NCBI GenBank assembly: GCA_003990705.1
Contig: AP018318.1
Span: 1,863,501 to 1,927,500 of the forward strand
DNA from: Nostoc sp. HK-01
GTDB taxonomy: Bacteria; Cyanobacteriota; Cyanobacteriia; Cyanobacteriales; Nostocaceae
Length of the DNA stretch: 64,000 nucleotides
Direction of reading: 5' to 3'
Each line of letters begins with the position of its first letter. Position 1 is the first letter of the stretch. A program made the position numbers and the translations under genes. This document shows positions 1 to 64,000 of this stretch, piece by piece. The notes beneath the pieces are model-generated. The model made no database searches. It was not told where the DNA came from and saw only the letters and a list, made by a program, of their open reading frames with translations.

Positions 1-1
1 T

Positions 2-913
2 GCACCAGATTCGATGATGTATACCGAAATGGTCAACGCCACGGGACTGCACTATGTGAAGCAGTTACCTAAAATCATGGAAGTTGACCCCAACGAACGC
101 CCAATTAGCATTCAGTTATTTGACTGTCGCCCTGATTTTTTAGCCGAAGCTGCTATTAAAGCTGTGGCTGAAGGGGCTGATACTGTTGATATTAATATGG
201 GATGTCCGGTAAATAAAATTACCAAAAATGGTGGTGGTTCTTCGCTGTTGCGTCAGCCGGAAGTTGCTGAAGCAATTGTGCGGGAAGTGGTGAAAGCTGT
301 GGATGTACCAGTCACAGTCAAAACCCGGATTGGCTGGAATGACAAGGAAATCACTATTCTCGACTTTGCCAAGCGGATGGAAGATGCTGGGGCGAAAATG
401 ATTACTGTGCATGGACGCACCCGCGCTCAAGGTTACAATGGTAACGCCCGTTGGGAATGGATAGCGCGTGTGAAAGAGGTGCTGTCGATACCTGTAATTG
501 GCAATGGCGATATATTTTCTGTGGAAGCAGCGGTGAGATGCTTAGAAGAAACTGGCGCTGATGGTGTGATGTGTTCGCGCGGAACTTTGGGTTATCCCTT
601 TTTGGTAGGCGAAGTTGACCACTTTTTGAAAACAGGGGAACTTTTAGCGCCACCAACGCCCATTCAGCGCTTAGAATGCGCCAGAGATCATTTACAAGCT
701 TTATGGGAATATAAAGGCGATCGCGGTGTCCGTCAAGCCCGTAAACACATGACTTGGTACGCTAAAGGATTCGTCGGTGCAGCCGAGTTGCGCGGACAGT
801 TAAGTTTAATTGAAACAGTCCAGCAAGGTTTAGATTTAATTGACCGCGCCACTGACAAATTAGCATCCGGCTATGAACTGCTAGAAGAAGCCACTAATTT
901 TCAAATGGCATAA
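2..913 (+). CDS. dus: tRNA-dihydrouridine synthase (DusB-type), 5' end cut by window edge
   Basis: This flavoenzyme reduces a uridine in tRNA to dihydrouridine using FMN and NADPH in the cytoplasm. The reading frame is open to the window edge (codons for A-P-D-S precede the first Met-Met), and families of this type begin about 20-30 residues earlier with a MAP(M/L)AGVTD-like segment, so the true start lies outside the window. Seen: the catalytic-cysteine motif GCPVNKITKNGGGSSLL, the substrate/FMN barrel motif VKTRIGW, the phosphate-binding stretch ITVHGRTRAQGY, and IGNGDIFS followed by GADGVMCSRG near the barrel end, then the helical C-terminal tRNA-binding part. An AGGAG-like sequence follows the stop at once, but no gene uses it. 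The exact tRNA position modified cannot be told from sequence alone. Confidence 0.93.
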   Translation, partial: APDSMMYTEMVNATGLHYVKQLPKIMEVDPNERPISIQLFDCRPDFLAEAAIKAVAEGADTVDINMGCPVNKITKNGGGSSLLRQPEVAEAIVREVVKAVDVPVTVKTRIGWNDKEITILDFAKRMEDAGAKMITVHGRTRAQGYNGNARWEWIARVKEVLSIPVIGNGDIFSVEAAVRCLEETGADGVMCSRGTLGYPFLVGEVDHFLKTGELLAPPTPIQRLECARDHLQALWEYKGDRGVRQARKHMTWYAKGFVGAAELRGQLSLIETVQQGLDLIDRATDKLASGYELLEEATNFQMA

Positions 914-1558
<645 letters not shown>

Positions 1559-1633
1559 GGAATTGAGAAATTTATCGCAAATTTCTCATCAGACTCAAAA
1601 TTAACTGTCTCCATAGCAAGCTTTTTTAGCATC

Positions 1634-1658
1634 GTAGGGTGGGTACTGCCCACCTTAC
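1634..1658. repeat. Dispersed-type palindrome GTAGGGTGGG/CCCACCTTAC
   Basis: Arms 1634-1643 and 1649-1658 pair at 9 of 10 positions around a 5-nt loop. From memory this resembles a very common small intergenic repeat of Nostoc genomes (GTAGGGTGGGCANTGCCCACC type). It has no T-tract, so it is not called a terminator. A related but distinct sequence is at 49321-49350. Confidence 0.6.
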
Positions 1659-1712
1659 TAGGTGACTTTTAAGCGTACAACTTCAAAAACCATAAAAATA
1701 CCTTAGTGGCAG

Positions 1713-1738
1713 AAGGAGCATCTTGCTCCTTTTTTTTT
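1713..1738 (+). terminator. Rho-independent terminator downstream of psaC
   Basis: A perfect 8-bp stem AAGGAGCA / TGCTCCTT (1713-1720 and 1724-1731) with a TCT loop runs straight into a run of T ending at about 1738. It lies 155 nt after the psaC stop and about 117 nt before glmS, and would separate the two transcripts. Confidence 0.8.
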
Positions 1739-1854
1739 GAGGAAATAGCCCAGAAATTCCCTATTTCCCACCTGCAAAACTTGTGACAAAACCCCAGCTT
1801 TGTGCTAAACACTATACTGGATCTAATAATCCTAAAACCAGAATGGTGTGAGCA

Positions 1855-3747
1855 ATGTGTGGAATCGTTGGGTATATAGGCACTCAAGCAGCAACAGAAA
1901 TTTTACTGTCTGGTCTGGAAAAACTAGAGTATAGAGGCTACGATTCCGCAGGAATAGCCACAATTTGGGAAGGTGAAGTTAATTGCATCAAAGCAAAAGG
2001 TAAATTACATAACCTGCGTTCTAAATTAGAACAACTAGAAAACCCGTCATCCATTGGTATTGGTCACACTCGCTGGGCAACTCATGGTAAACCAGAAGAA
2101 CATAACGCCCATCCCCATCTAGATATGACGGGGCGAGTAGCCGTGATTCAAAATGGCATTGTCGAAAACTACCGTGAATTAAGAGAAGAATTAAAACAGA
2201 AAGGATATGAGTTTCGCTCGGAAACTGATACTGAAGTAATTCCCCATTTAATAGCCGAATATTTAAAGAATCCCCCATTTCCTTCCCTTCCTTCATCCCC
2301 ATCGCCCTTTTTAGAAGCCGTTCGCCAAGCGGTAAACCACCTGAATGGGGCATTTGCACTGGCAATAATTTCGGCTGACTATCCTGACGAATTAATTGCT
2401 GTGCGTCAACAAGCACCTTTAGTGATTGGATTTGGTCAAGGGGAATTTTTCTGTGCTTCTGATACGCCGGCGATCGTTGCTTACACCCGTGCCGTATTAC
2501 CGTTAGATAATGGGGAAATTGCCCGCCTGACACCTTTAGGCGTGGAAATATATAACTTTGCTGGCGACAGGTTGAAAAAACAACCCCGAATGCTCAACTT
2601 GAGTCCCACAATGGTAGAAAAGCAGGGATTCAAACACTTCATGCTCAAAGAAATTTATGAGCAACCAGGAGTGGTGAGAGCTAATTTAGAAGCTTACTTT
2701 CATAATTCGGGCGATAATAACCAATCACCAGTTAATCTCGGCTTATCTGAATCAATCTACGCAGATTTAGAACAAATTCACATTGTCGCCTGTGGTACAA
2801 GTTGGCACGCCGCCTTAGTTGGCAAATACTTGCTAGAACAATTAGCAGAAATTCCCGCGCAAGTACACTACGCTTCGGAATATCGCTATGCACCATCACC
2901 GTTAACACCAAATACATTAATTATCGGTGTTACTCAATCTGGTGAAACGGCTGATACTTTGGCAGCCTTAGCGATGGAAAAAGAACGCCGCCAAGGTCAA
3001 GAGGCGAAATATCAAGCGCGACTTTTAGGTATTACCAACCGCCCAGAAAGCAGCCTTGGTCACATGGTTACTAATATTATTAGTACCTTAGCCGGGATAG
3101 AAATTGGTGTTGCAGCGACGAAAACATTTATCGCTCAATTGATGGCGTTTTATGCTTTAGCCTTAGATTTAGCTGCTCGTCGTCAAACAATTCCCAAAGA
3201 AACTATAGAGCAAATTATTAATGGTTTGCGGCGAATTCCTCAAGAAATTGAAGAAACTTTGGCAAGTCAGGAACGTTTAACCGAACATTTAGCCCACGAA
3301 TTTGCTGATACTCAAGATTTCATCTTTTTGGGAAGAGGAATTAACTTCCCCATTGCTTTAGAAGGGGCTTTGAAATTAAAAGAAATTAGCTATATTCATG
3401 CTGAAGGTTATCCCGCTGGCGAAATGAAACATGGCCCCATTGCCTTATTAGATGCAAAAGTTCCGGTAGTGGCGATCGCAGTTCCTGGTAGTGTATATGA
3501 AAAGGTGATTTCTAACGCTCAAGAAGCCAAAGCCAGAGATTCGCGGTTGATTGGTGTAACACCTGTAAAAGATGGTGAAGCGGCGGAAATTTTTAATGAT
3601 TTACTCCCCGTTTCATCAGTGGATGAATTACTATCACCCATCCTTACAGTTGTACCACTGCAACTATTGGCTTATCACATCGCCGCCCGTCGCGGTTTAG
3701 ACGTTGACCAGCCGAGAAACTTGGCAAAATCGGTGACTGTTGAATAG
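1855..3747 (+). CDS. glmS: Glutamine--fructose-6-phosphate aminotransferase (isomerizing)
   Basis: GlmS makes glucosamine-6-phosphate from fructose-6-phosphate and glutamine, the first step towards UDP-GlcNAc for peptidoglycan and lipopolysaccharide. The N-terminal glutaminase starts MCGIVGYIG with the nucleophile Cys2 and carries TRWATHG and QNGIVENYRELRE. The C-terminal half holds two SIS sugar-isomerase domains with CGTSWHAALVGK, TQSGETADTLAAL, GRGINFPIALEGALKLKEIS and the terminal LAKSVTVE. At 630 residues it is slightly longer than the roughly 610 of the Escherichia coli enzyme; a Pro/Ser-rich insert at about residues 140-152 explains part of this. The start is fixed because Cys must follow the initiator Met. 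I see no good Shine-Dalgarno sequence and no glmS-ribozyme-like context was looked for beyond the short leader. Confidence 0.98.
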   Translation: MCGIVGYIGTQAATEILLSGLEKLEYRGYDSAGIATIWEGEVNCIKAKGKLHNLRSKLEQLENPSSIGIGHTRWATHGKPEEHNAHPHLDMTGRVAVIQNGIVENYRELREELKQKGYEFRSETDTEVIPHLIAEYLKNPPFPSLPSSPSPFLEAVRQAVNHLNGAFALAIISADYPDELIAVRQQAPLVIGFGQGEFFCASDTPAIVAYTRAVLPLDNGEIARLTPLGVEIYNFAGDRLKKQPRMLNLSPTMVEKQGFKHFMLKEIYEQPGVVRANLEAYFHNSGDNNQSPVNLGLSESIYADLEQIHIVACGTSWHAALVGKYLLEQLAEIPAQVHYASEYRYAPSPLTPNTLIIGVTQSGETADTLAALAMEKERRQGQEAKYQARLLGITNRPESSLGHMVTNIISTLAGIEIGVAATKTFIAQLMAFYALALDLAARRQTIPKETIEQIINGLRRIPQEIEETLASQERLTEHLAHEFADTQDFIFLGRGINFPIALEGALKLKEISYIHAEGYPAGEMKHGPIALLDAKVPVVAIAVPGSVYEKVISNAQEAKARDSRLIGVTPVKDGEAAEIFNDLLPVSSVDELLSPILTVVPLQLLAYHIAARRGLDVDQPRNLAKSVTVE

Positions 3748-3782
3748 TGAGGAATGAATAAATATCGAGATGTGTACAACAA

Positions 3783-3850
3783 TAAAAAAGTCGTATAAGA
3801 AATAAAATAATTATACAATTTATAAAAAAGTTGTACAAGTAATAAAATAA
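3783..3850. repeat. Two imperfect 28-bp direct repeats, 40-bp period
   Basis: 3783-3810 and 3823-3850 read TAAAAAAGTYGTAYAAGWAATAAAATAA with three differences. They sit between the glmS stop and the terminator hairpin at 3850-3889. AT-rich, no coding potential, role unknown. Confidence 0.55.
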
Positions 3851-3889
3851 AAGCGAAGTAATCTTAAATTCTGATGATTGCTTCGCTTT
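3850..3889. terminator. Bidirectional terminator between glmS and the convergent small gene
   Basis: Arms AAAGCGAAGTAATC (3850-3863) and GATTGCTTCGCTTT (3876-3889) pair at 13 of 14 positions around a 12-nt loop and are flanked by AT-rich tails (AAATAAAATAA on one side, ATTTTATTT on the other), so the hairpin can work on both strands. It lies between convergent genes, as expected. Confidence 0.75.
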
Positions 3890-3896
3890 ATTTTAT

Positions 3897-4133
3897 TTAA
3901 TTCAACCGCTTGTTTTCAGAATCTTTCCTTTGCAGTGCTTGAATATTTGTTTCTTCTATCCTGCATTCTCTTTTATCAATGTCTGACTTAATCAGAAGTC
4001 CCTGATTAGTGACTCCTATTTCAACTCGGTATTGACCATTAACCATATTGATAGCCGCATAGGTCACTGTTGCACACATAATAATGCCAGAAAGTGATAA
4101 GGTAATTTGCAAAATTCCCAATTCTCTTTTCAT
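3897..4133 (-). CDS. Small hypothetical protein with one N-terminal membrane segment
   Basis: Not recognised. The 78-residue product begins MKRELGILQ, then has a hydrophobic stretch at about residues 8-28 (ITLSLSGIIMCATVTYAA) that could be a signal anchor, followed by a polar tail rich in Lys, Arg and Glu. Support for its reality is the intact frame, the positive-inside N-terminus and a convergent terminator immediately after the stop. Against it, the Shine-Dalgarno sequence is weak and I know no family. It could be a small inner-membrane protein or an open frame by chance. Confidence 0.45.
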   Translation of the reverse strand: MKRELGILQITLSLSGIIMCATVTYAAINMVNGQYRVEIGVTNQGLLIKSDIDKRECRIEETNIQALQRKDSENKRLN

Positions 4134-4350
4134 GTGCTGTCGCTCTTAACTCTCATATTCTCATTTAAAGATGAGGCTGGTTGAGAACTGGGTTAATTAA
4201 GAGTTGACTATTAGACGACTTATCTTTTATTTTTGGGTTAAATATGGATGACTTTAGGTTGTATTGTACTTGATGCTTTCGCTTGCGGCTGAAACCCTGT
4301 ATTTTACATAAACATCTGGTAGAATCTCTGTAGTTTTATGTGTGAGAGTG

Positions 4351-5442
4351 ATGGCGCGATCGCTGCGGGTACCACCAGAGTATATTAATAAAGTAAAGTC
4401 AGCACTTCAGCGTAACGGTTATCCCAGCCTGCAAAAGTTTTCTGAAGACGTAGATCCGTCATTATCGACCGTCAAGAACTTCTTTGGTGGTAAACCTATT
4501 GATTATGAGAATTTTCGAGTCATTTGTGAAAAATTAGGATTAGACTGGCAAGATATTGCAGACAAACAGCCAGAAACTCAACCAAAGTCAACCAATAAAG
4601 AAGCATCACCCTTTATCACTGGCGCACCCATCACTCAACCGCGATACTTTTTTGGACGCGAGAAAGAATTAAAACGCCTGTTTAACCTCCTCAAACGCCA
4701 TCCCCTACAAAACGCCGCCATTATCGGTAAAAAACGCACTGGCAAAACATCTTTACTGCATTACTTAAAAAACATCACCACCACCCCACCAGAACAACTG
4801 CGTCCTGGTCAAAAATCTGATTGGCTACATCATCCAGAAACTTACAAATGGGTGTTTGTAGACTTACAAGACGCACGAATGCAAAGCCGGGAAGGACTAT
4901 TAAAACACATCCTAGAATCTTTAAACTTTAAAGTTCCAGCACCTTGCAATTTAGATCACTTCATGGATGTAGTTAGCGAAAACTTATCTTCTCCCACCGT
5001 CATATTATTAGACGAAATTGGTGCTGTTTTAAACCCTGGTTCAGAGTTAGATGACACGTTTTGGAACAGTTTACGGTCTTTAGCAACCAATCAGACACGG
5101 GGTAATTTAGCATTTGTTTTATCTAGCCCCGAATCACCAAGTAATTTAGCTCGTAGTACAGGTCATGACTCACCATTTTTCAATATTTTTGCTTACAGTG
5201 CAAATATAGGAGCATTCACTGAAGCAGAAGCACAAGAATTAATAGCAAGTTTACCAATACCTTTTGCTGATGAAGATGTGAAATGGATATTAACTCACAG
5301 CCAATGTCAACCACTGTTATTACAAATTCTGTGTCGAGAAAGATTGTTTACTCTAGAAGAAGGAGAGAATGATGATGGCTGGCGTGAGGAAGCTTTAAGA
5401 CAAATTAACCCGTTTACTGATTTATTAGAGCCGAAAAAGTAG
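4351..5442 (+). CDS. HTH-domain P-loop ATPase (STAND/AAA-like)
   Basis: The N-terminal ~70 residues (MARSLRVPPEYINKVKSALQ onward) form a helix-turn-helix-like module that I know from cyanobacterial signal-transduction ATPases and WD40 proteins. A low-complexity linker leads to the ATPase: an ITGAPITQPRYFFGRE entry motif, Walker A GKKRTGKTS at about residue 129, and Walker B VILLDEIGAVL at about 218. The arrangement resembles archaeal-type/STAND ATPases. There is no obvious C-terminal effector or repeat sensor, and the protein ends (LLEPKK) soon after the ATPase lid, so it is short (363 aa) for a STAND protein. A GTG at 4342 is an alternative start; I chose the ATG because the family begins MARSLRV. 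It is followed after 7 nt by the antitoxin gene and probably heads a four-gene operon reaching 8414. Substrate or trigger unknown. Confidence 0.8.
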   Translation: MARSLRVPPEYINKVKSALQRNGYPSLQKFSEDVDPSLSTVKNFFGGKPIDYENFRVICEKLGLDWQDIADKQPETQPKSTNKEASPFITGAPITQPRYFFGREKELKRLFNLLKRHPLQNAAIIGKKRTGKTSLLHYLKNITTTPPEQLRPGQKSDWLHHPETYKWVFVDLQDARMQSREGLLKHILESLNFKVPAPCNLDHFMDVVSENLSSPTVILLDEIGAVLNPGSELDDTFWNSLRSLATNQTRGNLAFVLSSPESPSNLARSTGHDSPFFNIFAYSANIGAFTEAEAQELIASLPIPFADEDVKWILTHSQCQPLLLQILCRERLFTLEEGENDDGWREEALRQINPFTDLLEPKK

Positions 5443-5449
5443 AGTTACT

Positions 5450-5668
5450 ATGAAAGCACACCGCATAGAAACAAAGTTAACTAAAAACGGAACATTAGTG
5501 CTTGAAAATTTACCATTTCAGGCAGGTGAAAACGTAGAAATCATAATTATAGAACGTTCTTCTCAACTTTCAGACTCTAATCCTTATCCTTTACAGGGTA
5601 AAGTTATTCATTATGATGACCCATTTGAGCCTGCTGTACCTATAGAAGATTGGGAAGTTCTGCAATGA
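5450..5668 (+). CDS. Antitoxin of a VapBC-type pair (AbrB-like N-terminus)
   Basis: This 72-residue protein lies directly before a PIN-domain toxin and overlaps it by four bases (ATGA), the usual sign of a translationally coupled toxin-antitoxin pair. Residues 6-35 (IETKLTKNGTLVLENLPFQA and on) look like the swapped-hairpin, AbrB/MazE-type DNA-binding fold; the remainder is acidic (YDDPFEP, PIEDWEVL) and is likely to be the toxin-binding tail. Proteins of this kind are also labelled DUF2281-like. It is expected to neutralise the toxin and repress the operon. The 7-nt gap to the ATPase gene upstream suggests cotranscription with it, which is unusual for a free-standing toxin-antitoxin locus. 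Confidence 0.8.
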   Translation: MKAHRIETKLTKNGTLVLENLPFQAGENVEIIIIERSSQLSDSNPYPLQGKVIHYDDPFEPAVPIEDWEVLQ

Positions 5669-6054
5669 TAATTTTAGATACCCATATTTGGATTTGGTGG
5701 GTAGATAATAATGTGCGACTCAATCAAACATATCGAAATCGGATTGAGGAATATCAATCTCAAGGGTTAGGAATTAGTCTAATTTCTTGTTGGGAAGTTG
5801 CCAAACTCTTTGAGAATCACAAACTTGCTTTTTCAATTTCAGTCGAGGAGTGGTTAACAGAAACTTTAGCTTACCCAGGAGTACAGCTACTCGAACTGAC
5901 AATACCAATTATTGTTGAATCAACCAAACTCACAGGCTTTCATCGAGATCCTTCTGACCAGCTTATTGTAGCCACTGCAAGAATTCACGGCTGTCCGTTA
6001 CTCACGGCTGACGCAAAAATTCTGGGATATCCTGGCGTGCAAACTCTTAAATAA
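5665..6054 (+). CDS. vapC: VapC-like PIN-domain toxin ribonuclease
   Basis: PIN-domain toxins are Mg2+-dependent RNases that cut tRNA or rRNA when their antitoxin is lost. The 129-residue product starts MIILDTHIWIWWVD with the first acidic metal ligand at Asp5, has the conserved Glu in ISCWEVAKLFE, and ends with the acidic cluster in HRDPSDQLIVATA and LLTADAKI; these give the expected Asp-Glu-Asp-Asp set. I start at the ATG at 5665, not upstream, because it begins with the canonical PIN beta-strand and overlaps the antitoxin stop as ATGA. Target RNA is unknown. Confidence 0.9.
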   Translation: MIILDTHIWIWWVDNNVRLNQTYRNRIEEYQSQGLGISLISCWEVAKLFENHKLAFSISVEEWLTETLAYPGVQLLELTIPIIVESTKLTGFHRDPSDQLIVATARIHGCPLLTADAKILGYPGVQTLK

Positions 6055-6104
6055 ATATCAACAAAGTTTTTCATTTCATTATCAACCACCACAAGGCAAT
6101 TTCA

Positions 6105-8414
6105 ATGCCTAGCAATTTACTTCACAACGCCTACACTAATTCACCTGAACAGCACCCTAACTTGATATTGGGTAGCCTGCAATTACTGTTTTGGTTGTTC
6201 TTCCATCCCTCAGCGTGGAATAACCACCTCAAGCGTATTGACCCCACTTTAGATAGCCAATCTTCTTTAATTACCGTAATACGACGAGGTGGATGGCGGT
6301 TAATAATTCAGGGGTACATTATCTTACCTATTCTGGCTAACTTAATAGTTGGATTAGTTCTGTTTATATTGGGTCTACCAGTCGAAACTTTATTTCGTTC
6401 TGTGGCATTCGGCGTGGCAGGAGGCTTGGCGGTAGGCGTGGCAGGAGGCTTGGCGGGAGACCTGGCGGGAGGCTTGGCGGGAGGCTTGGCGGGAGGCGTG
6501 GTAGGAGGCTTGGCGTTCGGCTTGGCGTTCGGCTTGGCGGGAGGCTTGGCGTTCGGCCTGGCGGGAAGCTTGGCGTTCGGCTTGGCGGGAAGCTTGGTGT
6601 TCGGCGTGGCGGGAGGCTTGGCGTTCGGCTTGGCGGGAAGCTTGGTGTTCGGCGTGGCGGGAGGCTTGGCGTTCGGCTTGGCGGGAAGCTTGGCGGGAGA
6701 CGTGGGATTAACTATTAACTCATGGCGACCTGTTGTATTGTTGCCATTGCTCACAGGATGGAATTATCTGCTCCACCGACTAGACAAACGACGTAACGCG
6801 AAAAGTCCTTGTTTTTTTCGTTATCATTCGGCTTTCTGGGATGAATGGCAACGTTTACATTTATCTGGGTTAGACAAGTATCTGCTTTTCGTCATCGAAC
6901 ATAACCCAGTTGAAGGCAAAGCCGCTCTAGAATATTTGAGTACTAGTTCTCAGCGTTGGGCTGCTCAAGCAGCACAAATTGAATTAGATGCACGCAATTT
7001 ACAAGCCTGTACAGATGTAAAAGCTATCAGCCAAATTCACCGCAGTTTAGAAATTGGGGAATTACAAAGTCCAGTTAACCCTATACTCAGCATTTTCAAA
7101 CGTATCAGCGAAGATGTAGATGCGGCTCTCAAGCAAAACAGTACATATAACCAGCGTCTACTCCTCAACAATGTTGCAGACAGATTAAACAGTACTTTAC
7201 GGGAATTCACTCGCAGCAGTGACAAATACACAGTCCGTTTTCGTCCCATAATCGCAAGTTGGTGTCATGTAGTCACCCAATATATAGATGAACTGGTTAA
7301 AGCCACTGAACGCCGCCAAGAAATTGACTTACCATACATTACTGGCGTACCACTCACAATAGAGCAAGAAATATTCACAGGTCGAACTGATATAGGTACA
7401 CGCATTGAGCAATTACTTTTAGATCGCCGTCGTCCTCCCTTGTTACTATACGGTCAGCGACGTATGGGCAAAACTTCCCTACTCAACAACATCGGGAAGT
7501 TACTACCCAATTCCATCATTCCCATGTTTGTAGACTTGCAAGGCGCACCCACATCAGCCAGCGACTACACAGGCTTTCTCTACAACTTAGCTAGAGGGAT
7601 GATAACTTCCGCCAAACAGCAAAGCGCGTTAAAATTACCCGCTCTGACACGGGAAACATTAAAAGATGATCCCTTCACACGGTTTGACGAATGGTTAGAT
7701 CAGGTAGAACAGATAATTGCACAAAATTCCGCTTTGCTGATGTTAGATGAGTTTGAGACTTTAGACAGCGCCATAACCAGAGGACGCTTTGATGAGCAAG
7801 ATGTTTTAGGAATGCTGCGTCATTTAATTCAGCATCGCCCACGCTTCAAAATGTTATTAGCAGGCTCTCATACTATTGAAGAATATCAACGTTGGGCTAG
7901 TTATTTAATTAATGTTCAAGTAGTGCATATCTCCTATTTAAAGGAAGAGGAAGCACGACAATTAATAGAAGCACCAGTCAAAGATTTTACTCTCCGTTAT
8001 GAACCTGACGCAGTTGAGCGAGTGTTGCAACTTACCCGTTGTCACCCATTTTTAGTACAGCTACTCTGCGGGGAAATTATTGTGTTGAAAAATGAGCAAG
8101 ACCCCTCCATTCGTCGGTTAGCAACATTGGCAGATGTGGAAGCCGCAATACCAGAAGCTTTGCAGAGTGGCAGTTTTTTCTTCGCTGATATTCAAAATAA
8201 TCAAGTGAATGCAAACGGACGTGAGATTTTACGCTTTATTGCTGCTCAAGGGGAAGGGGCAATTGTCAGCAAGTTAGGTTTATCACAACAATTTCCTGAT
8301 GTTTGGGAAATAACTATTAAGCTTTTATTACAACGGGAGTTAATTGAGGAAGTTGCCGAGGGTTATCGCTTCCAGGTAGAGTTAATTCGTCAGTGGTTTG
8401 AGAAAGCATCCTGA
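6105..8414 (+). CDS. Membrane-anchored P-loop ATPase with GLAG/GLAF repeat domain
   Basis: A 769-residue multidomain protein. Residues ~20-45 (LQLLFWLFFHPSAWNNHLKR) and ~70-95 (IIQGYIILPILANLIVGLVL) are hydrophobic; residues ~103-201 are about 25 glycine-rich tetrapeptides (GLAG, GLAF, GSLV variants) that could form packed membrane helices; VVLLPLLTGWNYLL ends the membrane part. A cytoplasmic helical region follows. The ATPase starts with ITGVPLTIEQEIFTGR, then Walker A GQRRMGKTS (~residue 453) and Walker B ALLMLDEFETLD (~546), and ends in a winged-helix-like tail (REILRFIAAQGEGAIV). The ATPase entry motif matches that of the HTH-ATPase two genes upstream, so the two are probably related. Only 50 nt separate it from vapC, with AAGG before the ATG. 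Role unknown; a membrane-linked sensing or conflict protein is one inference. Confidence 0.82.
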   Translation: MPSNLLHNAYTNSPEQHPNLILGSLQLLFWLFFHPSAWNNHLKRIDPTLDSQSSLITVIRRGGWRLIIQGYIILPILANLIVGLVLFILGLPVETLFRSVAFGVAGGLAVGVAGGLAGDLAGGLAGGLAGGVVGGLAFGLAFGLAGGLAFGLAGSLAFGLAGSLVFGVAGGLAFGLAGSLVFGVAGGLAFGLAGSLAGDVGLTINSWRPVVLLPLLTGWNYLLHRLDKRRNAKSPCFFRYHSAFWDEWQRLHLSGLDKYLLFVIEHNPVEGKAALEYLSTSSQRWAAQAAQIELDARNLQACTDVKAISQIHRSLEIGELQSPVNPILSIFKRISEDVDAALKQNSTYNQRLLLNNVADRLNSTLREFTRSSDKYTVRFRPIIASWCHVVTQYIDELVKATERRQEIDLPYITGVPLTIEQEIFTGRTDIGTRIEQLLLDRRRPPLLLYGQRRMGKTSLLNNIGKLLPNSIIPMFVDLQGAPTSASDYTGFLYNLARGMITSAKQQSALKLPALTRETLKDDPFTRFDEWLDQVEQIIAQNSALLMLDEFETLDSAITRGRFDEQDVLGMLRHLIQHRPRFKMLLAGSHTIEEYQRWASYLINVQVVHISYLKEEEARQLIEAPVKDFTLRYEPDAVERVLQLTRCHPFLVQLLCGEIIVLKNEQDPSIRRLATLADVEAAIPEALQSGSFFFADIQNNQVNANGREILRFIAAQGEGAIVSKLGLSQQFPDVWEITIKLLLQRELIEEVAEGYRFQVELIRQWFEKAS
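6411..6706 (+). repeat. 12-bp in-frame tandem array inside the membrane ATPase gene
   Basis: About 25 units built on GGCTTGGCGGGA and GGCTTGGCGTTC (variants GGCGTGGCAGGA, AGCTTGGTGTTC). The period of 12 keeps the frame and encodes Gly-Leu-Ala-Gly or Gly-Leu-Ala-Phe. A 48-bp higher-order unit (GLAFGLAGSLVFGVAG) is present twice in a row. The plus strand is very G-rich with short GG/GGG runs, in contrast to the AT-rich surroundings. Confidence 0.92.
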
Positions 8415-8598
8415 ATTGCTGAGTAAAATGTCATTGAAAGGAGGAGCGACGAGCGATCGCATATAATTTGTGATTACTTCACTCTGCGATCGCACTATTT
8501 CCGCGCCAGTATTTTAGTAAGGTAAGAATAGCGGAGTGTTGGCGATCGCCTAAATCCCAATTCTCAACACAGTAACAGCTTCCGTTTTCATTGCATCA
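8415..8598. other. Intergenic region with three HIP1 sites before the 42-bp array
   Basis: No gene. GCGATCGC octamers occur near 8452, 8487 and 8541. An isolated AAAGGAGG at about 8438 is not followed by any start codon at useful distance. The leader from about 8570 is a degenerate copy of the 42-bp repeat that follows. Confidence 0.5.
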
Positions 8599-8766
8599 AC
8601 TTCTGCTTTCGCATTTCCGTGTTACGCGCAAACTGTAGCAACTTCCGCTTTCGCATTTCCGTGTTACGCGCAAACTGTAACAGCTTCCGCTTTCGTATTT
8701 CCGTGTTACGCGCAAACTGTAGGAACTTCCGCTTTCGCGTTTCCGTGTTACGCGCAAACTGTAACA
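8599..8766. repeat. 42-bp tandem repeat, four full units plus degenerate ends
   Basis: Units 8599-8640, 8641-8682, 8683-8724 and 8725-8766 share the core TTTCCGTGTTACGCGCAAAC and are closely similar; a partial fifth unit starts at 8767 and a decayed one precedes 8599. Alternate units end in AGCA/AGGA or AACA, so an 84-bp dimer is the higher-order unit. 42 being a multiple of three, a frame stays open and reads a 14-residue repeat, but that frame lacks a ribosome site and looks non-coding. Confidence 0.9.
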
Positions 8767-8877
8767 GCTTCCGCCTGTATGTTATGAGAAACAGATTGCT
8801 GTTATGTTATATCCGGCCAAGTATTTTTCATTACATAGCTGGCTACTTGTTTGTTGTTAAGCGTTTTTTCAGAGTAG

Positions 8878-9075
8878 GTACGTAGCGATTCTGTTCTTTC
8901 TAATCTTGACGCTTTACGAACCCAAATTATAGAAAATGAAAAAGTTGTGGCAGACTATTCTAAAAAATTCTTGCGTGGTATTGCTTATAAATATGGCAAC
9001 AATAATTTGAGAGTAAGGAATGGTTCAACTGAATTATTACTCTACAAAACACTCTATCGCACTACCCATAATTGA
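8878..9075 (+). pseudogene. 3' fragment of an unidentified gene
   Basis: After an in-frame stop at 8875, an open stretch of 65 codons with gene-like composition reads RSDSVLSNLDALRTQIIENE and later KKFLRGIAYKYGNN and ELLLYKTLYRTTHN, ending in TGA at 9073-9075. No ATG or GTG exists in the frame and the first possible start (TTG in FLRG) is far inside, so it appears to be the surviving tail of a gene whose 5' part was lost or replaced by the tandem repeat array just upstream. I do not recognise the family. It ends 3 nt before the convergent glycosyltransferase gene. Confidence 0.4.
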
Positions 9076-9077
9076 TA

Positions 9078-10226
9078 TCACGCCACCCAATTCCAAATAG
9101 TAAAGTTAAAGGAATATGAAAAGAGTAATATAGCAAACCAAGTTAATATTAAGTATCCCCAGCGATTTTGAGCAGAAAATAACCAGCCTAATGCTATTGA
9201 GAGCGACACAATTCCATAAGCATAACGGCTAACAGACATCAGCGCTCCAGAAAATATTATGAGTAATAATGAGCAAAAACCATAGACTACAGCAGTTTTA
9301 CTCAGATGAGTTCGAAAGCACCACAACATGTAGCCGCCGCCAAATACCATCACAACTTTAATTAAACTATCTTTGCCTACAGAAATAGCATCGTTAAATA
9401 TATACCACCAACTTGGTTGCGCCCATGCCTTTTGTACATAAACAAATGCTAAAGGATCTTGGAAATTAATGGCGCAATATAAGCTAAATGAAATTAGCCC
9501 CAATGGTACACAAAGTCCTGCAATATATGCAGTTAATGGTCTCTTTTCTTGCCAAGCAACAAAAATAAAAGTAGGTAATAATGTAATTCCTGTGGCGCGA
9601 GTTGCACTAGCCAACGCACCGCAAACAGCAGCCCAGAAATACTGACGACGATCAAATGCTCGCAAACCTGCCGTAGTCAAAAACAGAAATAAACCTTCAG
9701 TATAAATAACTGTACCGTATAAAGAAAACGGACACCAAGCCATTACAGCTGTTGTCCATCTTGCAACATTAATACCATGACGTTCTTTTGCCCAAGAATA
9801 TACCAGCAGCAGCGCCCCCAAAAAAAAGAGGTTGTTAACTACTGTCCCTGCAACTTCAAAGGGTAAGCCAAACATCATTAACCCACGGCTAATTAAGGGA
9901 AATAAGGGATAAAAAGCAACAGAATGCTGATTTCCATCATTAGCGTAGTTATAACCTTCAACAGCAATACTGCGATACCATTTACCATCCCAATGAGAAA
10001 ACAGTTCCCAACTCGGTTGAGGAAAAAAACCAGGAGTATAATCTAGTGGATATGGAGGTTGCCAATATGGATGTACTACTGATTTGTGCATTAAAGGAGC
10101 AACAACTTGCATCGCCACAATAATTACAAGTCTGCTCACCAGCCACATTAAAATTACAAAAAAATAGCCATTAATTTTGAAATTAATCTTTCTAAGTGGT
10201 ATTGGTTGATTAATAATTTTTTTCAT
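9078..10226 (-). CDS. PIG-V-like membrane mannosyltransferase family protein
   Basis: A polytopic membrane protein of 382 residues with about eight to ten hydrophobic segments. The N-terminal loop carries ELFSHWDGKWYRSIAVEGYN, which matches the (F)xxWDGxWYxxIAxxGY signature of the PIG-V/GPI-mannosyltransferase 2-like family (GT-C fold), followed by SVAFYPLFPL and IYTEGLFLFL. Such bacterial members probably transfer a sugar from a lipid-phosphate donor in the membrane; donor and acceptor are unknown. The first ATG is at 10226 (MKKIINQPIPL); a TTG five codons earlier is less likely. The gene is convergent with the fragment at 8878-9075 and follows the patatin gene on the same strand, some 300 nt away, so a shared operon is doubtful. 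Confidence 0.8.
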   Translation of the reverse strand: MKKIINQPIPLRKINFKINGYFFVILMWLVSRLVIIVAMQVVAPLMHKSVVHPYWQPPYPLDYTPGFFPQPSWELFSHWDGKWYRSIAVEGYNYANDGNQHSVAFYPLFPLISRGLMMFGLPFEVAGTVVNNLFFLGALLLVYSWAKERHGINVARWTTAVMAWCPFSLYGTVIYTEGLFLFLTTAGLRAFDRRQYFWAAVCGALASATRATGITLLPTFIFVAWQEKRPLTAYIAGLCVPLGLISFSLYCAINFQDPLAFVYVQKAWAQPSWWYIFNDAISVGKDSLIKVVMVFGGGYMLWCFRTHLSKTAVVYGFCSLLLIIFSGALMSVSRYAYGIVSLSIALGWLFSAQNRWGYLILTWFAILLFSYSFNFTIWNWVA

Positions 10227-10461
10227 ATAGATGAAAATCAAGATATTCAGATAGCCAAATTATTCAATAAATTGGGTATTTTGTGATTCAACAATAATTT
10301 ATGACTGCTCTAGGAAGCATATTTGATTTTTGAACTAGAGTAGTAGCGATCGCCTAACATTCTATACCAGTTCTCGTTGGTCTAAAGTACATTGTTCAAC
10401 CTCAATCCTTCAACTCAAATGAATTATTACTTATGACTGATAACAAAATACCATAAAAGAA

Positions 10462-10487
10462 TAGAGACGCAATCAATTGCGTCTCTA
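10462..10487. repeat. Palindrome TAGAGACGCAAT-CA-ATTGCGTCTCTA
   Basis: Twelve-base arms pair perfectly around CA. From memory this GAGACGCGATTAATCGCGTCTC-type palindrome is dispersed in Nostoc genomes. It lies 44 nt beyond the patatin stop and on the minus strand is followed by TTCTTTTATGG, so it could also act as a weak terminator. Confidence 0.65.
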
Positions 10488-10530
10488 CCTAACTATGTGA
10501 TATTAAGATAGACTTGTAAATTCTGAAAAC

Positions 10531-11625
10531 TTATATCCCAACAAGAACTGATTTTTCTGGCTGTTCTTGCTCATAAAGTCCTTGTTTTAGTTGCTGGCAA
10601 AGTTCATCTAATTCAGAATCTCGTTGCTCAATAATCTGTTTTGCTAATGTAATCAATCGTGCAATATTTTCTGGGCTTGCATCATCCATATTGTCATTAG
10701 CTTTGGTTAATTGTCTTTGAAAACGATAGTATTGTTTAGGATAACCATCAGCTTGTGGTAACAATTGCTCTAACTGACAAGCTACCGATTCACTACTACC
10801 ATCCAAGGTAATATTTAGCATTGGCTGTACCCATTGAATCAGTCCCCATTCCACAGCTTGATCGTAATTATATCGACGATTAAGAGAACCTGTACCTAAT
10901 GAGACGACCAGAATATCATTGATAGTCAGCGGTGTTTTGTCAGGCTGTTGCGGATCAGGTCTAGCGGAAGAAATTAAAGCTTCCATAATTGCCAAGGAAG
11001 TAGGATTATTAGCAAATACACCACCATCTACCAAGGCATAGTAACCACCATTTGTCGGGTCAGCTGTATCAATTTTGTAAGGTTTGAAATAAGTTGGTGC
11101 AGCAGATGTAGCCATTCCGGCTTGCTTCATGGTGTAACCGTCACAAATTTTGCGAAAGTTTTCGCCTAATTTTTGGTCTCTCACATTATTGACAAAGAAA
11201 AGAGGCATCCGCAATTCAATGTCATAACTAGTGATAAACAGGTCGGTTAATGCTTGTTTGAGAAAGGTATCTTGCAAATATTCTGTTAAAACTTCGTCTC
11301 TGCCTTTTGAAGAATATTTTGCTTTTAAAATATCATCAATTTTGATGCTTTTTGCTAGTGTAGATTCTGCAAAAATCCGCTTTCCCTCTTTACGATAGAT
11401 ATCAATTAAATCTTCTGCTTTAAAATGGGGAATATTTTGATTACTAGGATGTGGCTTAGTTAAAGCAGCAGATAAAATTCCGCCTGTTGAGGTTCCAGCA
11501 ATTAAATTAAATAGCTGACAAATCGGTTTACCTGTGCGCTTTTCGATTTCGGCTAGAATAATTGCTGGTATAACACCGCGAATACCGCCGCCGTCAATAG
11601 ACAATATTTTGTAGCGATAAGCCAT
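10531..11625 (-). CDS. Patatin-like phospholipase
   Basis: Patatin-family lipid acyl hydrolases use a Ser-Asp dyad. Seen: the oxyanion-hole glycine motif ILSIDGGGIRGVIPAIIL at residues ~7-24, the nucleophile elbow AGTSTGG (GxSxG) at about 45, and the catalytic Asp in ALVDGGVFANNPTSLA at about 200. The 364-residue length is normal for cPLA2-like bacterial patatins. I start at 11625 (MAYRYKILSIDGGG) because AGGAG lies 6 nt upstream on the minus strand; the longer frame to 11700 would add 25 residues not typical of the family. There is no signal peptide. The lipid substrate is unknown; such enzymes act in membrane lipid turnover, and some homologues are effectors of anti-phage systems, but no partner genes for that are beside it. 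Confidence 0.93.
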   Translation of the reverse strand: MAYRYKILSIDGGGIRGVIPAIILAEIEKRTGKPICQLFNLIAGTSTGGILSAALTKPHPSNQNIPHFKAEDLIDIYRKEGKRIFAESTLAKSIKIDDILKAKYSSKGRDEVLTEYLQDTFLKQALTDLFITSYDIELRMPLFFVNNVRDQKLGENFRKICDGYTMKQAGMATSAAPTYFKPYKIDTADPTNGGYYALVDGGVFANNPTSLAIMEALISSARPDPQQPDKTPLTINDILVVSLGTGSLNRRYNYDQAVEWGLIQWVQPMLNITLDGSSESVACQLEQLLPQADGYPKQYYRFQRQLTKANDNMDDASPENIARLITLAKQIIEQRDSELDELCQQLKQGLYEQEQPEKSVLVGI

Positions 11626-11762
11626 GTAATCTCCTAATCTTGATCTTGTTGGCTGTTGTTTGAGGAATAAACGAGCCAAATGTACTTTAGATAGATTCAA
11701 TAATATAGTTGTTATTATTGTGCCAAGTTCAGTATTTTTACTTGAAAATCAACATAAAAACA

Positions 11763-11797
11763 GAGACCTGGATTCTTGCAAGAAAAATCCAGGTCTC
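11763..11797 (-). terminator. Terminator downstream of the pyruvate dehydrogenase E2 gene
   Basis: Perfect 12-bp stem GAGACCTGGATT / AATCCAGGTCTC (11763-11774, 11786-11797) with an 11-nt loop. On the minus strand the hairpin is followed by TGTTTTTATG. It lies 33 nt past the E2 stop and before the patatin gene. Confidence 0.8.
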
Positions 11798-11829
11798 AAA
11801 TTTGACTTTTATTATTCGAGTAATTTAAG

Positions 11830-13137
11830 TTAGAGAGTTAAAGATTGAGCGTTAGTTTCAATCAACTTGCTCAAGTCTTGCAGGAAGGCTGCGGCGTGAG
11901 CGCCATAAATAATTCGGTGGTCACAGGTGATATTTACCTGCATTTGTTGGTGTACCCCAAATAAACCATCAGAAGTAGCTACTAGTTGGGGACGAGCCGC
12001 ACCGATCGCCAGAATTGAACCTTGACCAGGTGGTAAAATTGCATCAAAAGTATCAACACCAAACATCCCTAAGTTAGACAGTGTAAAAGTACCGCTGTTG
12101 TATTCGTCAGGTTGTAGTTGCTTGGCGCGAGCGCGGTCTACTAAAGATTTCCAATTGCGTGAGAGGGAATAAATATCTACCATATCTGCATTTCGCAATA
12201 CTGGTGTAATTAATCCGCCGTCATCCATTGCCACAGCTACAGATATGTTGATATCAGAATGATAGACAATTCCTTGATCTGAGTAGCTGGCGTTAAGTAA
12301 TGGATGTTTTTGCAATGTGACTGCAACAGCTTTCGCCAGCAGCGCGGTCATTGTCACGCCTTTAGATTTAATTTGTTTGTAAAGCTTATCTAAACCATCG
12401 GTAGTAATTGTGTAGCCTACCCGGAAAACAGGTACAGCTAAACTAGCAACCATCCCCCGAACTACAGCATTTTGCAGAGTAGTCAAAGGTACGATTTGAC
12501 CAGGAACTGCACTGGTAGCAGCGGGAACCGGTGCGGGTGCTGCGGCTGCTACCGCAGGTGCGGGTGGTTGAACTACTGGCGCAACAGTTGGTGCGGGGGT
12601 GGTGGGAGCCGCTGGTTTACCTTTATTAACTATAGCTTCCACATCTTCAGCTACAATCCGACCGTAGGGGCCACTACCTTTGAGGCTGGTTAAATCAACT
12701 TTTAATTCTTTTGCTAACTTGCGGGCGCGGGGCGAGGCGACAAGTCTACCTTCTTTGTGGTTTGAGCCGTTACCGTTGTGAGTGGTGGCGGTGGATGCGC
12801 CGACACCTGCTGTTGCTGGGACTTTTTCGGGAGCAGGTGCTGTCGCCGCAGTGCTACCAGAATTAACTAGAGATTTTGCTGCTTCAATTTCTGCTTCGGT
12901 TTCCGCAACGTAAGCGATCGCACTACCGACAGCCGCACTCTCACCAGCTTGTACAATGATGTGTGCCAGATATCCTTCATAGAAGGTTTCTACATCCATG
13001 TCTGCCTTATCTGACTCGACAACCACCACTGTCTCGCCTTTTTCCACTTTATCCCCTGGCGATTTTACCCAGGAAACGATTTTACCTTCGGTCATGGTGG
13101 AACTAAGCGCCGGCATGAATACTTCGTGAATGCTCAT
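11830..13137 (-). CDS. pdhC: Dihydrolipoamide acetyltransferase, E2 of pyruvate dehydrogenase
   Basis: E2 moves the acetyl group made by E1 from its lipoyl arm to CoA. The 435-residue protein has one lipoyl domain (residues 1-80) with the lipoylated Lys in VVESDKADMDVE, an Ala/Thr/Pro linker, an E3-binding domain (SPRARKLAKELKVDLTSL, ~133-170), a second Ala/Pro-rich linker, and the catalytic domain with the active His in TCDHRIIYGAHAAAFLQ near the end. Most E2 enzymes have HxxxDG; Tyr replaces the Asp here, which I recall from plastid-type E2 proteins, so this fits a cyanobacterial/chloroplast E2. It is monocistronic here, with the E1 and E3 genes elsewhere. A terminator follows at 11763-11797. 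Confidence 0.95.
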   Translation of the reverse strand: MSIHEVFMPALSSTMTEGKIVSWVKSPGDKVEKGETVVVVESDKADMDVETFYEGYLAHIIVQAGESAAVGSAIAYVAETEAEIEAAKSLVNSGSTAATAPAPEKVPATAGVGASTATTHNGNGSNHKEGRLVASPRARKLAKELKVDLTSLKGSGPYGRIVAEDVEAIVNKGKPAAPTTPAPTVAPVVQPPAPAVAAAAPAPVPAATSAVPGQIVPLTTLQNAVVRGMVASLAVPVFRVGYTITTDGLDKLYKQIKSKGVTMTALLAKAVAVTLQKHPLLNASYSDQGIVYHSDINISVAVAMDDGGLITPVLRNADMVDIYSLSRNWKSLVDRARAKQLQPDEYNSGTFTLSNLGMFGVDTFDAILPPGQGSILAIGAARPQLVATSDGLFGVHQQMQVNITCDHRIIYGAHAAAFLQDLSKLIETNAQSLTL

Positions 13138-13779
13138 ATATGGTGGTTTCAGAATCGATAAATAATTTATGGACTTTAACAGCTTTTGCCAGATCGAATT
13201 GTATCTTGGCTAGAGAGTTTTCGACTTTCTATTTTATGTCACTGAGCAGGAAACAATATCTGGGTGACGCTGAAAATTATTAATGAACGCCGTGTGCAAC
13301 TTTTTCTCACCACAGCACGCCTCCCCAATGTAATCGATTTTCACCACCCCAGTGGTCACAAATGCCTTGAGTAAAATCGGATACTCCCCAGGAGAGAGAA
13401 CTGATGTCGTATGCAGTTTCCGCGTCAGGTTTACCAGCGTGAGTACCAAAACGCTCGACTCAAACCAGACATTTTAAGCCCAGGCATTGAGCAGAATTGT
13501 TTTGCCGCTGCTCAAATACGATGCTCAACAATAGTGATTATTTATAGGTGTCTGCTTAAACTATCTTCCAGCTTACGGAATACTTTTTGCGCTATCTTAT
13601 CTAACTTAAGTACTAAGCTAACTGGTAATTCATCCAGAATCATCTATTGATATTTTCATCATAAAGTATAAGTCAGAAATAATAAATCTATTCCTGAATT
13701 CAGCCATCAGTCAGAGGATTTAAAACATAATAATGTTTAGTCTAGAGGTAAAAATACATTCCTCAAGAATTTCTCAACT
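13138..13779. other. 640-base gap upstream of the divergent E2 and first DUF2382 genes
   Basis: This divergent intergenic region should hold promoters for both neighbours. A short open frame on the minus strand at 13234-13449 (71 codons; includes TTSVLSPGEYPILLKAFVTT and VVKIDYIGEACCGEKK) reads somewhat like protein but has no Shine-Dalgarno sequence and no family I know. The plus-strand frame 13411-13650 looks random. I call neither. Confidence 0.4.
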
Positions 13780-14622
13780 ATGCCTCTTTATAAACTCGAA
13801 GAATTTGACCCCCAATACCTAGAAACATTTAACGGTGATGATGTTAAAGAATTAGATCTCTATACTGAAGGAGGAATTAAAGTTGGTTCAGTTAGTGATG
13901 CTTTAGTTGACCAAAATGGGCGTTTTCGCTATTTAGTAATTGACACAGGCTTTGACACATTTGGTAAAAGCATTTTACTACCGATTGGCCTTTCACGTAT
14001 TAATTATCCAGAAAAACGGGTATATGTTGATGGACTTAGCAAACAGCAAGTAGAAATGTTACCTGAGTACCATGAAAGCTATACAGTTGATGAAGACTAC
14101 GAAGAAAGAGTACGCAATGTATTTCGTCCAGCCAACAGCAATTTAACTTACGATCGCAATACATACAATTATCAAACAGAACCGAATTTATACGATTTGA
14201 ATGAACAAAATCATCAAACTCTCAGACTTTACGAAGAACGGCTAATAGCAAATAAGCATCGCGTTAAAACTGGGGAAGTAACAGTTGGTAAACATATTGA
14301 AACAGAAACTGCACGAGTTACAGTCCCCATTCAAAAAGAGCGCGTAGTTATCGAGCGAGTTTCCCCAGCCGAAACAGAAACATTTGTCGAACCTAACGAA
14401 CTCCATTTTCAAGAGGGTGAAGTAGCACGCATAGAAGTATACGAAGAAACACCAGAAATTCGCAAAGAAGCGTTTGTTCGGGAAGAAGTACGAGTTAAAA
14501 AATTAGTAGAGCGAGATACAGTCGAAGCAGAAGAAACAATTCGACGAGAAGAGTTAGATATTAATACTACAGGTGAATTGCATGTAGATGATGCTGCTAG
14601 AAATAGCCAGGGGACTCTTTAA
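13780..14622 (+). CDS. PRC-barrel and DUF2382 (YsnF/AvaK) protein, copy 1
   Basis: A soluble 280-residue protein. Residues ~20-90 form a PRC barrel (VGSVSDALVDQNGRFRYLVI, ILLPIGLSRINYPEKRVYV); residues ~150-270 form the DUF2382 domain, beginning QTLRLYEERLIANKHRVKTG and ending EEVRVKKLVERDTVEAEETI. The middle is charged and low-complexity. DUF2382 proteins include YsnF, a Bacillus general-stress protein, and AvaK, an akinete marker of Anabaena variabilis; their biochemical role is not known. It is the first of three related genes on the same strand, about 50% alike to copy 2 by eye, each separated by a hairpin and a 100-330 nt gap, so they are probably expressed separately under stress or differentiation. 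Confidence 0.93.
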   Translation: MPLYKLEEFDPQYLETFNGDDVKELDLYTEGGIKVGSVSDALVDQNGRFRYLVIDTGFDTFGKSILLPIGLSRINYPEKRVYVDGLSKQQVEMLPEYHESYTVDEDYEERVRNVFRPANSNLTYDRNTYNYQTEPNLYDLNEQNHQTLRLYEERLIANKHRVKTGEVTVGKHIETETARVTVPIQKERVVIERVSPAETETFVEPNELHFQEGEVARIEVYEETPEIRKEAFVREEVRVKKLVERDTVEAEETIRREELDINTTGELHVDDAARNSQGTL

Positions 14623-14658
14623 TTGAGCCAAAACATATCTAAATCAAAGTAGTTATCT

Positions 14659-14703
14659 CATTAGTCATTTGTAGTTCTAAAAATTAGCAACAAATGGCTA
14701 ATG
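14659..14703. terminator. Hairpin downstream of DUF2382 copy 1
   Basis: Arms CATTAGTCATTTGT (14659-14672) and ACAAATGGCTAATG (14690-14703) pair at 13 of 14 positions. No good T-run follows, so it may be a processing or attenuation hairpin. The rest of the 330-nt gap to copy 2 is AT-rich with nothing else clear. Confidence 0.45.
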
Positions 14704-14952
14704 AATGACTATCTATTTTGTAGCTGATTTTTGGTGAAATTGATATCACATAAACTTTAATTATAAATTCGATATTGTGGCATGATATTTTTAATCATGT
14801 CATTCTTTAAATGAAATTTGCCCAGTCATAAAAATCTATCACTTTTGATAATCTTGACTTAAGGCAATTCATTCGAGAGAAAGATGTATTTTACGGAATA
14901 AATTTTTACATTAATAGTCGAAAGTCTTATAAGAGTTCAGAGGTAAAATATA

Positions 14953-15852
14953 ATGGCTCTTTACAAATTAAATGAATTTGATCCTAACTATCGTGACTCT
15001 TTTCAAGGTAACGATATTAAAGGGTTAGGCGTATATACAGAAGGAACTGATGAGAAAATTGGTACAGTCAATGATGTTTTAGTAGACGATGAAGGACATT
15101 TTCGCTATTTAGTTGTTGACTTAGGTTTTTGGATTTTTGGTAAAAAAGTATTATTGCCAGTTGGTCGAAGCCGCATTGATTATGGTCGCGATCGCGTCTA
15201 TGCTGTTGGCATGACCAGAGACCAAGCAGAAGACTTACCAGAATTTGATGAACGCCAAGTTGATTACGATTATGAAGAACGGGTACGCGGCGTTTATCGC
15301 AATCCAAAATATAGCACCACTGCTGTAGACACAGCTACACCTGTAGATACATCTGCAACATTAGATACAGGTTATACAGCAGCAACACCAGCCACAACAC
15401 CGAATTTTAGCCGTGACACCTATAATTACGACGAAGAGCCTTCTTTATTTGGGTTAAATGATCGAGATCATCAAACCTTGAGGCTATATGAAGAGCGCCT
15501 AGTTGCAAATAAGAAACGTCAAAAAACTGGCGAAGTAGCTGTTGGTAAGCGCATAGAAACCGAAACGGCAAGAGTAGCAGTTCCAGTAGAAAGTGAACAT
15601 GTTGTCATTGAACGCATTACCCCAGATGATGCTGGTAGAGCTATTTCTCCTGGTGAAGCTGACTTCCGTGAAGGAGAAGTTGCGCGTGTAGAAATTTATG
15701 AAGAAACTGCTGACATTCGCAAAGAAGCATTTGTCCGCGAAGAAGTTAGAGTCAGAAAAGTGGTAGAACAAGATACCGTTGAAGCTCAAGAAACAATCCG
15801 CCGGGAAGAGTTAGATGTGAATGCTCCTGGACTCCCCATTGAAGAACGCTAA
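14953..15852 (+). CDS. PRC-barrel and DUF2382 (YsnF/AvaK) protein, copy 2
   Basis: Paralogue of the preceding gene: 299 residues, start MALYKLNEFDPNYRDSFQGN against MPLYKLEEFDPQYLETFNGD. PRC barrel at ~20-95 (IGTVNDVLVDDEGHFRYLVV, VLLPVGRSRIDYGRDRVYAV), a Thr/Ala/Pro-rich linker at ~120-150 that copy 1 lacks, and DUF2382 at ~165-290 (QTLRLYEERLVANKKRQKTG to EEVRVRKVVEQDTVEAQETI). AGGT lies shortly upstream of the ATG. Presumed cytoplasmic stress or akinete-type protein; function unknown. Similarity to copy 1 runs full length apart from the linker, indicating tandem duplication. Confidence 0.93.
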   Translation: MALYKLNEFDPNYRDSFQGNDIKGLGVYTEGTDEKIGTVNDVLVDDEGHFRYLVVDLGFWIFGKKVLLPVGRSRIDYGRDRVYAVGMTRDQAEDLPEFDERQVDYDYEERVRGVYRNPKYSTTAVDTATPVDTSATLDTGYTAATPATTPNFSRDTYNYDEEPSLFGLNDRDHQTLRLYEERLVANKKRQKTGEVAVGKRIETETARVAVPVESEHVVIERITPDDAGRAISPGEADFREGEVARVEIYEETADIRKEAFVREEVRVRKVVEQDTVEAQETIRREELDVNAPGLPIEER

Positions 15853-15903
15853 TTCACAATAATGATTAGTTAATTAATTATTGACTAATCATTAATTAGA
15901 CAT

Positions 15904-15941
15904 AGTACAGGTAAAGTGAGTTAATCAGCTTTACCTGTACT
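15904..15941. terminator. Hairpin between DUF2382 copies 2 and 3
   Basis: Perfect 13-bp stem AGTACAGGTAAAG / CTTTACCTGTACT (15904-15916, 15929-15941) with a 12-nt loop, 52 nt after the stop of copy 2. The tail TTATAACTAT is a weak U-run. A smaller ATTAGT/ACTAAT hairpin precedes it. Confidence 0.6.
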
Positions 15942-15977
15942 TATAACTATCAAATTAGGGTGATAAATAGCCAACCC

Positions 15978-16862
15978 ATGATCAATAATATTGAACAAAT
16001 TAATCAAAAACCTAGTATTCATAACTTATTAGCAAGTTTAAAAATTAAGGTCGCAAGTTTTGACGTTATAGATAATCAAGGTCAACTGGTTGGCAAAGTC
16101 AAAGATTTAATCTTAGATAATCAGCGGCGACTAAATTTAGTTATATCCCAACAGGTAAATATTCTCCCAGAAAGCGAACAACCAGTAATCAAAGAAAAGT
16201 TGGCTCTGGTGTGGAGCCAAAAAATTCAAAGAATAGACACTATTACTAAATCTATTTTTTTAAACATAGATGCAGCAGTAATTGAATATATGCCTGAAGA
16301 TTTAAAACATCAAATAATTGGATATCAGGTATTATCTGATAATACTACCGAGCAAGTAGACCAGGCTGAAATAGAGAATAGTAGTATGGAAACAGCTAAT
16401 TTAGAGGAATTTTCGGAAGAAACAATTGTTCGTTTACTAGAAGAACAGTTAGTAGTTGATAGCAGTATACATAAAATTGGCGAAGTAATTGTTCGTAAAG
16501 AAATTGAAACCCGGATGGTACAAGTTCCTGTCCGACGTGAAAAATTAATTGTCGAACAAGTTAGTCCGCAACATAAGCAGCTTGCAGAAATTGATTTAGG
16601 TTTAGAGGAAATTTCTGAGATTGCTTTAGCTGAATCTGGAAATACAGCAGGTAGTAACTTCGCCAGTGATTTAACAGTGAGTGGAGAATTTAGCTCACCT
16701 AAAATCGCCAGCTTACTATTAAATGCGATCGCTCTCGAAAAAAATCATGGCTGTCAGCGAGTGCGAGTCTCTATTTTATGTGAAGATGAATCACTCAAAC
16801 AAAAATATCAAGAATGGTTTGACCGCTGTTCTCAAGGTCAACAAGATAAATTTGTTTCATAA
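15978..16862 (+). CDS. Divergent DUF2382 protein, copy 3
   Basis: A third, diverged family member of about 294 residues. The N-terminal part is PRC-like (VIDNQGQLVGKVKDLILDNQ), and the C-terminal half has a shortened DUF2382 (EEQLVVDSSIHKIGEVIVRK, VQVPVRREKLIVEQVSP). The last ~70 residues (ASLLLNAIALEKNHGCQRVR) are not shared with copies 1 and 2. The start is uncertain: an in-frame GTG at 15960 adds six codons, and neither start has a good Shine-Dalgarno sequence. A strong terminator follows the stop. Role presumed like that of its neighbours but unknown. Confidence 0.85.
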   Translation: MINNIEQINQKPSIHNLLASLKIKVASFDVIDNQGQLVGKVKDLILDNQRRLNLVISQQVNILPESEQPVIKEKLALVWSQKIQRIDTITKSIFLNIDAAVIEYMPEDLKHQIIGYQVLSDNTTEQVDQAEIENSSMETANLEEFSEETIVRLLEEQLVVDSSIHKIGEVIVRKEIETRMVQVPVRREKLIVEQVSPQHKQLAEIDLGLEEISEIALAESGNTAGSNFASDLTVSGEFSSPKIASLLLNAIALEKNHGCQRVRVSILCEDESLKQKYQEWFDRCSQGQQDKFVS

Positions 16863-16882
16863 GTTTCTAGCAGATGATTAAT

Positions 16883-16913
16883 AGTAGGGTGAAAATTTTC
16901 ACCCTACTTTTTT
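16883..16913 (+). terminator. Rho-independent terminator after DUF2382 copy 3
   Basis: Perfect 13-bp palindrome AGTAGGGTGAAAA / TTTTCACCCTACT (16883-16895, 16896-16908) followed by TTTTTT, starting 20 nt after the stop codon. Confidence 0.88.
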
Positions 16914-17365
16914 ATGCCTTTTATTACCATTAATAAAGCCCCCAAGAATTTTCTTGAGGAGCTTGCTGAGTATGAAACAGTAAATGAATAAAATTTATCT
17001 TTATTAGTTTGTCTCCACATCTTACCAAAGATATGGTTTATCGTGTTCTGATGTAATTGATGAACTACAAATACAGCAAGAGTCATCATATAGAATTACT
17101 ACAGACTTGATTTCTAGATTTTAGTCTGAGCTTGGGTACTGTCCTAATTTTAAATCTGCTGTATAAAAATACTTATACATCTAACTAGAGTTTTTATCTC
17201 TCTCAAGTTAGAGGAAAAAAATTGTTCAAAGGATAGAAGAAAAATTAATTGTAAAAGCATAACTTAATTATATAAATTACTCAGATTGAAAACAGAATTA
17301 GCTGAAAATAGCTCTAAGAATTTGTAGAACTAGATCATTGCTTGTAAAAATAAAGAGGTTTAACT
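16914..17365. other. 450-base gap before the lipoprotein gene
   Basis: AT-rich with no credible gene. Short inverted repeats occur, for example CTAACTAGAG/CTCAAGTTAG around 17182-17211, possibly part of the promoter region of the lipoprotein gene. No recognised operator or known element seen. Confidence 0.4.
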
Positions 17366-18208
17366 GTGAATTATCTAAGCGTCATTGATAGTAATTGGAT
17401 GCAAAAACTTCAGCAGAAAAAAGGAGCGATCGCTATAGGATTAATGGCGATAATTCTTCCTGCTTGTAGTTATGACCAACCACAGGCGATAACTCCAGCA
17501 ACGCCAGAACAACAACGCAACCAAGTTAGTCGAGAAATAGTAGATAGCCAGATAGAAGAAGTCACAGATAAAACAGATAAGATTATTGGCAAAAGTGTCA
17601 CAATTACCACTCAACCGATAAGATTAATTGGCCCTACCAGCTTTACAGTTAACGATAAAGAACTATTTGATAATCAAAATATTTTAGTTATTAATGCCAC
17701 AGGGCAACCTTTTACATTACCCAGTACAAATAACATCCCAATTCAAATTACTGGACAAGTTCGCAGATTTGATTTAGCACAAATTAATCAAGATTATAAA
17801 TTAGATTTGCAGACCGATTATTACAGAGATTACGATGATCAACCTGTGATTGTAGCTAAATCACTGGCTTTATCTCCTAATCCAGGCGAACTAACTACCA
17901 ACCCCAACGCCTACTATGGTAAAAAGCTAACAGTCACAGGTAAAGTTGCAAATATCAATAGTGCGATCGCCTACACTCTAGATGAAAACAAATTGCTAGG
18001 TGGCGAAGATTTACTCATACTACACACAAAACCACAAGCAAAAGTGAAGCCAGGAGAGCAAATATCTGTCTCAGGTGTCCTGCGTCCCCTCGTTATTACA
18101 GAATTAGAGCGAGACTACAACCTGACTTGGGATTTAAATTTGCGGAAGCAACTAGAAGCAAAGTACCGGAATAAACCTGTATTAGTAGTTACAAATGTTG
18201 CTCCTTAA
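17366..18208 (+). CDS. Predicted lipoprotein, unknown function
   Basis: The N-terminal region has a positively charged start (QKLQQKKG), a hydrophobic core (AIAIGLMAIILP) and a lipobox LPAC with Cys at about residue 34, so the mature protein should be lipid-anchored. The rest (residues ~70-280) contains two similar beta-rich segments, each pairing a GKSVTITTQ- or GKKLTVTGKV-type strand with an RxYxDxxxxPVIVAKS/RNKPVLVVTNV-type strand, suggesting two OB-like barrels. A start at Met12 (MQKLQQKKG) is possible and would shorten the signal. It lies downstream of the DUF2382 cluster on the same strand but behind a terminator. Not recognised beyond this. Confidence 0.8.
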   Translation: MNYLSVIDSNWMQKLQQKKGAIAIGLMAIILPACSYDQPQAITPATPEQQRNQVSREIVDSQIEEVTDKTDKIIGKSVTITTQPIRLIGPTSFTVNDKELFDNQNILVINATGQPFTLPSTNNIPIQITGQVRRFDLAQINQDYKLDLQTDYYRDYDDQPVIVAKSLALSPNPGELTTNPNAYYGKKLTVTGKVANINSAIAYTLDENKLLGGEDLLILHTKPQAKVKPGEQISVSGVLRPLVITELERDYNLTWDLNLRKQLEAKYRNKPVLVVTNVAP

Positions 18209-18270
18209 AAGTTTTTACAGATTAAGCCAGTACTAGCTTATACCAATTCAGCGATTCTTTTGTTGACACT

Positions 18271-18302
18271 CCTCGCATTTTTAGGGCGAGGATTCTTTTT
18301 TA
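18271..18302 (+). terminator. Hairpin with T-run after the lipoprotein gene; resembles an IS200/IS605-type end
   Basis: CCTCGC / GCGAGG (18271-18276, 18286-18291) followed by ATTCTTTTTT gives a terminator 63 nt past the lipoprotein stop. The wider string TTGACACTCCTCGC...GCGAGGATTCTT resembles, from memory, the sub-terminal hairpin found at ends of cyanobacterial TnpB (IS200/IS605) elements, so this may be a solo remnant. Confidence 0.55.
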
Positions 18303-18353
18303 TCAAAGTGGAGGAGTGGAAGTGCCATTTTATGCTCTAAATTGTAACTATCT

Positions 18354-18373
18354 CATTTATTAGGGGTTCCTCT
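18354..18373. repeat. 20-bp direct repeat, left copy (flanks higA)
   Basis: CATTTATTAGGGGTTCCTCT, identical to 18783-18802. The two copies enclose about 409 bp containing only the orphan higA gene. Confidence 0.9.
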
Positions 18374-18502
18374 CAAATCGCAGTAATGTTTCTTTTTCAG
18401 TTTAGATAATCTTTTCAAGTTAAATTAAATCACCCTTACTTAACAGACAAATTATTACAATTCCTAAGAAACTAAAACACGAGGACGAATAGTTTCTTGA
18501 AT

Positions 18503-18757
18503 TTATTTGCCTACCGTTTGTTCAGCTAACTTCAATTCATAGTTTTTCTGAAGATTTAGCCAAAACTCTCCACCAGTTCCAAAATATTGACCTAATCGCA
18601 AAGCTGTATCAGCTGTTATCCCTCTTTTTCCATTGATGATTTCGGTAATCCGGTTTTTAGGAACATGGAGAACATGAGCTAAATCACTTGCTGTCATACC
18701 AAGTTCTGTGATTTCATCCCCAAGAATTTCTCCTGGGTGGATGGGTGAACGTGCCAT
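18503..18757 (-). CDS. higA: HigA-family antitoxin (XRE helix-turn-helix), no HigB beside it
   Basis: The 84-residue protein has the HigA signature: HPGEILGDEITELGMTASDL at the start, then the helix-turn-helix VPKNRITEIINGKRGITADT and ALRLGQYFGTGGEFWLNLQK. HigA antitoxins bind the HigB mRNA interferase and repress the operon. Normally higB lies directly upstream, that is to the right on this strand; only about 100 nt separate higA from the next gene and no HigB-like frame is there, so this is an orphan or a lone regulator. A GGAGAG Shine-Dalgarno site lies 5 nt before the ATG. Identical 20-bp direct repeats flank it at 18354 and 18783, hinting at loss or acquisition by recombination. Confidence 0.92.
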   Translation of the reverse strand: MARSPIHPGEILGDEITELGMTASDLAHVLHVPKNRITEIINGKRGITADTALRLGQYFGTGGEFWLNLQKNYELKLAEQTVGK

Positions 18758-18782
18758 TTATCTCTCCAGATGGGTATTTTTG

Positions 18783-18802
18783 CATTTATTAGGGGTTCCT
18801 CT
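18783..18802. repeat. 20-bp direct repeat, right copy
   Basis: Identical to 18354-18373. Here the repeat also makes the left arm of an imperfect hairpin (GGGGTTCCTCT/AGAGAAACCCC, 18792-18814) lying downstream of the minus-strand TPR gene, so this copy may double as that gene's terminator. Confidence 0.85.
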
Positions 18803-18857
18803 AAGAGAAACCCCCAAAAAATTTATTTTTTACAGTTATCTTAAACCAACCAATTTA

Positions 18858-19751
18858 TTATGGCTTGGGAGTACTTGCTGGTACTGGTACTGGTACTGGT
18901 ACTGGTGCGGAAGTTGCAGCAGACGTAGGAGTGGATGAAGCGGTTGCGGCTTTGTTAATTTCGTCTCGATATTGAGCAGGCGCTAAATTTACTGCACTAT
19001 CAAACAAAGGTTTAGCTTCAGATGTTTTGCCTTGTTCCTTCAATAACATAGCTTTAGCTAAAACTGGGCGAAAATCTTTGGGATCTTTCTTAATTGCTTG
19101 GTTATAGACATTCACAGCTTGAGGAAAGCGTTTTTGAGCAGCATAGACATTGCCTAATAGCACCTGTACAGCGATAACATTCACGCTTCCCGGCTGAATA
19201 TTATTGGCTTGAGTAGCATTATTTAAAGTTTCTTGTAATAGACCAATAGCCGCTTCGGGGCGTTGCTGGTCTATTAACAGTGCTACCATACCCTGTAAAG
19301 CCTTCAAATCACCGGGTTTAGTATCAAGAATTGTGCGATATGCTTGGGCGGCTCCTTCTTTATCACCAATTTGTTGCTTGGCTTGAGCTAAGAGGACTCC
19401 ATATTCCGACCTTTCAGGGTTGAGTTTAGCTAGTTTTTCTAAAGGGGCAATTACTCCTTGAACATCACCTTGATTCAGGCTTAAAAGCTGTAGCCGCGCT
19501 TGCAATAAACCTTTAAGGGCAGTTTGATTCTCAGGTTCCCGTTGTAAAACTAGTTCATAACCCCGTACTTCGTCTTGCAATTTTGATTTTTGGTCAGAGG
19601 AAGCCAAGTTACCTTTAGGAGCAGTATTCTGGCTTGTCGGTGTTGGACTATTGAAAGCGCTAATAATAGGAATTATAGATACACCCACAAACATAAGAAC
19701 GGCTAATGCCAAGATGACTCGCACTATCCAACGATTACGCGTTTGAGACAC
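18858..19751 (-). CDS. Tetratricopeptide-repeat membrane-anchored protein
   Basis: A 297-residue protein with an N-terminal membrane anchor (VRVILALAVLMFVGVSIIPI, ~residues 10-30) and then about five TPR units (for example AAQAYRTILDTKPGDLKALQ and AVNVYNQAIKKDPKDFRPVL) across residues ~60-265. The C-terminus is a Ser/Thr/Ala-rich tail ending in four Pro-Val pairs, coded by a GGTACT hexamer run on the plus strand near 18880-18905 that may vary in length. TPR proteins act as scaffolds for complexes; the partner here is unknown. It is divergent from the RGG-tailed gene at 20126. Confidence 0.9.
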   Translation of the reverse strand: MSQTRNRWIVRVILALAVLMFVGVSIIPIISAFNSPTPTSQNTAPKGNLASSDQKSKLQDEVRGYELVLQREPENQTALKGLLQARLQLLSLNQGDVQGVIAPLEKLAKLNPERSEYGVLLAQAKQQIGDKEGAAQAYRTILDTKPGDLKALQGMVALLIDQQRPEAAIGLLQETLNNATQANNIQPGSVNVIAVQVLLGNVYAAQKRFPQAVNVYNQAIKKDPKDFRPVLAKAMLLKEQGKTSEAKPLFDSAVNLAPAQYRDEINKAATASSTPTSAATSAPVPVPVPVPASTPKP

Positions 19752-20125
19752 AGTTGTGTAATTCTCCAGAACTCTAATGACATTATCATTGACACAAATC
19801 GGAAATGAAAAATTTCCAAAACTTTGCGGAATACCGCCAATTGCCTGTGAATTTTATAACAAATAACTATTTCCGCTGCTAAAGTAAGTGATGACTTTAG
19901 GGGGAGCCGTCAGAGTTATACCTATGATATGCTTCCGAAACTGGTGTCTAGACGCTAGATTAAACATTTAGAGTATAAATGTAAATTTAGCGTTTTTAAA
20001 TTGTATTGGGCGTTGTCCTGTGCCTTGATGGAAATAAATATACTTTCATCAGCCGCACAAACGCTCTTTCCAGTTGCTTTAGTAAAATCCCACAATGGGA
20101 TGTGTCTCCGCCGCAAGGAGTTTTT

Positions 20126-21142
20126 ATGAATTCCGACCTGATGCCTTCGCCTGAATCTTCTAATTTGCCTGAGTCCAATCAATCTGAAACCGAGATAGAT
20201 ATAGCCGCTGATGTACCAACAGTAGCAGCTCCAATTTCTGAATCGGAAAATTCGACTATTGACCCTAGTGAGACCGACAACGATGCTTATTTAGCCAATC
20301 GACAGCAACCGATTCCCCCACCCAGCGAACCAATGCAGTACAGAGCGATCGGCTTAGTCCGTGGTCGCTACATTGCAAGCAGTGAGCAGTTTACTCAAGG
20401 TACGCTCTTGACTGCGGATGGGGTGGAAATCCAAGCCGTTCTTCTCGGTCGCATTATGAGCTTAGTTAAGAATCACCTTGATTTAGAAAAAAATCATCTG
20501 TGGGTAGTTTACCCGCGTACTAAGCAAGAAAATGATGCCTTACATTTGCAAATTGTGGGCGTGTGGGAACCAGAAAATCTGGCAAAACAGCAAGCACAAG
20601 ATTCGCCAGATGATGAATTACCACCAGCCGATGATGCTGTAACTGATAAAAGTGACATTAAACCTTCATCAGATATTCCCGATGGTGGTTTTTCTGTGCG
20701 TGGCGAGGTAGTTTACCAGTCTTTTGACGACAAGAACTTGGTTGTCAAAATTAAGCAGGCTGCTCGCAAACACGATGAAAAACCTAAATACTTTAAGCTA
20801 AAACTCAAAGGTGTCCTCACCACAAAAGCTGTGGGTAAGTTCTGGGACTTTCAAGTGAAACGAGATGGTGATTTATTAGCCATAGAAACGGCTGAGGCGA
20901 TCGCAGATCTACCCAAAAAACGCCGACCACCCCAAAGAGGTGGCCCCGGTGGTTTCCGTGGTGGTGGCGGTGGTGGTGGTCGCCGACCATTCCCCCCCAG
21001 ACGTACTGGAGGAGACAGCCCCAGCCCACGCCCAATCAAGAAAATAGGCGGTGGCGAAGCCTCGGTGGTGTCTAAACCGCTGCCAAAATCTTCTACTCCT
21101 ACGCCTAAGCCGATTAAAAAACAAAAGCCACCACAAGAGTAA
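20126..21142 (+). CDS. Conserved cyanobacterial hypothetical protein with RGG-rich tail
   Basis: The start at 20126 (MNSDLMPSPE) has AAGGAG 6 nt upstream; the longer frame to 20006 adds a segment without family character. The 338-residue product has an acidic disordered N-terminus, then a conserved segment from about residue 70 (YRAIGLVRGRYIASSEQFTQ, LLTADGVEIQAVLLGRIMSL, LWVVYPRT) and a second one (FSVRGEVVYQSFDDKNLVVK, FKLKLKGVL) that read like two beta-barrel modules. The tail has RRPPQRGGPGGFRGGGGGGG, an RGG-box-like low-complexity region, then Pro/Lys repeats. RGG tails often bind RNA or drive condensation, so an RNA-associated role is a reasonable guess but not shown. Confidence 0.8.
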   Translation: MNSDLMPSPESSNLPESNQSETEIDIAADVPTVAAPISESENSTIDPSETDNDAYLANRQQPIPPPSEPMQYRAIGLVRGRYIASSEQFTQGTLLTADGVEIQAVLLGRIMSLVKNHLDLEKNHLWVVYPRTKQENDALHLQIVGVWEPENLAKQQAQDSPDDELPPADDAVTDKSDIKPSSDIPDGGFSVRGEVVYQSFDDKNLVVKIKQAARKHDEKPKYFKLKLKGVLTTKAVGKFWDFQVKRDGDLLAIETAEAIADLPKKRRPPQRGGPGGFRGGGGGGGRRPFPPRRTGGDSPSPRPIKKIGGGEASVVSKPLPKSSTPTPKPIKKQKPPQE

Positions 21143-21392
21143 GTAAAAAGTAAAAAGTAAAAAGTAAAAAGGTGAGGCAGTGCGTTGGGCGGGTCTCCCG
21201 ACTTGTAGACACGCTCTGCGCGGCTTCTCGCAGAGTAGCAACTGCCGTTAGCGCAGCGTTAGCGACGCAGGAGCGTCACCCGAAGGGTAAGAGTAAAGAA
21301 CTAATTCTTTTCTTTTGCCTTTTGCTTTTTTACTTTTGCTTTTTTACTTTTGCCTTTTGCCTTTTGCCTTTTGCCTTCTGCCTTTTGCCTTC
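21143..21392. repeat. Intergenic mosaic of heptamer repeats and a palindromic core
   Basis: Left edge: GTAAAAA heptamers, four in a row (21143-21171). Core: GGCAGTGCGTTG ... CAACTGCC inverted repeat containing GC-rich sub-hairpins. Right edge: pyrimidine heptamers (TTTTGCC and variants, ~21305-21390). These resemble the short tandemly repeated repetitive (STRR) sequences of heterocystous cyanobacteria. The A/G-rich left and C/T-rich right edges are roughly complementary, so the whole stretch can fold back. It fills the gap between convergent genes. Confidence 0.75.
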
Positions 21393-22562
21393 CTAAAAAT
21401 CTGTCCAACGGTCTTGGGGTAAGAACGATCGCTCCATTGGAATTGGGGCGACCGGTTCAGTTAGGGTAAAAGTGCCGGCTGCAATCCATTGTTTTAACTC
21501 TAGGGCGACTTGCCGAGATAAGAACATACTGGCTAAAGGTGCCGTTCGCACTGGTTTATTCTCGATGGTGAGTCGCCCAGATTTGAGTTGGGCGTAACTC
21601 ACTAACCCAAAGGTAGGACGAACGCGCCGGGGAATGGAAAAATCGACGATGGGCGCGACTAAATCTTTGTCTTGCACTGCACAGTGTTCAACTACAACTT
21701 CGTTTAAGACTGGGAATGGTATCCCGACACCCAACATCAATGAAGGGCCATAACTTTTAAAGTAACAACCACGCACCCAACGGGCTTGCATTTGTTTCGC
21801 ATCCCCCATTAAGGCTAAGGTTGCAGCCGGGCCAATGGGTGTGCGATTGGCTAACCGCTTTTGTAAGGGGAAGTGTTGCGTACCTTCCCAAGCTATGTAG
21901 CCGATACCACCTCCTAAAAAAATCCGCGTCCCGATGCCAATTAGTTGTAAATCGGGGTCGTTGAACAAAGGCGAAATTGCGCCAGGATTAGAGTAGACGG
22001 CGTTACCGAGATGGGGTTGTAAAGGGCCGAGATAAGTAAAAAGTGGGCGATCGCCACCATTCACACCCACGATAAAATTTTGATACAGGTTGCGGGGATT
22101 GAATAAATAAAATTGATTGATAGTATCACGAGTAATGGTAGTTTCAAAAGTTGCCCGTGGATAACAATCGGTGACTTGTCCTTGCGCCCTCACTTGTACC
22201 TGTTTCCCGGCAATTAAATCTTCAATAACGTGACCACCGCCACGTTCGCGGACTTCTTCGCCGTCCATCGTCTCCACTGCACAACTAGCACCCAAGTATA
22301 AATCTACAGCCCCAAAACCGGAATATGCGGGTACGCCATCGATCCAGCAACGGCGAATTTTTATCGGGGGGTCAGTGTGTCCTAGATTAATAATGGCACC
22401 GCTGGATTCCATTGGCTCAAATGTGCCAGTGGTAATTACATCAACTTCTTTGGCAACTTTGCTTACGCCGACTTCTGCGACTCGTGCTTTGACTTCTTCA
22501 ACTGTGAAAACGACTGCACGCTGGCGGCTAATTTTTTCGTTAATTTCGGCGATCGTTCGCAT
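21393..22562 (-). CDS. DUF39/HcyBio homocysteine-biosynthesis family protein
   Basis: The ~389-residue product matches the DUF39 (homocysteine biosynthesis, HcyBio) family: KEVDVITTGTFEPMESSGAI, NLGHTDPPIKIRRCWIDGVP, the glycine-rich GGDRPLFTYLGPLQPHLGNA, and LIGIGTRIFLGGGIGYIAWE. In methanogens and some anaerobes DUF39 proteins take part in building homocysteine from aspartate semialdehyde and sulfide. Cysteines that might carry sulfur are present (RRCWIDG, GASCAVE, VEHCAVQ). A partner ferredoxin-type protein, common in the archaeal pathway, is not fused here. Met at 22562 (MRTIAEINEKI) is the likely start; 22571 is three codons upstream. Whether the protein makes homocysteine in a cyanobacterium is inference. 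Confidence 0.88.
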   Translation of the reverse strand: MRTIAEINEKISRQRAVVFTVEEVKARVAEVGVSKVAKEVDVITTGTFEPMESSGAIINLGHTDPPIKIRRCWIDGVPAYSGFGAVDLYLGASCAVETMDGEEVRERGGGHVIEDLIAGKQVQVRAQGQVTDCYPRATFETTITRDTINQFYLFNPRNLYQNFIVGVNGGDRPLFTYLGPLQPHLGNAVYSNPGAISPLFNDPDLQLIGIGTRIFLGGGIGYIAWEGTQHFPLQKRLANRTPIGPAATLALMGDAKQMQARWVRGCYFKSYGPSLMLGVGIPFPVLNEVVVEHCAVQDKDLVAPIVDFSIPRRVRPTFGLVSYAQLKSGRLTIENKPVRTAPLASMFLSRQVALELKQWIAAGTFTLTEPVAPIPMERSFLPQDRWTDF

Positions 22563-22684
22563 AATAATCAAAATTAGGGGTGTAAGGGTATAAAGGTGTA
22601 GGGGTGTAGGTGTTCAAAACCCTTACACTCAGTCTCAATAATTAACATTTATGCGTAAGTCCTCATGGATTCGCAAACTTTTCC

Positions 22685-22720
22685 CTATCACCTGTAACCT
22701 GTAACCTATCACCTATTCCC
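22685..22720. repeat. Heptamer STRR tract (CCTGTAA/CCTATCA)
   Basis: Five consecutive 7-mers CCTATCA-CCTGTAA-CCTGTAA-CCTATCA-CCTATTC between the DUF39 gene and the Uma2 gene. A second G-rich tract (GGTGTAAGGGTATAAAGGTGT) lies at about 22580-22615. Typical STRR-like intergenic DNA. Confidence 0.65.
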
Positions 22721-22722
22721 GA

Positions 22723-23427
22723 TTAATCAATAGTTTCTGGGTCGATATTTAATTCCCGCAGTTTTGCTGCTAACTTTTCGGCTCGTGCTTGCGCTAGTTC
22801 TTTTTGCTGACATTCAAACTCTGCGGCTTCTTCTGGTGTCGGAATTAATAGACCTACTGGTGTAAAAAATCGCAATAGTCCTTCATGAATCCCCAGGTAT
22901 AAACCTAACTGCTGACTCCACAAATGTCCTTGAGCATTTGCTTCTAGAACTTGGTATTGACCATCAACTAAATGAAATCCGGCAAATTCTTGCGTTTCTG
23001 GGTCAAACCAAAAATAATCGGGTGTGCGGAAAGTATTTTGGTATAGTTTTTTCTTTAAATCTTTATCGGTTTTCGCAGTTGATTCTGAAAGAATTTCTAA
23101 AATTACGTTAGGATATTTCCCTTCTTCTTCCCAAACTACCCAACTTTTACGAGTTCGACGCTCTGTATCCAGCACAACAAAAAAATCTGGCCCCCGGAAG
23201 TGTTCATCTTTGCGTTTATTCCAACTGTAGTAAATAGTCAGATTTCCAGCAGCGTAGAAGTCATTTCTGTCTCGCCACAACCACTTTAGACATTTGAGTA
23301 AGAGCATAATCTGCTCTAGATGCAGTTCTGTTTCCAAGGGAGGTTCGTCGCTGTATAAATCACCTGGAGGAAAGATAACATCTTCTGGTTTTGCTTGAGG
23401 AGCGTCTAGTTCTTTGGCGAGGGACAT
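22723..23427 (-). CDS. Uma2-family (DUF820) putative endonuclease
   Basis: A 234-residue member of the restriction-endonuclease-fold family that is highly expanded in filamentous cyanobacteria. The PD-(D/E)XK-like core is visible as the Asp in HFRGPDFFVVLD, then the segment WEEEGKYPNVILEILSESTA with its conserved Glu and Ser-Glu-Ser-Thr, and KDLKKKLYQNTFRTPDYFWF. The C-terminus (EFECQQKELAQARAEKLAAK) is a short coiled coil. Biological role unknown; these genes are often loosely associated with mobile DNA. It is divergent from the DUF5895-like gene. Confidence 0.9.
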   Translation of the reverse strand: MSLAKELDAPQAKPEDVIFPPGDLYSDEPPLETELHLEQIMLLLKCLKWLWRDRNDFYAAGNLTIYYSWNKRKDEHFRGPDFFVVLDTERRTRKSWVVWEEEGKYPNVILEILSESTAKTDKDLKKKLYQNTFRTPDYFWFDPETQEFAGFHLVDGQYQVLEANAQGHLWSQQLGLYLGIHEGLLRFFTPVGLLIPTPEEAAEFECQQKELAQARAEKLAAKLRELNIDPETID

Positions 23428-23662
23428 GAGGAGATGACTGCATCTGGTAGTGATGGGTTTATTTTAACTTCTAGCTGGAAACAGGGTGTAGGGGCAAACA
23501 TTTTTGATATTTGGTTGCGAGATAATCTGTATTCCCTCCTGTTAAAATCTACTTCATAATGTGCAGAATGTACCATTTGAATGGTACAAATGGGAGATAC
23601 AATTCCCACATCAGCGCATAACGGTAAACTTGGATAGCAAAACACACCTACAGCCTAAAACG

Positions 23663-24532
23663 ATGAAAGCATCTGCTAAGTTCGACTTTGAGGACGAGAA
23701 ATTTAATGCGCCGCCTTCTCAAGTCATCCCTTGGTGTCAGATGATTAATCCTCGGTATGGCAGTGATGGGATGCAAACCTATGGTCTTGCCATCAAGCTA
23801 GATAATGCCAATGCTGTGGGGTTTCAGCCGGATGAAAATTGGCAGCAAGTAGAGCATGAATTTAGCTCTGGTGTTGAAACAGTTTTTATCTCTACTACTC
23901 CGCGCTTGGTGATAGTGCGTCGAGGGCCTTTGTCAGTCAAAGACCGTGAAACAGGGCTGAAATTAGGTACGTTAAAAGAAAATTATGATGCCTTTTTGGC
24001 TGATAAACTCAAATTTAAAACTTTTACGCGCTATTTAATTTTCTTAGTTAGTGAAGATAAGAAATTTTTACATGAATTGCCACTGCAATTAACTCTCAAT
24101 GGTGCAGCCGGAGCAAGTTTCAGCAAAACTTATTGTGAGTTTCAACAAGGCAAAGTTGTGAGTGGTTTTGTTGCAGAGTTAGAAAGAACTTATGCTGTAT
24201 ATCGTAAACAACCTGTAACACCAAAAGGGCCATTATTCCACGCGCATGGCATTTTTTGTCCGATTATTGAGTGTGAAGAAAGAGGGATTGAACCCAACAC
24301 GGTGTTAGTTGCTTCTACTGTAGATTACAAACATCCAACAGTTGGGACATTAACTCAATACCTGATTGCTTCTGATGCGCCTGAGTCGGCAATTATCTGC
24401 AAATATTTTGAAGAATACAAGGAATTTGGGAAGGAACCTGTCAGAACAGAAACTAGTAAACCTGTGATGGCGGGTGTTTCTAGTTCCTATATTTATGCTG
24501 ATGAGGATGATTTTGGTTATCCGCCTTACTAA
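23663..24532 (+). CDS. DUF5895-like cyanobacterial protein
   Basis: The 289-residue product starts MKASAKFDFEDEKFNAPPSQ and contains PWCQMINPRYGSDGMQTYGL and LTLNGAAGASFSKTYCEFQQ, which I associate, with moderate certainty, with the domain DUF5895 found mainly in cyanobacteria. I chose 23663 over the longer frame from 23561 because the preceding 34 residues look like untranslated leader, although no clear Shine-Dalgarno sequence is present. It is rich in aromatic and charged residues, has no signal peptide or membrane segment, and ends in an acidic tail (YADEDDFGYPPY). Function unknown; single-strand-binding or phage-like accessory roles cannot be judged from sequence alone. Confidence 0.75.
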   Translation: MKASAKFDFEDEKFNAPPSQVIPWCQMINPRYGSDGMQTYGLAIKLDNANAVGFQPDENWQQVEHEFSSGVETVFISTTPRLVIVRRGPLSVKDRETGLKLGTLKENYDAFLADKLKFKTFTRYLIFLVSEDKKFLHELPLQLTLNGAAGASFSKTYCEFQQGKVVSGFVAELERTYAVYRKQPVTPKGPLFHAHGIFCPIIECEERGIEPNTVLVASTVDYKHPTVGTLTQYLIASDAPESAIICKYFEEYKEFGKEPVRTETSKPVMAGVSSSYIYADEDDFGYPPY

Positions 24533-24580
24533 AGTATGAAGCAAATAGCCCTCAGACTGAAGTCTGGGGCTATACAAACT

Positions 24581-24601
24581 AAACCCGCCTGTGCGGGTTT
24601 T
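24581..24601 (+). terminator. Terminator-like hairpin AAACCCGC/GCGGGTTT
   Basis: Perfect 8-bp stem (24581-24588, 24593-24600) with a CTGT loop and TTTT at the 3' side, 49 nt after the DUF5895-like stop. A second small hairpin (CCTCAGACTGAAGTCTGGGG, 24550-24569) precedes it. The pair looks like a dispersed Nostoc-type intergenic unit that also serves the convergent mltA gene. Confidence 0.65.
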
Positions 24602-24654
24602 GAGAAAGTCCGCCTATCGCGGTGGCGCTGCGCTTGGCGCACCAGTCGAACTTT

Positions 24655-25899
24655 CTATTTTTTCAGCAGCAAATAATATAGTGAACCATTACCACCTGTA
24701 ATCCCAGCGCGATCGCCTGCTAGTTTACCAGTTCCCATAAAATAATCTACCCTGCCTGGGCCTTTAATCGCACTGCCTGTATCTTGATCTAAGACAAAAC
24801 GGCTGACAGTCCGAGGTTGTAATTTGCCACCAGCAGCCGGATAGGGGAATGAACCATTAATGATTGCTAGTGCGCCAGGAGGCATAATAGATTTATCGGT
24901 AGCAATCGAACGTTCGGCGGTGACTGGCTCATTAAGACTACCAGTTGCTTTTCTCCCTGGAACTTCTTTAAAGAAAACGAAACGTTCCCAGCGGGGCAAA
25001 TAATTATTTAACTCTAAGGGATTTTGGCGGAAGAAGCTAATCAGACGTGGCATAGTCAAGCCTTCTAGGGGCAGTTTGCCATCTTTGGCTAGTTCTTTGC
25101 CGATACTAGTCCAAGGATAATCAGTCCCCCCGGCGTAACCTACAGAAGTAGTTTTGCCATTGGTTAACCTGATTTGGGCAGAACCTTGGATGTGTACCAT
25201 ATATGCGTCTAATCGATCGCGGAACCACAACAATTCCAAACCGCGTAACTGGCTTTTATCACCTTGTAAACCGTCTTTTCCTTCCAAATCAATCCGTTTT
25301 GGGTGAGGTTTAGCCCATTGGTCGAAATTCGGTGGGAGTTGATAAAGGGGATACTTATATATAGAAGTTTTAACGCGACTGGCCTGATAAATAGGCTCAT
25401 AGTAAGCAGTAAATTTAACAGTACCCTTGCCATCATTGCCGACGGACTTGTAAAACACAAACTCCCGCTGAATTGCAGCTTGGAGTTGAGTTGCAGATTT
25501 AGCAGTTGCTACTAATTGCCGAAAACGCAATAAACTGCGTCGCACGCGATCGCGGGTAATTCCTGGCACCGGATAATTGTTATAGGCGGCGATCGCTTTA
25601 TCTTTGGCCAAATAATCTAAACTATTATCAATGGCGGCTAAGAGAGCTTTGCGATCGCCTGGTTTACCTTTACGACCAAAAATTTGCTCATCCCATCCCA
25701 AGCAAGTAGATACCGGATTACAAGTATTACTAATATCAACTGGTTGGAGTGGTAATTGTAGCTCAGGCTGAGGGCTTGGCTGTGTAGGTAACGGTACAGG
25801 TAACGGTATCGTCGTCGGAACTTGAGCAACAGCTGGCCAAATTGTGTTTACAAGGGCAATTCCCAGACTCAAAGAAGCCAAAGCAAGGGTTTTTCTCAT
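24655..25899 (-). CDS. mltA: Membrane-bound lytic murein transglycosylase A
   Basis: MltA cleaves the glycan backbone of peptidoglycan in the periplasm, leaving 1,6-anhydro ends. The 414-residue precursor has a signal peptide (RKTLALASLSLGIALVNTIW, with cleavage likely after AVAQ), a Pro-rich spacer, then the MltA barrel (FTAYYEPIYQASRVKTSIYK, YMVHIQGSAQIRLTNG) and the C-terminal 3D domain with the catalytic Asp in RVDYFMGTG. There is no lipobox Cys at the signal end, so unlike E. coli MltA it may be secreted or anchored by an uncleaved signal. It lies 3 nt downstream of the 84-residue gene at 25903 and is probably cotranscribed with it. Confidence 0.95.
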   Translation of the reverse strand: MRKTLALASLSLGIALVNTIWPAVAQVPTTIPLPVPLPTQPSPQPELQLPLQPVDISNTCNPVSTCLGWDEQIFGRKGKPGDRKALLAAIDNSLDYLAKDKAIAAYNNYPVPGITRDRVRRSLLRFRQLVATAKSATQLQAAIQREFVFYKSVGNDGKGTVKFTAYYEPIYQASRVKTSIYKYPLYQLPPNFDQWAKPHPKRIDLEGKDGLQGDKSQLRGLELLWFRDRLDAYMVHIQGSAQIRLTNGKTTSVGYAGGTDYPWTSIGKELAKDGKLPLEGLTMPRLISFFRQNPLELNNYLPRWERFVFFKEVPGRKATGSLNEPVTAERSIATDKSIMPPGALAIINGSFPYPAAGGKLQPRTVSRFVLDQDTGSAIKGPGRVDYFMGTGKLAGDRAGITGGNGSLYYLLLKK

Positions 25900-25902
25900 G
25901 AT

Positions 25903-26157
25903 TTAGTCGAATCTTTCAACACTAGAACTAAACAGTGGTTCTACCCGGATTGCTACAATCCGAGATGGGCGGACAACCATATACTCTCCTTGAATATTCT
26001 TGATCGGTACACTAATAAAATCATTCGAGGCAGACTTAGGAACTAGTTCGCCACTATACCATTTTTGGAATTCTTGAATAGTGGGAAACCTTACTTCCTC
26101 ACGATGACCAGTTTCCAGGAAGAGGTGTACAGCGTATTCATTCGGTGTTCTAGCCAT
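25903..26157 (-). CDS. Small conserved cyanobacterial protein upstream of mltA
   Basis: An 84-residue soluble protein starting MARTPNEYAVHLFLETGHRE and containing RFPTIQEFQKWYSGELV and YMVVRPSRIVAIRVEPLF. I recognise it only as a cyanobacterial conserved hypothetical. The frame, its composition and the 3-nt spacing to mltA support it as real and as the first gene of a two-gene operon. It may have a small beta-rich fold. No function can be assigned. Confidence 0.75.
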   Translation of the reverse strand: MARTPNEYAVHLFLETGHREEVRFPTIQEFQKWYSGELVPKSASNDFISVPIKNIQGEYMVVRPSRIVAIRVEPLFSSSVERFD

Positions 26158-26430
26158 AAAGTTGAATCATTACAAATATGTTCAACCCATGTTAACCACG
26201 TCACCTCAGAATGAAAAGGGTAAGCATACGGGAGCAAGAAAAGCTATCCGGAGAGTTTTGCATTAATCAACCATGAGCTATTACTCCAAAGTCTTGACTT
26301 TTATTGTCCCTCTAGACGGCCAAGAGTTGAAGCTGTTCCTGAAAGTATGAGTGCGGGCTGGGATCGACAGTGAATATTATAAAAACCTTGTTGGGTTTCG
26401 CTATTGCTCCACCCAACTTACCTTGCTGAA
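26158..26430. other. 270-base gap with a GTTGGGT...ACCCAAC repeat
   Basis: No gene. A hairpin GTTGGGT / ACCCAAC (26390-26396, 26411-26417) lies just before the stop of the Rieske gene; similar TGTTGGGTTTCG...ACCCAAC units are common in Nostoc intergenic DNA. It may terminate the minus-strand Rieske gene. Confidence 0.5.
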
Positions 26431-27834
26431 TTACGAAGCTATATTTCTCGGCGGAATTTCTCGCCCTTGATAAAACTGTTTTTCTAACTTGCCTAAACCA
26501 AACCAAAGACCGCCACCGAGTAATACAGCTACGTTGGCAATAATTACCGTGATATGAGAAATATCACCGGGAAATAAGACTGATAAAGACAGCAAACTCC
26601 AAATTAATGCTGTTGCTATCACCACTCCTAAACGCAAACGTTGGAGGTTTTTCAAAGCTGGGCGACAACTACCACAATGTTTTGTGTGGGAATGGTATCT
26701 ATCTAATAAAGCCTCTTTGGGTAGTGGCGGTGGTAAAGTCTCACCTGGAAATGATTCTGCACAATATTGCTTGACCCAAGAACGTAATTGAAATACAAAA
26801 ATATCAGCTTTTGTTGGTAAATAAAACGCTTTGGTAAAGTTATCAGTGCCACCTTTTTGTTCTAAATAGCGTTCTTGGTGATGTAAGAAAATCTGATCAT
26901 CTTCTAGTACGTTGTTTTGTCCTAGATGGGAGTACCAGCGAGGAGTGAGTTTGAGAAATAACCCTGGTAATTTTGAAGAGAATTTGAAAGGAAAACGGGC
27001 AAATAGGCGACATTCTCCTTTGCGGATAGGGGTTGCATAAACGACTGTTAATGTTCTGCCAAATTGCTTGGATGTGAGATCATGCCACATCAACCCAGGT
27101 GCAATAAAGGTAGTATCTTGTTTACCTAAAGTGCCTTTGCGGGGGCCTTCTTGCCAAAGGCCTTTAAATCCCCATTTACCTGACTCGACAATTTCTAATT
27201 CTACGGGTGCAACATTGGCGCGGTTGCCGACTGTGCGATGATGGGTGTAAGGAATGTGGCTGGAGTCGAGAACGTTTTCCATTAATGTCAACGCATCATA
27301 AGGTAAGTCTCGAAAGGTATTCAAGCAAACCCAGCCTTCAGTATTTTCTTCTAAAACGTCAACGATGGGAACTTGTGTTTTGGCAGCATTTTCCGGTTGA
27401 CCAGGATAAACAAACAATAACCCTTGGCGGACTGTGGTTGGTAATGAATTTACACAAGCGCGGGGGGATGTTTCGGCTTTTCCCTCTGGTACTTGTTGAG
27501 GAATGCTTTCACATTTGCCTGTCCCTGAAAATGCCCAGCCATGATAAGGACATTCTAGCCAGCCAGCTTCGTTAACTCTGCCTTCGGAAAGTGGGGCTAA
27601 ACGGTGGGGACATTGGTCTTCAAAGGCTCGCCAAGTCTGTTCATTTTTGTCCCACCATAAAACTAAGTCTCGCTCTAGTAAGGTGAAGCGCGTTAGCTGG
27701 GATTTATCTAAGTCTGCGATGTAGTGGACAGGATACCAAACTTCTAAGGGGTCAAAGCGTTCTGGGTCTAGTCCACCAGCAGGTAAATTATCTGTGGTTG
27801 TTGGGGATAATGGCTGTAAGAGGCTGTTGGACAT
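26431..27834 (-). CDS. Rieske non-heme iron oxygenase of the PaO/Tic55 family
   Basis: The 467-residue protein has an N-terminal Rieske 2Fe-2S domain with both ligand motifs (CPHRLAPL and CPYHGW, at about residues 70 and 91), a mononuclear iron site with LMENVLDSSHIPYTHH, the PaO domain, a CGSC (CxxC) motif near residue 398 typical of chlorophyll-related members, and two C-terminal membrane spans (VIATALIWSLLSLSVLFP, VIIANVAVLLGGGLWFGL). Plant relatives include pheophorbide a oxygenase, Tic55 and protochlorophyllide-dependent Ptc52. The substrate here is unknown; a tetrapyrrole is the likely choice. I start at 27834 (MSNSLLQPLSP) since the longer frame adds residues foreign to the family. Confidence 0.92.
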   Translation of the reverse strand: MSNSLLQPLSPTTTDNLPAGGLDPERFDPLEVWYPVHYIADLDKSQLTRFTLLERDLVLWWDKNEQTWRAFEDQCPHRLAPLSEGRVNEAGWLECPYHGWAFSGTGKCESIPQQVPEGKAETSPRACVNSLPTTVRQGLLFVYPGQPENAAKTQVPIVDVLEENTEGWVCLNTFRDLPYDALTLMENVLDSSHIPYTHHRTVGNRANVAPVELEIVESGKWGFKGLWQEGPRKGTLGKQDTTFIAPGLMWHDLTSKQFGRTLTVVYATPIRKGECRLFARFPFKFSSKLPGLFLKLTPRWYSHLGQNNVLEDDQIFLHHQERYLEQKGGTDNFTKAFYLPTKADIFVFQLRSWVKQYCAESFPGETLPPPLPKEALLDRYHSHTKHCGSCRPALKNLQRLRLGVVIATALIWSLLSLSVLFPGDISHITVIIANVAVLLGGGLWFGLGKLEKQFYQGREIPPRNIAS

Positions 27835-27968
27835 GATGAGATGCGTCAAGGAATAATTGTCTACCCACAAAAAATGTAACAATTTTTTAACGGAGATGGC
27901 AGACGAGAGTCATGAAATCAGCCGATAGTCTAAATTAACAAGCAGTTGCACAAAACAATTTCAACACT

Positions 27969-28721
27969 ATGGCAGTAGACACAAGGGAATGTGCAGGTGC
28001 GAAACTAGCTTTACGTCAAGCGTTGGCTGCTTGTGATGGTAATACTAAGGATGAAACTGTAATTGCTGCGATTGAAAATCTGCGACTTGTCAATCCAAAT
28101 CCAGCACCAACTCGTAACGTTAAGTTATTAGATAATGACTGGCTATTAATTAGTGCGCCGAATTTTCCTGGGGGTGAACGACTAGCAAATGGTAAGTTTG
28201 CTTATACTCTTGGTCGCCTTGCTTTTAATATGTTTCAGCCGACAAAACTAAAATTAGTAATTGACCGAGTTTCTCAACCTGTTTTTTTATTAGGAAATGG
28301 CGAACAGCGCAGTCACGATATTGTTGTGGAATTTACGACTGCTGATGAAAATTATCCACAAATATCTGGAGTTGTGCGGAACTTAGGTGTTTGTGAACCA
28401 ATTAGTGATACGGTGCTACAAGTCAAATTTACTGGGGGAGTTTTAACACCAAAAGACCCAACTAAAATGGATGAGTGGCGAGCAATTTTTGGTCAGCAGA
28501 GTCAAAATGTCAAACGTAATTTTAAAGACAGTTTGATGTTGGGTTTGTTTAAGTTAATGTTTGGTTTGGTTCCACCACAAGGAATGAATTCTGAGACTGG
28601 AGAAGTTAAGTTTATCATGGAGCGATCGCCTAAAGGTCGGCTAGAAATTCTCTATCTTGATGAGGAGTTGCGGATAACTTGTGGCGAAAAGGGAACCATT
28701 TTAGTCTGTGAAAGGCAATAG
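27969..28721 (+). CDS. PAP/fibrillin family protein
   Basis: Fibrillins (plastid lipid-associated proteins) bind hydrophobic molecules around thylakoids and plastoglobules. The 250-residue protein has KLALRQALAACDGNT near the start, then the beta-barrel core (NVKLLDNDWLLISAPNFPGG, ANGKFAYTLGRLAFNMFQPT) and the C-terminal strands RLEILYLDEELRITCGEKGT, which is the family's D-E-L-R-I signature. No transit or signal sequence. It is divergent from the Rieske gene with about 130 nt between the starts. The role would be in protecting thylakoids or carrying lipids; the specific ligand is unknown. Confidence 0.92.
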   Translation: MAVDTRECAGAKLALRQALAACDGNTKDETVIAAIENLRLVNPNPAPTRNVKLLDNDWLLISAPNFPGGERLANGKFAYTLGRLAFNMFQPTKLKLVIDRVSQPVFLLGNGEQRSHDIVVEFTTADENYPQISGVVRNLGVCEPISDTVLQVKFTGGVLTPKDPTKMDEWRAIFGQQSQNVKRNFKDSLMLGLFKLMFGLVPPQGMNSETGEVKFIMERSPKGRLEILYLDEELRITCGEKGTILVCERQ

Positions 28722-28802
28722 CGATCGCTTTCAGAAATCAGTCAGGTGACTTTTATAGTTAAAATTTACAAATCATACTGATCTTCTCCACTCCCTCGTT
28801 TC

Positions 28803-29126
28803 ATGCAAACCCCTTCTTCTACTATTTCACATTTAATTGCTGCGGGCTTTCATGCTCTTTCTGATCCTCTGCGGATTAATGTGCTGGAACTATTGCGACA
28901 GCAAGAACTTTGTGTATGTGATTTGTGTGATGCGTTGGGGGTAAATCAGTCAAAACTTTCGTTTCACCTCAAGACTTTAAAGGAAGCTGGCTTAGTTAAC
29001 TCCCGTCAAGAAGGACGTTGGATTTATTACAGTTTAAATATGCCGCAATTTAGTGTTTTAGAGCAATATTTAGCAGATTATCGTCAACAAGGCGTAATAC
29101 CACCTGTACGCTCTTGCTGCGACTAA
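28803..29126 (+). CDS. ArsR/SmtB-family transcriptional regulator
   Basis: A 107-residue winged-helix repressor. Helix alpha-3 carries ELCVCDLCDAL, the ArsR-type metalloid site, followed by the recognition region VNQSKLSFHLKTLKEAGLVN and the wing SRQEGRWIYYSL. Cys residues in the CVCDLC motif and the terminal SCCD could bind As(III) or Sb(III). ArsR represses its operon until metalloid binds. No arsenical pump or reductase gene is next to it here, and the gene downstream is a creatininase-like amidohydrolase behind a repeat element, so its regulon must lie elsewhere. Confidence 0.92.
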   Translation: MQTPSSTISHLIAAGFHALSDPLRINVLELLRQQELCVCDLCDALGVNQSKLSFHLKTLKEAGLVNSRQEGRWIYYSLNMPQFSVLEQYLADYRQQGVIPPVRSCCD

Positions 29127-29131
29127 TATCT

Positions 29132-29266
29132 GATATCATGTCCGGCACATCAGTTATGATTCCAAAAATCTGTGCGGAAATATCAATCCTCTCCTCTGCT
29201 TCCTCTGCACCTCTGCTCCCTCTGCTGTCTTAATGATAAGTCTTTTACCGGACACGATAAGATATC
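29132..29266. mobile_element. Probable MITE-like repeat with imperfect terminal inverted repeats
   Basis: GATATCATGTCCGG at 29132 is repeated inverted as CCGGACACGATAAGATATC ending at 29266, and the similarity continues inward (GTTATGATT versus AATGATAAG) for about 30 nt with one 4-nt indel. The core is a pyrimidine-rich CTCTGC tract (about 29190-29230) of STRR type. No coding capacity. It separates arsR from the creatininase gene. Confidence 0.55.
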
Positions 29267-29396
29267 CTGGATGCGATCGCTTAACAATTACTCCAGTGAG
29301 AATTGCTGAATTTGGCTAAAGTCGAGTTAGTGGTGAGTTAATCACAAAAGCAAAATTGGCTTTCCACCGCAATTTTCATAAGGAAGTAGATTAAAA

Positions 29397-30143
29397 ATGT
29401 TACTGCATTTGAGTACTTGGCCAGAAGTTGAAGCTTATTTACAGCAATCTCAGGGAATAATTTTTCCGATTGGTTCTACAGAACAACACGGGCCGACAGG
29501 GTTAATTGGGACTGATGCGATTTGTGCAGAAGCGATCGCCCGTGGTGTAGGTGAAGCAACTGGGGCGATCGTTGGCCCTACAATCAATGTGGGAATGGCA
29601 TTGCATCACACTGCTTTTCCCGGCACAATTAGTCTCCGTCCTAGCACTTTAATTCAAGTAGTTCGAGATTACGTAACTAGTTTAGTCAAAGTTGGTTTTA
29701 GCAAATTCTACTTTATCAACGGCCACGGCGGTAACATTGCTACTCTCAAAGCCGCATTCTCGGAAACTTACGCTTATCTAGAAGATTTACAAATTTCCCA
29801 TGCTCATCAAGTGCAATGTCAAGTAGCTAACTGGTTTATGTGCAGATCTGTATATGAGTTAGCTAAACAATTGTACGCTGATCAAGAAGGTTCTCATGCT
29901 ACCCCCAGTGAAGTAGCTGTCACTCAATATGTTTATCCCGAAGCAATTAAACAAGCACCCCTTTCTACAGAAGTAGCGCGGGGACACAACATTTATAGTG
30001 CGGCTGATTTTCGCAACCGTTACCCAGATGGACGTATGGGTTCAAATCCCGCTTTAGCAACTCCAGAACATGGTAAGCAATTTTATGACTTGGCTGTAAA
30101 AGAACTCAGCAATGGATATTTGGAGTTTCTCAACGCAGGTTAA
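29397..30143 (+). CDS. Creatininase-family metal-dependent amidohydrolase
   Basis: The 248-residue protein has the metal-ligand motifs of this family: PIGSTEQHGPTGLIGTDAIC (Glu and His, then Asp), ALHHTAFPGTISLRP, FINGHGGNIATL, and EGSHATPSEVAVTQYV near residue 165. Creatininase-family members hydrolyse cyclic amides or open related rings (creatinine, the FAPy intermediate in archaeal riboflavin synthesis, the MftE maturase peptide). Nothing nearby points to one substrate. A long cruciform-type hairpin follows its stop, and hisC lies downstream. Confidence 0.92.
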   Translation: MLLHLSTWPEVEAYLQQSQGIIFPIGSTEQHGPTGLIGTDAICAEAIARGVGEATGAIVGPTINVGMALHHTAFPGTISLRPSTLIQVVRDYVTSLVKVGFSKFYFINGHGGNIATLKAAFSETYAYLEDLQISHAHQVQCQVANWFMCRSVYELAKQLYADQEGSHATPSEVAVTQYVYPEAIKQAPLSTEVARGHNIYSAADFRNRYPDGRMGSNPALATPEHGKQFYDLAVKELSNGYLEFLNAG

Positions 30144-30166
30144 AGGATAGTAGGTAATAGGGTTTC

Positions 30167-30199
30167 AGATACTCGACTTTTTAAAAAAGTCGAGTATCT
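30167..30199. terminator. Terminator/cruciform between the creatininase gene and hisC
   Basis: Perfect 16-bp arms AGATACTCGACTTTTT / AAAAAGTCGAGTATCT (30167-30182, 30184-30199) around a single A, 23 nt after the stop. The inner T-run replaces the usual 3' tail, so it is a very stable hairpin but an atypical terminator. Confidence 0.7.
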
Positions 30200-30216
30200 C
30201 GTTGTTCAGAGCAAAA

Positions 30217-30468
30217 AGACTCATTAATGGAGAAAAAAGACTCACTAATGGAGCAAAAAGACTCATTCACGAGTCTTTAAGCTTCATTAATGCAGAAAAA
30301 AGCCTCATTAATGAGTATCAAAAGCTCATTAATCAAGAAAAAATCCTCATTAATCCAGTTCTCATACTCATTAATGACTATCAAAGGCTCATTCACAAGT
30401 ATTCAAGCTTTATTAATGCAGAAAAAAGCCTCATTAATCTAGCTCCCATACTCATTCACAAGCTAAAA
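30217..30468. repeat. 21-bp tandem array, 12 units, upstream of hisC
   Basis: Twelve consecutive 21-bp units fill 30217-30468 exactly. Each has CTCATTAAT, CTCATTCAC or a one-base variant at positions 4-12; several carry an A-tract (AGAAAAA) at the end. Units 3-5 (30259-30321) resemble units 9-11 (30385-30447), suggesting a six-unit higher-order repeat. Twenty-one bp is two helical turns, so sites and A-tracts fall on one face. In the hisC frame it reads heptapeptides (x-L-I-N/H-x-x-x) without a stop. Confidence 0.92.
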
Positions 30469-30510
30469 TACTTGTCTACTCGTTTCTTTTGTGTCACCTT
30501 CTTCGCAGCT

Positions 30511-31560
30511 ATGAGCAATTTCTTCCGCGCCAATGTTGATGCAATGGCTAGTTACGTTCCTGGTGAACAGCCGAAACGCGGTACTCAAGTCATTAAACTC
30601 AATAGTAACGAAAATCCCTACCCTCCCTCACCTCATGCTTTAGCCGCACTACAAAAAATTGACGGTGAGTGGTTGCGGCGTTACCCTGAACCATTTGGCG
30701 ACCAGTTTCGCCAAGCTGCAAGTCAGGTTTTAGGAGTACCCAGTGATTGGATTATTGTAGGTAATGGTAGTGATGAAATTTTAAATGTCGTAATGCGAGC
30801 CTGTACAGAACCGGGACGCAAAGTTGTTTATCCCACACCGACTTATGTCTTATATCGTACCCTGACGGAGATGCAGTCGGCAGATATTATCGAAATTCCC
30901 TACAGTGAAGACTACAAATTACCAGTAGCAGAGTTAATTGCTGCTGATGGTGCTGTGACATTTATTGCTTCACCTAACAGTCCTTCTGGTCATGTTGTCC
31001 CTAGTCCAGATTTAGAAAAACTCGCCAGCCAGTTATCTGGGGTGTTAGTCATTGATGAAGCTTACGTAGATTTTGCCGAAGCCGATGCCTTAGCTTTGGT
31101 GAAAGAATATGAGAATGTGATAATTATTCGCACCTTATCTAAAGGTTACTCATTAGCGGGTTTGCGCTTGGGTTTTGGGATAGGGAATCCCAAGCTGTTG
31201 CAGGGATTATTTAAGGTCAAAGATAGTTATAACATTGATGCGATCGCCTGTACAGTTGCCACAGTCGCCATCACCGACCAAGCTTATAAAAATACTTGCG
31301 TAGCCAAAATCAAAGCATCACGCACCCAACTCACCAGAGAATTTCAACAATTGGGTTTTCTGGTTTGGGAGTCTCACACCAACTTTTTACTAGTCCAGCC
31401 ACCCCAACAAAACGCCGAGTATCTCTATCAAAAACTCAAAGAACAACAAATACTCATCCGCTACTTTCCCCACCCTGGACTACTAGATAAACTCCGCATC
31501 ACCATTGGTACAGATGAGCAAAATCAAGTTTTAGTAAATGCCATTAAGGCATTGCTCTAA
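30511..31560 (+). CDS. hisC: Histidinol-phosphate aminotransferase
   Basis: This PLP enzyme converts imidazole-acetol phosphate to histidinol phosphate in histidine synthesis. The 349-residue product has KLNSNENPYPPSP, IIVGNGSDEILNVVMRACTE, ASPNSPSGHVV, VIDEAYVDFAE and the PLP-binding Lys in IIRTLSKGYSLAGLRLGFGI. I start at 30511 (MSNFFRANVDAMASYVPGEQ), the normal family start. The frame is open 103 codons further back only because the 21-bp array has no stops in that phase. No clear Shine-Dalgarno precedes the ATG. The array directly upstream may affect its expression. A SAM methyltransferase follows after 44 nt. Confidence 0.95.
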   Translation: MSNFFRANVDAMASYVPGEQPKRGTQVIKLNSNENPYPPSPHALAALQKIDGEWLRRYPEPFGDQFRQAASQVLGVPSDWIIVGNGSDEILNVVMRACTEPGRKVVYPTPTYVLYRTLTEMQSADIIEIPYSEDYKLPVAELIAADGAVTFIASPNSPSGHVVPSPDLEKLASQLSGVLVIDEAYVDFAEADALALVKEYENVIIIRTLSKGYSLAGLRLGFGIGNPKLLQGLFKVKDSYNIDAIACTVATVAITDQAYKNTCVAKIKASRTQLTREFQQLGFLVWESHTNFLLVQPPQQNAEYLYQKLKEQQILIRYFPHPGLLDKLRITIGTDEQNQVLVNAIKALL

Positions 31561-31604
31561 TCAAGAATTTAGATAAAATAAATTGCTGAAACTTAGGTCG
31601 CTAT

Positions 31605-32345
31605 ATGAGTGAATGGTATAAAGAAGACCTCGCCTTTATCCATGATGATGGTTTTCGGGATTATGCGCTCAAATCAGCCCCAGGTATTTTAGAAATTTTA
31701 CGGCAAAACAAAATTAACTCAGGTTTAGTTGTGGACTTGGGTTGTGGTAGTGGATTATGGGCAAACGAACTCGTCAAGTCTAATTATCAGGTATTGGGCG
31801 TTGATATTTCCGAGGCGATGATTGCGATCGCTCAAAACAGAGTTCCCCAAGCCAAATTTTATGTTGGTTCAGTATTTAAAATTGCCATTCCCCCATGTCA
31901 CGCTGTTACTTCCATTAGTGAATGTTTGAGTTACTTGTTTGACGCTGACAACAACCGCCAAAACCTGATTCAGCTTTTTCGACGCATATATCAAGCATTA
32001 ACGCCTGGTGGTGTGTTTATCTTCGATATTGTGGAAGCAGGACAAATTGCAATCGGAAATAAAACTAAAAATTTTACTGAAGGTAAAAATTGGCTGGTAT
32101 TAGTTGAAAAAGAAGAACTGCGATCGCAAAACATTTTAACCCGCCGCATCATCACTTTCCGCCAAGTCGGAGAATATTACAGACGAGATGAAGAAATACA
32201 TTATGTGCAATTATACCGAGCCACCCAAATAGCCACAGACTTACGAAAAATTGGCTTTCGCGTGCAAACAACTCGTAATTATGGCAGTTACTATTTACCC
32301 AAAGGTAATGCTGCATTTATCGCCCGTAAACCCTTTCCTGATTAG
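31605..32345 (+). CDS. Class I SAM-dependent methyltransferase
   Basis: A 246-residue methyltransferase with Rossmann-fold motif I VVDLGCGSGLWANELV at ~43-58, motif II VLGVDISEAMIAIAQNRVP, and the post-motif LTPGGVFIFDIVEAG. The C-terminal half is less conserved and probably binds the substrate (TRRIITFRQVGEYYRRDEEI). Substrate unknown. It is the first of a run of closely spaced genes (GNAT 33 nt after it, then a cupin overlapping the GNAT gene), which may form an operon with hisC. No link to histidine synthesis is evident. Confidence 0.9.
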   Translation: MSEWYKEDLAFIHDDGFRDYALKSAPGILEILRQNKINSGLVVDLGCGSGLWANELVKSNYQVLGVDISEAMIAIAQNRVPQAKFYVGSVFKIAIPPCHAVTSISECLSYLFDADNNRQNLIQLFRRIYQALTPGGVFIFDIVEAGQIAIGNKTKNFTEGKNWLVLVEKEELRSQNILTRRIITFRQVGEYYRRDEEIHYVQLYRATQIATDLRKIGFRVQTTRNYGSYYLPKGNAAFIARKPFPD

Positions 32346-32378
32346 AGGGATAATATCTACTACAAAAACTGTTGTAAT

Positions 32379-32819
32379 ATGACTTATAAATTTGTTGACA
32401 CTCTCACAGAAAAGCAAATTTCTGAACTAGTACAGTTATATAAAAATGAATTCTGGAGCAAACAGCGTACATATCAAGATGTTGCCAAAATGCTCAAAGC
32501 TTCAAATATTGTTTTAGGTTTGATAGATAATAATGAACAGTTAATTGGGTTTACTCGCGTTCTCACAGACTTTGTGTATCGAGCGACTATTTACGATGTC
32601 ATAATTAAACCAGACTATAGAAAACAGGGGCTTGGTGTAAAGTTACTAGATGCAATTGTCAATCATCCTCAATTAAATCAAGTTGAGCATATCGCCCTTT
32701 ACTGTTTACCAGAAATGATACCATTTTATCAGCGTTGGGGCTTTACCCCAGAAGTTGGCAATCTTAAATTGATGTATCGATATCACCAATCACATAAGGA
32801 TAAACTACATGATTATTAA
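32379..32819 (+). CDS. GNAT-family N-acetyltransferase
   Basis: A 146-residue protein with the GNAT core: LVQLYKNEFWSKQRTY, GFTRVLTDFVYRATIYDVII and the acetyl-CoA loop DYRKQGLGVKLLDAIVNHPQ (Q/RxxGxG/A variant KQGLG), ending in PFYQRWGFTPE. The acceptor is unknown. Its stop overlaps the next gene's start by 11 nt, so translation of the cupin is likely coupled. Confidence 0.9.
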   Translation: MTYKFVDTLTEKQISELVQLYKNEFWSKQRTYQDVAKMLKASNIVLGLIDNNEQLIGFTRVLTDFVYRATIYDVIIKPDYRKQGLGVKLLDAIVNHPQLNQVEHIALYCLPEMIPFYQRWGFTPEVGNLKLMYRYHQSHKDKLHDY

Positions 32820-33267
32820 TCCAGATAATATTCCCAGCCGCACAACTTCAATTTACCCAGAAAAATTCCAACATATCGTTGCTGGGAGAGTTAAAAAAGC
32901 GTTAGGAAATGCCGCCGGATTAAAAAATTATGGGGTAAATTTAGTCACCCTAGCACCAGGAAGTTGTTCGGCTTTAAGACATTGGCATACTCGGCAAGAC
33001 GAGTTTATTTATATCATTGAAGGTGAAGCAACCCTAGTCACCAATGCCGGAGAGCAAATTCTCACACCAGGAATGATGGCGGGTTTTCCCGCTGGCGAAG
33101 AAAACGGACATCACCTAGTAAATCGCTCTGATACAATAGTAATTTATTTAGAAGTTGGGGATAGAACACCGGATGATGAAGGTTACTATCCAGACGATGA
33201 TTTAATTGCCAAAGCTGGTGTAAATGGTGAGCGAATTTTTACGCGAAAAGATGGAACTCTGTATTAG
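32809..33267 (+). CDS. Cupin-domain protein
   Basis: A 152-residue single-domain cupin. Metal motif 1 reads RHWHTRQDEFIYIIEGEATL (G-x5-HxH-x3-E-type), and motif 2 PAGEENGHHLVNRSDTIVIY, giving the His and Glu ligands of a small beta-barrel; a C-terminal segment has DDEGYYPDDDLIAKAGV, seen in a subgroup of bacterial cupins. Enzymatic or binding role unknown. The start overlaps the upstream GNAT gene. Confidence 0.9.
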   Translation: MIINPDNIPSRTTSIYPEKFQHIVAGRVKKALGNAAGLKNYGVNLVTLAPGSCSALRHWHTRQDEFIYIIEGEATLVTNAGEQILTPGMMAGFPAGEENGHHLVNRSDTIVIYLEVGDRTPDDEGYYPDDDLIAKAGVNGERIFTRKDGTLY

Positions 33268-33341
33268 ATTTGAGGTTACTTATAATATGCGATCGCATCC
33301 AAATTACCACAAAATTTTAGCTAAATCATCAGGTAATTCTC

Positions 33342-33941
33342 ATGGTTTACAGTGATTTCAGCTTAACTAAGTTTAAAAAAGATTTCCAGATTAATATTCA
33401 TGAAAAAAATGATTTGTTCATGAATATTTTACCTATACAAATAAGTGATATATTAATAAATACTTTAGAAGAAACAACAGAGTTAGCATTAGCTATTAAT
33501 ACAGAAAAAGCTCGCTCAGAAATGATTATTACCCCTATTTTATTAGAGGTAAGACGTAGTGCTGATTGCCAGATAAGTTTATTTTCTGGCACAGATTTTA
33601 ATGTTGATACTGACAAAGGTCTGAATGGTTATTGTGATTTTGTCATCAGCCGTTCTAAAGAACAGTTAACAATTAATGCACCTGTAATTATTATTGTTGA
33701 AGCCAAGAATGAAAACATTAAAAATGGATTAGGTCAATGTATGGCAGCAATGTTAGCGGCTCAGATATTTAATGAACGAGAAGGCAATAATATTAAAACC
33801 ATTTATGCAGCAGTTACAACAGGAGATATTTGGAAATTTTTGCAGCTAGAAGGTACAAATTTATTTGTTGATTTATATAACTACTATATTAAAGAATTAA
33901 ATAAGATTTTAGGGATTTTAATTCAAGGAATTCAATGTTAA
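33342..33941 (+). CDS. Hypothetical protein with PD-(D/E)XK-nuclease-like core
   Basis: Not assigned to a named family. The 199-residue product has an ordered core: EKARSEMIITPILLEVRRSA (conserved acidic helix), GLNGYCDFVISRS (Asp) and, about 17 residues later, VIIIVEAKNENIKNGLGQCM, where Glu-Ala-Lys after a hydrophobic strand gives the D...ExK pattern of the restriction-endonuclease fold, and QCMAAMLAAQIFN is the helix that follows. The N-terminal 25 residues are polar and Lys-rich. I have seen similar proteins labelled as conserved hypothetical in cyanobacteria. A possible upstream-most start at 33342 or at Met27 (MNILPIQI) leaves the start uncertain. No restriction-modification partner is adjacent. 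Confidence 0.72.
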   Translation: MVYSDFSLTKFKKDFQINIHEKNDLFMNILPIQISDILINTLEETTELALAINTEKARSEMIITPILLEVRRSADCQISLFSGTDFNVDTDKGLNGYCDFVISRSKEQLTINAPVIIIVEAKNENIKNGLGQCMAAMLAAQIFNEREGNNIKTIYAAVTTGDIWKFLQLEGTNLFVDLYNYYIKELNKILGILIQGIQC

Positions 33942-34040
33942 AAGCAAGCGATCGCCTCTAGTTATAATTTAACGACAGATATACCAGTTAGTTTAATACT
34001 GAGATGAAAAGCGATCGCTTCACCAGTTATTTCCTACCTG

Positions 34041-34062
34041 TTGTGTGATCAGCATCACACAA
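34041..34062. promoter_or_regulatory. CRP-type dyad TTGTGTGAT-CAGC-ATCACACAA
   Basis: Perfect 9-bp inverted repeat that contains TGTGA (34044-34048), six bases, and TCACA (34055-34059), the cAMP-receptor-protein consensus TGTGA-N6-TCACA. Cyanobacterial CRP homologues (SyCRP1, AnCrpA) bind this sequence. It lies about 120 nt upstream of the 47-codon gene at 34183. Function as a site is inferred. Confidence 0.65.
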
Positions 34063-34125
34063 AAACCAGATCTACATCATTGAGTCTTAAGTAAGTCTGA
34101 CATAGCCTTTGGGGTAACTATAACC

Positions 34126-34144
34126 TATACTTACTGTAAGTATA
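34126..34144. promoter_or_regulatory. Palindrome TATACTTAC-T-GTAAGTATA
   Basis: Perfect 9-bp arms around one base, 38 nt upstream of the ATG at 34183 and just 63 nt downstream of the CRP-type dyad. Shape and position fit an operator for a dimeric regulator; the factor is unknown. Confidence 0.55.
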
Positions 34145-34182
34145 AGTTTAGATTATTATGTGGCGGAGTGGGGGAGAGGATA

Positions 34183-34326
34183 ATGCTAGAGAAACTCTTA
34201 CTTGCAACTATTTTAACCTTGGTATTACGTTTAATTGCAGAGATAGGTTGGTCTACTCCCAGCAATACAAGCCAAAAAATTGATTTTTATCAGCCAGGAG
34301 AATTTGCTGTTATGCAAATTCATTAA
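34183..34326 (+). CDS. Small 47-residue protein with hydrophobic N-terminus
   Basis: Not recognised. The frame reads MLEKLLLATILTLVLRLIAE through PSNTSQKIDFYQPGEFAVMQ and stops at 34326. A purine-rich GGGGGAGAGGA stretch lies 2-13 nt upstream of the ATG, a very strong ribosome site, and two operator-like palindromes precede it. Residues 4-22 are hydrophobic enough for a signal anchor or transmembrane segment. It lies upstream of the pentapeptide-repeat gene, 113 nt away and on the same strand. Chance cannot be excluded, but the leader makes translation plausible. Confidence 0.6.
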   Translation: MLEKLLLATILTLVLRLIAEIGWSTPSNTSQKIDFYQPGEFAVMQIH

Positions 34327-34439
34327 CTAATCTAGGCATCTACTGAGGGCAAACTGCTCAAACTCTTCATATCATAGGCTGAAGTATAAATTTATAGCCT
34401 AATTTTGAGTTTTGAGCAGCAAATATTGCAAAACCGAGT

Positions 34440-35210
34440 ATGAAAAGCCCAACTTTAGCCACCATCATATTTATAGCCACTATCAGTTTAAGCTCAACTG
34501 CCCAAGCAGCTAATTCAGAACATCTAAGACAGTTATTAGCAACCAAACAATGTCAGAACTGCGATTTGACTGGTGCAGGGTTAGTATTGGCTGATTTATC
34601 TGGGGCAAATTTGAGTGGTGCGAATCTCACCGGTGCAAATCTCAGTCGTGCTAATTTAACGGGTGCTGATTTACGCGGTGCAAACTTAGCTGGTGCAGGA
34701 TTATTTGGCGCTAACTTAACAGAGGCGAAATTTAACGGGGCGAATCTTGCCGGTGCAGATTTAAGAAACACTTATTTAGGCAATGCGGAATTTACCAAGG
34801 CTTACCTACAAGGAGTTAACTTTCAAGGTGCTATTGGTATCCCATTACAAATTGCTACCCCAGAAGAGTTTTATGCTTGGGGAATAGCAGAAGGGCAAAA
34901 AGGCAATCACCAACAAGCAATTAGTTACTTTAATCAAGCGATCGCCGCTAAACCAGAATACGCAGGCGCATACTTGGCTCGTGGTATTGCTAAATACCAA
35001 TTATTTGACCGTCAAGGTGCGTTTGAAGATGCCCAAATAGCTGACAAGCTGTTTACTAACCAACAAAACGGCACTGGAACCCAAACAGCCCAGGCTTTTA
35101 TCAAAGAACTGCAAACACCTTACAAAGAAAATGTCACTACAGGCAAAGCTAGTTTCTTTGATTTTGTCAGTGGTCTTGGCTCAGTTCTGCTTCAGTTCTT
35201 ACCCTTCTAA
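34440..35210 (+). CDS. Secreted pentapeptide-repeat protein with TPR-like C-terminus
   Basis: The 256-residue precursor has a signal peptide (SPTLATIIFIATISLSS, cleavage near TAQAA), about 15 pentapeptide repeats A(D/N)LxG at residues ~43-125 (LVLADLSGANLSGANLTGAN and on), which fold as a right-handed quadrilateral beta-helix, and a TPR-like pair (HQQAISYFNQAIAAKPEYAG) at about 155-195, then a C-terminal hydrophobic stretch SFFDFVSGLGSVLLQFLPF. Location is probably periplasm or thylakoid lumen. Function unknown; such lumenal pentapeptide proteins are frequent in cyanobacteria. The last 12 nt overlap the stop of the convergent FAD oxidoreductase gene. Confidence 0.92.
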   Translation: MKSPTLATIIFIATISLSSTAQAANSEHLRQLLATKQCQNCDLTGAGLVLADLSGANLSGANLTGANLSRANLTGADLRGANLAGAGLFGANLTEAKFNGANLAGADLRNTYLGNAEFTKAYLQGVNFQGAIGIPLQIATPEEFYAWGIAEGQKGNHQQAISYFNQAIAAKPEYAGAYLARGIAKYQLFDRQGAFEDAQIADKLFTNQQNGTGTQTAQAFIKELQTPYKENVTTGKASFFDFVSGLGSVLLQFLPF

Positions 35211-36950
35211 TTTATCAACTAATAACCAATTACCAGAGTGATTTCGCCTTCCCCACACAGTAATCAATTGTTCATGTACAGTAACTTGTAGCTGTTCAGC
35301 TATGTGCGATCGCAAAGTTACTAATTGCCAAGTTTGCCCATGATAAGTAGTAGGTTCAGTAATTAAAAGTTTGTAATTTTGCTGATCTATGCGTTGGAAA
35401 ATACCTGTAAAACATTCACAATTTTGGGTTGATACTTGCTCAACCAATGATATTTTAGGGCAATAACCACTTACAGGATAATCTTCAGGATGATTTAAAT
35501 AATCTAGTTGCGTCGATAACCATTGTGAATGATTGGGAGAAAAATCTAGATTAAATAAAGGTGCGATCGCCGCAGGTGCTTGTTTATCCTGCAATAATGC
35601 TTCTTGTAAAGCCCTAACTGGTAAATCTCGCGGCTGTAAACCCAACTCAACACACATAGCAGCAGCCATCCCTGCGGCTTGACCGATACCCATCACCACA
35701 GGTTGCAATCTCGTTGCACCATTAGCTATATGGGATACAGATATATTTTTTTCACAAACCAATAGACCATCTATAGTAGCTGGGACTAAACAACGGTAAG
35801 GAATAGTGAACGGTGTTCCCGTCCAGCGTCCCCCCCAGCGAATTGATTTTGGTTGTAACGGTAAATCGAAGCCTGGATAATGATGGTCGTTGGCGTAGTT
35901 CCCAATAGCAACTGCATCTGCAAACAAAGATGCAACTTTACCTCCTGCCACAGGTAAAATATCCTGTTCTCGAATTGTGGTGAGTCCTACCAAGCGGCGA
36001 CTTTCTCGGTAATAGGGATGTAATGCAAAAGCTGTGTCATTCCCAGGGAAAACCTTCTTTGCTAAACCATAGCGACGACCTAACTGATTTTGGATGAAAT
36101 GAGCGAAATTCTGGCTATGCCAGCGACATTCTTGGAGAAACTCAGCTTTAGATATTTCTGACTCTACCAAACGCCCGACACCTTCACCGTAGTCATTCCC
36201 GTTGATTGGCCAGTTAATCATAAAGCGATCGCCCGGCAAGCGCCCATAATTTAAAAACTTCTCAGCACCATAATTTTCCCAAGCCCCCGCAAACAACGCT
36301 GGATTATAATTAGGCGCAGCGGGAATTTCTGGTGCAACAGCATCACCAAAATCTTGCATAACTACTACCCAAGTTGGTGACTGCACTGGGTATTTATCCG
36401 TCAGCGCATTATAACTAGTGGGCGCGCTGGGTTCTCCCCATTCACTTTGCAACTCCCAACCCCAACGGTAAGGTATTTCCGCCAACGCCAATAAATCACC
36501 CAATTCTGTACCGTCGAGAATTACCTTGGCTTGAACAGTAAAATCCGCAAACCGCACCCCAGTAATACAATTTTCCTGTTGTAAAACTTCTAACGGTACG
36601 TATCCAGAAATCCATTGCAGATTTGGCAACTCTTGCACCCAATGGGCAAAAATCTCTGCCCCCACACCAGGATCATAACTAAAAAAACTTACCCAACTAT
36701 TATCTAATCCTCCCGGTTGGCGTTGTCGTAATTCTTGTAAAAACGCGCCCCATAACCCCGTTTGCCAAGCAACTAATTCATTCCCATCCGGTGCAGATAC
36801 TCCAGCGGAAGTCAGCATTCCTCCCAACCAAGCAAACTCACTCACCAAAAGCGTTTTTACTCCCCTTCTGGCTGCTTGAATCGCCGCAGCAGTTCCACCA
36901 GTTCCCCCGCCCACAACTAAGATATCAGTTGTATATATTTGATGAGTCAT
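35199..36950 (-). CDS. FAD-dependent oxidoreductase (FAD_oxidored family)
   Basis: A 583-residue flavoprotein. The dinucleotide-binding motif is DILVVGGGTGGTAAAIQAAR at ~9-28; other family stretches are FAWLGGMLTSAGV, VILDGTELGDLLALAEIPYR, the substrate part HYPGFDLPLQPKSIRWGGRW, and the second FAD contact IDGLLVCEKNISVSH with RLQPVVMGIGQAAGMAAAMC. No signal peptide is visible. Known relatives include succinate/fumarate-like and xanthan lyase-annotated proteins of uncertain activity. The substrate cannot be told. The 3' end overlaps the pentapeptide gene by 12 nt, tail to tail. Confidence 0.92.
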   Translation of the reverse strand: MTHQIYTTDILVVGGGTGGTAAAIQAARRGVKTLLVSEFAWLGGMLTSAGVSAPDGNELVAWQTGLWGAFLQELRQRQPGGLDNSWVSFFSYDPGVGAEIFAHWVQELPNLQWISGYVPLEVLQQENCITGVRFADFTVQAKVILDGTELGDLLALAEIPYRWGWELQSEWGEPSAPTSYNALTDKYPVQSPTWVVVMQDFGDAVAPEIPAAPNYNPALFAGAWENYGAEKFLNYGRLPGDRFMINWPINGNDYGEGVGRLVESEISKAEFLQECRWHSQNFAHFIQNQLGRRYGLAKKVFPGNDTAFALHPYYRESRRLVGLTTIREQDILPVAGGKVASLFADAVAIGNYANDHHYPGFDLPLQPKSIRWGGRWTGTPFTIPYRCLVPATIDGLLVCEKNISVSHIANGATRLQPVVMGIGQAAGMAAAMCVELGLQPRDLPVRALQEALLQDKQAPAAIAPLFNLDFSPNHSQWLSTQLDYLNHPEDYPVSGYCPKISLVEQVSTQNCECFTGIFQRIDQQNYKLLITEPTTYHGQTWQLVTLRSHIAEQLQVTVHEQLITVWGRRNHSGNWLLVDKLEG

Positions 36951-37059
36951 AGTTTATATTTGTATCTTGTTATAATTATTTTTTGCTACAAAGGTGAAAA
37001 GAGCAATAAAATAAATGCTGAACAACATAGATGTAAATAAAATTATTATTAATTTATCT

Positions 37060-37455
37060 CTAATTTTTCAACCAGTTTTCTAACTGTAAATTAGGAATAT
37101 TAATAAAATCTTTGATGTTATTAGTTACGAGAATATCATTACGAGAACGAGCAACAGCAGCAATCAAAGCATCTACTTCGCCAGTTGGTTTCCCGATTTT
37201 TTTGAGTTCGCTGTGAATTTTACCAAATTCACAAGCTGCGTCTATATCGAATGGTTCTATTAGTAATAATTCAAGAAACTGCTGCAAACTTTCTTGATTT
37301 TTGGCTAATTGTTGAGAATAATAAACACCTTTATAAAGTTCTGCAACTATAATTGTGGATAGATAACATTGACTAAAGTAGAGATTAAATTTCCTCACGG
37401 CTTGGGTATCTGCTTTGAGCAATGCAATGCAAATGTTAGTGTCTAACAGATACAT
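37060..37455 (-). CDS. vapC: VapC-like PIN-domain toxin
   Basis: A 131-residue PIN-domain ribonuclease: [16 protein letters not shown] has the first Asp at position 5, ELYKGVYYSQQL the Glu, GEVDALIAAVARSRNDILVT the third acidic and the conserved Ala-rich helix, and NNIKDF the final Asp. The stop of the upstream antitoxin and this start share bases (TAATG), so they are translationally coupled. It forms a toxin-antitoxin pair with the RHH protein at 37455-37799. Confidence 0.92.
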   Translation of the reverse strand: MYLLDTNICIALLKADTQAVRKFNLYFSQCYLSTIIVAELYKGVYYSQQLAKNQESLQQFLELLLIEPFDIDAACEFGKIHSELKKIGKPTGEVDALIAAVARSRNDILVTNNIKDFINIPNLQLENWLKN

Positions 37456-37799
37456 TAGCCGTTATCCTGATTATCAATTGAGTCTAGGCTTCTACCTTGA
37501 TAGACATGACGTTGCTGGTCAATTTCTGCAAATATTTCTGTTAAGTCTGGTTGATTTTTCCACGCCCCAAATAATTTATTTAATTTAGCTAATTTCTCTT
37601 CTGCTGTTAAATCTAATTGTGTTTCAGCTGTTGGCTTTTCAACATTCTGTAATTGACGTAAACGTTTTTGCTTCCACTCGCGCAGTGCTTCACGAATTAC
37701 CTCACTGCTACTGGCATATTCCCCTGACTCTACAGCATTACGAACCAAAGCTGCCATTTCTGGGGTCAGGGCAACACTGATTTTTTCGACGTTAGGCAT
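37455..37799 (-). CDS. parD: ParD-like ribbon-helix-helix antitoxin
   Basis: The 114-residue protein opens with [20 protein letters not shown] and [20 protein letters not shown], the ribbon-helix-helix module of ParD/CC2985-type antitoxins, then has a disordered, charged tail ([20 protein letters not shown], acidic end) that probably wraps the toxin. ParD usually pairs with ParE, yet here the partner is a PIN toxin, so this is a mixed pair, which does occur among bacterial toxin-antitoxin loci. The complex should repress its own operon. Confidence 0.9.
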
Positions 37800-37962
37800 A
37801 GCAATACGTCCTTTTCGCTCTATAGTAGCAATTTTTCCTACCGTCTTGCATACTTGCAGCGATGTCTCTCAACAAGTCCTTCCGTCTACGCATCAGAGCA
37901 AGAAATCGTCAAGGCAAAGCTAAAATAGTAATTTACGTTAAATTGGTCGAACTTTTAATCTT

Positions 37963-39438
37963 ATGACTTCTGCTACTCCAGTCAAAACTGAGTACGAAGC
38001 GATTATTGGTCTAGAAACCCATTGTCAGCTAAGTACGAATACAAAAATTTTCTCTAGTAGCTCTACAGCGTTCGGTGCTGATCCAAATACTAACATTGAC
38101 CCCGTGTGTATGGGATTACCTGGGGTTTTACCCGTACTCAACGAAAAAGTTCTAGAGTATGCAGTGAAAGCAGGTTTAGCATTGAATTGCCAAATCGCTA
38201 AATATAGCAAATTTGACCGTAAACAGTATTTTTATCCTGATTTACCGAAGAATTACCAAATTTCTCAATATGACTTACCCATTGCTGAACATGGTTGGTT
38301 AGAAATTGAGTTGGTAGATGCTGAAGGAAATCCTGTTCGTAAACGCATTGGTATTACCCGCCTGCACATGGAAGAAGATGCAGGTAAGTTAGTTCATGCG
38401 GGAAGCGATCGCCTCTCTGGTTCCAGCTATTCTTTAGTAGACTATAACCGTGCAGGTGTACCGTTAGTCGAAATTGTCTCGGAACCCGATATTCGTTCTG
38501 GACAAGAAGCTGCGGAATACGCCCAAGAGTTACGCCGGATTATGCGTTATCTCGGTGTGAGTGACGGGAATATGCAGGAAGGATCGTTGCGTTGCGATGT
38601 TAACATCTCTGTGCGCCCCGTCGGACAAGAAAAATTTGGCACGAAGGTAGAAATTAAAAATATGAACTCCTTCAACGCCATTCAACGGGCGATTGAATAC
38701 GAAATTGAACGCCAAATCGCCGCCGTCGAAGCCGGAGAACGCATCATTCAAGAAACCCGGTTGTGGGAAGAAGGCGCACAACGCACAATTAGTATGCGGA
38801 CTAAAGAAGGTTCTAGTGATTATCGCTACTTCCCCGAACCAGATTTAGCACCCATTGAAGTATCTGATACTCAACTAGAGAACTGGCGTAGCGAACTACC
38901 AGAACTCCCCGCCCAAAAGCGTCATCGTTATGAAACCCAATTGGGACTGTCAGCTTATGATGCGCGAGTCTTGACAGAAGAGCGCTACGTATCAGAATAT
39001 TTTGAAGCAGCGATCGCATCTGGGGCAAATCCCAAAGCAGCCGCAAACTGGATTACTCAAGATATCGCCGCATATCTCAACAAGCAAAAACTCAATATTG
39101 CTGATATTGCTTTAACCCCTGCTAACTTGGCTGAAGTCATTACCCGCATTGAGACTGGCAAAATTAGCAACGCCCAAGCTAAAGAAAAATTGCCAGATTT
39201 ACTCCAAGGTTTGACACCCGAAAAAGCTTTTGCAGGTCAAGAACTCATCACCGACCCCAGTGTCCTAGAACCAATTGTCGATGAAGTGATTGCGGCGAAC
39301 CCCAAAGAACTAGAAAAATACCGTAATGGTAACACCAATCTCAAAGGCTTCTTTGTCGGGCAAGTGCTGAAAAAGACTAGCAAACGTGCTGATCCGAAGT
39401 TAACTAACGAACTGGTGGATAAAAAGCTGAATGCTTAA
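37963..39438 (+). CDS. gatB: Aspartyl/glutamyl-tRNA(Asn/Gln) amidotransferase subunit B
   Basis: GatB is the tRNA-binding and kinase subunit of GatCAB, which turns Glu-tRNA(Gln) into Gln-tRNA(Gln) and, in many bacteria, Asp-tRNA(Asn) likewise. The 491-residue product has YEAIIGLETHCQLSTNTKIF at the start, the metal and nucleotide part DRKQYFYPDLPKNYQISQYD, RLHMEEDAGKLVH and GSLRCDVNISVRP, and the C-terminal GatB/YqeY domain ending VGQVLKKTSKRADPKLTNEL. Alone here; gatA and gatC must be elsewhere. It is divergent from the parD/vapC pair. Confidence 0.98.
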   Translation: MTSATPVKTEYEAIIGLETHCQLSTNTKIFSSSSTAFGADPNTNIDPVCMGLPGVLPVLNEKVLEYAVKAGLALNCQIAKYSKFDRKQYFYPDLPKNYQISQYDLPIAEHGWLEIELVDAEGNPVRKRIGITRLHMEEDAGKLVHAGSDRLSGSSYSLVDYNRAGVPLVEIVSEPDIRSGQEAAEYAQELRRIMRYLGVSDGNMQEGSLRCDVNISVRPVGQEKFGTKVEIKNMNSFNAIQRAIEYEIERQIAAVEAGERIIQETRLWEEGAQRTISMRTKEGSSDYRYFPEPDLAPIEVSDTQLENWRSELPELPAQKRHRYETQLGLSAYDARVLTEERYVSEYFEAAIASGANPKAAANWITQDIAAYLNKQKLNIADIALTPANLAEVITRIETGKISNAQAKEKLPDLLQGLTPEKAFAGQELITDPSVLEPIVDEVIAANPKELEKYRNGNTNLKGFFVGQVLKKTSKRADPKLTNELVDKKLNA

Positions 39439-39559
39439 TTTGATTGACAGTAAATTCTTGACAATCAGATATTTTCTCCGGTTTTAGTTCAGTAGTATCT
39501 TCACAGTATATTTACTAAAATTACAGCTTACTAAGTAATAACCCTCACAAATAAAAGGC

Positions 39560-39626
39560 TATTATTTGCTTAGTAGATGCACCCTAATGATTCGGAGAGT
39601 TGCCCCAGCTTCTCTCCTTATTTTTT
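39560..39626 (+). ncRNA. Candidate small RNA 1 (with -10 box, ~54 nt transcript)
   Basis: TATTAT (39560-39565) followed by six bases and the A at 39572 places a plausible transcription start at AGTAGATGCACCCT (39572-39585). The transcript would end at a hairpin GGAGAG / CTCTCC (39594-39599, 39612-39617) and a T-rich tail. The same design recurs at 39926, which supports a real unit. No coding capacity and no known family recognised. It lies 133 nt after the gatB stop, so the hairpin could also serve as a gatB terminator. Confidence 0.6.
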
Positions 39627-39913
39627 AGCTAAGAAGTTATGTTTCTATCACATTTGCAATCTTGATTTGGTAAGCAAAATAGTTGACTTAGCAAATTTAT
39701 TTGCTCAAGCAAGTAATTCAACCTATCAAAGCAATCAAAAGTGATTAAAGGTAACTATAAATGTCAATGTGCATTTTTAGATGTGACACAGACTAGTAAC
39801 CAAATTTACCATTTTCATTTAAAATTTTATGTCTAAGTAGTCTACGGATAAATTCTTAATAATATTTATACAAAAAAACAAATAATGGGTGATACTCCTC
39901 ATGGCAAAAATGA

Positions 39914-39976
39914 TATGCTGTGTTAAGTAGATGCACCCTGATGATCTGGAGAGCTGCTCAAGTGGCTCTCCTTTTT
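39914..39976 (+). ncRNA. Candidate small RNA 2 (paralogue of RNA 1, ~51 nt transcript)
   Basis: TATGCT (39914-39919), six bases, then A39926 starts AGTAGATGCACCCT (39926-39939), identical to the 14 nt at 39572. It continues RATGATYYGGAGAG in both copies. The hairpin GGAGAGC / GCTCTCC (39948-39954, 39965-39971) is followed by TTTTT, a textbook terminator. The region between the hairpin and the shared motif is conserved but loops differ. Neither unit has an obvious -35 box, so an activator may be needed. Confidence 0.65.
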
Positions 39977-40082
39977 CAATAGATGTAGGCAGTAGGGAAT
40001 GCACAAATGACAATTGACTATTGACTGTGGACTATTGGTATAATCGCCAGTCAAGCCGCTAATTTTGTGGGGGAACGTAAAA

Positions 40083-41393
40083 ATGGCAGACTGGCAAGAA
40101 ATTACTGGTGGTGTGACTGCTCCTAAAGGATATCGAGCCGTAGGAATCACCGCAGGATTAAAACCATCGGGATTGCCAGATTTAGCTTTGATAGTCTCTG
40201 ATGTAGAGGCGATCGCATCTGGTGTATTTACCACTTCTCAAGTTAAAGCCGCCTGTGTAGATTATTGCCGTCAAATTTTACAAGCCAAACCTAGCGCTCG
40301 TGCCATTCTTTGCAACGCCGGACAAGCCAACGCCGCCACAGGTAGTCAAGGTATACATGATGCTAATGAAAGTGCGGAGTTGTTAGCCAAAGAATTGAAT
40401 ATTTCTCCAGAATTGATTTTGTTAGCTTCTACTGGTGTAATTGGTCAACGCATCAAGATGGATGCCTTACGCAGCGGGATTCCTAAATTAGTAGCAGCAC
40501 TTTCCGAAACAGGTTCAGATGCTGCTGCTGGAGCAATTATCACCACAGATTTAGTACCAAAATCCATTGCACTAGAAACAACTATAAGCGATCGCCCAGT
40601 CCGCATTGGTGGTATTGCCAAAGGTTCCGGGATGATTCACCCCAACATGGCAACGATGCTGGCATTTGTTACCTGTGATGCGGCTGTTTCCCCCCATCTT
40701 TGGCAGCAGATGTTAAGTAGAGCAGCAGATAAAAGCTTTAATTCCATTACTGTTGATGGCGATACCAGCACCAACGACAGCTTAATTGCCTTGGCGAATG
40801 GTCAATCTCGCACCCCAGCAATTACCGAGATGGGTGCAGAAGCTGAAAAATTAGAAGCCATGTTAACAGCAGTATGCCAGCATTTAGCTAAAGCGATCGC
40901 ACGGGATGGTGAAGGTGCAACCTGCCTCATAGAAGTGCAAGTTACCGGCACCCATGATGATCTCGCAGCAAGACAAATCGCCAAAACCATTGCAGGTTCA
41001 TCCTTAGTTAAATCTGCAATCTTTGGTCGTGATCCCAACTGGGGACGCATCGCCGCCGCCGCCGGACGCGCAGGTGTACCCTTTGAACAGGATAACTTGC
41101 AAATTAAATTAGGCGATTTCCTGCTGTTAGAAAATGGTCAACCTCTGCAATTTGACCGCGCCGCAGCCAGCGCATATTTAAAACAAGCAGCTACCGATTA
41201 TCCCGTTGCTGATTTAGTGGCTACTAATAATAGTAATGATTTATCAGGCGAGCGTAGTAATATCAAAACTCAACGATTAGATAATCCCGTAATTATTGCC
41301 GTCAGTGTTGGTAATGGTCATGGTACAGGTAAAGCTTGGGGTTGTGATTTAAGTTACGACTACGTGAAAATTAACGCCGAGTACACAACTTAG
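40083..41393 (+). CDS. argJ: Bifunctional ornithine acetyltransferase/N-acetylglutamate synthase
   Basis: ArgJ transfers acetyl from N-acetylornithine to glutamate in the cyclic arginine pathway and may also use acetyl-CoA. The 436-residue precursor cleaves itself at the Thr of GMIHPNMATMLAFVTCDAAV into two chains, with the catalytic Thr at the start of the beta chain. GVTAPKGYRAVGITAGLKPS, CNAGQANAATGSQG, GDTSTNDSLIALANG and FGRDPNWGRIAAAAGRAGV are family stretches. I start at 40083 (MADWQEITGG), after GGGGGAACG, rather than at the in-frame 40065. A TATAAT at 40039-40044 could be the -10 box of its promoter. It follows the two small-RNA-like units. Confidence 0.97.
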   Translation: MADWQEITGGVTAPKGYRAVGITAGLKPSGLPDLALIVSDVEAIASGVFTTSQVKAACVDYCRQILQAKPSARAILCNAGQANAATGSQGIHDANESAELLAKELNISPELILLASTGVIGQRIKMDALRSGIPKLVAALSETGSDAAAGAIITTDLVPKSIALETTISDRPVRIGGIAKGSGMIHPNMATMLAFVTCDAAVSPHLWQQMLSRAADKSFNSITVDGDTSTNDSLIALANGQSRTPAITEMGAEAEKLEAMLTAVCQHLAKAIARDGEGATCLIEVQVTGTHDDLAARQIAKTIAGSSLVKSAIFGRDPNWGRIAAAAGRAGVPFEQDNLQIKLGDFLLLENGQPLQFDRAAASAYLKQAATDYPVADLVATNNSNDLSGERSNIKTQRLDNPVIIAVSVGNGHGTGKAWGCDLSYDYVKINAEYTT

Positions 41394-41503
41394 GTAAACC
41401 AGCAGATATTGGTGGGAAGCATTCGCCGAATTTTGTTAGTGGGATAGGTTCATAGTATTTACCTCTAGTTAATTAAGAGAATTACCTAGACAAATTTTCT
41501 GTA

Positions 41504-41526
41504 GCCCGTAAAATTCCCTTGCGGGT
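41504..41526. terminator. Weak hairpin between convergent argJ and the CBS kinase gene
   Basis: GCCCGTAA / TTGCGGGT (41504-41511, 41519-41526) pair at six of eight positions. It lies between the two stop codons; the T-run is poor. Low confidence as terminator. Confidence 0.35.
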
Positions 41527-41581
41527 TATTGCACTCATCTAATTTATAAACAATTGTTCACCTCTGCTCACTCAAAATATC

Positions 41582-44500
41582 CTACTCATTAATCCTGATC
41601 ACATCCGATAAAGTATTTAATAAATCTGTCGCAGTATAGGGCTTAGACAGGAATTTGTTGGCGCCAAAGGCAATAGCCTTCTGTTCATTAGAGGGTAAGC
41701 CACTGACAGCAATAATCTTAACTTTGGGGTTGAGAGTTCGCAGGGTGCGGATGGCTGTTAATCCGTCCATGTTGGGCATGAATATATCTAGCAAAATGGT
41801 GCTGATTTCTGGCTGATGTTCCACGTAGAGAGCGATCGCCTCAATGCCATCGTTAGCCACAAGGGTTTTGTAGTTATAATCTGCTAGGGTTTCCTGAGTA
41901 GTTTGTCGAACAACCGCTTCATCATCTACAACTAAAATTAACTCACCCTTACCTCTAGGTAAATCAGTTTCATTTGTTGTCTCGATTACTATTCCTTCTC
42001 CTCTGGGCAAAAACACCTGGAATTGTGTTCCTTTATCTACCTGACTTGATACTTCCAAAAAACCACCACAGTTTTTGACGATACCTAAAACCGTTGATAA
42101 CCCTAGCCCTGTACCTTTCCCAACTTCTTTAGTAGTAAAAAAGGGATCAAAGATGCGATCTAAAATTTCTGGAGGAATTCCTGTGCCTGTATCTGAGACT
42201 GTCACTAAGATGTAGCCTCCTGCTTTCGCCTCCGGGCGCATTCGGGAGTATGTTTCGTCAATTACCCGATTTTCGGCAGTGATGGTGAGCATACCACCAT
42301 TAGGCATAGCATCACGGGCATTGACTGCCAAATTCATGAACACCTGTTCGAGTTGGGTGGGATCTCCTTGCACCATCCACAAAGTTTTTGTGGGAATGTT
42401 CTTGACAATTTCAATGGACTTAGGAAATGTTTGTTGGATGACTTTGGCTAATTCTTGGAGCAAATGTCCAGGTTGCAATAGAATTGTTTTCCCTTCTGTA
42501 CCACGGGCAAAGGTGAGAATTTGTTTAACTAAGTCAGCCCCATGCTTCGAGCTAGTTTCTAGTGTTTTGAATAGTTGTTGTGTCTGTGCATCCACATTTT
42601 TGCATCTGCTAGGCAGCAACTGGGAAATCATCATAATAGGTGCAAAAACATTGTTCAAGTCGTGAGCAATGCCACTGGCTAAAGTTCCCAAACTTTCTAG
42701 GCGTTGAGCGCGGTAAAATTGTTGCTCTAGTTGCTTTTTGTCAGTGATGTCGGTGTTGACTGATAAGATAGATTGGCTTTGTCCAAATTGATTGTGTACC
42801 AGTGTCCACCGACTCGCAACGATAATTTTTCTGCCAGTTTTGGTGGTTTTTTCTAACTCCCCTTGCCAAAAACCTTGTTCGAGAGTGGTTTTTACACCTG
42901 CTGCCATTTGAGACAAGGATTCTACGTGGAAAAGTTCATAGGTTAATTTCCCCACACTTTCCTCTGCTGTCCAACCGTACAAATTTTCCGCACCTCGACT
43001 CCAGAACAGAATGCGGTTTTCTAAATCGCGGACAAAAATGGCATCGGTAGCAATATCAATTAAAGCTGCTTGTTCACGGATTTTTTGTTGTGCCTGTTTG
43101 CGCTCAGTAATATTGCGGCTGATGGTTGCTAAACCAATTAGCTGGTCGTTCATGTCTTTGACAGAAAAAACGCTGTAAATCATCCATAATGCTTCTTCCG
43201 TCTTGAAATGACGGAAACGAATTTCTACTTCCGCCCGTCCCTCATGCAAAACACGCGGAAAAAATTCATTGATGATAAAGTCCTGATCTTCGGGAAAGAA
43301 AAATTCCCTGACTGGAGTTTCCTTGTATTGCTGTAAGTCTTCTAACCCGACTATTTGCTTGCCCGCTTCATTGACATAAAACGGCACAAAATTCATATCA
43401 CACATACCGATAAATTCTGTGCTGTTATCGGCTAGAGAAACAAATTTACGGATTTCAAGTTCCGATTGTTTGCGCTCAGTGATATCTATATTCACCCCAA
43501 TCATCTGGAGTGGCTGATTGGTGGTGTCATCGTACAATATTTGACCTTTGCATACTGACCAACCAACTGTGCCATCTGGGTAAATAAACCGGAATTCAAG
43601 ATTATGGGGTACTTGCTGGTCAATCGCTCGCAAAACTGATTGATACAGCAATTCGCGATCTTCAGGGTGGACAATGAGATTTAAAAAATTTTCATAGCTG
43701 ACCTCAAAGGTATCAGGAGTTACACCAAATAAAGTAAACAAACTCTCAGACCAGATAACCTGATTGGTTTTCAAATTCCATTCCCAAGTGCCAATGTTAC
43801 CAATACTCAGTGCCAGTTGTAACCGTTGCTCACTTTCTCTCAGAGTTTCCTCAGTCTGTTGACGATCGCGCAACATAGCTTGGCGATCGCTCACATCCCG
43901 CAGTATTGAAAGATGACGATGGGGTATAAAATTGGCAACCGCCGCAAATTCAGTTTCTCGCACTGTGCCATCGGGACGATGTAATTTAAACTCACCAAAC
44001 ATTTGTCCTTGTTCACAGAACTGTTGCCAAGCTTGGGTAAAGTCAAATCCGGGTTCGGCAAAATCCGCAATTGTAGAACCTAAAAGTTCTTCCCTAGATA
44101 CACCAAACAAGTCACAGGCTGCCGGATTGACATTTACATACCGTCCCTCGTCATCCGCAATGGCGATCGCATCAAGAGCATGATCAAACAGGGCTTGCCA
44201 CTGATATTCCCGCTGCTGGAGTCTGGCTTCGATCTGTTTGCGCTCCTCAATTTCTTGTTGTAAACGTGCATTTGTTACTACCAGTTCGGCTGTTCGTTCC
44301 GCTACCCGTAACTCTAACTCTTGTTGAGTTTGGCGTAGTGATTTCTCGGCTTGGCGGCGTTGTCTTACTTCCTGTTCTAACTGCTGGTTGGTTTGTCTGA
44401 GTTGAACTGTTTGCTCCTCAACTTTGGCTTGTAAAACTTGAATAACCCTGGCTATTTCTAAAGGATCAAGCACTTGTAGGAGATTGGTTTGTGTCACTAG

Positions 44501-45292
44501 TCCTTGCAGTTGTCCTTGTTCACCCACTACTGCTAACCGCCGCACCTGTTGCTCTTGCATCAACTGGTGAACAGTCCACAAAGATTCAGTGGGACTGATA
44601 CTTAATACAGGGGTACTCATCATGGCTTGTGCCTGGGTTCGGGCGATATCTAGTCCCTGTAACTGAACTTGAATAATATCTTTCTCAGTGATCATGCCCA
44701 CTGGAATCAGCGTTGTCTCTTGTGGGGCGATAATTACCACACAACTAATCTGGCGATCGCTCATTATCTGGGATAATTCCAAGACAGATGTAGTTGGTAG
44801 CGCATGAATAACTTCCGTTACCATTACCTCTGTTACATATCGCAGTTTCAGCAGGTGAACTGGTTGGATCACCAGACGAATTCTGTCTTGAGTAATCAAA
44901 CCTACCAATTGCCCTTGTTTATCTACTACCGGCAAATGGCGAATACAATGCTGGCGCATGAATGATAAAGCTGTGAGGGCATTTTGATCACAAGTCAGCG
45001 TCAGGCTCATCACTGGCTGCGTCATCACCTCTAAAATTTTTACCCTGGATAAATCTACCCCCTCCCCAGTCAAACGGACTACATCCCGTAAAGTTAATAT
45101 ACCTACTAATTTTTTTTCTTTAACTACTAAAACACAACTACTAAAACCAGATGCAGATTTTACTTTACTATTGCTTACCGGATTCATTAAAGCGATCGCA
45201 TCAATGAGTAGAGTATCTGGTAATACAGTTAAAGGAAAATATTCAATTACTTGCTCTAAATTCGGCAAATTTAAAGGATAAAGTGATTGCAT
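41582..45292 (-). CDS. CBS-PAS hybrid sensor histidine kinase with receiver domain
   Basis: A soluble 1236-residue kinase with no membrane segment. Residues ~17-137 and ~150-275 each hold a pair of CBS motifs (LVGILTLRDVV, LVGLITQDRI, PVGMITEKDI, LQGLVTQTNL), which in other proteins bind adenosine nucleotides. A coiled coil follows (~280-355), then four PAS domains (~366-860, the first DAIAIADDEGRYVNVNPAA). The catalytic part has the phospho-acceptor His in LGTLASGIAHDLNNVFAPIM, ATP-binding boxes QVFMNLAVNARDAM and GTGLGLSTVLGIVKNCGG, and a C-terminal receiver with ILLDIFMPNMDG. The design suggests sensing of energy charge and redox or small molecules. No response-regulator partner gene is next to it. 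Confidence 0.93.
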   Translation of the reverse strand: MQSLYPLNLPNLEQVIEYFPLTVLPDTLLIDAIALMNPVSNSKVKSASGFSSCVLVVKEKKLVGILTLRDVVRLTGEGVDLSRVKILEVMTQPVMSLTLTCDQNALTALSFMRQHCIRHLPVVDKQGQLVGLITQDRIRLVIQPVHLLKLRYVTEVMVTEVIHALPTTSVLELSQIMSDRQISCVVIIAPQETTLIPVGMITEKDIIQVQLQGLDIARTQAQAMMSTPVLSISPTESLWTVHQLMQEQQVRRLAVVGEQGQLQGLVTQTNLLQVLDPLEIARVIQVLQAKVEEQTVQLRQTNQQLEQEVRQRRQAEKSLRQTQQELELRVAERTAELVVTNARLQQEIEERKQIEARLQQREYQWQALFDHALDAIAIADDEGRYVNVNPAACDLFGVSREELLGSTIADFAEPGFDFTQAWQQFCEQGQMFGEFKLHRPDGTVRETEFAAVANFIPHRHLSILRDVSDRQAMLRDRQQTEETLRESEQRLQLALSIGNIGTWEWNLKTNQVIWSESLFTLFGVTPDTFEVSYENFLNLIVHPEDRELLYQSVLRAIDQQVPHNLEFRFIYPDGTVGWSVCKGQILYDDTTNQPLQMIGVNIDITERKQSELEIRKFVSLADNSTEFIGMCDMNFVPFYVNEAGKQIVGLEDLQQYKETPVREFFFPEDQDFIINEFFPRVLHEGRAEVEIRFRHFKTEEALWMIYSVFSVKDMNDQLIGLATISRNITERKQAQQKIREQAALIDIATDAIFVRDLENRILFWSRGAENLYGWTAEESVGKLTYELFHVESLSQMAAGVKTTLEQGFWQGELEKTTKTGRKIIVASRWTLVHNQFGQSQSILSVNTDITDKKQLEQQFYRAQRLESLGTLASGIAHDLNNVFAPIMMISQLLPSRCKNVDAQTQQLFKTLETSSKHGADLVKQILTFARGTEGKTILLQPGHLLQELAKVIQQTFPKSIEIVKNIPTKTLWMVQGDPTQLEQVFMNLAVNARDAMPNGGMLTITAENRVIDETYSRMRPEAKAGGYILVTVSDTGTGIPPEILDRIFDPFFTTKEVGKGTGLGLSTVLGIVKNCGGFLEVSSQVDKGTQFQVFLPRGEGIVIETTNETDLPRGKGELILVVDDEAVVRQTTQETLADYNYKTLVANDGIEAIALYVEHQPEISTILLDIFMPNMDGLTAIRTLRTLNPKVKIIAVSGLPSNEQKAIAFGANKFLSKPYTATDLLNTLSDVIRINE

Positions 45293-45860
45293 TAGTTCAG
45301 TTTGTCAGTTAAAGCAATAAAGAATTTATTTCAACAGTCTTAACAGCACGAAAATAGCTTGAACAATCATGAAGCTTCAAAACCGATGGTAAAATTTAGC
45401 TTTCTTGTCAAATCAAAGTTCTATGTACTTAGATAATCTTTTGTAATACTAATAACTTTTTTTGTTGAATATCCTCGGTTAATTATATAAGTATTTTTAC
45501 AACTAATGACTATCTTACCTTGAAGTTTCTATTCACATTTGGCCTTTATTAATCAAATATCTATTAAACGATAGCATTGTGATAAATTAATCAATTTAAT
45601 TTTCATTTGGACTGGATTATCAGCTAAATCAGCAAATTCTACAAACCCACATAACTCTTTTCTTAACAAACTGCACTTCTATGGTTTTATTATGTAAACT
45701 ATTTACACTCATCGCTGGCGAGAGGTTAAATTTTATTGAAAATTACAAAAGGCATACTAAAAACTATTGAATTAGCGGAAATGCTAATTATTGCTAATGA
45801 AATTAGTGCAAAAGATGCGATCGCTTTAGAAAATTTTGACGAACTAGAAGACTCAATTCA
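45293..45860. other. 570-base upstream region of the CBS kinase gene
   Basis: AT-rich. It should hold the divergent promoters of the kinase (minus) and the P-loop gene (plus). The final 145 nt read as a possible small frame, listed separately. Nothing else recognised. Confidence 0.4.
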
Positions 45861-45879
45861 ATGCAACGCATTTCTGTAG
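45736..45879 (+). CDS. Possible 47-codon ORF or gene remnant overlapping the P-loop gene
   Basis: With a TTG at 45736 the frame reads MKITKGILKTIELAEMLIIA, then NEISAKDAIALENFDELEDS and stops at 45879, overlapping the start of the next gene by 19 nt in another phase. The composition (Glu, Lys, Ile, Leu, with a HIP1 octamer falling on codons) resembles coding sequence, but no ribosome site is visible. It may be a remnant of a longer gene or a short upstream frame. Low confidence. Confidence 0.25.
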   Translation: MKITKGILKTIELAEMLIIANEISAKDAIALENFDELEDSIQCNAFL

Positions 45880-46382
45880 TCGGAACCAGTGGTTCAGGAA
45901 AGACAACATTGGCGCGGCAAATATCCCAACGCCTCGCCATCCCACACATAGAACTAGACTATCTGCACTGGGAACCTAATTGGGTAGAAGTACCAAACGA
46001 TGTGATGCGCGATCGCGTTTCCCAATCTTTAGCTGGCGATCGCTGGGTGGTAGATGGTAATTACAGCATAGTACGCGATATTGTTTGGCCCAGAGCAGAT
46101 ACAGTTGTTTGGCTAGACTATTCTTGGCCAGTGGTGATGCGTCGAATATTATGGCGAACACTGTCGCGGGTAGTCACACAACAGGAAGTCTGCAATGGTA
46201 ATTACGAAACATGGCAAAAGTCTTTCTTAAGTCGGGATTCTATTTTGTTATGGGCAATTCAAACTTACGGTAAAAATCGCCAAAAGTATCAGGCTTTACT
46301 CCAAGAATCTGATTGTACTCATCTGAACTTCATACGTTTGACATCGCCCGCAGTTACCAAAGATTGGTTATTGTCGTTGTGA
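45861..46382 (+). CDS. P-loop NTPase, adenylate/shikimate-kinase-like (FlaR-type)
   Basis: A 173-residue protein with Walker A VVGTSGSGKTTLARQISQRL at residues 5-24, the LID-type start IPHIELDYLHWEPNW, a second acidic segment DRWVVDGNYSIVRDIVWPRA and WLDYSWPVVMRRILWRT. These motifs occur in the family annotated as topology modulation/FlaR-like or as AAA family ATPase, small kinases with unknown acceptor. No neighbouring gene hints at a substrate; a gamma-glutamylcyclotransferase-like gene follows after 100 nt. Confidence 0.88.
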   Translation: MQRISVVGTSGSGKTTLARQISQRLAIPHIELDYLHWEPNWVEVPNDVMRDRVSQSLAGDRWVVDGNYSIVRDIVWPRADTVVWLDYSWPVVMRRILWRTLSRVVTQQEVCNGNYETWQKSFLSRDSILLWAIQTYGKNRQKYQALLQESDCTHLNFIRLTSPAVTKDWLLSL

Positions 46383-46481
46383 GAAACATAGATAAACTAC
46401 GGTTTATCTATCAAGATATAGATGTATTAATAAATTTTTTGATGATAAAATTTTATGTATAGTTAATACTTCTAGGGATAG

Positions 46482-47081
46482 ATGAGTAACCAAACTCGAC
46501 ACTCAGGCTACAATTGGGTGCAATCTCACAATCCTGCAAAGCTAGATTTGAAACTGCAACAAGAGTTCCAAAAAGAGCCAACTTTCTATTATTTCGCGTA
46601 TGGCTCGTGTATGTGTCCCGTAGATTTAAAGCGATCGCTTGGGGAAAATACTCACCCTTATGTGATCGCCCCTGGAGTATTAAAAGGATATAGGCTGGGA
46701 TTTTATCTCTATTCGCCCAGCCGTAAATGTGGTGTTTTGGATGTAGTCAAAGACCCAAAAGCCAGTGTGAAAGGTGTACTTTATCAGCTACCCTGGCGAC
46801 TGAGTGAATATTTAGATAAACGTGAAGGTGTTTCTCAAGGGCTATATCAACACGAAGCTGTAGAGATTCACAGCCACAATTCCATATATAAAGATGTGCG
46901 TACCTATGTAGTTGTCAGCAAATTATCAGAAGAAGCCGCACCTAACGACTGGTATTTTAACGTAGTCTTGCGAGGTGCGGTTACTTGCGGTTTGCCAGAA
47001 GAATATTGCTGGCATTTGTTTAACCACATGTATAACTTGCAACAGCAACATCAAGCACAACCAATCAGGCGATCGGCATAG
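46482..47081 (+). CDS. Gamma-glutamylcyclotransferase-like protein
   Basis: The 199-residue product has the fold's opening motif YYFAYGSCMCPVDLKRSLGE with the YGS loop, GVLKGYRLGFYLYSPSRKCG and the catalytic-type Glu in YLDKREGVSQGLYQHEAVEI. Members remove gamma-glutamyl groups as 5-oxoproline from peptides or gamma-glutamyl-amines. Cysteines near residues 40-45 are unusual but not at the active site. It sits 130 nt upstream of rpsO. The substrate is unknown. Confidence 0.88.
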   Translation: MSNQTRHSGYNWVQSHNPAKLDLKLQQEFQKEPTFYYFAYGSCMCPVDLKRSLGENTHPYVIAPGVLKGYRLGFYLYSPSRKCGVLDVVKDPKASVKGVLYQLPWRLSEYLDKREGVSQGLYQHEAVEIHSHNSIYKDVRTYVVVSKLSEEAAPNDWYFNVVLRGAVTCGLPEEYCWHLFNHMYNLQQQHQAQPIRRSA

Positions 47082-47213
47082 AAAAAGATCATAAACTTTG
47101 TAAAAATACTGATAACTATTAATCACTTCCCATCGATTCGACATACAGCTGAATGGCTGTGATATTATGGGAGACTGCTGCATATATTTAGAAAAATTAG
47201 AAATTAATCGATC

Positions 47214-47483
47214 ATGGCTCTGACGCAACAGCGCAAACAAGAAATAATTACCAATTTCCAAGTTCACGAAACCGATACAGGTTCCGCTGATGTGCAAATT
47301 GCAATGCTGACCGAGCGAATTAATCGCCTCAGCGAACACCTCCAAGCTAATAAAAAAGACCATTCTTCCCGCCGTGGCTTATTAAAGCTCATTGGACATC
47401 GTAAGCGCCTGCTTGCTTATCTCCAACAAGAAAATCGGGAAAAATATCAAGCTTTGATTGCTCGTCTGGGTATTCGTGGATAG
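47214..47483 (+). CDS. rpsO: 30S ribosomal protein S15
   Basis: Exactly 89 residues, as in most bacteria. Seen: [40 protein letters not shown] and [20 protein letters not shown], the stretch that contacts 16S rRNA helix 22 and carries the DHxSRRGL and RKRLL motifs. It assembles on the 16S platform early in 30S biogenesis. Twelve nucleotides separate it from the PAM68 gene, so the two share an operon; rpsO-PAM68 order is something I recall from cyanobacteria. A self-regulatory mRNA structure upstream was not worked out. Confidence 0.98.
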
Positions 47484-47495
47484 GGACTACCGCTT

Positions 47496-47963
47496 ATGTC
47501 TGCTGAAGAATCTGAACGCAGTCGTTTGCCTTTTGAACCGAACAAAAAACGCCAAAAACCTGTAAAAGTTCAAAAAACTCCCATCAAGTCCAATACCTTA
47601 GAAACGTCAGCCAGCCAGAAGCCGCCATTTTCCAAAGAAGAGATGGCTATTCCCCAAGTGGTGAGCCAGCGGATGATTCGGCGAGTAGCTTTTTTTTGTG
47701 GTGTCCCCACAGCTTTGGGGATTACTACATTAATAGTTAGCTATCTACTGGCTACCCAAACCCAAATTAAGTTAGCACCTATTGCCGTTTTGCTGGTAAA
47801 TATGGGGTTATTTGGTTTAGGGGTATTAGGCATTACTTACGGCGTTCTTTCTGCCTCTTGGGATGAAGAACGACCAGGAGGTTTAATCGGACTCAGCGAA
47901 TTTACCACTAATTGGGGTCGGATGGTAGCGGTTTGGCGCGAAACTCGGCAAAAGAACGTCTGA
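47496..47963 (+). CDS. PAM68-family photosystem II assembly protein (DUF3464)
   Basis: The 155-residue protein has a charged soluble N-terminus (ERSRLPFEPNKKRQKPVKVQ), the family motif IPQVVSQRMIRRVAFFCGVP and two membrane spans (~75-95 ALGITTLIVSYLLA and ~105-125 IAVLLVNMGLFGLGVLGITY), then GVLSASWDEERPG and a short tail. PAM68 helps early photosystem II assembly and, in cyanobacteria, the homologue (Sll0933 in Synechocystis) interacts with Ycf48. It is cotranscribed with rpsO; a terminator hairpin follows at 48016. Confidence 0.92.
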   Translation: MSAEESERSRLPFEPNKKRQKPVKVQKTPIKSNTLETSASQKPPFSKEEMAIPQVVSQRMIRRVAFFCGVPTALGITTLIVSYLLATQTQIKLAPIAVLLVNMGLFGLGVLGITYGVLSASWDEERPGGLIGLSEFTTNWGRMVAVWRETRQKNV

Positions 47964-48015
47964 TAATTAGCGCTCAGGTATTCAGATGACTCCGATATTG
48001 GGTAATTTGACAGTA

Positions 48016-48049
48016 AATGTTGAAGTTAAAGTTATATAACTTCAACATT
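48016..48049 (+). terminator. Hairpin after the rpsO-PAM68 operon
   Basis: Perfect 13-bp stem AATGTTGAAGTTA / TAACTTCAACATT (48016-48028, 48037-48049) with an 8-nt loop, 53 nt after the PAM68 stop. The 3' tail GCTAATTAAAA has few T on this strand, so it may act more as a processing end. Confidence 0.6.
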
Positions 48050-48238
48050 GCTAATTAAAAAAAATATACCATCTAATTAAACCCAATATTTTGTAGCTCT
48101 ATGACTGAGCGCTTGATTTTTTTATACTTATAAATGTTAATATCTCATCATTAAAAATTACGCTAAATACTGAGAAGTACGACAATATAGTTAGGCTTAT
48201 TTGTTTGATATTTCACTCAACTAATCAGGTAATTTAAA

Positions 48239-49297
48239 ATGATCGTAGTCATGAAGATTGGTTCCCCAGAAGCGGAAATCAACCGCATTGACGAGGAACT
48301 AACAAGCTGGGGACTGACACCAGAAAAAATTATTGGTAAACACAAAGTCGTAATTGGTTTAGTAGGTGATACTGCCGATTTAGATCCCCTGCAAATTCAA
48401 GAAGTTAGCCCGTGGATTGAGCAAGTATTACGGGTAGAGCAACCTTATAAACGCGCCAGCCGTCAATTCCGTCATGGCGAAGCTTCGGAAGTATTGGTCA
48501 ATACCCCTGATGGCGCAGTCTTATTTGGCGAACAACATCCTTTAGTAGTTGTGGCTGGCCCTTGCTCTGTAGAAAATGAAGAAATGATTGTGGAAACAGC
48601 ACAGCGAGTCAAAGCCGCAGGTGCTAAGTTTTTGCGTGGTGGTGCATACAAACCCCGAACTTCACCTTATGCCTTTCAAGGACATGGTGAAAGTGCTTTG
48701 GATTTACTGGCTAAGGCGCGGGAAGTCAGCGGGTTGGGAGTGATTACAGAAGTAATGGATGCGGCAGAACTCGATAAAATTGCCGAAGTTGCTGATGTTA
48801 TCCAAGTAGGGGCGAGAAATATGCAGAATTTCTCCCTGCTGAAAAAAGTCGGCGCACAACCAAAGCCAGTGCTGCTGAAGCGGGGAATGTCATCCACTAT
48901 TGAAGAGTGGTTAATGGCGGCTGAATATATTTTGGCAGGGGGAAACCCAAATGTGATTTTGTGTGAACGAGGAATTCGCACATTTGACCGCCAGTATACT
49001 CGCAACACACTAGATTTATCAGTAGTGCCAGTATTGCGAAAACTCACACACCTGCCAATTATGATTGATCCGAGTCATGGTGTCGGCTGGGCAGAATTCG
49101 TACCAGCTATGGCGATGGCAGCGATCGCATCTGGCACTGATTCTTTGATGATTGAGGTGCATCCCAACCCCAAAAAAGCCCTCTCAGACGGGCCACAATC
49201 TTTAACACCAGAGCGTTTTGACCGCTTAATGCAAGAATTGGCTGTTGTTGGCAAAGCTGTAGGACGCTGGCCACAACCAGCAGTAGCTTTGGCTTGA
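48239..49297 (+). CDS. aroF: 3-deoxy-7-phosphoheptulonate synthase (DAHP synthase, type I-beta)
   Basis: DAHP synthase condenses PEP with erythrose-4-phosphate, the first step of the shikimate pathway. The 352-residue product has an N-terminal ferredoxin-like regulatory domain (residues 1-70, MIVVMKIGSPEAEINRIDEE, as in Thermotoga-type enzymes) and a TIM barrel with GPCSVENEEMIVETAQRV, FLRGGAYKPRTSPYAFQGHG, VILCERGIRTF, MIDPSHGVGWAEFVP and IEVHPNPKKALSDGPQSL. Feedback control by aromatic amino acids would act through the N-terminal domain, but the sequence does not reveal which one. Downstream a hairpin at 49321-49350 may end the transcript. No other aro gene is adjacent. Confidence 0.96.
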   Translation: MIVVMKIGSPEAEINRIDEELTSWGLTPEKIIGKHKVVIGLVGDTADLDPLQIQEVSPWIEQVLRVEQPYKRASRQFRHGEASEVLVNTPDGAVLFGEQHPLVVVAGPCSVENEEMIVETAQRVKAAGAKFLRGGAYKPRTSPYAFQGHGESALDLLAKAREVSGLGVITEVMDAAELDKIAEVADVIQVGARNMQNFSLLKKVGAQPKPVLLKRGMSSTIEEWLMAAEYILAGGNPNVILCERGIRTFDRQYTRNTLDLSVVPVLRKLTHLPIMIDPSHGVGWAEFVPAMAMAAIASGTDSLMIEVHPNPKKALSDGPQSLTPERFDRLMQELAVVGKAVGRWPQPAVALA

Positions 49298-49320
49298 AGC
49301 AGAATTTAGGAGTCAGTATT

Positions 49321-49350
49321 GTAGGGTGGACAGGATCATGTCCATCCTAC
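49321..49350. terminator. Palindrome GTAGGGTGGACA / TGTCCATCCTAC after aroF
   Basis: Arms 49321-49332 and 49339-49350 pair at 11 of 12 positions, 23 nt after the aroF stop. The tail TAATTTGGAAGGTTTTT has late T-richness. It belongs to the same GTAGGGTGG repeat family as 1634-1658. Confidence 0.6.
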
Positions 49351-49630
49351 TAATTTGGAAGGTTTTTGTATCGCTGGATAGAGTTATGCAACATATTTGA
49401 CATGGTATCGTGCCAACAGTAAAAATTGCGATCACTCATTTTTCTAAGACACAGAAATTACGTAGAAAAATTTTCTGTTGAGATTGGGTGTCTGGTGATT
49501 AAAAATAGCAATGTTTTTCTCACCTAAACCCCTTGTCCACAAAGTTTTTTGATCACGGCGTTAGTTGTAAAAATTTCAGATTTTAGATTTTGGTGCAGAA
49601 TTTATGTGTAGATAGCCAAACGAAATCATA

Positions 49631-52600
49631 ATGCGCTCTTGGTTAAATAGCACACTTCGCATTCGCCTAGTATTTCTTGTCCTTTTAGCTGTTGTTCCAG
49701 CACTAGGATTAATTCTGCACACAGCTTCCGAACAACGGCGTACCGCTATAACAGAGGCGCGAGAACAAACACTACGGCTGGCGAGATTAGCAGCTAATAA
49801 CCAACAGCAGATAGTTGAAGGCAGTCGTCAACTGCTGATGATACTGGCACAGATACCCGTTGTGCGTCAGGGCAATTCAGTAGAGTGTAATCAATTATTA
49901 GCTGATATCCTTAAACAACATTCAGCTTATGCTAACTTTGCGGTACTTGATGCTCAAGGCAATATCACTTGTAGCGGGATTCCCTACTCTGGCTCAGTGA
50001 ATGCAAAAGACCGCAGTTATTTTCAACGTGCTTTACAAACGCGGAAATTTGCCGTTGGAGAATATCAAATCGGTCGTAGTACTAAAAAAGCTACTCTGAA
50101 TTTTGCTTATCCCATTTTAGACAAGACAGGGCGAGTGCAAACATTGGTTGTGGCTGCACTGAATTTAGATCAGTTAAATCAGTTGGCAGCGCAAGTCAAA
50201 ATGCCTAAAGACTCAGTACTGAGTGTGGTTGACCAAACAGGAAAACTTTTAGTCCGCTATCCCCATCCAGAAACTTGGGTAGGCAAATCTATATCGCCAG
50301 ATGCTCTGAGTAGCATTAAAAATGCTCAGGGTGAGGGTATCAATGAGGTGAATAGCCTCGATGGAATACCAAGAATCTTCGCCTTTGTGCCTTTGGGAAA
50401 TGATCCACTCAATCCCGATGTATATATCAGGATTGGGATTCCGAAGTTGGCAGTTCTGGCTGATGCTAATCAATTATTAGTGAGAAATTTAATTAGTTTA
50501 GGTGCAGTAACTTTTTTAGCGATCGCAGCTGCTTGGGTAGGCGGAGATGTTTTTTTTATCCGACAGATAAAATCATTGGTGGAAACAGCCAAGACCTTGG
50601 GGAGTGGGCAACTCAACACACGTACTGGACTTTTTTATCTATCGGGAGAACTGGGCGAACTAGCGCAAGCAATTGACGAAATGGCCGCAGCACTCCAAAC
50701 ACGGGAAATGGCGATCGCATCTTTGAGCCAAAATGTGCAGGAACAAGCCAATATCTTAAATGCAATTCTCTCGGCTTCGGTAGATCATATTTTTATTTTT
50801 GATCGGTATGGTCGTTATCAATATGTCAGTGCCGGTGGTGCTGCGGTTTTTGGCAGGAAACCAGAAGAAATGCTAGGTAAGACTTGGCAAGAACTTGGTT
50901 TTACCCCAGAAATTTTAGTCACGATGGGTCAGGTAGATGAGCAAAGGGAAAAAGTCATCGCCACAGGCCAACCTATCAGGGTAGAAATAGAGTATCAATC
51001 CGCTGATGGAGCGCATTGTTACGAATATATTTTGGCACCCCTAGATAATCCTGAGCAAGCGATCGCAGGCGTAATTGCCATATCCCGTGATATTAGCGAA
51101 CGCCAACGCACTGAGGAAGCACTACGACAAAGCGAACAACGCCTCCGCATGGCACAAAGAGCCGGAAAAATAGGCACTTGGGAGTGGAATTTACTTACTG
51201 GTGAGGTATCTTGGTCAGAAGGAATCTGGGATATCTTGGGATTAGAAGTGGGTACAGAAGAACCTGGGTTGAAACTTTGGGCTGATTTTATCCATCCTGA
51301 TGATCGCCCACAGATCATGGCAGGAGTAGAAAAAGTCTTAGCTGAAGGTAGGGAATATTACAGCGAATTCCGCATTATCCGCAGAGATAACACAGTGATT
51401 TGGTTAGCATCAAAAGGGCAAATTGTCCGCGATGTAGATGGACAAGCTGAACGGTTTTTAGGGGTCAACATTGATATTAGTGAGCGCAAGCAAGCCGAAG
51501 AAGTGCAACGGGAAAGTGAAGAACGCTTTCAGGCATTCATGGCACATAGTCCGGCGGCGGCTTGGATTACAGATGTAGAAGGTACAATGATTTACCTTAG
51601 CCCAACTTATGTAAAAACTTTTGGGCTGCTCACTCAAGATGCGATCGGCAAATCTGTATTTGAACTGTTTGAGTATGAGATTGCCATACAATTCTTAGAC
51701 AACATCCAAACAGTGGCTCAAACTAATCAGGTTCTAGAAACAATTGAAATAGCACCTCTTTTAGATGGCACAATAGGCGATTTCCTCGTTTATAAATTCC
51801 CCATAGCACATTTATCTAGGCAAACTCTGGTTGGAGGAGTAGCAATTGATGTGACAGCACGCAGGCGAGCCGAAGCAGAACGGGAAGAATTATTGCTACG
51901 GGAACAAGCAGCCAGAGAAGTCGCCGAAACTGCCAACCGCATTAAAGATGAATTTTTGGCGGTGTTGTCTCATGAATTACGAACCCCGTTAAATCCCATT
52001 CTCGGCTGGATCAAATTGCTGCGGACTCGCCAATTAGATGACGATAAAAAAGCGATCGCATTAGAAACCATCGAACGCAATGCTAAATTACAAACTCAAC
52101 TAATCGGCGATTTATTAGATATTTCCCGCATTTTGCAAGGCAAACTAACGCTGACAATTTCTTCAGTTGATTTAGCTACAACCATTGCAGCGGCCAAAGA
52201 AACAGTCGCTTTAGCCGCGGAAGCTAAATCAATAGAAATTCATACTGAGATAGCACCAGATGTTCAACCGTTTCTTGGTGATGCGAGTCGTTTACAACAA
52301 GTGGTGTGGAATTTGCTGACGAATGCGGTGAAGTTTACCTCAAATGGCGGTCAGATCAATATCAAGCTTGAATCTACGCCTAACTATACCCAGATTCAAA
52401 TCAGCGATACAGGTAAAGGAATTACACCAGAGTTTTTACCTTACGTTTTTGAAAGTTTCCGTCAAGCTGATAGTGCCACAACCCGGAAATTTGGCGGACT
52501 AGGATTAGGATTAGCAATTGTACGTCACATTGTCGAAATGCACGGTGGTACAGTTTACGCCGACAGTCTCGGAGAAGACCAAGGAGCTACTTTTACAGTC

Positions 52601-53053
52601 CAGTTACCACGGATAACTACAGTTATACAACCCGACCAAAATTACACTTTAGCCAAAAAATCCTTAAATTTGCGCGGCGTAAGGGTGCTGACTGTTGAAG
52701 ATGAACAAGATACGCGAGAACTACTAATGTTTACAATTGAACAGTATGGCGCGGAAGTGAAAGCAGCTGCATCTGCTCATGAAGCATTAGCGATTTTCCG
52801 ACAATTTCAGCCAGATATTTTAGTATGTGATATTGCTATGCCAGAGATGGACGGCTACGCACTCATCCGTCAGGTCAGAACTTGGCCAAAAGAACAAGGC
52901 GGACAGATACCTGCGATCGCTCTCAGTGCTTATGCTGGAGAATCTGATCAAAAACAAGCTCTAGCGGCAGGTTTTCAACGGCATTTATCCAAACCAGTAG
53001 ATCTGGAACAATTAGTAGAAGCGATCGCTAGTCTATGCAATTTTAGATTGTAG
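49631..53053 (+). CDS. Membrane hybrid histidine kinase: dCache-HAMP-PAS x3-HK-REC
   Basis: A 1140-residue sensor kinase. TM1 lies at ~12-30 (LVFLVLLAVVPALGLI), a periplasmic dCache-like ligand-binding domain spans ~35-270 (NYxFQRALQTRKFAVGEYQI-type box), and TM2 lies at ~280-300 (LISLGAVTFLAIAAAWVGG). HAMP (~305-358), three PAS domains (~365-755, the first DHIFIFDRYGRYQYVSAG) and a HisKA domain with the His in FLAVLSHELRTPLNPILGWI follow. The HATPase has VVWNLLTNAVKFTS and FGGLGLGLAIVRHIVEMHGG; a C-terminal receiver has DILVCDIAMPEMDGYALI. It should sense an extracellular ligand plus cytoplasmic PAS cues. The signal is unknown; no response regulator is adjacent. Confidence 0.94.
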   Translation: MRSWLNSTLRIRLVFLVLLAVVPALGLILHTASEQRRTAITEAREQTLRLARLAANNQQQIVEGSRQLLMILAQIPVVRQGNSVECNQLLADILKQHSAYANFAVLDAQGNITCSGIPYSGSVNAKDRSYFQRALQTRKFAVGEYQIGRSTKKATLNFAYPILDKTGRVQTLVVAALNLDQLNQLAAQVKMPKDSVLSVVDQTGKLLVRYPHPETWVGKSISPDALSSIKNAQGEGINEVNSLDGIPRIFAFVPLGNDPLNPDVYIRIGIPKLAVLADANQLLVRNLISLGAVTFLAIAAAWVGGDVFFIRQIKSLVETAKTLGSGQLNTRTGLFYLSGELGELAQAIDEMAAALQTREMAIASLSQNVQEQANILNAILSASVDHIFIFDRYGRYQYVSAGGAAVFGRKPEEMLGKTWQELGFTPEILVTMGQVDEQREKVIATGQPIRVEIEYQSADGAHCYEYILAPLDNPEQAIAGVIAISRDISERQRTEEALRQSEQRLRMAQRAGKIGTWEWNLLTGEVSWSEGIWDILGLEVGTEEPGLKLWADFIHPDDRPQIMAGVEKVLAEGREYYSEFRIIRRDNTVIWLASKGQIVRDVDGQAERFLGVNIDISERKQAEEVQRESEERFQAFMAHSPAAAWITDVEGTMIYLSPTYVKTFGLLTQDAIGKSVFELFEYEIAIQFLDNIQTVAQTNQVLETIEIAPLLDGTIGDFLVYKFPIAHLSRQTLVGGVAIDVTARRRAEAEREELLLREQAAREVAETANRIKDEFLAVLSHELRTPLNPILGWIKLLRTRQLDDDKKAIALETIERNAKLQTQLIGDLLDISRILQGKLTLTISSVDLATTIAAAKETVALAAEAKSIEIHTEIAPDVQPFLGDASRLQQVVWNLLTNAVKFTSNGGQINIKLESTPNYTQIQISDTGKGITPEFLPYVFESFRQADSATTRKFGGLGLGLAIVRHIVEMHGGTVYADSLGEDQGATFTVQLPRITTVIQPDQNYTLAKKSLNLRGVRVLTVEDEQDTRELLMFTIEQYGAEVKAAASAHEALAIFRQFQPDILVCDIAMPEMDGYALIRQVRTWPKEQGGQIPAIALSAYAGESDQKQALAAGFQRHLSKPVDLEQLVEAIASLCNFRL

Positions 53054-53127
53054 ATTGAGAATTGCTTTGAGCGTTTAGGTTCGCCAAGCCATTTTTCTCC
53101 ATCATTCTTTACTCTCGACTCCCTAAA

Positions 53128-53286
53128 TTAACGTGAATTCGATGGCATTAAAAACCCCTCTCCAAACCTCTCCCCGCGTCGGGGAGAGGCTTAAAAGTCC
53201 AATTATTTCGTTACTAAGTTGTAGATTTTTAGCCCCTTCCCTTGTAGGGAAGGGGTTGGGGTTAGGTCTCATCGAACTCACGTTAA
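53128..53286. mobile_element. MITE-like element with 16-bp terminal inverted repeats
   Basis: TTAACGTGAATTCGAT (53128-53143) is repeated inverted as ATCGAACTCACGTTAA (53271-53286), 15 of 16 matching. The core contains two further hairpins, CCTCTCCCCG..CGGGGAGAGG and CCCCTTCCC..GGGAAGGGG, a pair of motifs common in Nostoc intergenic repeats. No coding capacity. Its right end overlaps the stop codon of the minus-strand peptidoglycan-binding gene. Confidence 0.65.
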
Positions 53287-53705
53287 ATTAATTGTTTTGC
53301 CACGCGATCAAGATTTTTGCGAATTTCTAAGGTGGCGACACCAGTTATCATCCCTTCATCCTCAGACGAATATTGCGCTGCAAACTTCTTAACTGCGGCT
53401 ACAGTTCTTGGCCCATAAAAGGGATGATCTTTGGGTAAGTCTGCTTTGACGACGACATTCAACTCATATTGGAGAATTTTGATCACTTCTTCCGCTTTCG
53501 CCATTGTTTTTGGCCCAACTACCCCATCTACCTGTAGTCCATAATCTGCCTGAAAGTTTTTGATTGCTTGTACAGTTTTAATGGTTGTTAACTGCGAATT
53601 ATCTTTACTAACCGGAAACCCATTCCCCATCGCAGCAAAATCTTGAGCTAGATATCCTAATCCAAATAAAATCGACCGGAATTGAGCATTGGTGTAGGTA
53701 ATCAT
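53283..53705 (-). CDS. Peptidoglycan-binding-domain protein
   Basis: A 140-residue protein made of two PG_binding_1-type segments: TTIKTVQAIKNFQADYGLQV followed by DGVVGPKTMAKAEEVIKILQ, and a degenerate second unit PFYGPRTVAAVKKFAAQYSS. The start at 53705 (MITYTNAQFR) is the first ATG and has GGAG 13 nt upstream; the longer frame begins at TTG. There is no signal peptide, so it may act in the cytoplasm or be exported unconventionally. The stop codon (TAA) is supplied from within the terminal repeat of the adjacent MITE-like element, so the original C-terminus may have been longer. Role unknown. Confidence 0.8.
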   Translation of the reverse strand: MITYTNAQFRSILFGLGYLAQDFAAMGNGFPVSKDNSQLTTIKTVQAIKNFQADYGLQVDGVVGPKTMAKAEEVIKILQYELNVVVKADLPKDHPFYGPRTVAAVKKFAAQYSSEDEGMITGVATLEIRKNLDRVAKQLI

Positions 53706-53802
53706 ATTTACTAAAGCTCCAAACTTAGGCTGCAAGATTTTTAGTACTGAGTAATTGGGTTTTATCCATTAACATTAGCTACACCAACCATTGATGAGAT
53801 TC

Positions 53803-56073
53803 CTAATTGAACAAATCATCATTGGGTTGCAGCTGAGTTTCAAACCGTGAATAAACCAGTTCTGTTGTATACCAGGAAGAAAACCAGTATAAATCTTGAA
53901 TGACTTTACTAGCAAGACTTTCATCTGTCGGTTCAAACTGCACTAATGCTAAATTATTTTTTCCTACTACTTCTTTTCCATCTTGAAACCACTTGGATCG
54001 CCAAAACATTAAAAATTGTAGCGATCGCCACTTAGCCTTTTCTGGTCGATTCCACGGTGCGATAAAACTTAATACATCGATTGCTAAGTCAGCAGGTTGC
54101 GTTTTTTGTCGGGGAAGCAACTCTAGCGCACAAAGCCAATCAGAATGAGGTGAATGTTGGCGTTGCCATTGTTTAGCAGAAACTTCCCTCATATCAACTG
54201 GATTTCTCCAACCCAACCAATACCGCACTGTTTCAGGTAACAGCCAATTTTTCAATTTTGTATGAATTAAGCGTGTTAAAAATTCTTCATTTTTCAACGC
54301 ACTACATGTTAACTGCACCAATACAGATGAGGAAGGCGAATTAACATGTTGATGAGATAAACGCACTACAGAACTATAATGAATATCTCCCGACAAGACA
54401 ATAACTTGTTGACGTTGAGCAAATAATGTGCTGAGAAATTGCGCCAATGCTTCTGTATGAATGTTCCACGCATCACCTACATCTGTAGAAAAAACTTTTT
54501 CATTTTGTAAATGCCAATGATGAACCCAATCAATTACTTTCAATCCAAATACATTGGTAGGTGCAATCACAAATGTGGCTGGAATATTGGTTTTCTCTTG
54601 TAAAGGTATCAGCAGTTGTTGTTTTAACGCTTGGGGTGATAACAATCTGGGCGGGGCGATGGGTTTTTGTTCGGCTGGATAACCTCGCCAAGTCCGGGTA
54701 TCGAGAACAATCACTTCATGAATCGGACTGCGAATTGTGTAATGCCAATCCAAGGCTTGGGGATGTCTGGCTAGAACTAATACTGAACCATCTTGGGCAA
54801 AGGTTGGCAAGCCTGTGAGAGAATCTTGATCTGGGATGCCAACATAATGGGCGATCGCTTGATCTGCATAATTATCTGTACCGTGAGAAGCTGACCAAAT
54901 TTCCGCCGCCGCCAACAGTTTTTCACCTGGTTGACCAAAGGCAAATTGCTCAGGTGTATTTCCCCAAGCTTGAAACACACTATAAGCTAATAAAGCATTC
55001 TGTACTACCCGCCGCCCTAAAGGTTTGCCCAGAACTCGCAAACACCAAGCTTGATTGAGGTTCCAGTCATCGCTAACATCGTGGTCATCAAAAATCGTGT
55101 ATGTGGGAATATTCGCCAAAGCACGGCGGACTTTTCCCAAGGTGTACATAAATTGCTGTAAATCTTTGACTTCTTGATTCCAGTTTTTGATACCTTGGCG
55201 ATTGTTGGTTACTGCTTTTCCTGGCGGAAATTTCCGCGGCCAGCACACAGGCGACCAAGTTAATAAATAAGCCGCGTAATATTCTCCCAAACTGAGCAGG
55301 TGACTGTTAACCTTACTGTATTTGTTATGTAATCCGGCAGTAAAACCAGCTTGTTCAGTAGCAACTTCCGCCCGTTGTCTGGTGGGTAATTGCTTGGGAG
55401 TACAATAAATTGGGCTGACTGGTAACTTTTCTTCCCAGCCTAATAAAATATCACCCAAATGAGTCGCCACCCATAACGAAGGATCAGCAACATCATCGCC
55501 ATAAATTTGGTCGCCAGTGAGAAATAATTGATGAGGGCGGCGTTGGGGTTGACTTGCTGTATTGGCAATTAAACTATCCAGAATTGGTAACGCATCCAAC
55601 CCATGACCGTGGGGTTTACGACAAGAAGCGTGGACAATTTTTAAATCTTGCAGACGACCGGGAGATAGAGCAAACGTTGGTTTTTGATGGTCAAAATAAC
55701 TAATGCTATCTGCGGCAAAATTCTGAGAACTTAATGCTTGTGATAGAGTTTGCTGTTCTGCACCACAGACGAATTGTAAGTCATAGGCATAGATGCGATC
55801 GCTCACCAAATGATTGCCAACTTCACACCGCGCCGTCACGGCTACGATATGCAAATATTCACCCAAAGCAACTGTAGCGCGTTGCCCCTCTAGTAAACAA
55901 TTGCCTAATGTTGCGCCATTATTGGTTGTTTCATAAACCTTCAGTTGCACCTGACAAGACTGCTTTAAGGCTATCCATACCGTCACTGAGTTTGATTCGG
56001 TATGTTGCAGCATCGGCCCTGCCAAAATTAGCGGCAGTTCTGCTATAAACTCGCTTCCAAAGGGGTTTTGCAT
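53803..56073 (-). CDS. PhoD-like metallophosphatase family protein
   Basis: A 756-residue protein with an N-terminal beta domain (~15-110) and a metallophosphoesterase core with metal-ligand motifs LKIVHASCRKPHGHGLDALP, QLFLTGDQIYGDDVADPSLW, YTIFDDHDVSDDWNLNQAWC and QVIVLSGDIHYSSVVRLSHQ. PhoD enzymes use Fe and Ca and hydrolyse phosphodiesters or monoesters. No signal peptide or Tat motif was found, unlike secreted PhoD, so this is a cytoplasmic or atypical member and the substrate is unclear. The C-terminal ~170 residues (WRNPVDMREVSAKQWQRQHS) are particular to this subfamily. A peptidoglycan-binding gene follows on the same strand. Confidence 0.9.
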   Translation of the reverse strand: MQNPFGSEFIAELPLILAGPMLQHTESNSVTVWIALKQSCQVQLKVYETTNNGATLGNCLLEGQRATVALGEYLHIVAVTARCEVGNHLVSDRIYAYDLQFVCGAEQQTLSQALSSQNFAADSISYFDHQKPTFALSPGRLQDLKIVHASCRKPHGHGLDALPILDSLIANTASQPQRRPHQLFLTGDQIYGDDVADPSLWVATHLGDILLGWEEKLPVSPIYCTPKQLPTRQRAEVATEQAGFTAGLHNKYSKVNSHLLSLGEYYAAYLLTWSPVCWPRKFPPGKAVTNNRQGIKNWNQEVKDLQQFMYTLGKVRRALANIPTYTIFDDHDVSDDWNLNQAWCLRVLGKPLGRRVVQNALLAYSVFQAWGNTPEQFAFGQPGEKLLAAAEIWSASHGTDNYADQAIAHYVGIPDQDSLTGLPTFAQDGSVLVLARHPQALDWHYTIRSPIHEVIVLDTRTWRGYPAEQKPIAPPRLLSPQALKQQLLIPLQEKTNIPATFVIAPTNVFGLKVIDWVHHWHLQNEKVFSTDVGDAWNIHTEALAQFLSTLFAQRQQVIVLSGDIHYSSVVRLSHQHVNSPSSSVLVQLTCSALKNEEFLTRLIHTKLKNWLLPETVRYWLGWRNPVDMREVSAKQWQRQHSPHSDWLCALELLPRQKTQPADLAIDVLSFIAPWNRPEKAKWRSLQFLMFWRSKWFQDGKEVVGKNNLALVQFEPTDESLASKVIQDLYWFSSWYTTELVYSRFETQLQPNDDLFN

Positions 56074-56237
56074 GAGTAACTTTTATCGGCGTTGATCTGC
56101 GGACATCGGCGGTTAATTTATTCCCCTCTTTTTTGCTGTGGCTCTGGGACAGGCAATCCCAAATTGAGAAATGATTGTGATAGATGGATTACTCAAATCC
56201 AAAATGGTGTCAGCTGCCTATCCCAAAAGAATTATAA

Positions 56238-57629
56238 TCAACTCTTGGCAATACCTTCTTCACGGGCTGCCCTTTGTACAGCCGCCGCCACAGCCGGAGC
56301 GACACGCGCATCAAACACAGAAGGAATAATATGTTCTGGATTTAAATCGGCTGGGTTGACTAAAGAAGCGATCGCACTAGCAGCCTCTAAATACATGGTG
56401 GTAGTAATTTCTTTAGCGCGACAATCTAAAGCCCCGCGAAACACTCCCGGAAAAGCCAACACATTATTGATTTGATTTGGGTAATCACTGCGTCCAGTCG
56501 CCATGATCGCTACGGTTTTGCTAACCAATTCTGGCTGAATTTCGGGAATTGGATTGGCCATTGCAAACACAATTGGGTCTTTAGCCATTGCTTGCACCAT
56601 TTCTGGGGTTAATACTCCTGGGGCGCTGACACCAATGAACACATCTGCGCCTTGCATTGCACCAGCTAACGTACCTTGAGCTTTCACCGCAAATTCTTGT
56701 TTTTCTTCTGTCAAGTCTGCGCGACTAGTGGAAAGAATACCTTTGGAGTCACACATCAAAATTGTTTGCGCTCCAGCTTTCCGCAGTAACCGCGCGATCG
56801 CCACACCCGCAGCGCCCGCACCGTTAATCACAATGCGGATATCTGCCATTGATTTGTGTACTAATTTCAGAGAATTGTATAACGCAGCTAAAGTCACAAT
56901 TGCTGTACCATGTTGGTCATCATGGAAGACCGGAATATCTAATTCCTGACGCAATCTTTGTTCAATTTCAAAGCAGCGGGGTGCAGCAATATCTTCTAAA
57001 TTCACACCACCAAACACAGGTGCAATGTGCTTGACAGCCTGAACAATCTCATCGGTATTTTGCGTAGCCAGACAGATTGGAAAAGCATCTATGCCGGCAA
57101 ATTCTTTGAATAGCATCGCTTTACCTTCCATCACTGGTAAAGCCGCCGCTGGGCCGAGATTGCCCAACCCCAAAACAGCGCTACCATCTGTAACAATGGC
57201 GACAGTGTTTTGTTTAATTGTCAGGTTGTAGACTTCCTCTGGTTTTTGGGCGATCGCTTTACAAATCCTGCCTACACCTGGAGTATAAGCCATTGCTAAA
57301 TCAGAAACACTCTTCAAGGCAATGCGGCTGGCAATGCTAATTTTGCCACCACGGTGTAAGTTAAATGTGCGATCATAAACATCTAGCAATTTGATGTTTG
57401 GTAGTTCTTTGATCACTTGGACAATTGTCTCAGCGTGTTCGGTACTAGCAGCATCAACAGTAATATCACGGGTGGACTCTTGACGGGTTTGCTCAATTAA
57501 ATCTATCTGACCCAGATTACCACCACTGGTGGCGATCGCCTGTGTCACCGATGCCAACATCCCCACACGGTTGGGAATCTGCAACCGTAGGGTCAAGCTA
57601 AAACTAGAGTTAGGAGTCAGGTCTGCCAT
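56238..57629 (-). CDS. NAD(P)-dependent malic enzyme with N-terminal ACT domain
   Basis: Malic enzyme decarboxylates malate to pyruvate and CO2 while reducing NAD(P)+. The 463-residue product has an ACT-like regulatory domain (residues 10-85, [20 protein letters not shown]) fused to the catalytic part with [40 protein letters not shown] (metal-binding Asp pair), the nucleotide motif [20 protein letters not shown] and [12 protein letters not shown]. Cofactor preference cannot be read reliably. ACT domains bind amino acids, so allosteric control by one is possible. It is divergent from nothing nearby; a short region and two hairpins separate it from the large kinase gene. Confidence 0.95.
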
Positions 57630-58158
57630 TGTGATTTTGCAATAGTAAATTTTAGATCTTATATTGAATCGCTGAGTAAAAATCTAGACTAAAACTAAAA
57701 TCTTTTCAGCACAAATTATCAAATAAACTAAAAAGCGATCGCATTGATGGCTTGTCAGTGCGATCGCTTTAGGTTTGGTTCCGCAAGCTGGGTCTATGAG
57801 TAAAGAATCCCCACGCCTTGATTTAGGCTGGGTATTATCACAATAAAAAAGATACTTTGAGTTAAAGTATCTTTAAAATTAATCACTGAGTATCAGAGCA
57901 ATAATAAAGGGTCTTAAAATTGGCAATTTTTAGATTATTATTTAGTAAATATGTCTTTATAATAACAAGGTAATCTCCGCTAAATGAGAAAAAATTAGTA
58001 ATTCTTTACATTAAATAGAGCTATAGAGAACCACTGGCCACAGAAATAAAGCAAGTTTTCTGCCTACTCTGGGGCAAAATGGCTACTAAATTAACATTTA
58101 TATACATCACTGTCTAGATGTTACGCTAGAAAGTTGAGGATTTTGTGAAGAAGTTTAT
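57630..58158. other. 530-base gap between malic enzyme and the large kinase gene
   Basis: Besides the terminator at 57848-57874 there is a hairpin AAAGCGATCGCA / TGCGATCGCTTT (57732-57743, 57759-57770) built on two HIP1 octamers. The rest is AT-rich with no gene. It presumably holds the malic enzyme promoter. Confidence 0.5.
57848..57874 (-). terminator. Terminator downstream of the Ser/Thr kinase gene
   Basis: Perfect 11-bp stem AAAGATACTTT / AAAGTATCTTT (57848-57858, 57864-57874) with loop GAGTT; on the minus strand it ends in TTTTTTATTG. It lies about 285 nt beyond the kinase stop. Confidence 0.7.
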
Positions 58159-61100
58159 TTACAGTGGTAACTGGATAATAAACTCTGTTCCTTGCCCAGA
58201 TACAGAATTCACCTCAATACTTCCACCATGTTTTTCAATGATAATTTGACGAGCGATCGCTAATCCCAAACCAGTTCCTTTACCTACTGGTTTAGTTGTA
58301 AATAGGTGATCAAAAATTTTCTGCTTAACTTCAGGAGTCATCCCAATTCCATTATCTTTAATATAAATTAATACACTTTTATGCTCCTCATTAAGTTTGG
58401 TAGTGAGCATAATGCGATTGGGATGAGCTTTTATCTCATCTATATTGCGTCCTATATTTGACTCTTCTAAAGCATCAATAGCATTGGCTATTAAATTCAT
58501 AAATACTTGGCTAAGTTGACCAGGAAAACACCGCACTAATGGAATGTCGTCATAGTTTTTGACAACTTCAATTGCGGGACGAGCTTGTGAAGCCTTGAGG
58601 CGGTGTTTGAGAATTAAAATTGTACTATCAAAAATTTCATGAAGATTACAAATACTTGGTTTTTGAGTATCGCCTCTGGAGAATGTACGCAAACTGAGGC
58701 TGACATCATAAATCCGATTGATTCCCTCTTGCATCGAAGCAATTAGTTTAGGCAAGTCTTCCCGCACATATTCTACATCTATATCGCGCAAAGTTTTTGT
58801 TATTTCTGGTGCAGGTTGAGGATAGTAATTTTCATACAAGTCAATTACTTTTAATAAATCTTGGATATATTCACTTGCAGGTTTTAAATTACCAATAATA
58901 AAGCCGATGGGATTATTAATTTCATGCGCTATACCTGAAACTAAATTGCCCAAAGTAGACATTTTCTCACTCTGTACTAATTGCAACTGCATTTCTGTGA
59001 GGTCAGACAGAGAAGATTCTAATTGTTTGGCGTAGTTTTGAGCTTGCTGATATAGCCGAGAGTTCTCTAAAGAAATAGCTGCTTGAGATGTAATTAAATT
59101 CAAAACCTTGATATTTTCTTTCGTGAATGCACTGGCAATGAGTTTATTTTCTAGGTACAAAATTCCAATAAATTTCCCTTGATAGAAGATAGGGTTACAT
59201 AATATTGAAATTGGTTTGTGCTGTTGGATATAAAGATTTGATTGATAATTAGGCTCCGCAAGAGCATCATTTATCACTAAAACTTCTTGCGTTCTAGCAA
59301 CGTATTCAACTATAGGTACTGGAATATCTCTACTTGCTTTTACCGGAATTGATGGCAGAATAATCGAATTGCTATCTATACTATTGACGGCTTCTAGGAA
59401 TAATTCATTATCTTTAAGTAAAATCAGACAACCCTTTTGAGCAGCAGCGTTTTCGAGAATTATCTGCAAAAGTTTCTCTAGGAGTTTATCTAGCACTATT
59501 TCGCTACTAATTGCTTGTGAAGCTTTCAGTATTGTCCCTAAATCTAAAATACCATCGTTGTTACTTGTCGTTCCTGAATAGTTGATTTTTGTTGTAGCGA
59601 TCGTTCGGGTAACATCGATAGCTGATTGTTTCCAATTTACACTACGAATAATTAAATTATTATAGTGTTCATCCAAGTATTGAACTTTCGCTATAGCTCC
59701 CCAATGAATATAACCATAATAAGCTTCAGTTATGTACATTTTGGCAATTTTTTCTTTACCAAAATCTATATAACATTTAGCTGCTAATTCATTAGCTAAA
59801 GCTTCTTCGGCGACATAACCATGCTTCTTTGCTCCTGAAATAGCCCGATCATATAAGTCTGTGGCTACTTGAAATTTACCTAATACTCTAGCTTTTTCTG
59901 CTTCTACTAGCTCATATTTATGCTGGAAGTTACATGGTGCTTGTATAGCCCATTTTTTCATTTTATTTTGATTAGCTGTTACCTGTTTTAAATATTGCTT
60001 TTTTTGTAAAGGTAACGCCTGATTACACAGTGCTGTCAGAGCTAAAGAATGATAGAAATTATTAGCAGTATAAATTAGTAATCCTACGTTATCAGCATGA
60101 GTTTTTTCAGCTAATACGGCATTTTCAACTGCTAGTGCATATTCACCAAATAAATAACATACTATGGTTTTACATCCATAATAAAATCCTTTAAACGAGT
60201 AATTTTTTAATAACTCTGCTGCCATTGTAATTTCATCAAAAGCCTCACCAATTAAAACAGCTTTTTGTGATGTCTTTGCTTGCAAATTTAAAGCTACTTG
60301 TCTGAACATGCTTGTAGCTACCCCTAGAGATTGCAACTTTAATTTCTGCATTAAATCAACATAGCCAGATATTTTCTGATCTACAGATTCCAAATTTTCT
60401 CCCGAAAGTAAAGCATGATAGCCCGCAATTACAGCACAATAACCAGCATTTTCGATATTACCTAATTCTAAGCCACTCTGCATCCCTTCTAAGAGTGGTG
60501 AGATTGTTTCTTTTAAATGTTCTTTATAAAAGCTAATCGTGCCATTGTTGACAAAGTAAACAGTAGCTTTGATCGAGTTATCATTCATATTTGCCAGTAA
60601 ATCTACTGCCAGCTTTCCTAATTTATATCCTGTTTCAACTTGGTTAAATTTATCAGTTAAAATAGTTCCATAAGCTGCATAACCATAAGCTGAAACAGGT
60701 GATTTACCGTATTTAATAGATAATCTCACCATCGCCAATACAGATAACACAAACAGAAAAGAGCCTGCCTGACTAGCCGCTGGCACAATTTGCAATAAAA
60801 TTTGCATCGCTGCTAGTTTATAAGGATCAGACATATCAGGTAACAAAGCTAACTTTTCTATTGGTTTACCTATTAATCCTATTTTTGTCTCTGTTAAGGC
60901 TGATAAAACATGTAATTGTGTAGGGTTATTTGGTAATATTACTCCTAATTCACTCAAGGCTTTTACACCAATTTCTAATACTTCTGGCATCTGATTTTGT
61001 GCCATGTAAGTTAGCATTTTTACTTCATATAGTTTTACCTTATCTAGAATATTATTGGCTCGATTTATAGCAATATTTCCTAAATGATTAGACTGTTCAA

Positions 61101-63549
61101 AATTACCATTTAAATACTCTATCTCTGTGGTTTCAGTATATAAGTTCAATGTTAGTTCATAATATTTTTGCCAACTATCTGCTGTTAACAGCTTTAAGCC
61201 TATATTCAAATATCTTGCAGCCGCCTCATACGCAGTAGCCGCTTTTGCTTTTTTACCAGCGAGCAAATTCAGTTTGGCTAGTTCATATTTTTGTAATTGT
61301 TGAGTTAATAAATCCCAGCCAACATTCAGCTGATTAACAATATCTAAAATATTTTCTGGCAATAATTCAGTAGGTGTCTGTTCTAGTAACAAACGACCTA
61401 TTTGTAAATGAGTCCCTTGTTTTTGATTTTCAGGAATTAATGAATAAGCAGCTTGCTGAATGCGATCGTGTAAAAACTTATAACTAATCTGCTTGGAATC
61501 AAAAGTTAATTTAGCAGATTCCTCCTGTTCAAAAACTAAGGGTATGCGATAAGCATCACTCAAAGGTAGAATTAATCCACATTGCAAGGCAGCGTACAGA
61601 TCACTTGCCGTAGTTGCAGGTAATTTACCGCTAATAATAGATAGAATATCTAGGGAAAATCTATTACCAATACAAGCAGCTAATTTCAATATTTCTTGTG
61701 TAGCGATCGGCAGGTTTTTAATTCTACTAGCAATTAATTCTACGATGCGTTTATCAATAATTCCAATTGTTTGGATTTTGTCTATATCCCACTGCCATAA
61801 ACCAGTGTGAAAGTCAAAATTAAATAAATTATCTTGATGTAATGCAAGTAATAACTGTGTTAAAAAAAATGGATTACCTGCTGTCTTATTGTAAAGTAAA
61901 TCTACTAATGGTTTGATTTTATCTGAATTTTCATTCAGTGTATCAGCAATTAATTGATGATAATTATCAACAGATAGAGCTTGTAAGACAATATCCAGAA
62001 CAAGATTATGGCTTTTATTAATTTCTTCTATTGTTTGAATTAAAGGATGTGTAATTGTAACTTCATTATTTCGATAAGCACCTATTAAAAGTAAATATTT
62101 AGTTTTCTGGTCAGTAATGAGTAATTGTATTAACTTGAGGGTAGCTGAATCACTCCATTGCAAGTCATCTAAAAAGATTACCAAAGGGTGATCTTTTGTG
62201 GCAAATACGCGGATAAAGTCTGTAAAAACACGATTAAAGCGATTTTGTGATTCTGCTGCACTGAGTTGAGCTACTTCTGGTTGTTTGCCAATGACCAATT
62301 CTACTTCTGGAATTACATCAATAATGACTTTTCCATAAGACTTAACAGCTGCTAAGATTTTACCCCGCCATATTTCAAACTTAGTATCATCTTCTGTAAG
62401 CAATTGCCTCATTAATGAACTAAAAGCCTGAATCAATGAGGCATAGGGAACATTCCGTTGAAATTGGTCAAATTTACCACTAATAAAGAAGCCTTTGGCA
62501 CGAGTGATCGGTTTATTTACCTCATTCACTACAGAAGATTTACCAATTCCTGAATAGCCAGAAACTAAAATAAGTTCACGCTTGCCTTGACTAACTCGCT
62601 CAAAAGCTTCTAAAAGAGAATTAACTTTACTTTCTCTGCCATAAAGCTTTTGGGGAATTAGCAATTGACTTAAAATATCTAACCGACCAGGTGTGAAATT
62701 ACAGATTTCTCCTGTTGTTTCTAACTGTTCTTGACATATTTCTAAATCTGCCAACAATCCTTTAGCTGTTTGATAGCGGTCTTCAGCATTTTTTGCCATC
62801 AGTTTCTTTACCAGAGACGAGATAGCACTAGGAATTTCTGGATTTAATAATTCAATTTCTGTAGGTTCTTTAGCAATATGAGAGTAAACTAACTCCAGGG
62901 GGTCATGACTTTGAAAAGGTAATTGCTTGGTAAGCATTTCATAGAAAGTCACCCCAAGAGAATAAAAATCACTCCGATAGTCAAGGTTGCGGTTCATTCT
63001 CCCGGTTTGTTCCGGGGACATATAAACAAGAGTGCCTTCTAGTTGATTGGGGTTAGCTAGTTGGGGTATTTCTTTATCTAAACGGGAGGCAATACTAAAA
63101 TCAGTCAGTTTGACAAGCCCAGTTTCTGGGTTAATGATGATGTTGGCAGGTTTAATATCTTTATGAATAATATGACAATCATGTACTGAGACTAGAGCTT
63201 TTGCTAATTGAATGGCAATGCTCATAAAACTTTTTAAATCTTGTCTGCTTTGACTTAGCAGTTGTTTCAAAGAGTAGCCATGAATATCTTCAAATACGAT
63301 CGCTAGGCGATTTTTGTGGGTTTCCAGTCTTAAAACCTTGACAACACCTGCTAAATTGAGGTTTTCTGTAATTTTGTATTCATGTCTCAGACGGGCGATC
63401 GCATCTATGGAAGGATAATCCGCTTTCAGAATTTTCAGAATGATCGATTGTTTGTCATATTCTGACCTAGCACGATAAATAATCGTGTCATCTCCTTCAT
63501 GGAGCATTTCGTTTAATTCATACCCTGATATTAAATCAACTGTCAGCAT
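58159..63549 (-). CDS. Ser/Thr kinase-AAA ATPase-GAF-histidine kinase (HstK type)
   Basis: A 1796-residue fusion of a type known from filamentous cyanobacteria. Domains in order: a Ser/Thr kinase (~8-262) with Lys39, the catalytic loop HKDIKPANIIIN (Asp131) and DFS at 150-152 in place of DFG; an AAA-type ATPase with Walker A LILVSGYSGIGKSSVVNEV and Walker B LVIFLDDLQWSDSATLKLIQ; a long helical repeat region (~750-1310); a GAF domain (~1345-1500, KLLQIILENAAAQKGCLILL); and a histidine kinase with the phospho-acceptor in LGNLVSGIAHEINNPIGFII and ATP boxes QVFMNLIANAIDAL and GTGLGLAIARQIIIEKHGGS. The odd HKD and DFS motifs are usual in this group and may still permit activity. Ligand and targets unknown. 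AGGGA lies 8 nt before the ATG. Confidence 0.94.
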   Translation of the reverse strand: MLTVDLISGYELNEMLHEGDDTIIYRARSEYDKQSIILKILKADYPSIDAIARLRHEYKITENLNLAGVVKVLRLETHKNRLAIVFEDIHGYSLKQLLSQSRQDLKSFMSIAIQLAKALVSVHDCHIIHKDIKPANIIINPETGLVKLTDFSIASRLDKEIPQLANPNQLEGTLVYMSPEQTGRMNRNLDYRSDFYSLGVTFYEMLTKQLPFQSHDPLELVYSHIAKEPTEIELLNPEIPSAISSLVKKLMAKNAEDRYQTAKGLLADLEICQEQLETTGEICNFTPGRLDILSQLLIPQKLYGRESKVNSLLEAFERVSQGKRELILVSGYSGIGKSSVVNEVNKPITRAKGFFISGKFDQFQRNVPYASLIQAFSSLMRQLLTEDDTKFEIWRGKILAAVKSYGKVIIDVIPEVELVIGKQPEVAQLSAAESQNRFNRVFTDFIRVFATKDHPLVIFLDDLQWSDSATLKLIQLLITDQKTKYLLLIGAYRNNEVTITHPLIQTIEEINKSHNLVLDIVLQALSVDNYHQLIADTLNENSDKIKPLVDLLYNKTAGNPFFLTQLLLALHQDNLFNFDFHTGLWQWDIDKIQTIGIIDKRIVELIASRIKNLPIATQEILKLAACIGNRFSLDILSIISGKLPATTASDLYAALQCGLILPLSDAYRIPLVFEQEESAKLTFDSKQISYKFLHDRIQQAAYSLIPENQKQGTHLQIGRLLLEQTPTELLPENILDIVNQLNVGWDLLTQQLQKYELAKLNLLAGKKAKAATAYEAAARYLNIGLKLLTADSWQKYYELTLNLYTETTEIEYLNGNFEQSNHLGNIAINRANNILDKVKLYEVKMLTYMAQNQMPEVLEIGVKALSELGVILPNNPTQLHVLSALTETKIGLIGKPIEKLALLPDMSDPYKLAAMQILLQIVPAASQAGSFLFVLSVLAMVRLSIKYGKSPVSAYGYAAYGTILTDKFNQVETGYKLGKLAVDLLANMNDNSIKATVYFVNNGTISFYKEHLKETISPLLEGMQSGLELGNIENAGYCAVIAGYHALLSGENLESVDQKISGYVDLMQKLKLQSLGVATSMFRQVALNLQAKTSQKAVLIGEAFDEITMAAELLKNYSFKGFYYGCKTIVCYLFGEYALAVENAVLAEKTHADNVGLLIYTANNFYHSLALTALCNQALPLQKKQYLKQVTANQNKMKKWAIQAPCNFQHKYELVEAEKARVLGKFQVATDLYDRAISGAKKHGYVAEEALANELAAKCYIDFGKEKIAKMYITEAYYGYIHWGAIAKVQYLDEHYNNLIIRSVNWKQSAIDVTRTIATTKINYSGTTSNNDGILDLGTILKASQAISSEIVLDKLLEKLLQIILENAAAQKGCLILLKDNELFLEAVNSIDSNSIILPSIPVKASRDIPVPIVEYVARTQEVLVINDALAEPNYQSNLYIQQHKPISILCNPIFYQGKFIGILYLENKLIASAFTKENIKVLNLITSQAAISLENSRLYQQAQNYAKQLESSLSDLTEMQLQLVQSEKMSTLGNLVSGIAHEINNPIGFIIGNLKPASEYIQDLLKVIDLYENYYPQPAPEITKTLRDIDVEYVREDLPKLIASMQEGINRIYDVSLSLRTFSRGDTQKPSICNLHEIFDSTILILKHRLKASQARPAIEVVKNYDDIPLVRCFPGQLSQVFMNLIANAIDALEESNIGRNIDEIKAHPNRIMLTTKLNEEHKSVLIYIKDNGIGMTPEVKQKIFDHLFTTKPVGKGTGLGLAIARQIIIEKHGGSIEVNSVSGQGTEFIIQLPL

Positions 63550-63572
63550 TGTTATTCCCTTTGTGAATAAAC

Positions 63573-63603
63573 AAAAAATAGTTAAAAAAATTAACTATTT
63601 TTT
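63573..63603. terminator. AT-rich hairpin upstream of the kinase gene
   Basis: Perfect 13-bp stem AAAAAATAGTTAA / TTAACTATTTTTT (63573-63585, 63591-63603) with an AAAAA loop, T-rich on both strands. It lies 24 nt upstream of the kinase start and could end transcription from the gene to its right. Confidence 0.6.
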
Positions 63604-63665
63604 TATTGAGTTACAAGTTAAAGATTTTGATATTCTAGTAAGACTATTTATGAAATTGAAATATC

Positions 63666-63700
63666 TAGATTCCCGACTGCTGATAAAAATCGGGAATCTA
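63666..63700. terminator. Terminator after the partial gene at the window edge
   Basis: Perfect 11-bp stem TAGATTCCCGA / TCGGGAATCTA (63666-63676, 63690-63700), followed by TTTTT on the plus strand. It lies 9 nt beyond the stop of the minus-strand gene at 63709; the minus-strand tail GATATTTC is weaker. Confidence 0.6.
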
Positions 63701-63708
63701 TTTTTAGG

Positions 63709-64000
63709 CTAATAGTTTAGTGATGCAGTATGTTGGAGTTGTCTGGTCGAAAAATGTTTATCAAAGTTGGGTAGGTATTGTCTAATCAGATTTTTATCTA
63801 TTGTTGGACACTTAATATTAGTATCCTTGATCGCCTGAAGGACGTTTTTAGTTTGGAAGTCAGGAGTGCGATGATGTACCTCTAAAATAGTACTGCGGTC
63901 TTGATAGACTTTCTCTTGGAAGAAAGAAATTAATGGATGTAAGGGATTAGTTGTTGACAAAGTAGATAAAGCATTCAACCAGTTTTTTGGAGAAATCTTT
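63709..64000 (-). CDS. C-terminus of a probable PKS/NRPS thioester-reductase-type protein, cut by window edge
   Basis: The frame is open from the stop at 63709 to the window edge (IleSerProLysAsnTrpLeu precedes the only start-like codon, a TTG at 63978), so about 97 C-terminal residues of a longer protein are present. The tail LHPLISFFQEKVYQDRSTIL, TPDFQTKNVLQAIKDTNIKC and PTIDKNLIRQYLPNFD resembles, from memory, the C-terminal end of thioester-reductase/SDR domains (NPL-PL..., P-F-C-NT---L-GT-I-CPP-D---L-YF) that release products from polyketide or nonribosomal peptide lines. The rest of the gene lies outside. The assignment is tentative. Confidence 0.5.
   Translation of the reverse strand, partial: KISPKNWLNALSTLSTTNPLHPLISFFQEKVYQDRSTILEVHHRTPDFQTKNVLQAIKDTNIKCPTIDKNLIRQYLPNFDKHFSTRQLQHTASLNY

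Follow-up and report, generated by a model that had tools for sequence, protein, structure and literature searches.

Predicted small RNA genes with the NsiR1 seed and a HetR-type operator between gatB and argJ of filamentous cyanobacteria

Two units in the spacer between gatB and argJ

The window analyzed here is a 64,000-nucleotide stretch of the Nostoc sp. HK-01 genome (contig AP018318.1, positions 1,863,501 to 1,927,500). The spacer between gatB and argJ in this window harbors two short units, 354 bp apart, with an identical 14-mer (AGTAGATGCACCCT, 39572-39585 and 39926-39939), which is followed by AATGATTCGGAGAG and GATGATCTGGAGAG in these units (Table 1). The -10 boxes TATTAT (39560-39565) and TATGCT (39914-39919) each stop six bases 5′ of the first A of the motif, and a GC hairpin with a T-run closes each unit. 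An earlier note on this DNA had described this arrangement from the letters alone, and the coordinates bear it out. Both units fold, unit 2 with -17.9 kcal/mol (z -2.1) and unit 1 with -14.5 kcal/mol (z -2.9). In a terminator search of positions 39400-40100, unit 2 was the sole terminator-like match and unit 1 was not called; two sigma-70-like pairs were found in the same interval, neither of them at the promoters of the units. The -10 box of unit 2 is extended (TG-A-TATGCT), that of unit 1 is not. In addition, a palindromic element that the earlier note had missed ends 15-16 bp 5′ of the -10 box in each unit. It deviates from GGG-N5-CCC in two of the six fixed bases in unit 1 and in one of six in unit 2, and the degenerate form of unit 1 is also present in three other loci (L083, L099, L128).

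Table 1. Genes and predicted elements of the gatB-argJ region (window coordinates)
Feature	Position	Strand	Description
gatB	37963..39438	+	NF004012, 699.3 bits; upstream flank kept with the sRNA locus
Unit 1 degenerate HetR-type operator AGT-AATAA-CCC	39534..39544	+	left half lost; right half + TCA kept
Unit 1 -10 box TATTAT	39560..39565	+	column conservation, 238 aligned copies
Unit 1 predicted sRNA	39572..39626	+	unpaired 5′ part 39572-39593, hairpin 39594-39617, T-rich tail to 39626; 5′ end predicted
Unit 2 HetR-type operator GGG-TGATA-CTC, then CTCA	39887..39897	+	one mismatch to GGG-N5-CCC; alignment of 235 copies
Unit 2 extended -10 TG-A-TATGCT	39911..39919	+	family columns -19 to -11
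Unit 2 predicted sRNA	39926..39976	+	unpaired 5′ part 39926-39947, hairpin 39948-39971, T-run 39972-39976; 5′ end predicted
argJ	40083..41393	+	TIGR00120, 533.3 bits; downstream flank kept with the sRNA locus; start ATG 40083

The predicted 5′ end of each unit is the A of AGTAGATG. For argJ, ATG 40083 was taken as start codon, whereas the open reading frame list starts at TTG 40065. Just 5′ of gatB (37060-37799, minus strand), two small open reading frames resemble a toxin-antitoxin pair by eye, with a 131-aa PIN-like protein and a 114-aa ribbon-helix-helix-like partner.

A search of the window for the 14-mer with up to two mismatches yielded two matches, both exact; 100 shuffled windows gave 0.31 matches on average, and three of them reached two. 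Within the whole 7.5-Mb genome, the unit pattern (≤ 3 mismatches) occurs at these two places only. The covariance model R1 recovered unit 1 with an E-value of 9.5e-15 (G000:C1:1903072-1903129) and unit 2 with 7.5e-17, both copies being part of the model's own alignment.

A conserved family with a HetR-type operator

When related genomes were searched with a pattern consisting of the seed and GGAGAG (≤ 3 mismatches), 110 of 150 contained a match, compared to one match (in G136) for the reversed pattern. The exact seed pattern was present in at least 116 stretches of named genomes, among them representatives of Anabaena, Nostoc, Calothrix, Scytonema, Symploca, Moorena, Leptolyngbya, Phormidesmis, Spirulina, and Coleofasciculus. 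Since the pattern searches demanded the seed, its near-fixity is partly a product of their construction; the -10 box and the operator were never demanded by the gathering searches, and the hairpin was not demanded by the exact-seed search.

The structure alignment comprised 55 of 72 dissimilar copies, 17 having been removed by hand. In these 55 copies, 93.3% of the cells of the hairpin were paired and seven of the nine pairs varied on both sides. None of 500 shuffled alignments scored as high on four of five covariation measures, five did so on the fifth, and slid alignments were paired to 44-61% only. The hairpin differs in length among the copies, and TTTT follows it in 229 of 238 copies. 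In the consensus structure the seed is unpaired and lies in the 5′ segment AGUAGAUGCACCCURAUGAU. The conserved seed proposed in the earlier note was thus recovered, but it extends beyond GAUGCACCC to about GUAGAUGCACCCUGAUGAU.

Distantly related genera share the gatB-argJ position of the units. Among 104 named loci, 44 showed both gatB and argJ, 16 argJ alone, 19 gatB alone, and 25 neither, as counted in 8-kb stretches of which many are cut by stretch or contig ends. The earlier note had proposed sRNAs of about 50 nt in which a conserved 5′ seed precedes a terminator, and had named motif and hairpin conservation among relatives as a test. Both are conserved in the aligned homologous copies, many of which lie at gatB-argJ, and the covariation, the conserved -10 box, the TTTT stretch and the synteny support the proposal. 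The two units thus belong to a conserved family of predicted sRNAs of filamentous cyanobacteria. The family also includes seven tandem copies with a spacing of 221-241 bp in Moorena sp. SIO3I8 (L062, 4914-6341), with neither gatB nor argJ beside them in the 8-kb stretch.

Alignment of 238 copies on the seed revealed a conserved extended -10 region TGnTATACT (T 74%, G 80%, followed by a TATACT-like hexamer) and a palindrome starting about 27 bp 5′ of it. With the G of GATG as reference, 160 of 259 copies have an exact GGG-N5-CCC at positions -46 to -40, and 233 have it with no more than one mismatch; shuffled upstream regions reached this in 0.07% and 0.8%, respectively. Nine of the 259 copies, some of them non-members, lack the G-rich hairpin start of the family, and without them the count with at most one mismatch is 232 of 250. 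The consensus of 235 copies is AATARGGGGTGACACCCCTCA, centered about 34 bp 5′ of the predicted start, and promoter and operator keep their spacing across the copies. The absence of -35 boxes, which had been read in the earlier note as a hint for regulated promoters, fits to this arrangement, as the HetR-type operator takes the place of the -35 region in the family.

The sequence GGGnnnnnCCC is reported as a requirement of HetR (PMC4192349), and the HetR site at hetP is given as GAGGGGTCTAACCCCTC (PMC4192349, PMC4649674). At the hetP locus, all nine genomes of the genus of the window contain ATGAGGGGTCAAACCCCTCA or a close variant. The operator of the family, GGGGT-nnn-ACCCCTCA, is the HetR operator core found at hetP, and it shares the GGG-N5-CCC core and the right arm ACCCCTCA with the HetR operators of hetP and hetZ. 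In contrast to these, it overlaps the -35 region of the sRNA promoter, with its center at about -34 from the inferred start; the hetZ stretch of Nodularia is described as lying 56-17 nt 5′ of its start (PMC3610870).

By our own grouping of genera, 42 of 43 copies from named non-heterocystous genera have an exact operator; of 126 copies from heterocystous genera, 57 have an exact one and 58 are one mismatch off; 89 copies were left ungrouped, and one unicellular copy has no operator. The clade of the window is among those with a degenerate operator, and with one and two mismatches in its two copies, control by HetR may be weak there. In the filtered ChIP table of Flaherty, obtained with another strain, neither gatB nor argJ appears under its gene name; the filter applied there would discard a target that is only an sRNA, and hetZ is missing from the table, too.

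Relation to NsiR1 and co-occurrence with hetR

The 5′ segment of the family, GUAGAUGCACCCUGAU, is that of NsiR1 (RF02399), which is described as a HetR-dependent, induced heterocyst sRNA (PMC9045159). The earlier note knew of no family with this sequence, which has to be corrected: a known relative exists, although it scores below the Rfam cut-off. At the gathering score, Rfam yielded no match anywhere in the window. With E ≤ 1, the interval 39400-40100 matched NsiR1 and, in addition, only sbrA at chance level. Unit 2 reached 26.4 bits and unit 1 25.6 bits with RF02399, below its gathering cut-off of 39, and 14 matches in eight other loci scored 26.9-33.8 bits. The RF02399 consensus starts with UGGUAGAUGCACCCUGAU, and each unit matches 16 of these 18 bases, unit 2 differing in the first two bases and unit 1 in the second base and in a G to A exchange of CCUGAU. 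IsaR1 and NsiR4, which the earlier note had kept as candidates, are short conserved cyanobacterial sRNAs; the lack of a match to them in the Rfam search of 39400-40100 is telling only if Rfam models them.

The two groups are alike in the near-identical 5′ segment UAGAUGCACCCUGAU, in shortness, in a Rho-independent terminator, in frequent tandem copies, and in the link to HetR. They differ in the hairpin, which is GGAGAG..CTCTCC in the gatB-argJ family, and in the promoter, where NsiR1 has the DIF1 motif TCCGGA at -35 and the gatB-argJ family the HetR palindrome. TCCGGA is absent near the -35 position of both units, the sole TCCGG of the spacer (39477-39481) lying 95 bp 5′ of unit 1. Among 320 seed places, 162 had the operator only, 44 DIF1 only, 114 neither, and none an exact operator together with DIF1. 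Copies of the DIF1 type, which combine the shared 5′ segment with TCCGGA or a close variant of it at -35 and have different hairpins, were also weak matches of the R1 model.

The DIF1 class with the seed of the family is NsiR1. All 12 copies of one tandem array (L269) passed the RF02399 cut-off with 44-77 bits, and this array lies opposite HetF (NF045509); the nsiR1 array has been described as opposite to and upstream of hetF (PMC8406250, PMC9045159). The units of the window, in contrast, lie in the gatB-argJ spacer. In the taxonomic family of the window, 57 of 60 genomes contain TCCGG with GTAGATGCACCCTGAT 24-32 bases further on. The genome of the window has its own NsiR1, with 12 of 13 seed copies above the cut-off in an array of nine (L236, C1:335761-336787), most copies of which carry TCCGGT instead of TCCGGA, and an array of four (L235, C1:41870-42556) about 3 kb from hetR and beside an S8-peptidase-like gene. 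No HetF-like open reading frame was seen in either stretch. Five other genomes (G013, G059, G062, G044, G022) have one NsiR1 array between an S8-peptidase-like gene and a HetF-like open reading frame, which was family-tested as HetF in G013 only. Two lone copies in the genome of the window (L223, G000:C1:1053076; L225, G000:C1:2106241), each preceded by TCCGGA and followed by a hairpin, have slightly altered seeds (...CCCTTAT, ...CCCTGGT) and are possibly further solitary NsiR1-like genes. In a Hormoscilla sp. stretch (L098, 1732-2523), four copies have promoters of the type TTCCGGAT and hairpins that vary; to our knowledge heterocyst formation is not known in Hormoscilla, and DIF1-type control may therefore extend beyond heterocyst formers. 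The shared seed, together with the differences in promoter, locus and score, marks the pair in the window as a sibling family of NsiR1 with a different HetR-linked switch.

Unlike NsiR1, the gatB-argJ family is common among non-heterocystous genera with hetR. We compared its occurrence with that of hetR, which in the genome of the window is located at C1:45743-46642 (NF009718, 625.6 bits). Based on R1 for the sRNA (194 genomes) and PF03574 for hetR (196 genomes) at E ≤ 1e-4, 185 of 388 genomes of the class had both, nine the sRNA only, 11 hetR only, and 183 neither, an agreement in 368 of 388 genomes in counts uncorrected for shared ancestry. The corresponding numbers were 188, 23, 8, and 169 at 1e-3 and 180, 8, 16, and 184 at 1e-6; the threshold of 1e-4 drops weak R1 matches (E 1.6e-4 to 8.3e-4) in one genus (g130) and two small genomes. 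A few R1 matches at 1e-4 are of the DIF1 type (G090, G368), including both copies read in G368. At the level of families, 20 hold both, three the sRNA only (f8, f18, f39), and two hetR only (f42, f50). Of the genomes with hetR only, seven (G158, G166, G189, G263, G406, G459, G486) have DIF1-like copies as weak matches, one (G446) has no such copy among its weak matches, and three (G081, G215, G315) have R1 matches at 1.6e-4 to 3.2e-4. Among 37 further genomes at the order level, hetR was present in 15 of 16 with the seed and GGAGAG pattern and in six of 21 without it. Of the 20 genomes traced from selected loci, 18 contained hetR.

Chroococcidiopsidaceae and Gloeocapsopsis are unicellular lineages. 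In a Chroococcidiopsidaceae MAG (L117) and in Gloeocapsopsis crepidinum (G106; L130, also L006), no hetR was found; the sRNA at gatB-argJ is kept in both, and the palindrome is absent. Two other genomes without detectable hetR (G389, G394) have one sRNA without palindrome, in a 3-kb stretch lacking gatB and argJ. One of the searches behind the genomes without hetR lacked its own positive control, and six genomes, mostly drafts, combine the sRNA and an exact operator with no hetR found (G155, G097, G428, G496, G237, G480). As hetR is present in congeners of the last four and in a genus of the same family as G097 (99% complete, 320 contigs), assembly gaps are likely in these five. G155, which is 99% complete, remains an exception to the link between hetR and the operator. 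A MAG labeled Prochloron (L009, L076) contains hetR (5.6e-63) together with a unit of the family whose operator is exact. Prochloron is unicellular, so that either the label or the cell type is questionable.

Possible targets, control by HetR and alternatives

The hetP-like gene alr3234 is a reported target of NsiR1, which pairs with its translation start and represses it (PMC9045159). Of 26 hetP-family loci, 24 were scored for pairing with the units (L285 and L300 were left out). Seven were named alr3234-like for their MYQL or MHQL start, because PMC9045159 puts a tyrosine at position 2, which is seen in two of the seven. At these starts the seed of unit 2 reached -13.3 to -15.4 kcal/mol, with modest z-scores of -1.7 to -2.4, and the seven orthologs are not independent. 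Values were -12.8 to -13.6 kcal/mol at seven MNYQ paralogs (z -1.2 to -1.8; the NsiR1 of this genome gave -16.4 to -18.4 kcal/mol), -5.8 to -8.3 kcal/mol at nine hetP starts (z 0 to 1.1), and -13.2 kcal/mol at L275 (z -0.45). Unit 1 gave -13.2 to -15.2 kcal/mol at the alr3234-like starts and a z-score of -1.5 at one hetP start. In the predicted duplex, GAUGCACCCU faces GAGGG and AUGYAUC around the start codon. The pairing supports, without proving, a target shared with NsiR1. HetR is reported to activate or inhibit hetP and alr3234 (PMC11298460), and the sRNA would add a further arm to that control.

Taken together, the twin units are probably two genes for HetR-controlled, trans-acting sRNAs of about 50-55 nt with a Rho-independent terminator, which carry the seed of NsiR1 as their unpaired 5′ segment and perhaps act on its hetP-like target. 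The sequences themselves show the seed identity, the operator, the synteny, the covariation and the co-occurrence with hetR; from these we infer that the units are transcribed, that HetR binds and with which sign, and which mRNAs are targeted. Transcription would start from a promoter with a -10 box, extended in unit 2, and without -35 hexamer, and the palindrome about 34 bp upstream would place it under the control of HetR, which is more likely a class-II-like activator than a repressor. The seed would pair with ribosome-binding and start regions of mRNAs, probably including that of the hetP-like gene repressed by NsiR1, and block translation; NsiR1 would present the same seed under a DIF1 promoter.

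The same sRNA genes might instead be repressed by HetR covering the -35 region and be made where HetR is low. We consider this possible but clearly less probable than activation: the operator overlaps the -35 region, a conserved extended -10 region would need no -35 hexamer, and both activation and inhibition by HetR are on record (PMC11298460), whereas NsiR1 with its identical seed is described as HetR-dependent and induced (PMC9045159) and no sequence feature decides the sign. Rather unlikely is another regulator of similar specificity that reads the palindrome, with hetR co-occurring through ancestry only. The imperfect copies of the window and the six genomes with an operator but no detectable hetR would agree with it; the agreement of sRNA and hetR across the class, the same core at hetP in the genus of the window, and the absence of the operator at the gatB-argJ sRNA of two genomes lacking hetR argue against it.

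A cis-acting leader or attenuator of argJ, in which the hairpin of unit 2 would terminate or permit read-through, was considered because unit 2 stops 106 bp before the argJ ATG and gatB and/or argJ flank 79 of the 104 named loci. It is improbable in view of tandem arrays of complete units, in which every unit has a -10 box and most have an operator of their own, of copies elsewhere (seven in Moorena; 25 loci with neither gene, some cut by contig ends), of the unpaired seed, and of the trans action reported for the same seed in NsiR1 (PMC9045159). The tandem copies and the ATG inside the seed might also suggest that the units are merely a duplicated terminator or an intergenic repeat, or that a short open reading frame begins at ATGCACCC. 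This was rejected, as the genome holds just the two unit matches, the third codon positions of that frame are 93-99% fixed (partly by construction of the search), the 5-nt leader before the ATG lacks a ribosome-binding site, and the hairpin varies in length at constant distance of promoter and operator.

NsiR2, NsiR3, NsiR8, NsiR9, NsrR1, and 4547237r of Nostoc PCC 7120 are likewise short sRNAs of heterocystous cyanobacteria. The unnamed 51-nt sRNA 4547237r has nearly the length of the family but is reported from heterocystous strains only (PMC4734099), and NsiR2 is named in PMC6316151 without a sequence; both were compared by description. An NsiR1-like 57-nt RNA is reported in Limnospira, also without sequence (PMC8400943), and RF02399 appears in a Shewanella table (PMC5471319). 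The literature covered, with subscription papers and supplements mostly outside, contained no description of an sRNA family at gatB-argJ, and an earlier notice is possible, e.g., in table S3 of PMC4734099; the literal seed strings were absent from the text searched, in which the hetP operator string was found. The observation of the earlier note holds and reaches further than stated there, to a predicted sRNA family that combines the NsiR1 seed with a HetR-type operator and a recurrent genomic position.

The presence of this family at gatB-argJ in many filamentous cyanobacteria indicates that the link from HetR to an sRNA probably predates heterocysts. Going further, the gatB-argJ module of HetR, operator and sRNA might be an ancestral direct HetR target throughout filamentous cyanobacteria, strictest in non-heterocystous species, without operator in some lineages lacking hetR, and sharing its seed with NsiR1 or having supplied it; we give this an even chance. 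NsiR1 would thereby be placed in a larger family with one seed and two HetR-linked promoter types. The functions of hetR and patX in non-heterocystous species are described as a mystery (PMC11298460). The gatB-argJ sRNA, which carries a HetR-type operator, recurs at the same position and tracks hetR across 388 genomes, is a candidate HetR target in such species and suggests that HetR may have a role in cyanobacteria that never make heterocysts.
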